A DNA stretch of 37,267 nucleotides, taken from an uncultured marine group I thaumarchaeote. Its GTDB lineage: Archaea > Thermoproteota > Nitrososphaeria > Nitrososphaerales > Nitrosopumilaceae. Below the pieces are notes generated by a model, which was not told the DNA's origin, did not search any database, and saw nothing but the letters and a program-made list of their open reading frames with translations. Of the stretch, positions 1 to 37,267 are shown piece after piece; position 1 is the stretch's first letter, and each line of letters begins with the position of its first letter. Made by a program: the position numbers and the translations under genes. The stretch is from assembly GCA_902590655.1 (NCBI GenBank), contig CACIXQ010000008.1:1-37267 (forward strand). The letters are read 5' to 3'.

Positions 1-660
1 TTGCTTGGTAGTTAATTTGTTCATCTCATACAGTGCACCAGAGATTATACCTGCATAGAAAAATGTGTAGAGAAATACCTGTGAATGAGTTGGATCAAGT
101 TGTGTAAGACTAACTGAAACCATTGAAAAGAAAACAAATGTTCCAACGAAAGAAATGATTTTACCTAAATAACCACTTCCTAACCCTACAATTTTTCGAG
201 TTGCCGCAGCCATCAAAACTATGCTAGATACAATCATGAAAGTTACGCCACCATTGTATTTGATCAATTCTGTTATCCATTCAATTATTCCTACGTCAAA
301 CATAGAACCATTAGGCATCATACTGCCTCCATGTAATGCAAAATTTACCGAACTGAACAATCCACCTATGACAAAGAAAAACAAAAACATCTTTACAATT
401 CCGCGCTTAAGAGGACTTCTAGACTCTGATGGTTTCATCACACGTTCGGTGATCTTCAATCCATAAAGAAATCCAATAGAGAATGTTGGTACAAACATGA
501 CGTATACTATCGTAGGAGTTTCAGTCGTAATACTTTCAATCACTGGTTGAAATACAACAAACAATGTTAGAGCAGATATAGCGGCTATAGAGAAAATGAT
601 AAAAGTTGAATATCGGACAAGTATAGAATCAGATTCGTCTGATTCTAACCAATTTGACAT
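1..660 (-). CDS. Multi-pass membrane protein, 3' end cut off by the window
   Basis: An open frame runs from an ATG at 660 to the window edge (220 codons, no stop), so the C-terminus is missing. The N-terminus is acidic, with two Glu-Ser-Asp triplets in residues 6-12. About five or six hydrophobic segments follow, including one near residues 20-40 rich in Ile, Ala and Val and a Phe-rich one after residue 90. This is an integral membrane protein. I recognise no catalytic motif and no family, so no function is given. An AT-rich TATA-like stretch lies 25-30 bp before the ATG (about 682-690), which fits a leaderless transcript. A perfect 9-bp inverted repeat lies within codons 5-12. The downstream neighbour lies outside the window. 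Confidence 0.75.
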   Translation of the reverse strand, partial: MSNWLESDESDSILVRYSTFIIFSIAAISALTLFVVFQPVIESITTETPTIVYVMFVPTFSIGFLYGLKITERVMKPSESRSPLKRGIVKMFLFFFVIGGLFSSVNFALHGGSMMPNGSMFDVGIIEWITELIKYNGGVTFMIVSSIVLMAAATRKIVGLGSGYLGKIISFVGTFVFFSMVSVSLTQLDPTHSQVFLYTFFYAGIISGALYEMNKLTTKQ

Positions 661-761
661 ATCAACAGATTAAAAAATATGGATTAAATGGGAAGTAAAA
701 AAATCATTTAGTTATTTGATCAATTCTGTTTACCCATACGTGTACCATCAAAGAAATATGC

Positions 762-1958
762 CTAAAATCCTGATTCCAATGGATTTTCTGGCTTGATTAT
801 CTCTCGTAGAATTATTGTTGCAAATGAACCACGAGAAAGGGAAAATGATACTATGTTATCATCTATGCTGTAATTATCACATTTTATTGAAGAATTTCGA
901 AAACCGCCCTCACTGCTTATTTCTTGCATATCATTGGAAAAAAAATCCTTGTGAGTTATTTCTTCATCACGTAAAATCTTTTCAATATAATTATGGAATC
1001 GAGTTTTTTTATAATATGAGTATCCTACAAACGGTATAGATAATCTTTGTAAGGGATCGTTTTCAAACTTTCCTAATTCACCAGCCTTATTGTAACAAAC
1101 ATCGTTAGATTGTGGTGAAAACAATTCCTCACCGGCATCTAGAGAACTGCTAAGAGTACAATTGAAAATATATGATTGATATGCTTGAACAAAAAACCTT
1201 CTTATTGATAGTGGTAATGCACGTAAAGTCTTGACTGGATTATTATGTTCTATCATTTCTTTCAATGCAATTTTTTCAAGATCCATACCTTTTGGAATTA
1301 TTTCTATTGCCTCAGAATATTTTGATGTATCAGACATTAATTGCCGTAGCTTGGTATTTTCATCACTATCATATTCAGAAGTAAAAGATAGTAGGAGATG
1401 TACTGCAGCAGTAAAGTTCTTCTGTATTATAGCTCTTCCGATAAGATGCGTTACTGCTCTACGTGAACCAAATCTTTGGTATCCATAAAAATTCAGAATT
1501 TTATCAAACTCACTAAATTTTTCTAATTCGTTTGATGCTCCATCAATTTTTATTCTAAAACGATTCCCGATCATATCTTTTTTTGATAATAATTTGTCTG
1601 TAAATCCAACTTTTGTTAAATTATACTTCTGCCCGCTTACTTCAAAATGTTTGTTAGTTTTGTATGTAGTAAATACAAACTGTTCTGTTATCGCGGAAGC
1701 ATCCTTCAGACCAAGTGATTTTAATCTTACACCATGTTTTTTAAAAATTTCATCTAATGCATGAGTTGTATCAATGCCATGTTTTTGTAACTTGTACACA
1801 GCAAAACCAGATTCAGAGCAAATCTTAGAACTGGACTTCTCTTTTATTAATTCAGAGACATAGAAATCTTCTTTTTCTTTTCGTATTACTCCCCCACAAC
1901 CAGAAAAATTTGTTGTATACGATAAAATTCCAATCTCAGAATCAATTTTGGGAATCAC
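762..1958 (-). CDS. truD: tRNA pseudouridine(13) synthase TruD
   Basis: TruD-family pseudouridine synthase, which converts U13 (in archaea also other uridines such as U35 in some tRNAs) to pseudouridine. At 398 aa it has the normal archaeal length. The catalytic motif GLKDASAITEQ (residues 83-93) supplies the nucleophile Asp86. The second TruD signature, YGYQRFGSRR followed by HxxGRA (158-175), is also present. The start is GTG at 1958, and its bases overlap the TGA stop of the secreted propeller gene upstream (GTGA, 4 bp), so translation is probably coupled. No ATG occurs near the N-terminus, and the sequence before the catalytic domain matches the expected TruD N-terminal motif (KEDFYVSE). 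The functional link to the upstream surface protein is unclear. Family assignment is secure; exact uridine specificity is not visible. Confidence 0.93.
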   Translation of the reverse strand: MIPKIDSEIGILSYTTNFSGCGGVIRKEKEDFYVSELIKEKSSSKICSESGFAVYKLQKHGIDTTHALDEIFKKHGVRLKSLGLKDASAITEQFVFTTYKTNKHFEVSGQKYNLTKVGFTDKLLSKKDMIGNRFRIKIDGASNELEKFSEFDKILNFYGYQRFGSRRAVTHLIGRAIIQKNFTAAVHLLLSFTSEYDSDENTKLRQLMSDTSKYSEAIEIIPKGMDLEKIALKEMIEHNNPVKTLRALPLSIRRFFVQAYQSYIFNCTLSSSLDAGEELFSPQSNDVCYNKAGELGKFENDPLQRLSIPFVGYSYYKKTRFHNYIEKILRDEEITHKDFFSNDMQEISSEGGFRNSSIKCDNYSIDDNIVSFSLSRGSFATIILREIIKPENPLESGF

Positions 1959-3640
1959 ACTACTGTCACTGTAATAAACTGAGAAACAGCAATGTCATCA
2001 GTGTATGCACCAAGAAGTACTTTATGTGTGCCTGATAATGCATGTTCGCTTGCCATGATCTCTACTGTGACAGATGTTTCATTGGAAAGTGAAAAATTAT
2101 CTTCATGTGTGATAATTACATCTGAAAATGTTGATGTTGAGGAAGAATTCACATTAACATCAAAAGTGCTTGAAACTAATGACTTAATCTCAAGTACAAG
2201 CTGAGTAGTTTGCCCTTTTTCTAAAGTAATTTGTTTCCTCTCAATGTCAACAGAAAATGGAGGTAAGATTGATGTGTCTACAACACCGATATTATTTTCA
2301 ACCCACTCAGTAAACCAAATTTTTTTTCCATCAGGTGCAAAGTCAAATACTTGTGCAACTCCACAATAATCAATTCCCTCACAATCAGCCCAATTTGGAT
2401 TCCTCGAAGGAATTGTGTATTCTATCAATGTTTCAGTAGATGGATTGAACACACCAATTCGATTTGCGGTTTGCTCATTCATAATGAGATTACCATCATA
2501 ATGTTCAATCCAATATGGTCTTGACACAGGATTTTTTATAACACCAGATGCATTGCCATAGGAATCAATCGTAGGAATCGATGTTGTGTATTTTGTAAAT
2601 TCTTCAGTTTTAGGATCAAAGCTGAAAAAATAACTACTTGATGTATCAGCTAACCAAATCTTCTGAGCTGGTCCAACTGTAACACCATTTGGTGTAGTAA
2701 GTCCTGGTGGAAAATTGTACCATTCAACAAAATCTTGTAAAAGTAGACCCTGAGTTACTTCACCCTGTGTTGATTGAAACTCATATCCAGTGTAATCAAA
2801 CTTCACTAGTATACCTTGTCCACTTGGAACCCAATTTGTATACCAAACATTCTTGTCTGAATCAATTGCAAAATCACTGGTAACAGCATCTGGTACAACA
2901 GATGGGATTGAGTAGTGGCGTAATCCCTCCCTGTCTTGTGCATAATCCAAAAATGAAAGCCTACCTCCAGAAAAATCATTAATAATAATTTTTGATCCAT
3001 CGATAACTAATTTTTGTGGTAGTGATGATTTACTTTCATCAGTTTGTGAGTAGGAAATTCTATCATATGTCTCTTCATCTATTGTGAATTTCCATATTGC
3101 GTCTGTTGTTTCATCAGTAAACCAAACACTTCCATCAGGAAAATAATCAATTCCCCAGATCATAGAACGTAATTTTGATGGTTGCGCATTGTTTTCAAGT
3201 GCAGACATAATGTATATTTTTTCTACATCCTCCCATGTCGTGTTATTATATTCAGTGAAAGTTTCCGTTAGTGGAACAAATTTTGCAACGTCACCAGTGT
3301 TTGTTTCTGCAAACCATACATTTCCATTGTGATCTACTGTAATTGCAAGTGGTTGTGTGCATTCAGTAGGTATTTTGTATTCTTTGACATATTGATTTGA
3401 TAATGGTTGATCATTTGTAGAACAAAATTGTAATTTTTCACCAGAATTATATCCTAGATCCAAACCAAGTGCGTCAGGATCAAATGCATCAAATTCCTCA
3501 ACAGTTGGAATACCCATATCATCCTCAAGACTGGAATCACCAAACCATTGCGCAGGGTTTATCGCTATTGTAATTCCAGAAGTTAACATAATTCCAGCAA
3601 CAACTGCAAAGAATAGAATTCCCTTTTGTCTTGTTTTCAT
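1955..3640 (-). CDS. Secreted or membrane-anchored Vgb/NHL-type beta-propeller protein
   Basis: 561 aa. Residues 8-27 form a hydrophobic signal anchor after a basic start (MKTRQK). From about residue 85 to 465 there are repeated blade motifs of the streptogramin-lyase/NHL kind, for example ITVDHNGNVWFAET, with recurring DG/DN-VWF(T/A)(D/E) strands. The last 95 residues or so look like an Ig-like beta-sandwich of alternating Val/Thr/Ser strands. Most of the protein should lie outside the cytoplasm. Thaumarchaea carry many such propellers, and true streptogramin lyase activity is unlikely without further evidence. A TATA-like element (3662-3670) sits about 26 bp before the ATG. The 3' end overlaps truD by 4 bp. 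The fold is well supported; the ligand or substrate is unknown. Confidence 0.8.
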   Translation of the reverse strand: MKTRQKGILFFAVVAGIMLTSGITIAINPAQWFGDSSLEDDMGIPTVEEFDAFDPDALGLDLGYNSGEKLQFCSTNDQPLSNQYVKEYKIPTECTQPLAITVDHNGNVWFAETNTGDVAKFVPLTETFTEYNNTTWEDVEKIYIMSALENNAQPSKLRSMIWGIDYFPDGSVWFTDETTDAIWKFTIDEETYDRISYSQTDESKSSLPQKLVIDGSKIIINDFSGGRLSFLDYAQDREGLRHYSIPSVVPDAVTSDFAIDSDKNVWYTNWVPSGQGILVKFDYTGYEFQSTQGEVTQGLLLQDFVEWYNFPPGLTTPNGVTVGPAQKIWLADTSSSYFFSFDPKTEEFTKYTTSIPTIDSYGNASGVIKNPVSRPYWIEHYDGNLIMNEQTANRIGVFNPSTETLIEYTIPSRNPNWADCEGIDYCGVAQVFDFAPDGKKIWFTEWVENNIGVVDTSILPPFSVDIERKQITLEKGQTTQLVLEIKSLVSSTFDVNVNSSSTSTFSDVIITHEDNFSLSNETSVTVEIMASEHALSGTHKVLLGAYTDDIAVSQFITVTVV

Positions 3641-3661
3641 AGTAACATGCGAATCTATCTA

Positions 3662-3671
3662 CATTATATCT
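3662..3671 (-). promoter_or_regulatory. TATA-like box for the propeller-truD transcript
   Basis: On the minus strand the sequence reads agatataatg and is centred about 26 bp before the ATG at 3640. This is the distance expected between a TATA box and the start of a leaderless archaeal transcript. It is called from position and base composition only. Confidence 0.4.
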
Positions 3672-3694
3672 GATTGGGAATGAATAACAAAAAA

Positions 3695-4045
3695 TTATAA
3701 AAGTTTTAAATCTCCAGTGATTTTATCAATACTTTCCTCAGGTGCAGGACCGATTGATATGCAAGTAATTGTTCCAGGAGCAATCTGCGTATGCCCGGCG
3801 TCAGTGACCTCAGACCATGGAACAGCAAGTTCAATAGCGTCCTGTTTTACTTGTTCAAGTTCCTTTAGATTTGAAACTTTCAGCACAACTTTTTCTTGAC
3901 CTACCCACCATTCTGAGAACCACTCAGGATTGGATTTCCTAACATGCTCAGCACCCAATACACATGCATGACCAACCTGGGCTGCAATTTTTCCTTTTCC
4001 CATATCAAGATCAGTTCTTACTACAATAACCTGCTTTATTGTCAT
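3695..4045 (-). CDS. pth2: Peptidyl-tRNA hydrolase, Pth2 type
   Basis: Pth2 releases tRNA from prematurely dissociated peptidyl-tRNA, cleaving the ester bond and recycling tRNA in the cytoplasm. The 116-aa length is typical of archaeal Pth2. The N-terminal QVIVVRTDLDMGKGKIAAQ block (residues 5-23), followed by VGHAC, is the family signature and includes the conserved Lys and His positions. The C-terminal part contains VTDAGHTQIAPGT, also diagnostic. The start is ATG at 4045 with a TATA-like stretch 20-25 bp upstream in the divergent intergenic region shared with the reductase. After the TAA stop the minus strand has a short T run that could end transcription. Confidence 0.95.
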   Translation of the reverse strand: MTIKQVIVVRTDLDMGKGKIAAQVGHACVLGAEHVRKSNPEWFSEWWVGQEKVVLKVSNLKELEQVKQDAIELAVPWSEVTDAGHTQIAPGTITCISIGPAPEESIDKITGDLKLL

Positions 4046-4126
4046 ACATATGCAAGAACTATGTATTATGAAAAACTTTGGGATTTATTCGAAACATAAT
4101 TGTACTAATAGATATTTTGTGTGTTT

Positions 4127-5281
4127 ATGGAGGAATATGATGTGGTAATTGCTGGTGGCAGTATTTCTGGATTAATGACTGCGAGAGAAATAGCCAAAAA
4201 AGGACATTCTGTTTTAGTTCTAGAAGAAGGGTTCGAAATTGGAACGCCTGATCATTGTGGGGGTTTAGTTAGTACATCAGCGTTATCTGAGTTAGGAATA
4301 GAACCAACACAAAAGACATTTGATTCAACGATTGATTCGGCTCTAATTTATGCACCTAGTGGTAATCATATAGAAATCAATTCAAAAAAGCAGAAAGTTA
4401 TTGTGGTTAATAGAAGAGAACTTGACAAGCAAGTAGCTAGACAGGCTGAACAAGCTGGTGCTGAGATTAGAGTAAAAACTGGTTTTAAAGAAAAAACAAA
4501 ACTTGGTGTTAAAACCACTGATGGTGAGATTGGATGTAAAATTCTAGTAGATTGTAGAGGAGTAGGTGCTTTGATAAATAATGATAGAGATGGGGTTTTG
4601 CTTTCTGCCCAGTATGAAGTTTATGCAGATTGGATAAAAGATGGTAGGGTCGAGGTATATTTTGATAATGTAAAATATCCTGGTTTTTTTGCATGGATAA
4701 TTCCATCTGGTAATGGCACAGGTAAAGTTGGTATTGCTGGTAGAGAGATTAATGTATCAAACCTAATGGAACAATTTCTGAAGAGCAAAGGAAATCATTC
4801 TACTATAAGAAAGATTTTTGCCCCTATATGGATCAAAGGACCCATCAAAAATTTTGTCACTGGAAACACAGTAATAGCTGGTGATGCTGCAGGACAATCA
4901 AAACCAACTACAGCAGGTGGAATCTACTCATGTGGTATGGGTGGAATTTTTGCAGGTAATGCAATAACAAAATATCTAGAATCTGAGGATAATGCACAGC
5001 TTAAACAATATCAAAAAGATTGGCATAGTAAATTTGGTAAGGAATTTGAAAAGCAACGTCTTGCTAGAAAAATTCTTGAAAGGATAGACAACAAAACAAT
5101 CGACAGTGTTTTTGATACCATTACACCAGAGATCACAGATGAAATTTCAAACAAAGATGATTTTGATTTCCATGCATCATCTATTGTAAAATTACTTGGC
5201 ATGCGCAAATCACTAAATGCAGCTCAAAATATAATTAGTGCAGAAATAAAACACATCCTAAATTATTCAACAACTAGGTAA
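4127..5281 (+). CDS. Geranylgeranyl reductase family flavoprotein
   Basis: 384 aa FAD-dependent oxidoreductase of the geranylgeranyl reductase family. In archaea these enzymes saturate the isoprenoid chains of ether lipids (digeranylgeranylglycerophospholipid reductase) or of quinones. The dinucleotide-binding loop near residues 6-15 reads VVIAGGSISG, a variant of GxGxxG. An HCGG motif follows near residue 44, and the later VIAGDAAGQSKPTTAGG segment is the second FAD-contact motif typical of the family. I chose the ATG at 4127 (MEEYD) rather than the GTG six bases earlier because the Rossmann strand begins directly after it. The exact substrate (lipid core or menaquinone side chain) cannot be read from sequence. 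Confidence 0.85.
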   Translation: MEEYDVVIAGGSISGLMTAREIAKKGHSVLVLEEGFEIGTPDHCGGLVSTSALSELGIEPTQKTFDSTIDSALIYAPSGNHIEINSKKQKVIVVNRRELDKQVARQAEQAGAEIRVKTGFKEKTKLGVKTTDGEIGCKILVDCRGVGALINNDRDGVLLSAQYEVYADWIKDGRVEVYFDNVKYPGFFAWIIPSGNGTGKVGIAGREINVSNLMEQFLKSKGNHSTIRKIFAPIWIKGPIKNFVTGNTVIAGDAAGQSKPTTAGGIYSCGMGGIFAGNAITKYLESEDNAQLKQYQKDWHSKFGKEFEKQRLARKILERIDNKTIDSVFDTITPEITDEISNKDDFDFHASSIVKLLGMRKSLNAAQNIISAEIKHILNYSTTR

Positions 5282-5285
5282 GCAA

Positions 5286-5296
5286 GGTATAAATGC
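5286..5296 (+). promoter_or_regulatory. TATA box of the Zn-ribbon/aEF-1beta/Cdc48 operon
   Basis: The sequence ggtataaatgc lies directly after the reductase stop and is centred about 28-29 bp before the ATG at 5320. It is a close match to an archaeal TATA box at the spacing for a leaderless mRNA. It supports the start at 5320 rather than the TTG at 5314. Confidence 0.55.
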
Positions 5297-5319
5297 CCTT
5301 GTAAGGCAACGAGTTGTAT

Positions 5320-5502
5320 ATGTCAACAAATCTTGAATTACCAATATGTAGTTGCTGTCACAGACATATCATGCCTAATGATAAATGTGTGAAATTTAAG
5401 TGTCCAAACTGTGATAATGGTGATCTATTCTGGCGATGCGAAAGTTGTAGAATATCTGTAAGAAGTTATACATGTTCGTCTTGTAATTTTCAAGGTCCTT
5501 AA
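5320..5502 (+). CDS. Small two-zinc ribbon protein (DUF1610-like, HVO_2753 type)
   Basis: 60 aa, with four CxxC-type pairs at C10/C13, C28/C31, C40/C43 and C52/C55, enough for two zinc ribbons. This layout and the ending SCNFQGP match the small archaeal zinc-finger family often annotated as an RNA-binding Zn-ribbon protein. It is commonly found directly upstream of aEF-1beta, as here, so a role near translation is plausible but unproven. A TATA box is well placed for a leaderless start at the ATG at 5320. The gene is followed after 3 bases by aEF-1beta. Confidence 0.88.
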   Translation: MSTNLELPICSCCHRHIMPNDKCVKFKCPNCDNGDLFWRCESCRISVRSYTCSSCNFQGP

Positions 5503-5505
5503 AAA

Positions 5506-5787
5506 TTGGCACAGTTATTATTTATCACAAAAATTCTTCCTACCGGAACAGAGATAGATCTGAACAAGCTCGTTGAAGGAATTAAGGGATCATTAAAGGA
5601 TGGCATACAATTAAGGAATCACCAACTTGAGCCACTAGCTTTTGGCTTACATTTTATCAAGGCTGAATTTATCCTAGATGATAAAGAGGGTCAGATGGAT
5701 TCGCTAGAAAATGCAGTGAAATCTGTAGATGGTGTTAGTGAATTTGAGGTTCTAAATATGAGTAGAATGTCAGTTGACATGAAATAG
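5506..5787 (+). CDS. ef1b: Translation elongation factor aEF-1beta
   Basis: 93 aa, the normal size for the archaeal guanine-nucleotide exchange factor that recharges EF-1alpha with GTP. The [14 protein letters not shown] segment (residues 47-60), the earlier [13 protein letters not shown] stretch and the C-terminal [14 protein letters not shown] are the conserved parts of the family's ferredoxin-like fold. The start is a TTG at 5506. No ATG is available and the second residue lines up with family N-termini. The gene sits between the Zn-ribbon gene (3-base gap) and cdc48 (8-base gap), so the three are almost surely one transcript. Confidence 0.93.
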
Positions 5788-5792
5788 GTGAT
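5786..5792 (+). promoter_or_regulatory. Shine-Dalgarno site fixing the TTG start of cdc48
   Basis: The sequence aggtgat matches the complement of the 16S rRNA 3' end and ends 3 bases before the TTG at 5796. It overlaps the stop codon of aEF-1beta. It supports an unusual TTG start where no in-frame ATG occurs before codon 10. Confidence 0.55.
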
Positions 5793-5795
5793 TTC

Positions 5796-7967
5796 TTGGT
5801 CGATGAAAAAATTCTATTACAAATGAGAGTGGATGAATCTAAGCAAAGAGATGTTGGAAAAAGAAGAGCCAGAATTGGTCATAATGCAATGGACTACCTA
5901 CATGTTGCTCCAGGAGATATTATTGAAATAAAGGGTACTAAAACAAGTTGTGCAATTGTATGGCCATCAGATGAGGATGAAAAAAACCCTGACTCTATTC
6001 GTCTAGACGGGCAAACTAGAAAAAATATTGGTGCAGCTATAGGTGATGTGGTTTTTGTGAAAAAAGTTAAGGTAAAAACTGCAAAGAATGTCAAACTAAT
6101 GCCAGTAAATGATGTTGTTACTATAGATAAGGAATTTACTGATTTTGTAAAAAATAGATTGAAAGGATTACCCCTCACCATAGGTGATGAAATATCAGTA
6201 ATGATTCTTGGAAATTCAATGGAGTTTAAGATTAGTAAGTCTACACCAAAAGGAATTGTTAAGATTGAACGTTCTACTATTCTAAAAATACTTTCTGAAA
6301 CATCAACTGACAAAAGAACACGGATTACCTATGAGGAAATAGGTGGATTGGGTGGCACAGTTAAGGCTATGCGTGAAATAGTTGAATTGCCTTTAAGGCA
6401 TCCAGAATTATTCAGTAGGCTAGGAGTTGAGCCACATAGTGGTGTGTTACTTTATGGTCCACCAGGTTGTGGTAAAACATTACTTGCTAGAGTTATTGCA
6501 AGTGAATCAGATGCTAACATGTATCTCATCAATGGCCCAGAAATTATGAACAAGTATTATGGTGAAACTGAGGCTAAACTTCGAGATATATTCAAGGAAG
6601 CAAAGGATAACTCACCTAGCATAATATTCATAGATGAAATTGATGCTATTGCGCCAAAGCGAGAAGAAGTTTATGGAGATGTTGAGAAACGAGTTGTCGC
6701 GCAACTTTTAGCATTGATGGATGGGCTTACTGATAGGGGAAATGTAATTGTTCTTGGTGCATCAAACCGTCCTGATAGTGTGGATCCAGCACTACGAAGG
6801 CCTGGAAGATTCGACAGAGAAATGGAAATATCTGTACCTAATGCAGACGGTAGATTAGAAATTTTACAAATACATACACGTGGTATGCCTCTTGCAACAG
6901 ATATTGATTTGAAGAGCTTTGCAAATGATCTTCATGGATACACTGGCGCAGATATCAAATCATTATGTAGGGAAAGTGCAATAAAGGCAATACGACGTTA
7001 CTTACCAGAAATTGATCTTGAAAATGAACGTATACCAGCAAAAATATTAGAGTCAATGGAAATAAAACTTCGTGACTTTTACGATGCAACATTAGAAGTA
7101 ATTCCAACAGCTATGCGAGAATTTTATGTTGAACGTGCAAAAGTTTGGTGGGATAATGTTGGTGGATTAAATGATGAAAAAAAGATATTGGAAGATAACA
7201 TGGTTGCTGCTATCAATTCTCCGAATAAATTTAAGAAAATGGGTGTAAAACCACCTAGAGGTGTACTGCTTTATGGTCCACCAGGTTGTGGTAAAACATT
7301 ACTTGCAAGGGCATTAGCGGCTGAGTGTGGTGCAAATATGATTTTGGTTAGAGGACCAGAAATACTATCAAAATGGGTTGGAGAATCGGAAAAGGCAATA
7401 AGAGAAATTTTCCGAAAGGCAAAAGCATCAGCTCCATGTGTTGTTATTTTTGATGAACTTGATTCACTTGCAAAATCTAAAATGAAAGATGAACACAATC
7501 ATGGAGAAACAATACTTAGTCAAATGTTAACTGAAATGGAGGACAGTGGTACATCGAATATAATAATAGTTGGAATTACAAATAGACCTGATTTAATTGA
7601 TAATTCAATGTTACGTAATGAAAGACTTGACATTGTTTTATTTGTTCAGCCACCAGATGAAAAAAACCGATTAGAAATAATTAAGATATTAACTGACAAC
7701 ATGCCACTTGCAAATGACGTTAACTTGAATGAAATTGCAGTATCTACACAAAATTATACTGGAGCTGATTTGGCTTCATTATGTAGGGAAGCAGCAGTTA
7801 ATGCTATGCAAAAAGATTCATCAAAGATTACTAGTAACGATTTTGCTGTGGCATTAAAGAGAGTTAGGCCATCAATGACTAAAGAAATTGATAAATGGTA
7901 CAGCGATATTAAAGCTGAAGTTTCAAACATAATTCCCAAACCTGCAGGGGATACATTCTATCGATAA
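5796..7967 (+). CDS. cdc48: Cdc48/VCP-like double AAA+ ATPase
   Basis: 723 aa protein unfoldase. Residues 5-100 form the double-psi-barrel N-domain ([17 protein letters not shown]), followed by the second N-subdomain to about 165. The D1 ring has Walker A GPPGCGKT at 221-228, Walker B IIFIDEID at 276-283 and the Arg-finger segment RRPGRFD at 334-340. D2 has Walker A at 494-501, Walker B IFDELD at 551-556 and an altered second-region segment, LRNERLD (606-612), in place of the usual LRPGRLD; both arginines are kept. The last three residues, Phe-Tyr-Arg, form an HbYX motif of the kind used to dock on the 20S proteasome. The start is TTG, supported by a strong ribosome-binding site. It is in one operon with aEF-1beta upstream and a winged-helix gene 2 bases downstream. 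Archaea often have several Cdc48 paralogues; this may be the more divergent one. Confidence 0.93.
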
Positions 7968-7969
7968 AA

Positions 7970-8275
7970 TTGACTGTAAAATATAAGAATATAGTAATGG
8001 AGAAAGTCGAAGAAAAAGGTTCTATTACTGATACAACACTGATTAAAAGTCTAGTGAAGGATGGTTATCATATATCGGATGATCTTTTCAATAAAACATT
8101 ACTAGACATGGAAATAATGGGTCTGATAAATGTAAACTGGCTTACTAAGGATACACGTAGAATCGAGATTGTTACTAACAAAGAAGAAGATGACGATGTT
8201 GAATTACAGAATCAGAAATCATTAGAAAAAGACTATGAAGATAGTTTTCCTGAACCTAATGATACCATCAATTAA
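7970..8275 (+). CDS. Small protein with predicted winged-helix fold
   Basis: 101 aa with no family that I recognise with certainty. Residues 5-70 alternate helix-turn-helix-like segments (IVMEKVEEKGSITDTTLIKS, then DDLFNKTLLDMEIMGLI) and end in a beta-like stretch, RRIEIV. This pattern is typical of a winged helix. The last 30 residues are very acidic (EEDDD onwards) and probably unstructured. The start is TTG, 2 bases after the cdc48 stop, so it is almost certainly cotranscribed and may be a small partner or regulator of the operon. Its end overlaps the convergent ctaB by 4 bases. Confidence 0.7.
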   Translation: MTVKYKNIVMEKVEEKGSITDTTLIKSLVKDGYHISDDLFNKTLLDMEIMGLINVNWLTKDTRRIEIVTNKEEDDDVELQNQKSLEKDYEDSFPEPNDTIN

Positions 8276-9192
8276 AATTTAAAGTGAAAAGCTGCATCTA
8301 ATGCAATTCCTACAAAAATTATAGTAAGATATGGTGCAGTTACTTTGTACGCCTTCCACGCAAAATCTGACGTTGGTGTTTTTGTAAGCTTATAATGATA
8401 TATCAACATGAGACCTCCTGCAATTGCTGCAATTATGGTATAAACAATACCCATACCAAATGCATAGAGCATCAATGAATACGGTAATAGTATAATCGTA
8501 TTTGCGAGTATGTACTTTGATGTTTTTTCCATCCCAATCAATACAGGAAGCATCGGTACATTCGCTTCTGCATAATCATCACGTATTTTCATGGCAAGAC
8601 ACCAAAAGTGAGATGGTGTCCATACAAAAACCAGAAATCCGATTAAAAATCCAAGAATGTCAATAGATCCAGTCGCAGCAGACCATCCGGCCATTGATGC
8701 AGCACTTCCCGCAAATCCACCAATTACAATATTTGAAGAATTCGAACGTTTAAGCCAGACTGTGTATATTATGACATAAAAGAAAATTCCCAAGGCAATA
8801 AAGAAAGTAGCTACATAATTGAGTGTGAACGCTGCATAAATAACAGACGCTACACTTACACCAAGTCCATAAATGAGAACTGTCGTATCCTTACTTCTTC
8901 CTGATGGTATTGGTCTGTTGCTTGTACGTTTCATTTTCAAATCTATGTCCCTATCATAAAAGTGGTTTAGTGCACTTGAACCAGCAGATGCAAGCGATCC
9001 AGCAACTATAATATGTAAAATTCCTAGATAGTCTATCTCAGGACCAACAAGTTTACTTCCAGCATACATAGATGTAACAGCAGTTATTACAAGTAGAATT
9101 ATTATTCTGGGCTTTGAAACCTCGAATATCTCTTTTAATCCCAACGATTGTTGAGATTGGCCTATATGATTTAATTTATTCGAATCGATCAA
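8272..9192 (-). CDS. ctaB: Heme O synthase (protoheme IX farnesyltransferase)
   Basis: 306 aa UbiA-family prenyltransferase that attaches a farnesyl chain to heme b to give heme O for heme-copper oxidases. The first Asp-rich motif is NHFYDRDIDLKMKRT (N76, D80, D84). The second lies near KIRDDYAEANVPMLP. About nine hydrophobic segments are spread through the protein, as expected for the family. The start is TTG at 9192; the next Met is at residue 42, too late to leave the conserved KPRIIILL helix intact. The gene is divergent from the membrane cupredoxin gene, which suggests a shared role in terminal-oxidase assembly or respiratory electron flow. Confidence 0.92.
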   Translation of the reverse strand: MIDSNKLNHIGQSQQSLGLKEIFEVSKPRIIILLVITAVTSMYAGSKLVGPEIDYLGILHIIVAGSLASAGSSALNHFYDRDIDLKMKRTSNRPIPSGRSKDTTVLIYGLGVSVASVIYAAFTLNYVATFFIALGIFFYVIIYTVWLKRSNSSNIVIGGFAGSAASMAGWSAATGSIDILGFLIGFLVFVWTPSHFWCLAMKIRDDYAEANVPMLPVLIGMEKTSKYILANTIILLPYSLMLYAFGMGIVYTIIAAIAGGLMLIYHYKLTKTPTSDFAWKAYKVTAPYLTIIFVGIALDAAFHFKF

Positions 9193-9204
9193 TTTCTGTG
9201 CAAA

Positions 9205-9218
9205 ACGATTAATTATCT
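9205..9218. promoter_or_regulatory. Shared AT-rich promoter element between ctaB and the cupredoxin gene
   Basis: The 47-bp divergent gap contains acgattaattatct, a nearly symmetric TATA-like stretch. Its centre is about 28 bp from the plus-strand ATG at 9240 and about 20-25 bp from the minus-strand TTG at 9192, so one element could serve both directions. This is inferred from position only. Confidence 0.3.
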
Positions 9219-9239
9219 AGGATTTCTCATCAAGCTTAA

Positions 9240-10046
9240 ATGAGTAATTGGGAACTAGTCATGCCTGGTGGTGGGCTTAGTGCAATTGGGCTAGCTGGTA
9301 TAGTTCTATCATATGCTGGATTAGCACATACATTCATTGATGGAATGCATGCACTTTCAGGCTTGTTATTTTTTATCGGATTGATATTCTTGGGTGCTGG
9401 AATTCTAGATGGCGGAGTATCAACATCAAACAGAACAAAAGCCACTGTCCTGGTTACAATGTCAATAATTTTGACATTTGGTGCTGGAGGATTTGTGGGA
9501 AGTGAAAGTACTACATTACCAACAGTTGCGGGACTTCTGATTATGGTTTCAGTACCAGGTATCGTAATTGCATATATGGCTATGAAGATGCCACAGTATG
9601 TCAAACCTGTTGGTCTTATCTTCATATTTGCAGTTGCTTTAGGTATTACAGTATTCTTTGGCTTTGGTATACTAGGACCAACTGGATATCTTTTGCCAGA
9701 AGTTGTCGAAGAGGCTGTTGAGGAGATTGTTCAAGAAGTTCCTGAAGGTGAAATTTTTGCTATTTCAATTTTAGCTGGTTCATCAGAACAAGGAAACCCA
9801 GATTATGATCCTGATGTTGCTACATTAGAAAAGGGCTATGTAATACAATGGACAAACGATGATGTAGACATGCACACCGTAACTAGTTCATTAGACTTTG
9901 GAGAAACTTTTGATTCTGGTTTGCTTAATGCAAATGAAAAATTCCTGCTTGATTCAGGTCAACTGAGTATTGGTTCTTACGAATACATGTGCATAGTCCA
10001 CCCTTGGATGGTTGCAAGCATTGTAATAGAAGAGCCTGTTGAATAA
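9240..10046 (+). CDS. Five-helix membrane protein with C-terminal cupredoxin domain
   Basis: 268 aa. Five hydrophobic helices occupy about residues 11-30, 37-57, 68-86, 94-115 and 122-147. An acidic linker (VVEEAVEEIVQEV) leads to a plastocyanin-like domain at 170-262. The type 1 copper ligands are all visible: H212 in VDMHTVTS, then C251, H254 and M257 in MCIVHPWM. The copper domain is expected outside the membrane, where it could pass electrons to or from a membrane partner. Thaumarchaea rely on copper proteins instead of c-type cytochromes, so a role in the ammonia-oxidation electron chain is plausible. The ATG at 9240 begins close to the first helix. The gene lies 5 bases before the JAMM protease gene and is divergent from ctaB. 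Confidence 0.88.
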   Translation: MSNWELVMPGGGLSAIGLAGIVLSYAGLAHTFIDGMHALSGLLFFIGLIFLGAGILDGGVSTSNRTKATVLVTMSIILTFGAGGFVGSESTTLPTVAGLLIMVSVPGIVIAYMAMKMPQYVKPVGLIFIFAVALGITVFFGFGILGPTGYLLPEVVEEAVEEIVQEVPEGEIFAISILAGSSEQGNPDYDPDVATLEKGYVIQWTNDDVDMHTVTSSLDFGETFDSGLLNANEKFLLDSGQLSIGSYEYMCIVHPWMVASIVIEEPVE

Positions 10047-10051
10047 ACACA

Positions 10052-10450
10052 TTGGAATGTATAGTTTTAACGCAAAAAGAAAAAGATAAGCTGATTACTC
10101 ATGCTATAGAACGGCAACCCAATGAATCATGTGCTATGCTACTTGGAGAAAAAATTGACGATGCTTGGAATGTTAAAGAGGTTTTTCTCACAGAAAATAT
10201 GGATAAATCACAAACAAATTTTACAATTTCACCAGAGGAATTATTGAAAGGGTATAAACTTGCTGAAAAAATGCAGTTAGAATTAGTTGGTGTGTTTCAC
10301 TCTCATCCTAACTCAGATGCAACTCCGTCAGATACGGATAAAAAATTTATGCAAAACAATCCCGTACCGTGGATAATATTTTCTTGTATGACTAATGATC
10401 TTATGGCATACTTGTTAGATTCAGATGTAATAGAAATTCCAATAAAATAG
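10052..10450 (+). CDS. JAMM/MPN+ zinc metalloprotease
   Basis: 132 aa. The full JAMM signature is present: Glu25, then H83-S-H85-P with S93 and D96 (HxH-x7-S-x2-D). Such enzymes remove ubiquitin-like or sulfur-carrier proteins from isopeptide or C-terminal linkages. Archaeal homologues act on SAMP/Urm1-like modifiers, and some relatives process ThiS/MoaD-like proteins. The length equals a bare catalytic domain. The start is TTG at 10052, 5 bases after the cupredoxin stop, with no ATG alternative and no clear ribosome-binding site. The pairing with a membrane copper protein is unusual and does not reveal the substrate. The family call is secure; the biological target is unknown. Confidence 0.9.
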   Translation: MECIVLTQKEKDKLITHAIERQPNESCAMLLGEKIDDAWNVKEVFLTENMDKSQTNFTISPEELLKGYKLAEKMQLELVGVFHSHPNSDATPSDTDKKFMQNNPVPWIIFSCMTNDLMAYLLDSDVIEIPIK

Positions 10451-10462
10451 ATTGATTGTTTA

Positions 10463-10472
10463 GATTAAATAT
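10463..10472 (+). promoter_or_regulatory. TATA-like box before the DUF2024 gene
   Basis: gattaaatat is centred about 25 bp before the ATG at 10493, within a 42-bp intergenic gap, in the position for a leaderless start. Confidence 0.4.
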
Positions 10473-10492
10473 CCCTAATTTTATGCAATATT

Positions 10493-10756
10493 ATGGCAAT
10501 GGACATACACGTCTACGATACCTATGTTAAAGCCAAAGATGGTCATACTATGCACTTTGATGTTATAACAGATGTGCAGGATCATGACAAAGCAATTGAA
10601 TTCGCAAAACAATGGCTAGCAACAGTAGGTGAGGATGGAGCAACAGTGACAGGAGAGGAATGCCAATTTTGTCACACACAGGGTGCACCAGAACCAGTTG
10701 AAAAAGAAATTAAAGAAAAAGGTTTCTTTATTCAAAAAATGGAAGGATGCCCTTAA
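10493..10756 (+). CDS. DUF2024 family protein
   Basis: 87 aa. The opening MDIHVYDTYVKAKDG followed by HTMHFDVITD is the hallmark of the DUF2024 family, small alpha/beta proteins of unknown function. A CQFCH motif (residues 58-62) and the final Cys could bind metal or be redox active, but this is not established. The gene has its own TATA-like box and stands alone. It is followed by a T-rich tract before the convergent pyrophosphatase. Met3 is an equally good start. Confidence 0.85.
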   Translation: MAMDIHVYDTYVKAKDGHTMHFDVITDVQDHDKAIEFAKQWLATVGEDGATVTGEECQFCHTQGAPEPVEKEIKEKGFFIQKMEGCP

Positions 10757-10770
10757 ACTATTTTTTTAAT
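10757..10770 (+). terminator. T-rich terminator between DUF2024 gene and pyrophosphatase
   Basis: The 14-base gap between the two convergent stops contains a run of seven T on the plus strand (10761-10767). Archaeal transcription commonly ends at such T runs without a hairpin. Confidence 0.45.
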
Positions 10771-12831
10771 TTACAATCCTGGAATTATAGTAACAAATGC
10801 AGCAACGAAAACTATAGCTACTGTATTAAGCAATTTTATGACTGTATTTAGTGCAGGTCCTGCTGTGTCCTTGTAAGGATCACCAATGATATCACCAACT
10901 ACTGCAACTTTATGTTCCTCAGTTCCTCTCTCACCCTTCATTTCTATGAGTTTCTTAGCATTATCCCATGCACCACCAGTATTTGCTAAATGATAAGCAA
11001 GGAATATTCCAGTAACCACAGCGCCCAACAACAAACCAGCTACTGCTTCAGGACCAAGTAAAACTCCCAGAACTATAGGAGCGGCAACAGCAATACTTGC
11101 AGTTTTCCATAGTTCTTTGATTGAGGCTACGGTAGCTATGTCCACACATTTAGCATAATCTGGTTTTGTCTTACCAGTAAGTATTCCAGGATTTTTCTTG
11201 AATTGCGCTCTTATTTCATCAATAAGTATGAAAGCCGCACGTGAAACACCGCTAATTAATTGACCAGTAATAATGAAAGGGATTAAGCCACCAACCAACA
11301 GACCTACAATAACTGAAGGATTTGATAATGAATAATCAAATACTACATGGAAATATTCTGCTGCTTCGTACTGGAAAGCTTGAATCATAGCTAACGCAGC
11401 AAGTCCAGCACTAGCTATTGCGAATCCTTTTGTTATTGCCTTTGTTGTATTTCCTACAGCATCAATTTCGTCAGTAACTTTACGGTTCTTTTCTCCCATA
11501 CCAGTCATTTCTACAATTCCACCTGCGTTGTCAGCGATAGGGCCAAAAGCATCTATACTCAACACAATTCCTGCAAGACTCAACATTGCCATCGCAGTAA
11601 GTGATGTTCCAAATATTCCATAAAGTAATGGATCGGAGCCTTCAGGCGCTGCTGAAGAACATAAAGCAAATGATACGATAATTGCAACTACTAATGCAAT
11701 CATGAAAGGACCCGTAGAACGCATACCTTGTATGATTCCCATTAGAGTCAATGATGCATAACCCCACTTTGCAGCCTCGGCTATTTCATTGACGGGTTTG
11801 TATTTATAATTTGTAAAATTATCAGTGATTTTTTGTATTACAGGTACAAGAATCACACCTATTACAGTAGCACCAAATAATGCGTATGTAAGGTCTGATT
11901 CGCCAAGAAATAGACGCGCAAAAATAAAGTTTAATGCAATTGCGACTGCTGCTGAAATGTAAAAAGCAACATTAAGAGGTTTCATTACATCCTTAATTTT
12001 TCTAGAATTTATAGTGGCTGCACCAATTATCGAGGCAACTATTCCTGATGCACCAACAAGAATTGGATAAACTACAATATCAGGAAATCCTATAAGAGCT
12101 GCAATCAATAAAGATGCTAACATAGTAACTATGTAAGATTCGTAAACATCAGAACCCATTCCTGCTGCATCACCTACATTATCACCTACGTTGTCCGCAA
12201 TTGTAGCAGGGTTTCGTGGGTCGTCCTCTGGAATATTTGCTTCAACTTTTCCAACTAAATCTGCAGCCATATCTGCTGCCTTGGTGTAAATTCCACCACC
12301 AATTCTAATGAATAGTGCAATCAGGCTTGCTCCAATTCCTACACCAGCTATTGAGATTGGATCAGGATATATGATATAGAGTACTGCCATAGCGCCTAAA
12401 GCCATTGCTGGTACTGAAAGACCTACAGTTGCACCACCTCTGAATGCTAATGCAAAAGTACTTCCAAGTCCCTTCTTAGTAGAATGAGCTGATCTTACTG
12501 CTGCTTTGACAGTAATTTTCAATGAAATTATTCCGGCAACTGCTGAAAGTGCTGCACCTACAGCAAATGCTATTCCATTAGAAGAACCTATGAAAAATCC
12601 AATAACAACTGATAAACCTATAGCAACAGGAATTATCACTTTCATTTCCCTGGCGAGAAATGCTGATGCACCTTCTTTCACTGCATCTGATATTGCACGC
12701 ATTTCCTTTGTTCCAGGTTTTTGCTTAGTAACCCAGGCAGCAAATCCAGCTGCCACTGCAAAGGAAGCTATTACCGCCACAAGTGGTAAAAGTTGAGATG
12801 TGCTAACTGAAATAAAGTCAGAAATTGCCAT
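10771..12831 (-). CDS. hppA: Membrane-bound proton-translocating pyrophosphatase, K+-independent
   Basis: 686 aa with about 15-16 hydrophobic helices, the usual size for membrane pyrophosphatases, which couple PPi hydrolysis to cation pumping. The catalytic motifs are present: DMAADLVGKVE (187-197), PEDDPRNPATIADN (201-214) and DNVGDNVGDAAGM (213-225). At the position that decides potassium dependence the sequence is GNTTKAITKG, with Lys464 and Thr467. Known K+-independent H+ pumps have Lys and Thr here, whereas K+-dependent ones have Ala and Gly, so this is probably a K+-independent H+ pump. It would recover energy from PPi made in biosynthesis. The start is ATG at 12831 with a TATA-like box upstream. 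The gene is convergent with the DUF2024 gene. Confidence 0.95.
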   Translation of the reverse strand: MAISDFISVSTSQLLPLVAVIASFAVAAGFAAWVTKQKPGTKEMRAISDAVKEGASAFLAREMKVIIPVAIGLSVVIGFFIGSSNGIAFAVGAALSAVAGIISLKITVKAAVRSAHSTKKGLGSTFALAFRGGATVGLSVPAMALGAMAVLYIIYPDPISIAGVGIGASLIALFIRIGGGIYTKAADMAADLVGKVEANIPEDDPRNPATIADNVGDNVGDAAGMGSDVYESYIVTMLASLLIAALIGFPDIVVYPILVGASGIVASIIGAATINSRKIKDVMKPLNVAFYISAAVAIALNFIFARLFLGESDLTYALFGATVIGVILVPVIQKITDNFTNYKYKPVNEIAEAAKWGYASLTLMGIIQGMRSTGPFMIALVVAIIVSFALCSSAAPEGSDPLLYGIFGTSLTAMAMLSLAGIVLSIDAFGPIADNAGGIVEMTGMGEKNRKVTDEIDAVGNTTKAITKGFAIASAGLAALAMIQAFQYEAAEYFHVVFDYSLSNPSVIVGLLVGGLIPFIITGQLISGVSRAAFILIDEIRAQFKKNPGILTGKTKPDYAKCVDIATVASIKELWKTASIAVAAPIVLGVLLGPEAVAGLLLGAVVTGIFLAYHLANTGGAWDNAKKLIEMKGERGTEEHKVAVVGDIIGDPYKDTAGPALNTVIKLLNTVAIVFVAAFVTIIPGL

Positions 12832-12857
12832 ACTATACTTGCAAGCCTATAAATTGT

Positions 12858-12867
12858 AAATATAAAT
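12858..12867 (-). promoter_or_regulatory. TATA-like box for the pyrophosphatase gene
   Basis: The minus strand reads atttatattt, centred about 30 bp before the ATG at 12831. It is an AT-only stretch in a 61-bp intergenic gap. Confidence 0.4.
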
Positions 12868-12892
12868 CATCAAGCAAAAATTGTTAGTCAAT

Positions 12893-13270
12893 TTATTTTC
12901 TTTTTTGATATGGTGGGAATTTCTTTCCTCGTAAGCCTTGCCTGACTAGCTTGTTAAACCTCCTTCCATGGCTTAGATAGGGAAATCTCTGATGTATCAA
13001 TTCATGCACGATCGTATTCTCTAGATCTTTTTCGTCAGAAATTTTCCTAATATTTAGGAATATGAGACTTTGTTTATTATATGATAATCCTAAATATTTG
13101 TAGGCTGAAGTTCGTGCTCCCTCTGTCATCTCTCTTGGCATATCAAGAACCTCACGTGTTGTGAGAAGTACCCTTGGTTCTGGAATGGAAAATCTATTAG
13201 CATAAATTCCAACTTTTTCATAAATTTTCAATCGTAGATCAGGATCTAATTTCACATGAACTAATCTCAT
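12893..13270 (-). CDS. SprT-like zinc metalloprotease domain protein
   Basis: 125 aa. The zincin motif is VHELIH (H89, E90, H93), followed by SHGRRF with H101 as the likely third zinc ligand. This is the arrangement of SprT/Spartan-like domains, whose eukaryotic members cut DNA-protein crosslinks. The C-terminus is strongly basic (RQGLRGKKFPPYQKRK), which would favour nucleic acid contact. The protein is only a catalytic domain, with no zinc finger or PIP box. The start is ATG at 13270. It lies downstream of the dephospho-CoA kinase gene, separated by a 118-bp gap that holds a C/D-box RNA candidate. Role in repair is inferred. Confidence 0.8.
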   Translation of the reverse strand: MRLVHVKLDPDLRLKIYEKVGIYANRFSIPEPRVLLTTREVLDMPREMTEGARTSAYKYLGLSYNKQSLIFLNIRKISDEKDLENTIVHELIHQRFPYLSHGRRFNKLVRQGLRGKKFPPYQKRK

Positions 13271-13330
13271 GATGTTAGTTTATCATACAATGTCAATTGT
13301 TACTCAGATCTTGGTTTAGCTTTACAAAGT

Positions 13331-13390
13331 AGGGTCAGAGTTTTAGTAGTGTAATCATAAATCATACAGCCACCGTCTCATCATACCCCT
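13331..13390 (-). ncRNA. Candidate C/D-box guide sRNA
   Basis: On the minus strand a 60-nt segment begins AGGGGT, then a perfect C box ATGATGA (13384-13378). A D box CTGA (13338-13335) follows near the other end, and then CCCT. The flanking AGGG and CCCT can pair as the terminal stem of a kink-turn. Between the boxes lies a plausible D' (CTGT), a C' (ATGATTA) and a 13-nt guide before the D box. The C-box-to-D-box span is 50 nt, right for archaeal C/D sRNAs. It begins at the stop codon of the dephospho-CoA kinase gene, so it would be made from its 3' UTR. The methylation target is not identified. Confidence 0.42.
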
Positions 13391-13886
13391 AATTCATTGC
13401 ATCAAGTATTTTTTGAACCTTCGCTCGTATTTCAGGCGTGACTGTAACAATAACCAAACCTTCGTTTGGTTGACCATACATCACAACCGCGTTTTCAGGT
13501 GCGTAGATACATACAGGTATGACAAGAAGATCTTCCTCACCATCTACTAGAATTCTAACTGGTGGTTCAGTAGAAAATGCCTCTTGAATGACCTTCATAC
13601 TCTCAGCAGTTATTTCACCAGGTGGGTTTTTACAGAAAAGTTTTGTGTTTGTTTTATCATCAGTGGGCACAACACGTTTACTGCGTTTTTCAAGACCGTC
13701 TACGATTTGAATCTGCGGTTTGATACCTAATTGTAATAAATTTTCAGTCGTTCTATCTCCCACTGTGATTATAATTGATTCAGTTGAATTTTTTTTTATG
13801 ATATTTTCTTTATTTGGATCATTATCACGGATTAAATTCCCTAGTGGGGTTTTGAGTTGATCACGGAGATCATTAGATAGATGCAA
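13389..13886 (-). CDS. GTP-dependent dephospho-CoA kinase (DUF359)
   Basis: 165 aa, full family length. This archaeal enzyme catalyses the last step of coenzyme A synthesis, phosphorylating dephospho-CoA with GTP. The conserved blocks are GDRTTENLLQLGI (43-55), IVDGLEKR (61-68), KNPPGEIT (86-93), VDGEEDLLVIPV (114-125) and YGQPNEGLV (137-145), all matching DUF359. The start is a TTG at 13886, because no ATG or GTG precedes the first conserved block. It lies 6 bases downstream of the Mrp gene, probably in one operon. A candidate sRNA follows at the stop codon. Confidence 0.9.
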   Translation of the reverse strand: MHLSNDLRDQLKTPLGNLIRDNDPNKENIIKKNSTESIIITVGDRTTENLLQLGIKPQIQIVDGLEKRSKRVVPTDDKTNTKLFCKNPPGEITAESMKVIQEAFSTEPPVRILVDGEEDLLVIPVCIYAPENAVVMYGQPNEGLVIVTVTPEIRAKVQKILDAMN

Positions 13887-13892
13887 GAAAAT

Positions 13893-14984
13893 CTAATTTG
13901 TTGGCGGAGTAGTTTCTGCCTGCATCTCCTCTTGTAGTTTTGCCGCAACTATACTACACTGTGCTGCAATATTTTTAGCAGTTACAGTAAATGCTTCAGC
14001 ACTTGGTGAATCAGGTTGTGTGATCATTACTGGTTTTCCTAAATCAGAACCTTCCATAATTCCAGAATTTAGTGGTATCGCACCAAGGAATGGTATGTTA
14101 TGTTTTTCACTAATTTTCTCTGCTCCACCATTACCAAATATGTAATGTTTCTCATTACATTTTGAGCACTCGAAATAGCTCATGTTTTCAACTACACCCA
14201 ACATAGGTACATTGAGCTTGTCAAACATCCCAATTGCTTTAACAGCTACACTGCTTGCTACCTCCTGTGGTGTTGTAACAACAAGAATTCCCGTGATTGG
14301 TATTGTTTGTGCTAATGTCAGTGGTATATCACCAGTACCAGGTGGTAGATCCACTATGAGATAATCTAAATCACTCCAGTTTGTATCAACCAAAAACTGT
14401 TTCACAATTCCAGATATGATTGGTCCCCTGTAAATTGCTGCTTGATGTTCCTGTTCTGCAAAAAAACCAAAAGAAACAACTTTAATTCCATTTGATTCTG
14501 GTGGTTGCAGTTTGTTATCCTCTACCTGCATTGCAGCATCCTTCATGCCAAGCATCAACGGTATACTTGGTCCATAAATGTCAGCATCTAGCAAACCCAC
14601 TTTAGCTCCAGTTTTTGCAAGTGCTAATGAAAGATTTAATGCTACAGTAGATTTACCAACTCCACCTTTTCCACTTGCAACAGCAATTATGTTTTTAACG
14701 GTTTTCATTGATTCATCCGCATCCAATGATCTTCCTTCCATCACTTTTGCAGTTACATTCATGTCAAGATTGTTTATTCCATCAAGTTCATCAATTGCTT
14801 TACGTACATCCTCCTCTATCTGTTCATTAAATGGACATGCAGGTGTAGTGAGTTCTAATGTGAACTTTAGATTTCCGGAATTAAGATCCAAATCTTTGAT
14901 CATACCCATTGATACTATGTCTTTGTTTAGGTCAGGATCAATTACAGTAGAAAGTTTGTTGATGACATCGTCAACGCCAACCAT
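13893..14984 (-). CDS. apbC: Mrp/ApbC-type Fe-S carrier ATPase with N-terminal MIP18 domain
   Basis: 363 aa. Residues 1-85 form a MIP18/DUF59 domain with the TTPACPFNE motif (C50). The P-loop NTPase domain follows, with the deviant Walker A GKGGVGKS (105-112), DADIYGPS and VDLPPGTGD. The pair C273/C276 (ECSKC) is the expected bridging Fe-S site of the Mrp/Nbp35 family. The protein should bind a [4Fe-4S] cluster as a dimer and deliver it to apoproteins; the window itself encodes Fe-S clients (NadA, e-MtaB). The start is ATG at 14984 with a good TATA box upstream. The dephospho-CoA kinase gene follows after 6 bases. Confidence 0.93.
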   Translation of the reverse strand: MVGVDDVINKLSTVIDPDLNKDIVSMGMIKDLDLNSGNLKFTLELTTPACPFNEQIEEDVRKAIDELDGINNLDMNVTAKVMEGRSLDADESMKTVKNIIAVASGKGGVGKSTVALNLSLALAKTGAKVGLLDADIYGPSIPLMLGMKDAAMQVEDNKLQPPESNGIKVVSFGFFAEQEHQAAIYRGPIISGIVKQFLVDTNWSDLDYLIVDLPPGTGDIPLTLAQTIPITGILVVTTPQEVASSVAVKAIGMFDKLNVPMLGVVENMSYFECSKCNEKHYIFGNGGAEKISEKHNIPFLGAIPLNSGIMEGSDLGKPVMITQPDSPSAEAFTVTAKNIAAQCSIVAAKLQEEMQAETTPPTN

Positions 14985-15004
14985 AGTGCAAAATTCATTT
15001 CTAC

Positions 15005-15014
15005 TTTATTTAAA
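15005..15014 (-). promoter_or_regulatory. TATA box for the Mrp/dephospho-CoA kinase transcript
   Basis: The minus strand reads tttaaataaa, centred about 25 bp before the ATG at 14984, in the 134-bp divergent gap with rpo7. A weaker candidate for rpo7 (ttcataag) is at 15088-15095. The rest of the gap is AT-rich with no further feature that I can see. Confidence 0.5.
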
Positions 15015-15118
15015 GATAGGCAGATTTAGCTTGGCATAATTCAAAAATTAAATTTGTTATCTAAATCAGGCATGATTTTTCAAAAGGTTCATAAGGTGAA
15101 AATCAAACATCAAACAAA

Positions 15119-15787
15119 GTGTTTTCTGTTTCCACGCTAGAGGATATTGTTAGGATACCACCTAACCTGTTTGGTACATCGTTAAACAAAGCAGCAATCA
15201 ATATTCTCAAATCAAAATATGAAAGTATGGTAAAATCAGATCTTGGTTACATCATAATGATACTTGATGCTGATGTTGAACCTATGGGTAAATTAATTGC
15301 TGGTGACGGGGGAACGTTCCATCGGGTAACATTTGATGCATTAACGTTTTTCCCAAAACTACAAGAAATAATCTATGGTGAACTTGTTGATATTACCGAT
15401 TTTGGTGCGTTTGTTAGAATTGGTCCTACTGATGCATTATTGCACTTATCACAAGTCATGGATGATTATCTCAAAAGCAACATAGCATCTGGTATTATAC
15501 TTGCAAACCAAAGTGGTCGAACATTAAAGATTGGTTCAACAATAAGAACAAGAATTACTGCTGTATCACTTGGTAAAGCGTCAACGATGGGAAAGATAGG
15601 AATTACATGTAGGCAACCATTTTTGGGAGCAGAGGAATGGATACAGGAGGATCTTAAAAAGGCAAGTGGTGTTGATGATGGTAAAGAGAAAGTAGAAGCG
15701 AAGAAAGAAGAGAAAGTAGAAGCGAAGAAAGAAGAGAAAGTAGAAGCGAAGAAAGAGAAGAAAGAAGAGAAAGTAGAAGCTGAATAA
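15119..15787 (+). CDS. rpo7: RNA polymerase subunit Rpo7 (E') with Lys/Glu-rich C-terminal tail
   Basis: 222 aa. Residues 1-78 match the N-terminal RNP-like domain (FSVSTLEDIVRIPPNLFG at the start). Residues 80-165 form the S1/OB domain (GELVDITDFGAFVRIGPTDALLH). Rpo7 pairs with Rpo4 to form the polymerase stalk, which contacts nascent RNA and initiation factors. Typical archaeal Rpo7 ends near 180-190 aa. Here an extra tail from about residue 187 repeats EKVEAKKE, encoded by 24-bp tandem repeats. The start is GTG at 15119. spt4 starts 2 bases after the stop, so stalk subunit and Spt4 are in one operon, with nadC following. Confidence 0.93.
   Translation: MFSVSTLEDIVRIPPNLFGTSLNKAAINILKSKYESMVKSDLGYIIMILDADVEPMGKLIAGDGGTFHRVTFDALTFFPKLQEIIYGELVDITDFGAFVRIGPTDALLHLSQVMDDYLKSNIASGIILANQSGRTLKIGSTIRTRITAVSLGKASTMGKIGITCRQPFLGAEEWIQEDLKKASGVDDGKEKVEAKKEEKVEAKKEEKVEAKKEKKEEKVEAE
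15686..15781 (+). repeat. 24-bp tandem repeats coding the Rpo7 tail
   Basis: The unit gagaaagtagaagcgaagaa plus agaa or agag is repeated three times (15686-15709, 15710-15733, 15734-15757). A 9-base insertion and a partial fourth copy follow. Each unit encodes EKVEAKKE. Copies are nearly identical at DNA level, which suggests recent duplication by slippage. Confidence 0.9.
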
Positions 15788-15789
15788 AT

Positions 15790-15978
15790 ATGGTAAAAGA
15801 ATTAGCATGCAGAAAATGTAAGTGTGTTACTATAGGGAAAGTTTGTCCAGCATGTAAATCGTCAGATCTAACATCAGACTGGGAAGGAATAGTTGTAGTG
15901 GCAAATCCAGACGAATCTAAAATTGCAAAGACGTTGGGAATAACTGCAAAGGGGAAATATGCACTTAAGGTAACCTAA
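15790..15978 (+). CDS. spt4: Transcription elongation factor Spt4 (RpoE'')
   Basis: 62 aa, normal for archaeal Spt4, the zinc-binding partner of Spt5 that supports processive transcription. Two CxxC pairs are visible, CRKC (C7/C10) and CPAC (C19/C22). SDLTSDWEGIVVVANPDESK follows, the conserved Spt5-binding segment. The start is ATG, 2 bases after the rpo7 stop, and the end lies 1 base before nadC. The rpo7-spt4 pairing is conserved in archaea. Confidence 0.94.
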   Translation: MVKELACRKCKCVTIGKVCPACKSSDLTSDWEGIVVVANPDESKIAKTLGITAKGKYALKVT

Positions 15979-15979
15979 G

Positions 15980-16810
15980 TTGGGTACCAATATCAAAAAA
16001 GAATTATTACGATTTATTTCGGAGGATGTACAGAGCGGTGACGTCACTAGCGTACTGCTTCCAAAAAATAAGATTAAAGCTAAAATTATTTCAAGAGAAA
16101 ATGGTATTTTAGCTGGTGTTAAATTTGCAGGAGATATATTTCGTCTAAAGGGATGTAGCGTTAAAATAATAAAAAAAGATGGTACTAAAGTAAAACCAAA
16201 TCAAATAATTTTACAAGTATCTGGTAATGTCAGGATCATCTTATCATGTGAGAGGACAGCATTGAATCTCATATCAAGAATGAGTGGAATTGCTACACAT
16301 ACTAATCTCCTAGTATCAAAAATTAAAAAAATAAACAAAAAAACAAAACTTTATTCAACAAGAAAAACTGCTCCTGGTCTTAGATTTTTTGATAAAGAAG
16401 CTGTAGAAATTGGCGGTGGACACAAACATAGAATGTCACTGAATGAAATGGTGATGATAAAAGATAACCACTTGTTGGTATCCAACTCAATGAAAGATAT
16501 TATAAAAAACGCACGAAAACGACACAAAAATGTTGAAGTCGAAGTAGAAAGTCAGAGAGATGCCATACTTGCAGCCAGTAGTGGTGCTACAATTATCATG
16601 CTAGACAATTTCTCTACAGGGCAGATTAAAAAAACAATAACTTCACTTCAAAAGAAAAAACTTCGTAATAAGGTAAAACTTGAAGCGTCAGGTGGAATAA
16701 ACTCCAAAAACATTGGTGCATTTGCAAAAACTGGAGTTGATATGATTTCAGTCGGTTCCATCACAAACTCTGTCAAGGGATTAGACCTTAGTCTTGAAGT
16801 TATTGTTTAG
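15980..16810 (+). CDS. nadC: Nicotinate-nucleotide pyrophosphorylase (carboxylating)
   Basis: 276 aa. NadC converts quinolinate and PRPP to nicotinate mononucleotide, CO2 and PPi. Conserved segments are ERTALNLISRMSGIAT (about 92-107), TRKTAPGLR (126-134), the GGGHKHRMSL loop (144-153), EVEVES (178-183) and EASGGI near 235-240. The start is TTG at 15980, 1 base after the spt4 stop. An AAGGTAA stretch upstream may act as a weak ribosome-binding site. It faces nadA, with only 3 bases between the two stops. The PPi released could feed the pyrophosphatase encoded nearby. Confidence 0.95.
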   Translation: MGTNIKKELLRFISEDVQSGDVTSVLLPKNKIKAKIISRENGILAGVKFAGDIFRLKGCSVKIIKKDGTKVKPNQIILQVSGNVRIILSCERTALNLISRMSGIATHTNLLVSKIKKINKKTKLYSTRKTAPGLRFFDKEAVEIGGGHKHRMSLNEMVMIKDNHLLVSNSMKDIIKNARKRHKNVEVEVESQRDAILAASSGATIIMLDNFSTGQIKKTITSLQKKKLRNKVKLEASGGINSKNIGAFAKTGVDMISVGSITNSVKGLDLSLEVIV

Positions 16811-16813
16811 ATT

Positions 16814-17749
16814 TTAGCTAATTGAAAGCATCCGTTCAATTGCCAGACGTGCCTTATCTGCAATTCTTTTTCCAACTTTAACTTCATATTTTTCGTCATA
16901 CAATGAACGATATACTTTGTCCAGCGTAATCATCTTCATGTACTCGCATTCCGCATTTTCTGATGCTGGAATGAATGTTTTCCCTGGATTTTGTTGTCTC
17001 ATTCTGTGCAGAATTCCAGTTTCAGTTGCTACAACAAACTGTTTTGAAGCAGACTTTGTAACATGGTTCATCATTCCTTCAGTAGAAAGAATCTGAACTT
17101 GATGGTTCTTGTAATGTCCTGATGCAACGTCATGTATCATCGGAGTAGTACAGCTGCATTCCGGATGAATAACAAACTCTGCGTTTTTTAGTTCAGCTAA
17201 TTTTTTTTCAACGTGATCTGGTGTAATTCCAGCGTGAACATGACATTCCCCAGCCCAAATCTGCATGTTCTCTCTTCCAGTAACTTTTGCAACGTACGAA
17301 CCCAAAAACATGTCAGGTAAGAATAAGATCTCTTTCTCCTTAGGAATTGCATTTACAACATTTACCGCATTAGATGATGTACAACAGTAATCAAGTTCTG
17401 ATTTTATTTCAGCCGTTGTGTTAACATAACCAACTGAAATCGCATCCGGATGTTCTTTTTTCCACTTTCTAAGTTGATCAACAGTTATAGCTTCTGATAA
17501 TGAACAACCAGCTTCTAGATCAGGAATCAAAACTCTTTTGTCAGGACTTACAATTGCTGCAGTTTCAGCCATAAAGTGTACACCACAAAATAGAATTGTT
17601 TTTTGTTTTACCTCGGCAGCCTGTCTCGATAATCCTAACGAATCACCTACAAAATCAGCCACATCCTGTACTTCGGGAAGCTGATAGTTATGTGCAAGTA
17701 TGACTACATCTTTTTCCTTCTTTAGTCTTAGAACTTCATCCTTTAACAT
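16814..17749 (-). CDS. nadA: Quinolinate synthase
   Basis: 311 aa from the ATG at 17749. NadA condenses iminoaspartate with dihydroxyacetone phosphate to make quinolinate, using a [4Fe-4S] cluster. The three expected cluster cysteines are visible: C82 in DLEAGCS, C169 in WAGECHVH and C268 in ENAECEYM. The substrate motifs AHNYQLPEVQD and GVHFMAETA are also present. A TTG six bases upstream would add two residues; I prefer the ATG. A TATA-like ctttaaatg (17776-17785, minus strand) lies upstream. nadX lies 91 bp upstream in the same direction, and nadC converges from the other side. Confidence 0.96.
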   Translation of the reverse strand: MLKDEVLRLKKEKDVVILAHNYQLPEVQDVADFVGDSLGLSRQAAEVKQKTILFCGVHFMAETAAIVSPDKRVLIPDLEAGCSLSEAITVDQLRKWKKEHPDAISVGYVNTTAEIKSELDYCCTSSNAVNVVNAIPKEKEILFLPDMFLGSYVAKVTGRENMQIWAGECHVHAGITPDHVEKKLAELKNAEFVIHPECSCTTPMIHDVASGHYKNHQVQILSTEGMMNHVTKSASKQFVVATETGILHRMRQQNPGKTFIPASENAECEYMKMITLDKVYRSLYDEKYEVKVGKRIADKARLAIERMLSIS

Positions 17750-17840
17750 TACCAAAAAAACAGACTTTGTGTAATCATTTAAAGGATAATGTACGGCTCA
17801 AATTTGTCTTCAAAATTAATTTAATTGGCAATTTTTGCCA

Positions 17841-18659
17841 CTACGTTCCTATCTGAACCTCTTTGGTGCAAATCTGCCTTAGTAATTCTATAGCAGAAAG
17901 TGTGGCAAGTCTGCTTGTCTTTGGGTTCGTAGAATCTGGAACATTTTCTATAAGGATCTTTATGTTACCAAATTTTCCATTTGCATTAATTTCGTGCGTG
18001 TTTTTGTCCGTGTTAGGATCTGCGACAACTTTCACACTTGTATTGTTACCACCCAATCCTACAAGACTGAGAAGCGCAGAGACATTCACATTTTTAGGAA
18101 ATAGTGATACTGCTTCCTTGGCTGCACCTTCAAAAAGAACAGTTGGTTCGGAAATTTTCTTAGGATCAATCTCAGAACTATCAAAGAATGGAGCTCCTTT
18201 CAAAGAGTTTGGATTTTTTGTAGTAACAAGCACAACAGACTTTAGTTCGTCCTTTACAGATTTCAATGCATCAAGACCAGCTATTGCACCGGATGGAAGG
18301 TACACAGTCTTGCCAAAGTCTTTGCATGCATCAGATATCACCTCAAAGACAGATTCGTCAAGTAATGCACCTGCAGACATTATCATCATGTCCTTTTTGT
18401 TCTGAAGTATGCTTACTGCATCATTTCGTACTGCATCCTGTGATGCAGCCTCAACTACCAATTCAACTGAATTTGAAGAGAGTAAATGCGAGTTAGTCAC
18501 AACTTCTGGCTTTTGTTTTAGCTTTGAGACCAGAATATCAGCATGTGATCTTTCGATATCATAGACGTGCGTAAGTGTAGCGGGAATTTTTCCCGAGTCA
18601 ATTGCGAGTGCTATCTCTGTTCCTATTGCACCGCAGCCTAAGAGACCAATTCTTTTCAA
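17841..18659 (-). CDS. nadX: L-aspartate dehydrogenase
   Basis: 272 aa. This NAD(P)-dependent enzyme oxidises L-aspartate to iminoaspartate, the substrate of NadA, and stands in for NadB. The N-terminal Rossmann motif is GLLGCGAIG (5-13). SAGALLD, LPSGAIAGLDALKS and LKGAPFF are characteristic of the aspartate dehydrogenase family, and a His sits in the C-terminal NTHEINANGKFG region. The position next to nadA and nadC supports the assignment. The start is ATG at 18659 with a strong AT-rich TATA-like sequence about 26 bp upstream. Confidence 0.93.
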   Translation of the reverse strand: MKRIGLLGCGAIGTEIALAIDSGKIPATLTHVYDIERSHADILVSKLKQKPEVVTNSHLLSSNSVELVVEAASQDAVRNDAVSILQNKKDMMIMSAGALLDESVFEVISDACKDFGKTVYLPSGAIAGLDALKSVKDELKSVVLVTTKNPNSLKGAPFFDSSEIDPKKISEPTVLFEGAAKEAVSLFPKNVNVSALLSLVGLGGNNTSVKVVADPNTDKNTHEINANGKFGNIKILIENVPDSTNPKTSRLATLSAIELLRQICTKEVQIGT

Positions 18660-18679
18660 ATCGATAAAAATGCAATTAT

Positions 18680-18690
18680 GATTATAATTA
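18680..18690 (-). promoter_or_regulatory. TATA-like box for nadX
   Basis: The minus strand reads taattataatc, about 26 bp before the ATG at 18659. It lies in the 173-bp divergent gap before nurA. The remainder of that gap holds a TATA-like aatattcatat at 18800-18810 suited to nurA, and no gene I trust. Confidence 0.45.
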
Positions 18691-18832
18691 AACTCTAAGA
18701 TATAGGCAAAAAAATTCTTGAATTTTTATTGGTAGGTTATTTTGATATTACCAGAAGCACGATTTCAAGCTAATTCTGATGGAGTGAATTTTACACCCCA
18801 ATATTCATATTCAATGAAACCAATTTTGTTAT

Positions 18833-19669
18833 GTGCTCAATAGTGTTCTTAAGGATGCAATCAAAAAACGTGATGAAACGTTATCAATTTTGAAAGGCCC
18901 AAAATTCGAACAGATAATCAAACAGGCTAAATCAAACTGGGTAGATTTTTCACCAACAAAACAGGATGTTACCGCTGCTGGTATTGATAGTAGCTTCAAC
19001 AGTACAAAATTTCAGGGTGCAGAATTATGGGCAGTCACAGCGGTTTCTGTCAAATCAGATGGAGAAATTCTAGTTGATTTACATGAACATGGACTTGATT
19101 CAAACCCAGAACTTGCATCACTAGCAAGCAAGATGGAGATTGATGCATGTAAAGAATCAGTTGATAGTACTGATCTAGTGTTGATGGATGGTTCACTTTA
19201 TTCTCAGTTTCTCACAAGACAAAAATCACTAGCGGATTCACTTGTGAATGCAATTACAAAAAAGAATAATGTTGTTTTTATTTCAAAAACATCCAACACC
19301 AAGAAGCAATTTGACGATCTAGGTGCAATAGCAGGAGATATCTTCTATTACAATCATGCAACAGTTTCTCCTGGATTTAGTAAAATTCACGAGGATTCAA
19401 AATTTGGAAATAATATGATTATTTCCTCAGTTTTTGCTAGATTATCAGAATCGTTACCATTGATCAAAATTGAACTTTTAGGCTCTGGATATGACAATAG
19501 TGATTTCAAATTAATTTTAAACAAAATACTGAAAAATAGTGTTGGCGGATACCCATATGCGTTAAAGCTTGCACATAACAACTGCAAGATCTCAGGTAAA
19601 GATTTGACAAAACTTGCTAGCATTCATGGACTATCGAATGAAATTGGTTCAAGGGAGGTTTTAGGATGA
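18833..19669 (+). CDS. nurA: NurA 5'-3' nuclease
   Basis: 278 aa. NurA works with the HerA hexamer to resect DNA ends in archaeal recombinational repair. The metal-binding motifs are GIDSSFN (D52) and LVLMDGSL (D119), in the order seen in NurA. A final conserved stretch, GYPYALKLAHNNCKIS, lies near residues 240-255. The protein is shorter than the usual 330-350 aa. The start is GTG at 18833; an ATG two bases earlier is out of frame, and an in-frame stop lies 18 bases upstream of the GTG. Its last codon overlaps the herA ATG (ATGA). It is the first gene of a four-gene repair operon. Confidence 0.88.
   Translation: MLNSVLKDAIKKRDETLSILKGPKFEQIIKQAKSNWVDFSPTKQDVTAAGIDSSFNSTKFQGAELWAVTAVSVKSDGEILVDLHEHGLDSNPELASLASKMEIDACKESVDSTDLVLMDGSLYSQFLTRQKSLADSLVNAITKKNNVVFISKTSNTKKQFDDLGAIAGDIFYYNHATVSPGFSKIHEDSKFGNNMIISSVFARLSESLPLIKIELLGSGYDNSDFKLILNKILKNSVGGYPYALKLAHNNCKISGKDLTKLASIHGLSNEIGSREVLG
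19653..19659 (+). promoter_or_regulatory. Shine-Dalgarno site of herA
   Basis: gggaggt lies 6 bases before the herA ATG, inside the end of nurA. It is one of the few strong ribosome-binding sites in the window and fits translation from the middle of an operon. Confidence 0.6.
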
Positions 19670-21192
19670 CGTTAGGATTTGTTATTGGTGAATCAAAGCC
19701 GACCGTAGTAACAGGACAAACATCAAGATCATTGCCAATAGGTGAATATGTTATCATAAATTCAAAGGAAGGAAAGATTGTTGGTCTAGTTGAAAAATCA
19801 GTTGTGTCAAGTGCTGCACTCGGTGATGTTAACAATTACGATGAGACTTTAGAAAGTATTGAAGTTGCTGCACTAAACAAACGTGATAAAAGCAATACAG
19901 CAATGATTAGGATTCTGGGATTTCTAGAGTCACTACAAAAAGGTAAAGCAATACTTCCTGCTGTACCACCAATACCAGGAACTGAAATTGTTAAGGCAAC
20001 GAAGGATGATCTTGGACAAATATTTGGACCGGAAAGTAGTGAATGGATAAAAATTGGTGGACTTCTTAGAAACCCTGAGATAAGCTCACAGATTAATCTC
20101 AACAAGATTGTTTCACGGCATCTTGGAATTCTTGCAATGACAGGAATGGGAAAGAGTAACTTGGTAACACTTCTTGCAAAGCAAATTGCAAAGCTTGATG
20201 GAACAGTAATAATTTTTGATTATCATAACGACTATTCTGGTCTAGACTTTCCAAAAATGAATGTAATTGATGCCAAAATTAATCCTAGATTGTTAGAAGC
20301 TGACACACTTTCAGATGTCCTAGAGATTAGAGAAGGTGCTGACATACAGCAAAGAGTTCTACGACTTGCATTCACACCAGAAGTAAAGGAGTCAGCAAAT
20401 TTCTGGGAAGCTTTAGATAAACAAGTACAATACATTGGTGCAAACCCAGACAGAAAAGAAGATAGGCATTCTGCTGACAGAGTTCAAGACAAGATTGACG
20501 ACGCTAGACATAGGGCATCAGAGATTTTGGATCCTGATATGTCAAATCCAGTTGCACTTATCAAAGAAGGTCGACTAAACATTCTAAACGTATCAGAGTT
20601 CACGGACAGACAGGCAAATGTTGCACTTGCTTACTATTTACAAGAACTTTTAGCAGATAGAAAGGCTGCTGTAAACGCAAAGGGTGGGAAAGTAAAATCA
20701 AAGAGAAGTTACAGATTCAATACTCCTATTTTTGTAATAATTGAAGAGGCACACGTATTCATTCCCAAAAATGAAGATGCAAAAGCAAAGTACTGGGCAG
20801 CAAAGATTGCTCGGGAAGGAAGGAAGTTTGGTCTTGGTTTAGGAATAGTATCGCAGAGACCTAGAGATATTGAGGCTAATGTTCTAAGCCAGATGGGCTC
20901 ACTTGCAGTAATGAAGATTGTACAGGAAGATGACCAACGGCAGATTGCATCTGCCGCTGAATCTATCAGTAAAGAGTTCATTGCACAACTTACATCATTG
21001 AATATTGGTGACGCTGTTCTTGTTGGTCAATGGGTAAACCTTCCTGCCATAGTACACATTGACGAAATGAAAGGAAAGAAAATTGGTTCTGATCAAAACG
21101 CAGTTGGTGAATGGGCTGTTGCGAAAAAAGTTGGAGCCGCAGGAACAAATTCAAGCCAAGATCTGGTTAAAAAAGATCTTTTGATGGATTAA
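19666..21192 (+). CDS. herA: HerA DNA helicase/translocase
   Basis: 508 aa, normal for archaeal HerA, a hexameric FtsK/VirB4-like motor that drives NurA in DNA end resection. The N-terminal HAS barrel domain covers about residues 1-90. Walker A is AMTGMGKSN (157-165) and the Walker B region is VIIFDYHND (181-189). A second acidic pair occurs in VIIEEAHVF, and the later IVSQRPRDI contains the sensor-like RP motif. The ATG at 19666 overlaps the nurA stop and follows a strong ribosome-binding site. mre11 begins 1 base after its stop. Confidence 0.95.
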   Translation: MTLGFVIGESKPTVVTGQTSRSLPIGEYVIINSKEGKIVGLVEKSVVSSAALGDVNNYDETLESIEVAALNKRDKSNTAMIRILGFLESLQKGKAILPAVPPIPGTEIVKATKDDLGQIFGPESSEWIKIGGLLRNPEISSQINLNKIVSRHLGILAMTGMGKSNLVTLLAKQIAKLDGTVIIFDYHNDYSGLDFPKMNVIDAKINPRLLEADTLSDVLEIREGADIQQRVLRLAFTPEVKESANFWEALDKQVQYIGANPDRKEDRHSADRVQDKIDDARHRASEILDPDMSNPVALIKEGRLNILNVSEFTDRQANVALAYYLQELLADRKAAVNAKGGKVKSKRSYRFNTPIFVIIEEAHVFIPKNEDAKAKYWAAKIAREGRKFGLGLGIVSQRPRDIEANVLSQMGSLAVMKIVQEDDQRQIASAAESISKEFIAQLTSLNIGDAVLVGQWVNLPAIVHIDEMKGKKIGSDQNAVGEWAVAKKVGAAGTNSSQDLVKKDLLMD

Positions 21193-21193
21193 T

Positions 21194-22327
21194 ATGTTAT
21201 TTTCACACATTTCTGATACACACTTAGGACTACAGCAATATGGTCTAGAAGAAAGAGAGCAGGACATCTATGATTCATTCAACCAGGCAATTGATATCTC
21301 GATAAAAGATCATGTAGATTTTGTAATATTTGCTGGTGACATCTTTCATACACCAAATCCAAGTGGTACCGCAATCATACAAATGGCAAATGCACTCAAG
21401 AGACTGAAAAAAAATTCGATTGAATCATTTTTCATTCTTGGTGAACACGACATTAGTAGGATGCGTGCAACTCCTGTACCTTACGTATACCATAACTTAG
21501 AATTTTCAAAATATGTAGGAAGGGGTGAACCTGTATATCACAAGGATGTTATGATTGTAGGATTTGATAAAATAAGAAAAAATGAACTTGAATCATTTGA
21601 AGAAAAATTTAGAGAGATTGATGCACTAGCAAAACAACATAATGGTCACAAAATTTTGGTATTACATCAAGGAATTACGGAGGTTAACCAATTCGCTGCG
21701 GAATTAAATTCTTCAGATCTACCAAAGAACTTTACTTACTATGCAATGGGGCACTTACATGATAAATCTGTAAAGCAATTTGATCAGTTAGGAGGACCAC
21801 TTGCATATCCTGGATCAACGGAAATGACAACGAGTGAAGGAATAAAGGAAACAGAAAAAGGATTTTTTGAAGTAGATATTTCATCGAAGGAAGCAAAACC
21901 AAACTGGATAAAATTAGATACAAGACCACAATTTTCTACAAAAATTGAAGATGACTTTGATACTTCAATATCTAAAATGTTGGAAAAAATATCTACGTTT
22001 GATAAAAAGCCAATAGTTGAGATTAAAATTATTGGTAAGGATATTGAGAGAGATGTAGTACAGACAAAAATTTCTGAGATCATTCCACAAACATTACATT
22101 GTTCATGGAAGATGTTACAAAGTGAAGATACATCGTCAGTTCTACTAAACAGACCTGCACGAATAGACGAGGAATTACTAAAACTTGCAATAAACTCTTT
22201 GAAATCAGAAAAACTTGCTAATTTTGCTGTAAATGACCTACTTCCACTCTTATCATCGAACCAACTCGACCAAGCTACACAACTAGTAATTGAAAATTTT
22301 GAGCAATTCAAGAGGAATGGAAAATGA
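21194..22327 (+). CDS. mre11: Mre11 nuclease
   Basis: 377 aa. This is the phosphoesterase subunit of the Mre11-Rad50 complex that opens and trims double-strand break ends. Metal and catalytic motifs: D8 and H10 in SDTHLG, D49 and H52 in GDIFH, E84, H85 and D86 in GEHD, H158 in LHQG, and H187 and H189 in GHLHD. The usual motif III is GNHD/GNHE; here the metal-binding Asn is replaced by Glu. The C-terminal part, from about residue 285, would cap and bind Rad50. It overlaps the rad50 start by 4 bases (ATGA), so the two should be made together. Confidence 0.95.
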   Translation: MLFSHISDTHLGLQQYGLEEREQDIYDSFNQAIDISIKDHVDFVIFAGDIFHTPNPSGTAIIQMANALKRLKKNSIESFFILGEHDISRMRATPVPYVYHNLEFSKYVGRGEPVYHKDVMIVGFDKIRKNELESFEEKFREIDALAKQHNGHKILVLHQGITEVNQFAAELNSSDLPKNFTYYAMGHLHDKSVKQFDQLGGPLAYPGSTEMTTSEGIKETEKGFFEVDISSKEAKPNWIKLDTRPQFSTKIEDDFDTSISKMLEKISTFDKKPIVEIKIIGKDIERDVVQTKISEIIPQTLHCSWKMLQSEDTSSVLLNRPARIDEELLKLAINSLKSEKLANFAVNDLLPLLSSNQLDQATQLVIENFEQFKRNGK

Positions 22328-24402
22328 TTCGTACCATAGAACTGGTTGATTTTCTGGCTCATTCTAATACAAAATTAGGGTTTGAGAATGATGCTACAGT
22401 GTTTGTTGGGGATAATGGTGCAGGAAAATCAAGCATCATAGATGCAATTACGTTTTCACTATTTGGAGAACATACAAGAAAGAATACCAAAGGATTGATT
22501 AGAACGGGAGCAAACCAAGGATTTGCAAAAATTGAATTTTCTGCTAATGGAAAAAACTATCAAGCCATAAGAAAAATTGATTCTAAGGGAACACTAACTG
22601 CACAGTTTGCAGAGTATGTAAATGGAAAATTAGTTCCAATTGCAGAAGGAGAGAGAAAACAGTTTGGAGAATCAATGACCAAACATGTTGAAGAAACACT
22701 TGGAATGGATTTTGAAAAATTAAAAATCGCATCTATAGTTCAACAGGGTGAACTTAGTTCAATCATAAAAGCAAAACCAAAGGAGTTCAAGGAACTACTA
22801 AACACAATAATTGGTATTGACAAATTAGACACTGCACTAGCATCCATGAGAACCGTACAAAGGGAATTTAGAAACACCATACAGAAAAAATTTGGTTATG
22901 ATGACACACAAATTGAACTTCTTGAAAATAAAATTTCTGAATATCAGAATGAATCTAAAAATGCACAGCCTAGATTAGAACAGCTTGATGTTGAAAAGAA
23001 AGAACAGGAATCATTGATCACAAAACTTGAAAAACAAATTCAGAATGATTCAACCAAAGAATCACAGCTAAAAGATCTAGAATCAAGAAAAAAGGAATGG
23101 CAAGAATATGCAAAGGATGTCATAAAATCAATTCAAAATGAAGTTGCTGAAAAAGAAGAAATTGTGAATGAATGCAAACCATGCTTTGCAGTATCTAAAA
23201 ATAAAAATGATATTGAATCAGAAATTAACAAAATTCAGGAAAAACTTTCTTCTATTGAATCAGAACTAAGTGATTTGGAGAAAAAACAAGTAAGACTCGA
23301 AGAACATGAAGAACTTGCTGAGAAATTAGTATTAAAGGATGGAAAATGCCCTGTCTGTGACTCTACAGTAGACCATCTCAAGCCACTGTTCCAAAAAAAG
23401 CACATAGAGGATGAGATTAAAGAAATAGAAAAGAAAATTGAAAAACTAGAAAATGAAAAAGACGAACTTGAACAAAACGTTGGTAGTCTTTCTAATGATC
23501 TAGAAGAATCTAAAAAAGCTGAAACAATTCTTGATACGCACAAAATTAAGAATCAATCACAATTAGATGAAATTATTGCAGAAATAAAGATAAAGGTGAA
23601 GCAAATGCAAAAGATACCTCTGACAATTAATTCTGGTCAATTAGTAGAAGCCGCAAGCCTGGATTCACATGCAAAAACCATCTATGAGAATATTATTTCA
23701 CTTGAAAAATCAACAAAAGGTTTTGATCAGAAGGAATTTCTCAAAAACATTGAATCTAGAGCCAATTCCATGACTAAATTGAGTCAAATCAATCAGGAAT
23801 ATGGAGAGATTTCTGGAAATATCAAAAAAGCTAAGATGGAACTAGAAAAACTTGATTCTACATTAGTAGAATTAAAACATGTTGTAGGATATGTTACGGA
23901 TCTTGAAAATATTCAGGAAAGTGTTTACAACAGAGATGGTCCAGTGGGTAAGAGTCTTCGTTCATGGGCCTTAGAAATTATTTCACAGAAAGCATCAGAC
24001 TATCTTGAGAAACTCAACACAAAGATTCAAAGAATATCATTGTCAGAAAAAACACGCGATGTAAACATTTCATGTTACTCTAGAAATACAACACTTGATC
24101 TTGAATCACTTAGCGGTGGTGAACAAGTTAGCATTGCATTAGCATTAAGACTTGGTATGTCGCATCTTCTTGGTTCATCAAATCTTAATTTTATGATACT
24201 TGATGAACCCACTGCACATTTAGATGGTGAACGAAGAAAATCTCTTGTGAATGTTTTATCTCAACTAACAAGTCTTAAAGAAGATTCATCAATACAATTC
24301 ATTATCATAACTCATGATGCAGAAATCTTTGATGACTCAGCAGTAGAAAACATCTACAAGTTTGAATCAAATCCTAATGGAACAATAGTTTCTAGACTTT
24401 AA
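22324..24402 (+). CDS. rad50: Rad50 ATPase with shortened coiled coil
   Basis: 692 aa SMC-like ATPase partner of Mre11. Walker A is GDNGAGKSS (29-37), the zinc hook is CPVC (C342, C345), the signature is LSGGE (596-600) and Walker B is MILDEP (624-629). Long heptad-like coiled coils run from about 195 to 335 and from 355 to 515. Archaeal Rad50 proteins are commonly about 850-900 aa, so the arms are short here. The ATG follows the gaggaatgg stretch at the end of mre11, and the 4-base overlap indicates coupling. It ends convergent with the HEAT-repeat gene, overlapping by 4 bases. Confidence 0.96.
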   Translation: MIRTIELVDFLAHSNTKLGFENDATVFVGDNGAGKSSIIDAITFSLFGEHTRKNTKGLIRTGANQGFAKIEFSANGKNYQAIRKIDSKGTLTAQFAEYVNGKLVPIAEGERKQFGESMTKHVEETLGMDFEKLKIASIVQQGELSSIIKAKPKEFKELLNTIIGIDKLDTALASMRTVQREFRNTIQKKFGYDDTQIELLENKISEYQNESKNAQPRLEQLDVEKKEQESLITKLEKQIQNDSTKESQLKDLESRKKEWQEYAKDVIKSIQNEVAEKEEIVNECKPCFAVSKNKNDIESEINKIQEKLSSIESELSDLEKKQVRLEEHEELAEKLVLKDGKCPVCDSTVDHLKPLFQKKHIEDEIKEIEKKIEKLENEKDELEQNVGSLSNDLEESKKAETILDTHKIKNQSQLDEIIAEIKIKVKQMQKIPLTINSGQLVEAASLDSHAKTIYENIISLEKSTKGFDQKEFLKNIESRANSMTKLSQINQEYGEISGNIKKAKMELEKLDSTLVELKHVVGYVTDLENIQESVYNRDGPVGKSLRSWALEIISQKASDYLEKLNTKIQRISLSEKTRDVNISCYSRNTTLDLESLSGGEQVSIALALRLGMSHLLGSSNLNFMILDEPTAHLDGERRKSLVNVLSQLTSLKEDSSIQFIIITHDAEIFDDSAVENIYKFESNPNGTIVSRL

Positions 24403-24887
24403 CCGCCAGTAAGTTTAGCAAATTTTTCATTCTTGCTTAACTTTTCCATAAACTCTAGATTAGACAATGCAACAACTGCAGAATCTCTTACTGGTTCATC
24501 AGGATCATCTAATGCTTTCTCAAGAGTTTCGCGTGCTTTTTTAGAACCCATGACGCCTAATGCAATTGCAGCTTCATGTCGTACAAACATACTAGGATCG
24601 TTTTTTGTTGCATCCTCTAATGGTGCAATTCCATTACTGTAACACATTTGTCCTAGTGAAAATGCAGCTTCATGTCTTACAAGCTCGTTTGCGTCGTCCT
24701 TCAGAACTTTTGCAATGTACTTCACTTTATCCTCACCTCCTATGTCAACAAGAATACAAGTTGCACGACAGCGTATGACATAATCATCATGATCTAACAG
24801 TTTTACAAAATACTGGGTATCCTTCTTCTCATATCGTTCTTCCATTTCTGTCAGAAGATCTAATCTTGATTGAGGAACAACAGTCAT
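24399..24887 (-). CDS. HEAT-repeat protein with two His-Glu dyads (half-size DOHH-like)
   Basis: 162 aa from the ATG at 24887. At least four HEAT/PBS-lyase repeats are visible. The two central ones carry RHEAAFSLGQM (H72, E73) and RHEAAIALGVMG (H104, E105), 32 residues apart. The outer repeats have Arg-Cys and Asp-Ser at the same place. Deoxyhypusine hydroxylase binds di-iron through four such His-Glu dyads in two four-repeat halves with similar spacing and a similar LGQM context, so this protein resembles one half. A TTG at 24929 would add 14 residues. I prefer the ATG because a TATA-like aatatat sits about 25 bp before it, inside that extension. It could be a plain scaffold protein; function is unproven. 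Confidence 0.75.
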   Translation of the reverse strand: MTVVPQSRLDLLTEMEERYEKKDTQYFVKLLDHDDYVIRCRATCILVDIGGEDKVKYIAKVLKDDANELVRHEAAFSLGQMCYSNGIAPLEDATKNDPSMFVRHEAAIALGVMGSKKARETLEKALDDPDEPVRDSAVVALSNLEFMEKLSKNEKFAKLTGG

Positions 24888-24929
24888 TCTGTATTGTTTA
24901 TAATCAACATATATTATCCTATTTTTCAA

Positions 24930-25355
24930 TTAGTAGGCTTTTGTCACTTTAAGGACGGTTGAAACAACTGCCAGGTAAAATGTTGTAGCAATCGCTTCAG
25001 AAACCAGCGATGCAGCAAATGGCTCAATTCCTACTTCCAGAAAATAGAACATCATGGACCATCTTATTCCAAGATAGACGATCTCGCCTATTCCAAAAGA
25101 TGAGGCTAGCTTAATCAGCTCTTTTTTGATGAGTTTGGGCCTCATAGACTGGTATCTCTTCTTATTATCAAGGTAGAATAGACAGCCAAAGAACCCAAAG
25201 AATACCGTATATCCAACCACAATCGTTATTGTAGTATTGAGATAATTCTCCTCTTCTGAGAGCATTTGGGCTACAAATGCAGAGATTAGTGCCGATATCA
25301 CACAACATGCTATCAGGTTCCTATTTAGCCTCAAAAGCTGTGGATTGAGTTTCAT
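24930..25355 (-). CDS. Small membrane protein, unknown function
   Basis: 141 aa with hydrophobic segments at about residues 13-31, 42-62, and two from about 88 to 136. A basic loop (KKRYQSMRPKLIKKELIK) lies between the first and second pairs, giving four likely helices. The layout is loosely like GtrA-type small membrane proteins, but I see no diagnostic motif and do not assign a family. The start is ATG at 25355. It lies directly upstream of the HEAT-repeat gene on the same strand, and may be cotranscribed with it. It is divergent from amoC across a 262-bp gap. Confidence 0.7.
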   Translation of the reverse strand: MKLNPQLLRLNRNLIACCVISALISAFVAQMLSEEENYLNTTITIVVGYTVFFGFFGCLFYLDNKKRYQSMRPKLIKKELIKLASSFGIGEIVYLGIRWSMMFYFLEVGIEPFAASLVSEAIATTFYLAVVSTVLKVTKAY

Positions 25356-25586
25356 CAGGACATTTGCTCTATCTTTAAATTAAATCTAAGCAAAATATAG
25401 TAGTAAAATAGGATTTTTTAGCCTCAGATTGTAATCTCATTGTTTATCAATGAAGATAATCAATGGTGCATGAAAAAAATAATAGGTAAAACAATGATAA
25501 AAAAGTGGATTTTTATGAAAAATTTACAATATTATATCAAAAGACATCTAATTATCATGGAAATCTAGGTTGAGAATAAGTGGTTA

Positions 25587-25597
25587 CCTTATATCAC
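25587..25597 (+). promoter_or_regulatory. TATA-like box of amoC in a 262-bp upstream gap
   Basis: ccttatatcac is centred about 26 bp before the ATG at 25618. The gap from 25356 to here is one of the longest non-coding stretches in the window and is very AT-rich. It holds a short inverted repeat (cattg at 25439 with caatg at 25450) and a second nearby atcaatg, but no gene that I can support. Confidence 0.45.
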
Positions 25598-25617
25598 AAT
25601 AACACTAAATGATTACT

Positions 25618-26181
25618 ATGGCACAAATGCCGGCACTAATTCCAAAAGAGGTGGAAATCCAGAGACTGAAAAAGATCTGGATGATCATCATCGCAATGGG
25701 ATCTACTGCAGCATCAGTAGAGGTCGACAACTTTGTTGACGGTTCTCTACACCAGACTTCTATCAGAGACAGCGCATTTACTCCAGCACATTGGTGGCTA
25801 TACTCTCACTTTGTAGCATTGCCACTAGGTTGGGCATCTGTTGCAATCTATGATAGAAAAGTACCAGTTCTCAGAGGACCAAACAACTCTATGAACACTG
25901 GATTGAAAATGACCATTCTTGGTTATTTGGCAACCATGTTTACGATTGGTATCAACGAGATGTGGCACTTTTGGTTCGTCGAGGAAATCTTTGCGGTACC
26001 AAACCACTGGATGTTCAATATGGGTGTAGTCGTAGCCTTTATGGGCGCTCTAGCATATGTAGTTAGAGTTTATGCACGACTGGTTGAGCTAGGTGCAGAA
26101 ACACCAGGTGAAAACCCATACGTTGCAGAAATGTACAAGATGGCCTTAGAAGGCAAACTGTACAGCAGATCCATCCCTTAG
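25618..26181 (+). CDS. amoC: Ammonia monooxygenase subunit C, stand-alone copy
   Basis: 187 aa, archaeal AmoC length. AmoC is an integral subunit of the copper enzyme that oxidises ammonia to hydroxylamine in the cell membrane. The N-terminus MAQMPALIPKEVEIQ matches archaeal AmoC as I know it, so I start at the ATG at 25618 rather than 25609. Membrane helices lie near 15-35, 62-82, 103-120 and 133-155. In NEMWHFW and later PNHWMF, two His are 13 residues apart, the spacing of the CuC-site histidines in PmoC. Codons often end in C (atc, aac, tac), unlike the neighbours, which suggests strong expression. No amoA, amoB or amoX is nearby. A structured T-rich 3' region follows directly. Confidence 0.96.
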   Translation: MAQMPALIPKEVEIQRLKKIWMIIIAMGSTAASVEVDNFVDGSLHQTSIRDSAFTPAHWWLYSHFVALPLGWASVAIYDRKVPVLRGPNNSMNTGLKMTILGYLATMFTIGINEMWHFWFVEEIFAVPNHWMFNMGVVVAFMGALAYVVRVYARLVELGAETPGENPYVAEMYKMALEGKLYSRSIP

Positions 26182-26184
26182 AAA

Positions 26185-26232
26185 CGGAAAACAGAAAAGA
26201 AAGTTTTCCGCTTTCTTTTCTTTTTGTTTTGT
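26185..26232 (+). terminator. Terminator region of amoC with two overlapping inverted repeats
   Basis: Four bases after the stop, CGGAAAAC (26185-26192) can pair with GTTTTCCG (26203-26210). The loop of that hairpin plus one base, AGAAAAGAAAG (26193-26203), is also perfectly complementary to CTTTCTTTTCT (26211-26221), and a T-rich run to 26232 follows. The two hairpins cannot both form fully. The T-rich end makes transcription termination likely. Confidence 0.7.
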
Positions 26233-26281
26233 TAAAAAAATAAAAAAAATTTAATTTAGCCACTATATGGTAATTATTTTA

Positions 26282-26935
26282 ATGAGTGTACAGATTGGTC
26301 AGAAGGCACCAAACCTCAAAGTTTCCAAGTGGGTACAAGGTATGGATACAAACTTGGATAAACAAAATGACAACATAGTTGTTGTTGAAGTATTCCAAGT
26401 GAACTGCCCTGGATGCTTTGCGTATGGAATACCAGAATCTATAGAGATATACAACAAGTACAAGTCAGATGGGGTTTCTGTCTTAGGAATGGCTACAGCA
26501 TTTGAAGATTTTGATAAAAACACTATTGAAAATTTACAGCTTTTGTTGCAAACTGGTGAGACAATCGGTGAAACCAAAAAGATGTTAAGTCAATACGGAG
26601 AGGGAGATAAAATCTCGTACAAAATTCCCTACCCAGTTGCAATGGACTCGTTGATAAAACAATCAGGTGAAGCTAGTAAGGAAAAGATGGACTCGTTAAT
26701 CAAAAATCAGATACCCAACTTTGATGAACAACCAGAAGATTACAGAAAACAAATCTACGACAGAGTGAAGGATTACTTTTCATCGAAAGAATTTTCTGCA
26801 GAAACATTTGAGATGTATGCTCTGCCTGGAACTCCATCAAGTATACTTGTTGATCGTAAGGGTATATTACGTGATATTACCTTTGGACAGAATGGATTAC
26901 TCGAATCAAAAATTCAGACGTTACTTAATGAATAA
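26282..26935 (+). CDS. Thioredoxin-like (redoxin) protein with CPGC motif
   Basis: 217 aa. The N-terminal part (IGQKAPNLKVSKWVQG) and the strand before the cysteines (VVVEVFQVNCPGCFAYG) are typical of the AhpC/TSA-redoxin and TlpA-like fold, with C42 and C45 as the redox pair. A helical insertion covers about residues 85-170. The cis-Pro segment is LPGTPSSILVDRKG near the end. No signal peptide is seen, so it is probably cytoplasmic. I start at the ATG at 26282 because the domain begins there; an in-frame ATG at 26267 would add five hydrophobic residues. It follows amoC after its terminator and overlaps the convergent PEFG gene by 22 bases. Confidence 0.83.
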   Translation: MSVQIGQKAPNLKVSKWVQGMDTNLDKQNDNIVVVEVFQVNCPGCFAYGIPESIEIYNKYKSDGVSVLGMATAFEDFDKNTIENLQLLLQTGETIGETKKMLSQYGEGDKISYKIPYPVAMDSLIKQSGEASKEKMDSLIKNQIPNFDEQPEDYRKQIYDRVKDYFSSKEFSAETFEMYALPGTPSSILVDRKGILRDITFGQNGLLESKIQTLLNE

Positions 26936-28311
26936 GATATTGAATTTTTCCTTGATATTACTATAATAGAAATCACGGCTGCTGCAAGTATAATGATGGC
27001 TATTGGTCCAAATTCAGGTATGACATAACTACCATAAACCTCTATTTTTTCCGTATTTGCAGTGTATGGTATTGTCAAAATTTTATTCTCATAATTGATA
27101 GACTCAATTTCTTCCCCGTCAACAAATACAAAGAAATTTCCATCATCAAATGGTCTTATCAAAAAATCGGATGTTGTAAATGATAACAGACCATCATCCG
27201 TAGGTTCGATTTTAATTACAAGAGAATTTTCCGTTGTCTTAGCAATAATGCTAGTGACCTGACCATTTGTAACGTCCGTGTATATCATTTGAGTGAGATC
27301 AAGTTCCTCAGGTACTTCCACTGTTCCGTCTGGTTCATGGAATCCCTTTACTATAACATCACCCTGGTAAAATCCTGGTACAGAAAAGTAAACGTGCCAG
27401 TTTCCCATTTCGTCAAGACTTTGGATATTATCAACCCTCTCTTTGTAATGTGTTGTTCCATCATTGCTATAACTTGAACCGCTTAGATGGACTTCAAACT
27501 CTTCATGTATCGAGCTCTGAGGAAATTCAAAACTAGCGTTCAGTTCTCCGAAATAACTGTTTAGTGAATACATCTCAAGCTCTGTGCTGTCTGAACTAAA
27601 TTTACCATCTTTGAACCAAACGCCAGATTCGTATCTGAATGTGTACTGCTGTCCGTCTCTGTCAGCATTAAGTGGTAACACGCTTTCATCACCAAATGAA
27701 AAGCAGCTGTAACTTGCTATTTTGTTAACAATTTTCTTATCAGGTACCATTTCAAATTCCAAAATTTCACCCGGATGCATTATTCCAAATTGTTGAGAAC
27801 TTGCAACGTCTAGTATCTGTTCGTTTTGATCCTTAATCAAGGCGTAAACTCGGAAATTTAGAAACGTTTTGTCACCACCGTTTTTTATTGTACCAGTCAT
27901 ATGGCCGTCGTCATGTAAAACCAAAGAGTCATCATATATGATGTATCCACCCTCATACTTGTATTCAGTCTGCTTGTATGATATTTCTGGTGACTCTAAG
28001 ATTGGATTTTTAGAAGTTATTTCTGGTAATTTTATTTTAAGTGGTAACATCTGAGCTGGCATAATAGGAGAGAATTCTTGTTTATGAGTGAAAATATTAC
28101 CATTTTCGTTTACATTCACTGTGATTGTTGGTGTTATTGGATACATCTCATTATTTTTCACGCCGCCTATTACTGTAAAAATACCGTCTTGGTCATAAAA
28201 TCCAACATACTCATGGTCTGGAATGTAAACTTCACCACTTGCAAAAGCAGGAATAAGTATGAGAAGTGCGATTCCTACTGAGGAAAAAATTAACTTATGC
28301 ATATTTTTCAT
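26914..28311 (-). CDS. Secreted surface protein with PEFG-CTERM anchor
   Basis: 465 aa. The N-terminus is a signal peptide (basic start, hydrophobic residues 6-22, then FASGEV). The bulk is beta-rich, with repeated Ig-like strands from about 30 to 425. At 432-435 comes PEFG, then a hydrophobic helix (PIAIIILAAAVISIIVI) and a basic RKN. This tripartite tail is the PEFG-CTERM sorting signal known from thaumarchaea, thought to be cut by an archaeosortase. The protein probably sits on the cell surface. Its start overlaps the upstream CFI-box gene by 17 bases, so the two are likely cotranslated. The ligand or role is unknown. Confidence 0.85.
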   Translation of the reverse strand: MKNMHKLIFSSVGIALLILIPAFASGEVYIPDHEYVGFYDQDGIFTVIGGVKNNEMYPITPTITVNVNENGNIFTHKQEFSPIMPAQMLPLKIKLPEITSKNPILESPEISYKQTEYKYEGGYIIYDDSLVLHDDGHMTGTIKNGGDKTFLNFRVYALIKDQNEQILDVASSQQFGIMHPGEILEFEMVPDKKIVNKIASYSCFSFGDESVLPLNADRDGQQYTFRYESGVWFKDGKFSSDSTELEMYSLNSYFGELNASFEFPQSSIHEEFEVHLSGSSYSNDGTTHYKERVDNIQSLDEMGNWHVYFSVPGFYQGDVIVKGFHEPDGTVEVPEELDLTQMIYTDVTNGQVTSIIAKTTENSLVIKIEPTDDGLLSFTTSDFLIRPFDDGNFFVFVDGEEIESINYENKILTIPYTANTEKIEVYGSYVIPEFGPIAIIILAAAVISIIVISRKNSISYSLSNV

Positions 28312-29104
28312 CTAGTTTTTCTATATTTACTCTTTTTCTAATCTTCATAATAATAATAGATGGAGCAACAAAATACATTCCAATGTTTAGTAATATTATA
28401 CTAATACCATATACAAGCATTTTAGATTCTGAGTCAATATCAGCATACTGTAACAATGTCAATGAAGTTAGAAGTGGAGTTAATGCTATCTTCACAACTT
28501 CCTTGAATGTTGGATTTTCCCTTTCATAATCAGCTATTGTTGGAGAAAACGAATAGTAGAACTGGTTGAATCCTGCCATGAAGTTAGTACCTGATTCTGT
28601 TTGTAATACAGTGTTATCACGAATCTCCCGTAAGAATTGTATTTGTGGTGATAATTCAGAACCAAATGCAGCTGTTGCTATTAGACATCCACCAGAATTA
28701 TGTTCTACATCTTTTGTAATAATATCAATAGTATGTTTTCCCTTTCCATCAAATATTACACTGATAACGGAAACCTTTGTTGAGTCACTCAAATGGTAGG
28801 TAATTTCTTTGCCATCAAGTAATACAGTGAACTCACCATCCATTAGAGTACGTGGAATTACAATTTCACCAATATTTTTACTCTCTAAACTTGTTTCAAT
28901 GTTAAACTGTAACATCCTATCGCTTGCACTAAATGTGTGAGATGATATAGTAAAGTTTGAACTAAAAATAACTTCATAATTCTGTTCATCAACAGTAATC
29001 ATATATTTAGTCATGAATCCAAGATCACGTCTATCTTCATCTCCAAATACAGTCAAGTTTGTTGTTACTAATAATGCAAATATAAAAAACAGAATAACTT
29101 TCAG
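28295..29104 (-). CDS. Exported CFI-box-CTERM protein, apparent CTG start
   Basis: 269 aa if read from a CTG at 29104. The first in-frame usual start codon is a TTG at 29056, which would cut away a classical signal peptide (KVILFFIFALLVTT after the CTG). An in-frame stop occurs three codons before the CTG. Residues from about 40 to 130 form a beta-rich domain. GGCLIATAAFGSELSPQI follows, the CFI-box motif, continuing with LREIRDNTV and FYYSFSPTIADY, then a transmembrane helix and a basic tail. The CFI-box domain is common on archaeal and bacterial exported proteins, and its function is not established. It lies between L15e (13-base gap) and the PEFG gene (17-base overlap). Confidence 0.78.
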   Translation of the reverse strand: MKVILFFIFALLVTTNLTVFGDEDRRDLGFMTKYMITVDEQNYEVIFSSNFTISSHTFSASDRMLQFNIETSLESKNIGEIVIPRTLMDGEFTVLLDGKEITYHLSDSTKVSVISVIFDGKGKHTIDIITKDVEHNSGGCLIATAAFGSELSPQIQFLREIRDNTVLQTESGTNFMAGFNQFYYSFSPTIADYERENPTFKEVVKIALTPLLTSLTLLQYADIDSESKMLVYGISIILLNIGMYFVAPSIIIMKIRKRVNIEKLDEKYA

Positions 29105-29117
29105 TCTAGCTCACACG

Positions 29118-29564
29118 CTACTGAATTCTTTTTCTAAGCTCTTTATCCTTTTTGATACTTTTATGCGATTTATCAGCCAAGATTACTTCAAACCAATAAT
29201 ACTTACTATCTTTATACAAAAAATATGAACCAAAAAGTTTCATATTTGGATACCTTTCTAATACTCTTCTTTCCGCAACTTGCTTCATGGAAACTGCAGC
29301 CTTAATTCTAACTACACCAAGATGTTTTGGTCTCCTTCCTCCTGTTGGTCTCTGTTTTCTCATTCCCCCTGCGCCAACACGCATGCGCACCACAATTATT
29401 CCCTGCTTTGCTTTGTAGCCTAACCTTCTGGCACGAGATATTCTGCTAGGTCTCTCTATTCGAATAAGTGCATTTTGTTTTCTCCAAATAACTGCTTTCT
29501 CACGTAATTCAGGAGAATTTTCCTTCCACATTTTTACCCAAACTTGATCCTGAAGGCTTTGCAT
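29118..29564 (-). CDS. rpl15e: Ribosomal protein L15e
   Basis: 148 aa large-subunit protein. The conserved blocks are IRIERPSRISRARRLGYKAK (about 35-54), VVRMRVGAGGMRKQRP (58-73) and NMKLFGSYFLYKDSKYYWFEV (106-126), typical of L15e. It is strongly basic throughout. The start is the ATG at 29564; a TTG six bases upstream adds only two residues. A TATA-like element is shared with the divergent secreted protein gene in a 49-bp gap. The exported CFI-box gene follows, so this ribosomal gene shares a transcript with surface protein genes. Confidence 0.96.
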   Translation of the reverse strand: MQSLQDQVWVKMWKENSPELREKAVIWRKQNALIRIERPSRISRARRLGYKAKQGIIVVRMRVGAGGMRKQRPTGGRRPKHLGVVRIKAAVSMKQVAERRVLERYPNMKLFGSYFLYKDSKYYWFEVILADKSHKSIKKDKELRKRIQ

Positions 29565-29585
29565 AGACAAAATATGAATATGCCC

Positions 29586-29594
29586 TTAATATTC
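29586..29594. promoter_or_regulatory. Shared TATA-like element between rpl15e and the secreted repeat protein
   Basis: ttaatattc in the short divergent gap is about 26 bp from both the plus-strand ATG at 29614 and the minus-strand ATG at 29564. It is close to symmetric and could serve both directions. Confidence 0.35.
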
Positions 29595-29613
29595 GTAATA
29601 ATAAGAGATTGAA

Positions 29614-30264
29614 ATGAGAATTTCTGGTATTATGCTATCATTATTGGTCGTACTAGCAATATTACCAAGTGTTGGTAATGCCATAGCAGCACCATCAATC
29701 AGCATAGAAACAAGCCAAAATGTGTATGAATATGGTGATTTTTTATCAATAATTGTCAATGTATCCGAAATTACCGGTGATAATGCAATTGTCCATGTTA
29801 TCGATCCTACAGAAAGAAAAGTGATGTTGTTAAACCGACCTATAACAACTATAACTTCAACATTTCCGTCACAGCATCCTTTTGATTCTGCAATTTGGAA
29901 GCCTGGAACGTACATGTTAGAACTTGAATATTCGAATCAAATATCATCAACTCAATTCACTATTGATGATTCTGGGAAGGTTACATTACCTGCATGGATA
30001 CGTGATGTTGCAAAGTTATGGGTGACAGACCAAATTTCTGCAAAAGAATTTTCTGTTGCAATTGAATATATGATAAATGTTGAAATTATCAAAATTCCTT
30101 ACACCGAAGTTGATGGTGCAGTATCTGCTACAAAAATACCAGAATGGGTAAAAAATAATGCTGGATGGTGGGCAGTTGGTGCAATTAATGATACAGAATT
30201 TACTTTAGCATTGCAATATCTTGTGAAAACAGGAATTATTACAGTTAACTTGGATAAAATCTAA
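29614..30264 (+). CDS. Secreted protein with two Trp-rich helical repeats
   Basis: 216 aa. Signal peptide at residues 1-26 (hydrophobic core ending VGNAIAA). A beta-sandwich-like domain of about 30-118 follows, with an NVYEYGDFLSI motif often seen in thaumarchaeal surface proteins. Two copies of a roughly 37-residue repeat then occur: PAWIRDVAKLW (from 126) and PEWVKNNAGWW (from 176). Each continues with Ile-x-x-x-Glu-Phe, an Ala/Leu-Gln/Glu-Tyr segment and Ile-Ile. I know this repeat as frequent in secreted thaumarchaeal proteins, but it has no firmly known function. No membrane anchor is visible. The end overlaps the next convergent gene by 4 bases. Confidence 0.8.
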   Translation: MRISGIMLSLLVVLAILPSVGNAIAAPSISIETSQNVYEYGDFLSIIVNVSEITGDNAIVHVIDPTERKVMLLNRPITTITSTFPSQHPFDSAIWKPGTYMLELEYSNQISSTQFTIDDSGKVTLPAWIRDVAKLWVTDQISAKEFSVAIEYMINVEIIKIPYTEVDGAVSATKIPEWVKNNAGWWAVGAINDTEFTLALQYLVKTGIITVNLDKI

Positions 30265-30992
30265 TCGTCACTTTTGTTTCTAGAAGCTCTTGATATCAAA
30301 TAAAGTACAATCATAATTGCAAATGCAATTAAGATTGTAAAAGATATAGAATAAATCCATGAGTTGAATCCTGTACTTGGAGAACTTCCAGTAGAAACTG
30401 GAGCTTCTGCTTCAACAGTTTCATCTAATACACAAACACCATCTTCTAGATGTGTACCTTCACCACATCCTTTTTCTAGTTCTTCCTCTACTGCTTCTGC
30501 TGCTTCCTCTGCTGCTGCTTCTGCTGCTTCCTCTGCTGCTGCTTTTGCTGCTTCCTGTGCTGCTTCCGAATCAACAAAAGCAAAAGTTACTGATGCACTT
30601 CTGTCTTCGCCATGACTCGCAGATACTATGTAATCACCATCAATTGACCATAGAGGACCACCAGCAATAATTGATGAAGAATAAGAACCATCGTTATCAA
30701 GAGATACTTGAGAAATACTGATGATGTTATTGTTTGGTGCAATAACTCTTAGTGTAACATCAAAATTTTTGAAAGGGTCTGATTCCTTATAATCAGAAAT
30801 GGAACCGTGTATGAGTATACTATCACCTGTTTCATATGATGAGGAATCAGTTTCCACAGTTACTATTGGATCCTGAGACACAGATGATGATGTAACAGTT
30901 GCATGGCTTGATCCGCCATGATCAGAATAAGCTAATCCATAGCTTTGTGATAATATGATAACTGACAGTGCAAGTAGCAGAATAGCCTTCAT
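30261..30992 (-). CDS. Membrane-anchored surface protein with Ala/Glu-rich stalk
   Basis: 243 aa from the ATG at 30992; a GTG at 31007 would overlap the upstream gene. Signal peptide at 1-22. An Ig-like domain follows at about 40-143, with SYETGDSILIHGSISDY. Residues 145-176 are almost only Ala and Glu, a likely helical stalk encoded by 24-bp tandem repeats. A short Cys pair follows (KGCGEGTHLEDGVCVLD). A transmembrane helix at about 212-234 ends in a basic tail, so most of the protein is outside. It begins 1 base after the serA-like gene stop and is probably in its operon. Role unknown. Confidence 0.78.
   Translation of the reverse strand: MKAILLLALSVIILSQSYGLAYSDHGGSSHATVTSSSVSQDPIVTVETDSSSYETGDSILIHGSISDYKESDPFKNFDVTLRVIAPNNNIISISQVSLDNDGSYSSSIIAGGPLWSIDGDYIVSASHGEDRSASVTFAFVDSEAAQEAAKAAAEEAAEAAAEEAAEAVEEELEKGCGEGTHLEDGVCVLDETVEAEAPVSTGSSPSTGFNSWIYSISFTILIAFAIMIVLYLISRASRNKSDD
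30497..30568 (-). repeat. 24-bp tandem repeats in the Ala/Glu stalk
   Basis: Copies 30497-30520 and 30521-30544 are identical on the plus strand (ctgctgcttcctctgctgct plus gctt). A third, diverged copy spans 30545-30568. They encode an A/E helix on the minus strand. Confidence 0.85.
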
Positions 30993-30993
30993 T

Positions 30994-31926
30994 TTACAAT
31001 ACCCCACGAAGAATCTGTATTATCTTTTCTGCTATAACATTTGCAGCTAATAGCTGAGCTTCTTTTGTCTGGGCTCCCATATGTGGAGTGGCAACAAAAT
31101 TAGGAAGCGTAGTTAGTTTATTTCCAGTAGCGGGCTCAACCTCGAAAACATCAAGTGCTGCACCAGCTAAATTTCCATCCTTTAGAGAATTGTACAAGTC
31201 CTCTTCATCAATAACTCCACCACGTGCAGTGTTGATAATACGTGCAGTTTTTTTCATAAGTTTTAGTTTTTCCGCATTTATCATGTGACGTGTACTATCA
31301 AGTAACGGTACATGGAATGAGACATAATCAGCACTTGATAACAATGTGTCAAGGTCGGCCTTCATGAGACCAACTTCCTTTGAAAACTCGTCATCAATTG
31401 GAACAACATCATATCCTATAATGTTCATGTTCAATGCTTTGGCAAGTCTTCCAAGTCTTTTACCAATATTACCTAGTCCAACTATACCAAGATATTTCCC
31501 CTTTAGTTCAGTACCCATCAATTCTTTTTTTATCCAGTTTCCATTGCGTATTTCTCTATCAGCGCGTGGAATTTCTCTAGCCATTGATAACATCAAGCCA
31601 ATAACCAATTCAGCTACTGCGGTAATTGCACCCTCAACAGCATTAAGCACTCTGATATCCTTTTCTTTTGCAGCACCCTGATCAATGTTATCAAGCCCTA
31701 CACCTACTCGTGCAATTATCTTACACTTGTCAGCCTTTTCTACTAATTCTCTTGTTATTTTTGTCCTGCTTCGTACCACAACAACCTCAAAACTTCCAAT
31801 CTTTTCAGCAATTTGCTCAGGGGTAATTTCTGGCTCATAAGTAACCTTGAGACCATTCTTCTCTAGCACTTCCTTGAGGATGGGGTTTACTTGATCACAG
31901 ATTAATACTGACTGGTTAAGACTCAT
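30994..31926 (-). CDS. serA: D-3-phosphoglycerate dehydrogenase-like 2-hydroxyacid dehydrogenase
   Basis: 310 aa. The Rossmann motif GIVGLGNIGKRLGRLAK is in the middle, with the catalytic set Arg in NTARGG, Glu in ALDVFEVEP and His in TPHMGAQT. It has the substrate-domain segment VVRSRTKIT and ARVGVGLDNID, typical of SerA. There is no C-terminal ACT domain, so it is the short form and may not be inhibited by serine. The expected reaction is oxidation of 3-phosphoglycerate in serine synthesis; other 2-hydroxyacid substrates are possible. I start at the ATG at 31926 (MSLNQS), with a TATA-like gattatatg about 26 bp upstream. An in-frame ATG at 31950 is the alternative. Confidence 0.88.
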   Translation of the reverse strand: MSLNQSVLICDQVNPILKEVLEKNGLKVTYEPEITPEQIAEKIGSFEVVVVRSRTKITRELVEKADKCKIIARVGVGLDNIDQGAAKEKDIRVLNAVEGAITAVAELVIGLMLSMAREIPRADREIRNGNWIKKELMGTELKGKYLGIVGLGNIGKRLGRLAKALNMNIIGYDVVPIDDEFSKEVGLMKADLDTLLSSADYVSFHVPLLDSTRHMINAEKLKLMKKTARIINTARGGVIDEEDLYNSLKDGNLAGAALDVFEVEPATGNKLTTLPNFVATPHMGAQTKEAQLLAANVIAEKIIQILRGVL

Positions 31927-31984
31927 GACTTGAACCCTTGAACACTGCATATAATCATTATGAGTTTCCTAGACTAGTGAAGAT

Positions 31985-32001
31985 AAAAAAAAAGAAAAAA
32001 A
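31985..32001 (-). terminator. T-rich terminator of nirK
   Basis: About 13 bases after the nirK stop, the minus strand has a run of seven T, a C and nine T. There is no hairpin. Such runs are the usual archaeal termination signal. Confidence 0.6.
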
Positions 32002-32013
32002 GATGATATAGGT

Positions 32014-33435
32014 TTAGCCTGCTGCAGCAAGAATTGCTGGAACTGCTTCCCATAGTGGTACGGCGCCGTCATCGATTTGTGCTTGTGCTACTGCATCAGA
32101 ACACATACAATGAACGTTCTTTGCTGGGTGCTTGATGGATTGTTCACCATATGGTGGTATTGCATCATATGGGTTTCCTAATACACCTGCGTACATGCCA
32201 GTATCAACTGCACCTTGAACAACACCAAGTGCTGTTGCGGTTTCGTTAATGTTTGGCAATGGAAGTCCTGCAACTAGAATTGAAGCTGCACCAGTGTAGA
32301 TTGCTGCATAGTCGTGATTAACCGCGACATAAATGCCTGGTTCGTCATATACTACATCAACAATCATGTTCTGTGAACCACCTAGTAACCATGTCTCAGT
32401 TCCGTGAGACTGTACTCTGTTACCCTGTGTAACTCTATCAATAATTTCTCCAACAATGTGGAAATATACTGGTTCGTTACCTTGGTTCTCAATAAAGATT
32501 CTATTGTGAACACCAACTGGGCTGAACATGAGTTGTGATTGGTACTGTTTCAGTTCCATGGAGTTCCATGGTTGTAAGAAGAAGATGTTCTTGTTAACAT
32601 CACCATTGTTCAATAGGTTGTGGATTTCATTTGGTACGTAACCAAGTGCTTGTCCATTGACTACTGTAAGTGTGTGGTGGTGTTGCATCATCTTACCCTG
32701 ATCGTAGTTACCATCAGTTAGGTATAGTTGGTTATACTGCAGTTGCCATTCAAGAGCATCGCCGGAGTAGAACTGTCTATCACGATAAACATCGCCACTT
32801 GAGTTAACTGCTGTCTTTTCAACCATTAATTTACTGTAACCATCGATTGGATCAACGATTGCAATGCCATACATTCCTTGTAGAACGTGTTGGTCCATTG
32901 CTGCTACGTCAACACCAGAACAGTGGTATTTGTAAACACCTGGAACTTCTGCAATGTAGCAGTAAGTCTTAGATGTTCCTGGTTGAACTGCACCAAATGT
33001 TGGTACAGCAGTTACTTGTGATGCGTGCATATCATTACCGTGAGGGGTTGCCTCATCGGATGGAACAGTAAGTGTCATCCTTACGACGTCACCTTGTGTA
33101 ACTCTCAGTGTAGGTCCTGGGATCTGTTCACTGAAAGTCATTGCGTTAAAGTCACCAGCTAATCCAGTTGGAAGTGTGATACTTACACCAGTTAGTGGGA
33201 AGTCAACGACTGTTCTTCCTTGATATTCTGCGCTGTTACAATCGCCCATTTCAGCGAATGCACCAGGCATGACAAGTTCTATACCGCCCATCTCTTCAAT
33301 TTGCTTGTATGCACTGGCAACATTTGAATCGGATGCCATAGCATTAAGCTGAGCAGTAAAGGTACTTCCGAATAGCGCGCCGCCCATTACAGCTATTGCT
33401 GCAATGGTAAACATGAAGTTCATGCGCTTATTCAT
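32014..33435 (-). CDS. nirK: NirK-type copper nitrite reductase / two-domain multicopper oxidase
   Basis: 473 aa, exported (hydrophobic segment about 8-28). In the first cupredoxin domain PHGNDMHAS gives H132, D135 and H137, and YKYHCSGV with DQHVLQGMYG gives H171, C172, H183 and M188. These fill the type 1 copper site and most of the type 2 site of NirK. In the second domain H326 (YFHIVGE) and H374 (AVNHDYA) match the remaining catalytic His. Thaumarchaeal NirK is very highly expressed, and its exact role in ammonia oxidation is debated. The C-terminal 80 residues extend beyond the core and contain KHPAKNVHCMC. Codon use is biased to C-ending codons as in amoC. The ATG at 33435 is preferred over a TTG nine bases upstream. 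Confidence 0.93.
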   Translation of the reverse strand: MNKRMNFMFTIAAIAVMGGALFGSTFTAQLNAMASDSNVASAYKQIEEMGGIELVMPGAFAEMGDCNSAEYQGRTVVDFPLTGVSITLPTGLAGDFNAMTFSEQIPGPTLRVTQGDVVRMTLTVPSDEATPHGNDMHASQVTAVPTFGAVQPGTSKTYCYIAEVPGVYKYHCSGVDVAAMDQHVLQGMYGIAIVDPIDGYSKLMVEKTAVNSSGDVYRDRQFYSGDALEWQLQYNQLYLTDGNYDQGKMMQHHHTLTVVNGQALGYVPNEIHNLLNNGDVNKNIFFLQPWNSMELKQYQSQLMFSPVGVHNRIFIENQGNEPVYFHIVGEIIDRVTQGNRVQSHGTETWLLGGSQNMIVDVVYDEPGIYVAVNHDYAAIYTGAASILVAGLPLPNINETATALGVVQGAVDTGMYAGVLGNPYDAIPPYGEQSIKHPAKNVHCMCSDAVAQAQIDDGAVPLWEAVPAILAAAG

Positions 33436-33459
33436 CGTGATCAAGGAAACAAAACACCA

Positions 33460-33469
33460 TTTAATATAG
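33460..33469 (-). promoter_or_regulatory. TATA box of nirK
   Basis: The minus strand reads ctatattaaa, centred about 29 bp before the ATG at 33435. It is a good TATA match in the 158-bp divergent gap with fumC. Confidence 0.5.
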
Positions 33470-33560
33470 CTTTTTGCTTTTTGTACCAGTGAAGATCTCT
33501 AGTTTAGTATCATTATCTGTTTGAACATTGTACCACAATTTGTGAAATTAATTTTTTACG

Positions 33561-33570
33561 AAAATATATA
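33561..33570 (+). promoter_or_regulatory. TATA box of fumC
   Basis: aaaatatata is centred about 28 bp before the GTG at 33594, which supports a leaderless start at this GTG. The gap between the two TATA boxes has ttgtacca twice (33477 and 33526), a weak candidate for a binding site. Confidence 0.5.
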
Positions 33571-33593
33571 CTGAGAATAAGCTATCTGTATAT

Positions 33594-34955
33594 GTGAGAT
33601 ATCGAAGCGATAGGGATTCGCTAGGTACTGTAAAAATTCCTTCTGACGCATATTATGGGCCATTTACTAGTAGGGCAGTAAAGCAATACCATGTTACTGG
33701 GAAGAAACCACACCCATACCTGTTAGGATCATTTGTGATGATAAAACGCTCTGCTGCTATTGCAAACATGAAAACCAAAGTTTTGGACAGAAAGCGTGGA
33801 AACGCGATTGTGAAGGCATGTGACAAAATTCTTGCGGGAAAATACCAAGACCAGTTTGTTGTTGATATGATAAACTCTGGTGCTGGAACAGCGTTCAATA
33901 TGAACACAAACGAGGTCATTGCAAACGTTGCGTTAAAAATTCTTGGCAAGGGTTTAGGCCAATACCAACATCTTCATCCTAATGACCATGTAAACATGTC
34001 ACAGTCAAGTAATGATACGTTTCCAACGGCTATGCATATTGCAATTCTTTTTGCTGTTCGTGATGTGATTCCTGCTATTGATAAACTAAACAAATCACTA
34101 AGAAAAAAAGCAAAGCAGTTTGCTTCATACAAGAAAGTTGGAAGAACACATCTGATGGATGCGCTGCCTGTAACATTAGGAAATGAATTTGCGTCTTATG
34201 CGACAGCACTAACAATTGCACGTGATGGAATAGTATCAGCAAGAAAAGAACTTGAAAAATTGGCACTTGGTGGAACAGCTGTAGGAACTGGAGCTAACAC
34301 ACCGAAGGGTTATAGAAGTTTTGCAATTAAGGAATTATCAAAAACATCAAAACTATCACTAAGAGCACAACAAGATATGCAATATGCACTACAGAGTAGA
34401 TATGCTGTTGCAAACATGTCATCTGCACTGAAAAACTATGCAGTTGAACTTAGTAAAATATCAAATGATATTAGACTGATGGCGTCTGGACCTATTGCAG
34501 GTTTATCAGAACTAAGTATTCCTGCAGTACATGCTGGATCATCAATTATGCCTGGTAAAGTAAATCCATCGCTAGCGGAATGCATGAACATGATTTGCTT
34601 TAGTATAATTGGTAATGATACAACTGTCACAATTGCAGCACAAGCAGGCCAGTTTGAACTTAATGTAATGCTACCAGTAATGCTAAAGTCAGTGCTTGAC
34701 TCTACAGATATGTTAACTAACTTTTTACCAATATTTTCTGTAAACCTGATAGATGGACTTGGTGCAAATAAACAAAAACTTCAAGATAATATTGAAAAAA
34801 GTCCTGTAATTGTCACATTACTTGCTCCAAAGATTGGTTATCAAAAGTCTGCTGATCTTTTCAAGGAATCTATGAAAACAGGTAAAACCATACGTGAACT
34901 TGTAATTTCGAAAAAATTAATGACTAAAAAGCAAGTTGATTCTTTGTTAAAGTAA
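33594..34955 (+). CDS. fumC: Class II fumarase
   Basis: 453 aa. It catalyses reversible hydration of fumarate to malate in the citric acid cycle reactions. The family signature GSSIMPGKVNP (315-325) is complete, with catalytic Ser in the flexible loop and Lys322. HPNDHVNMSQSSNDTFPTAM and GRTHLMDA (H186) match fumarase rather than aspartase, which has Gln in place of the His; the AGSSIMP region has mixed features. The start is GTG at 33594, placed by the TATA box; an ATG two bases earlier runs directly into a stop. The methylthiotransferase gene starts 1 base after its stop. Confidence 0.92.
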   Translation: MRYRSDRDSLGTVKIPSDAYYGPFTSRAVKQYHVTGKKPHPYLLGSFVMIKRSAAIANMKTKVLDRKRGNAIVKACDKILAGKYQDQFVVDMINSGAGTAFNMNTNEVIANVALKILGKGLGQYQHLHPNDHVNMSQSSNDTFPTAMHIAILFAVRDVIPAIDKLNKSLRKKAKQFASYKKVGRTHLMDALPVTLGNEFASYATALTIARDGIVSARKELEKLALGGTAVGTGANTPKGYRSFAIKELSKTSKLSLRAQQDMQYALQSRYAVANMSSALKNYAVELSKISNDIRLMASGPIAGLSELSIPAVHAGSSIMPGKVNPSLAECMNMICFSIIGNDTTVTIAAQAGQFELNVMLPVMLKSVLDSTDMLTNFLPIFSVNLIDGLGANKQKLQDNIEKSPVIVTLLAPKIGYQKSADLFKESMKTGKTIRELVISKKLMTKKQVDSLLK

Positions 34956-34956
34956 G

Positions 34957-36225
34957 ATGGCAAAAATTTGGGTTGAGGCATATGGTTGCTCAGCGAGTTT
35001 TGCTGATTCTGAAATGATATCTGGTTTAATTGTAAACGGTGGTCATACGCTTGCAGAGGATCCATCAGAATCTGATCTAAATCTGATCGTAACCTGTTCT
35101 GTAAAAGATGCTACCGCAACTAAGATGATTCATCGCATAAAAGAATCACAAACAAAACCACTTGTTGTTGCAGGCTGTCTCCCAAAGGCGGAAATGCATA
35201 CAGTTGAAAAGTTTGCACAAAATGCAAGTATGATGGGACCTAATTCTATTGGAAAAACACTGCAAGTGATAGAAGCCACGTTAAACGGTTCAAAAATAGT
35301 ATCACTTGAGGATACTGATGTCTCTAAAGTTGGCATACCAAAAGTAAGGCTGAATCCAGCTGTGGGAATTGTGGAAATATCCAGTGGTTGTATGAGTGAA
35401 TGTACATTCTGTCAAACAAAACTAGCAAAGGGTGATCTTCAAAGCTACAGAATTGGAGATATCACAAGACAGGTTAAACAAGAGCTCGCTGATGGTTGTA
35501 AGGAAATATGGCTTTCTTCAACTGACAATGGTTGTTATGGTTTGGATATTGGCGAGGATTTATCCTCACTGATTGACCAAGTTGTGCAGATACCTGAAAA
35601 TTTTAGAATTAGGGTGGGAATGATGAATCCCATGTTTATGCCCAGGATAAGGGATGATTTACTCAAATCATTTGAAAATAACAAAGTCTTCCGGTTTTTA
35701 CATGTTCCAGTCCAAAGTGGAAGTAATGACGTACTAAACAACATGAAGCGTGGACATACAGTTGAAACATTCAAGGATGTTGTAAGAAAGTTTCGAACAA
35801 AATTTGGTCCATTTACAATCTCAACTGATATAATCATAGGATATCCAACTGAAACACATGAAGACTTTGAAGAAACTATAGAACTCTTGAAAGAAACTAC
35901 ACCTGATATTGTAAATATCTCACGATATAGTCGAAGGCCCGGAACACTAGCTGCAGAAATGCCACAGATTGATGTTGCGGAAGTTAAACGTAGAAGCAAG
36001 AAGACAACTGAATTGATAAACAAAATATCACTTGAAAATAACAGAAAATGGATTGGATGGAAAGGTGGCGTTCTGTTTGATGAAAATTTAGACGGTCAAA
36101 TAAAGGGTAGAAACTTTGCATACAAACCAATATTTGTCAACGAAGTGACGGAAATCGGGCAAATTTCTACAATAAAAGTAGTAGATGCCACTACGCATAG
36201 CCTCATTGGTGAGATCGCAAGTTAA
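34957..36225 (+). CDS. mtaB: tRNA t6A37 methylthiotransferase, e-MtaB/CDKAL1 type
   Basis: 422 aa radical SAM enzyme that adds a methylthio group to N6-threonylcarbamoyladenosine at position 37 of tRNA. The N-terminal domain carries the auxiliary cluster cysteines C11 (AYGCSAS), C47 (VTCSV) and C74 (AGCLPK). The radical SAM motif is C145-x3-C149-x2-C152 (GCMSECTFC). VPVQSGSNDVL and IIGYPTET are typical for the family. The last 65 residues match a TRAM domain. The AYGC/SADSE pattern, with Ser after Cys, favours the archaeal/eukaryotic group. It begins 1 base after fumC. Confidence 0.93.
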   Translation: MAKIWVEAYGCSASFADSEMISGLIVNGGHTLAEDPSESDLNLIVTCSVKDATATKMIHRIKESQTKPLVVAGCLPKAEMHTVEKFAQNASMMGPNSIGKTLQVIEATLNGSKIVSLEDTDVSKVGIPKVRLNPAVGIVEISSGCMSECTFCQTKLAKGDLQSYRIGDITRQVKQELADGCKEIWLSSTDNGCYGLDIGEDLSSLIDQVVQIPENFRIRVGMMNPMFMPRIRDDLLKSFENNKVFRFLHVPVQSGSNDVLNNMKRGHTVETFKDVVRKFRTKFGPFTISTDIIIGYPTETHEDFEETIELLKETTPDIVNISRYSRRPGTLAAEMPQIDVAEVKRRSKKTTELINKISLENNRKWIGWKGGVLFDENLDGQIKGRNFAYKPIFVNEVTEIGQISTIKVVDATTHSLIGEIAS

Positions 36226-36240
36226 AAAATATTGATCGAT

Positions 36241-36254
36241 GTTTTGATCAAAAC
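36241..36254. promoter_or_regulatory. 14-bp perfect palindrome upstream of the FtsZ-like gene
   Basis: GTTTTGATCAAAAC is a perfect palindrome about 44 bp before the ATG at 36298, just upstream of a TATA-like ttatttacc (36266-36274). An 8-bp palindrome AGTTAACT follows at 36257-36264. The position suits an operator for a dimeric regulator. No protein is known to bind here. Confidence 0.4.
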
Positions 36255-36297
36255 TTAGTTAACTGTTATTTACCGGAATTTTGCATGATATGATGCT

Positions 36298-37239
36298 ATG
36301 ACATTTGAGTTGACTGAGCCTATACTGTTGATTGGTATAGGAGGGGTTGGATCTAGGCTCGTTGATAAAGCCAAAAAATCTCTACATTGTGATTGTCTTC
36401 TAATCAGCCATGATAAGAAAGATCTTACTTCTGAAAATTCAATAAAAATTTCTACAAAATCAGTTGTTAATCCATCAACCCATCTAATTAGAGGTTCAAC
36501 ATTAGAGGTATCAGACGATATTAAGAAAAACATGGGAAAATATTCTACAGTTATCTTAATGTCAAATCTAGCTGGAAAGGCTGGTGCTGGTATTGGACCA
36601 ATTGTTTCGAAAATTTGTAAGCAAGAACAAAAAAACTTGTTATCATTTGCTATAATGCCATTCAAGTTTGAAAAAGAGAGAATATTCCAATCAGGTATTG
36701 CATTGAAAAGAATTAGACAAGACTCTCAATGCACAATTGTAGTTGATAATGATGCATTACTTGACAGTAACCCAGACCTTACTCAAAACCAATGCTATAA
36801 TATTTCCAACAAAGCAATCGAAAGTATGATGTATTCATTAAAATCATCTGAGATTTCTGATGATACAAACATTATGTCCACAGGTAGGGTTAACAATGAC
36901 ATTGAGACATCTCTAAAAGATTCACTTAGGATGTTGTATGAGGATGCACCACCCAATAGTATCAAGAGATCTATGTTGTATGTATATGGCGGTAACGACG
37001 TACCAGTAGGAGTTTTAAACACAATTTCTAACATAACTGGTGGAACATTTGATGAGAATAGTACACATGTAGAAATGTCATCCGAGGAATCTAAGGTTGT
37101 AATGCTAAGTTCAATTCAGGGCGAAACTAAATTTGACAAGTATGATCCTCTGGGAATTATTTCACAAGAAAATACAATAGATTGGGACGAACCAGAATGT
37201 AGTATTGAATGTGAACTTGATCTAAAACAATTAGAATAA
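36298..37239 (+). CDS. Divergent FtsZ/tubulin-family protein
   Basis: 313 aa. The start LIGIGGVGSRLVDKAK matches the first glycine-rich nucleotide loop of FtsZ (GVGGAGGNA). Residues 88-103 (MSNLAGKAGAGIGPIV) sit where FtsZ has the GGGTGTG tubulin signature, but it is altered to AGKAGAGIG. IMPFKFEKERIFQSG and TIVVDNDALLD are clear FtsZ-like blocks. The T7 loop (NVDFADV) that completes the GTPase site between subunits is not recognisable, and the C-terminal peptide that binds partners is absent. Thaumarchaea divide with Cdv proteins and keep an FtsZ homologue whose role is unclear; this fits that protein. It has its own promoter-like region with a palindrome. Confidence 0.82.
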   Translation: MTFELTEPILLIGIGGVGSRLVDKAKKSLHCDCLLISHDKKDLTSENSIKISTKSVVNPSTHLIRGSTLEVSDDIKKNMGKYSTVILMSNLAGKAGAGIGPIVSKICKQEQKNLLSFAIMPFKFEKERIFQSGIALKRIRQDSQCTIVVDNDALLDSNPDLTQNQCYNISNKAIESMMYSLKSSEISDDTNIMSTGRVNNDIETSLKDSLRMLYEDAPPNSIKRSMLYVYGGNDVPVGVLNTISNITGGTFDENSTHVEMSSEESKVVMLSSIQGETKFDKYDPLGIISQENTIDWDEPECSIECELDLKQLE

Positions 37240-37267
37240 AATTTAATCCTTAGATTCTGATTTAGGT

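Follow-up and report, generated by a model that had tools for sequence, protein, structure and literature searches.

A half-size HEAT protein of ammonia-oxidizing archaea related to deoxyhypusine hydroxylase: a candidate homodimeric di-iron oxygenase

The hypusine modification is essential in eukaryotes, where it is completed by the iron enzyme deoxyhypusine hydroxylase (DOHH). DOHH, as in the human enzyme and yeast Lia1, is a single chain of about 300 amino acids with eight HEAT repeats, and it carries four strictly conserved His-Glu (HE) dyads. Each four-repeat arm has two of them, one on its second and one on its third repeat. To our knowledge, DOHH is the only characterised enzyme with such an arrangement of HE dyads on HEAT repeats. 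By mutagenesis, H56, H89, E90, H207, H240 and E241 were assigned to iron binding, and E57, E90, E208 and E241, along with two glycines, to substrate binding; the enzyme is specific for eIF5A (PMC9117371). No archaeal DOHH homologue is known, though some archaea contain hypusine (2016-2021: PMC5178350, PMC6105217, PMC7773846, PMC8153317), which has been reported for Sulfolobus, Thermoproteus and the anaerobic Pyrodictium (PMC5178350). A literature search that covered subscription journals sparsely, and preprints not at all, found nothing on hypusine in Thaumarchaeota or in ammonia-oxidizing archaea.

The window analysed here, a stretch of 37,267 nucleotides from an uncultured marine group I thaumarchaeote that is an ammonia oxidizer, contains on its minus strand a gene (24399..24887; ATG at 24887, stop at 24399-24401) for a HEAT protein of 162 amino acids. 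Orthologues range from 98 to about 35% identity, and the gene differs from its closest relative by 37 synonymous and 3 nonsynonymous codon differences; judged from these comparisons, it is therefore a real functional gene under purifying selection. Pfam recognises only generic repeats in the product (HEAT_2, 83.6 bits against a cut-off of 27.7; HEAT_PBS, 49.4 bits against 20.9), and in an NCBIfam search no model exceeded its cut-off, the HEAT matches lying far below. The AlphaFold monomer model (pLDDT 92.6) consists of four HEAT repeats and end helices. As the sequence-only reading had observed, two HE dyads stand 32 residues apart in neighbouring repeats, in the motifs LVRHEAAFSLGQM (H72-E73) and FVRHEAAIALGVMG (H104-E105). 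The first, within RHEAAFSLGQM (codons of H72-E73 at 24669..24674, minus strand), begins the second helix of repeat 2 in the predicted fold, and the other, within RHEAAIALG (codons of H104-E105 at 24573..24578, minus strand), begins the second helix of repeat 3. The C terminus ends in a conserved LTGG tail (24402..24413, minus strand), with xTGG found in most family members. Among 103 orthologues, the tail reads LTGG in 81, MTGG in 6, KTGG in 5 and LVGG in 1, with APRP in distant ones.

The protein aligns end to end with each half of human DOHH (sequence checked against PDB 4d4z) at about 30 and 32% identity. Dyads fall on dyads, H72-E73 on H56-E57 and H207-E208, and H104-E105 on H89-E90 and H240-E241. 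The spacing within each half of DOHH is 33, close to the 32 of the archaeal protein. The two proteins share a GQ that follows dyad 1, a VRHE..ALG motif at the second dyad, and R39. The invariant G79-Q80 pair (codons at 24648..24653, minus strand) includes the counterpart of the substrate-binding G214 of DOHH and of its N-half equivalent, which is printed as G65 in the source paper and which the alignment implies to be G63 (PMC9117371). Counterparts of every iron and substrate residue assigned in DOHH (PMC9117371) are invariant in the archaeal family.

In phmmer comparisons with the DOHH halves, the family reached medians of 47 bits (N half) and 40 bits (C half), against 20 and 24 bits for the best ordinary long HEAT protein. 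With the four dyads masked, the medians were 36 and 28.5, and the best ordinary HEAT protein scored 19 and 27. By these alignments, the relationship to DOHH goes beyond generic HEAT similarity, clearly for the N half and marginally for the masked C half. Human DOHH is also the top natural (non-designed) match in the PDB by phmmer, by profile and by fold, and the monomer model matches it with a TM score of 0.72 and an rmsd of 4.3. Designed HEAT proteins (alphaReps), which have no dyads, score equal to or above DOHH against the family profile; the profile score by itself therefore proves little, and natural HEAT proteins are the informative contrast.

These natural relatives include the PBS-lyase-type HEAT proteins (CpcE/CpcF, NblB, YibA) and long archaeal HEAT_2 proteins, which have the repeat fold and the Pfam models HEAT_2 and HEAT_PBS in common with the family, but those long HEAT proteins that were sampled lack HE dyads at the equivalent positions. 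HE occurs at 0 of 59 equivalent model positions in a small control set of 18 long ordinary HEAT proteins, archaeal and bacterial, and at all 206 aligned dyad positions of the 103 orthologues collected. Conservation of the dyads in orthologues, a check proposed from the sequence, thus gave a positive answer, both being kept in 103 of 103. R39, G79, Q80 and G111 are likewise invariant in all 103, as is E73, which together with G79 corresponds to substrate-binding residues of DOHH. Both dyads are also invariant in a diverse 22-member alignment with identities down to 35%. Ordinary HEAT repeats have many different residues at the dyad positions, so their invariance in this family indicates a function. 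Chance, or a generic RHEAA motif, was discarded as the source of the dyads on these counts; the caveat that RHEAA-type sequences also occur in non-metal HEAT proteins does not account for the pattern, within the limits of the small control set.

Orthologues occur in more than 120 of the 150 genomes of the class (127 were counted, of which three are weak matches to paralogues and two are fragments), and 0.8-Mb genomes (G112, G135) keep the gene. Across 397 Thermoproteota genomes, clear orthologues score 171-271 bits, against 75 bits at most for other HEAT proteins. They come from the ammonia-oxidizing families, from family f9, which belongs to that class too, and from families f24, f38 and f63 outside the class. 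In this genome set, heme-copper oxidase subunit I is present in each of the 27 genera that have a clear orthologue and in 95 of the 96 genomes, the exception (G110) being fragmented. Hypergeometric values for the association, which ignore shared ancestry, are 5e-14 by genus and about 2e-6 by family, the latter with a hand count of about 68 families. The gene was not found in the oxidase-less Nitrososphaerales genomes G128, G139 and G141. Nor was it found, among the 397 genomes, in the O2-respiring Sulfolobaceae and Thermoproteaceae (family names inferred) or in family f8. The HEAT family is thus nearly confined to genomes with a heme-copper oxidase, and the converse fails.

This distribution bears on the proposed link to hypusine in archaea that have no known hydroxylase. 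The link holds only in part: hypusine is reported in some archaea, with no DOHH homologue known there, but the HEAT gene was not found in the lineages of Sulfolobus and Thermoproteus. Hypusine in these, and in anaerobic Pyrodictium, implies another hydroxylating route in archaea, and as the gene is absent from the Sulfolobaceae, it does not account for hypusine across archaea as a whole.

The genome of the window (G000) encodes deoxyhypusine synthase (DHS; contig C9) and an aIF5A with the SKPGKHGSAK loop and the modifiable lysine (contig C18). No operon of the HEAT gene with either was seen in the genomes examined. In one genome (G027), aIF5A (L096, 1519-1908) and the HEAT gene (2195-2683) are adjacent and converge on a tRNA gene that separates them, and in its congener G025 they lie 30 kb apart. 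An argument from gene neighbourhood was dropped, because the adjacency occurs in G027 only and chance suffices to explain it over many genomes.

The gene product is probably a half-size, DOHH-like non-heme di-iron oxygenase, and deoxyhypusine is somewhat favoured as its substrate. What best explains the observations is a homodimeric enzyme of this kind, most likely hydroxylating deoxyhypusine on aIF5A, a reading that we lean towards because of the four HEAT repeats, the two invariant dyads in DOHH register and the similarity to both DOHH halves, and also because clear orthologues occur in respiring lineages and DHS and aIF5A with a modifiable lysine are encoded in the genome. Having half the length of DOHH and two dyads per chain instead of four, the archaeal protein would need two chains for a DOHH-type site. 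Two identical subunits may pair face to face, in the manner of the N-terminal and C-terminal arms of DOHH, and their four dyads would then supply four histidines and two glutamates for two irons in a pseudo-two-fold site. The glutamates of the first dyads and G79 could hold the deoxyhypusine side chain, and the di-iron site would activate O2 and hydroxylate the aminobutyl group, converting deoxyhypusine on aIF5A into hypusine. The notion of half a DOHH is partly supported, by the invariant dyads, the similarity to both halves beyond generic HEAT, the monomer fold match, the co-occurrence with respiratory O2 use and the presence of DHS and the target lysine, but it does not extend to the eight-repeat single chain; the protein is therefore filed as a DOHH-like half and not as DOHH. 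An apparent natural fused two-unit version in G101 was rejected, the two fragments being pieces bordered by N runs.

A dimeric di-iron (or other metal) HEAT oxygenase might act on another protein or on a small molecule, which we regard as a rather unlikely alternative. The dyads point to a metal site and not to a substrate, the gene was not found in an operon with aIF5A or DHS, and the existence of a second HE-dyad family (family 2) in about 36 of the 150 class genomes indicates that the fold has diversified. Against this, the counterparts of the substrate-binding glycine and of the first-dyad glutamate are also invariant, and the one characterised enzyme that we know to have the arrangement, DOHH, acts specifically on eIF5A. 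A role specific to ammonia oxidation is unlikely, because the HEAT family extends to lineages that are probably not ammonia oxidizers. HEAT proteins mostly serve as adaptors, and a non-metal adaptor, in which the RHEAA motifs would be structural or would bind a protein partner, agrees with the generic Pfam and NCBIfam matches and with the equally good match of designed HEAT proteins to the family profile. We consider it improbable, since positions that are free in ordinary HEAT proteins (0 of 59 HE) are invariant here down to 35% identity, and since the association with heme-copper oxidase would be unexpected for an adaptor.

The active enzyme could also be a heterodimer of the present family (family 1) with family 2, whose dyads are likewise 32 residues apart and which shares many genomes with family 1. 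This is very improbable: only some 36 of the 150 class genomes have a family 2 match above 200 bits, family 2 was not detected in G077 and G112 or in the Nitrosopelagicus-type genomes G000, G040, G142 and G148, of which G000, G040, G077 and G112 keep family 1, and G103, which does carry family 2, lacks a clear member of family 1. An obligate heterodimer was set aside on the same grounds. As family 2 is missing from the genome of the window and from many of its relatives, homodimerisation of family 1 is the more likely arrangement, and the persistence of family 1 where family 2 is absent is what homodimerisation requires.

Family 2 (L142, L143, L144, L145 and L148; alignment A3) resembles family 1 in size and dyad spacing but is distinguished by a conserved N-terminal RWDxVW..E and by a patchy distribution; no description of it was found in the literature. 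In a phylogenetic tree, the N half and the C half of DOHH group most closely with one another (support 0.996), which is consistent with an origin by duplication of one unit. A joint clade of DOHH, family 1 and family 2 had a support of 0.09 and the grouping of DOHH with family 2 one of 0.89; in this weak tree, family 2 groups slightly nearer to DOHH than family 1 does, and the ordering was dropped because such values are too weak to name the nearest archaeal family. It is conceivable, and we suggest it only tentatively, that a homodimeric half-size deoxyhypusine hydroxylase of respiring archaea represents the architecture whose duplication and fusion gave rise to eukaryotic DOHH, with family 2 as a further branch of the oxygenase group. 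In a third short HEAT protein, L147 (G083:C18), the spacing of the HE dyads is 42 residues.

With a half-size candidate that is conserved throughout the ammonia-oxidizing archaea, the question of an archaeal DOHH becomes directly testable, and hypusine is predicted to occur in this lineage. The candidate also offers a model for the origin of a two-armed di-iron enzyme from a HEAT scaffold. If the proposal is true, an O2-dependent modification of a translation factor would be tied to respiration in archaea.

The HEAT gene lies convergent to a nurA-herA-mre11-rad50 cluster (18833..24402, plus strand), which is given as context only; mre11-rad50 also adjoins the HEAT gene in G040 (L149). The ammonia-oxidation gene amoC (25609-26178) is located on the other side, and no further amo gene was present among the flanking proteins scanned in the window. 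A link to ammonia oxidation through the nearby amoC was rejected: in G040 (L149), which represents another member of the genus, the HEAT gene stands beside rad50 and a redoxin-like gene, with no amoC, and the HEAT family is also present in lineages other than the ammonia oxidizers. In the window, amoC and a small unassigned protein separate the HEAT gene from a redoxin-like gene, which in G040 (L149) follows it directly.

A minor observation concerns aIF5A itself. Six genomes, from families f2 and f5, have its reading frame broken by a short insertion where the hypusine loop (SKPG-K-HGSAK) is encoded, the interrupted copies being L197 1580-1640 (G055) and L198-L202 (G125, G068, G087, G065 and G100). 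Most of these copies could fold into a strong hairpin, which suggests a bulge-helix-bulge type mRNA intron placed at the modified lysine.
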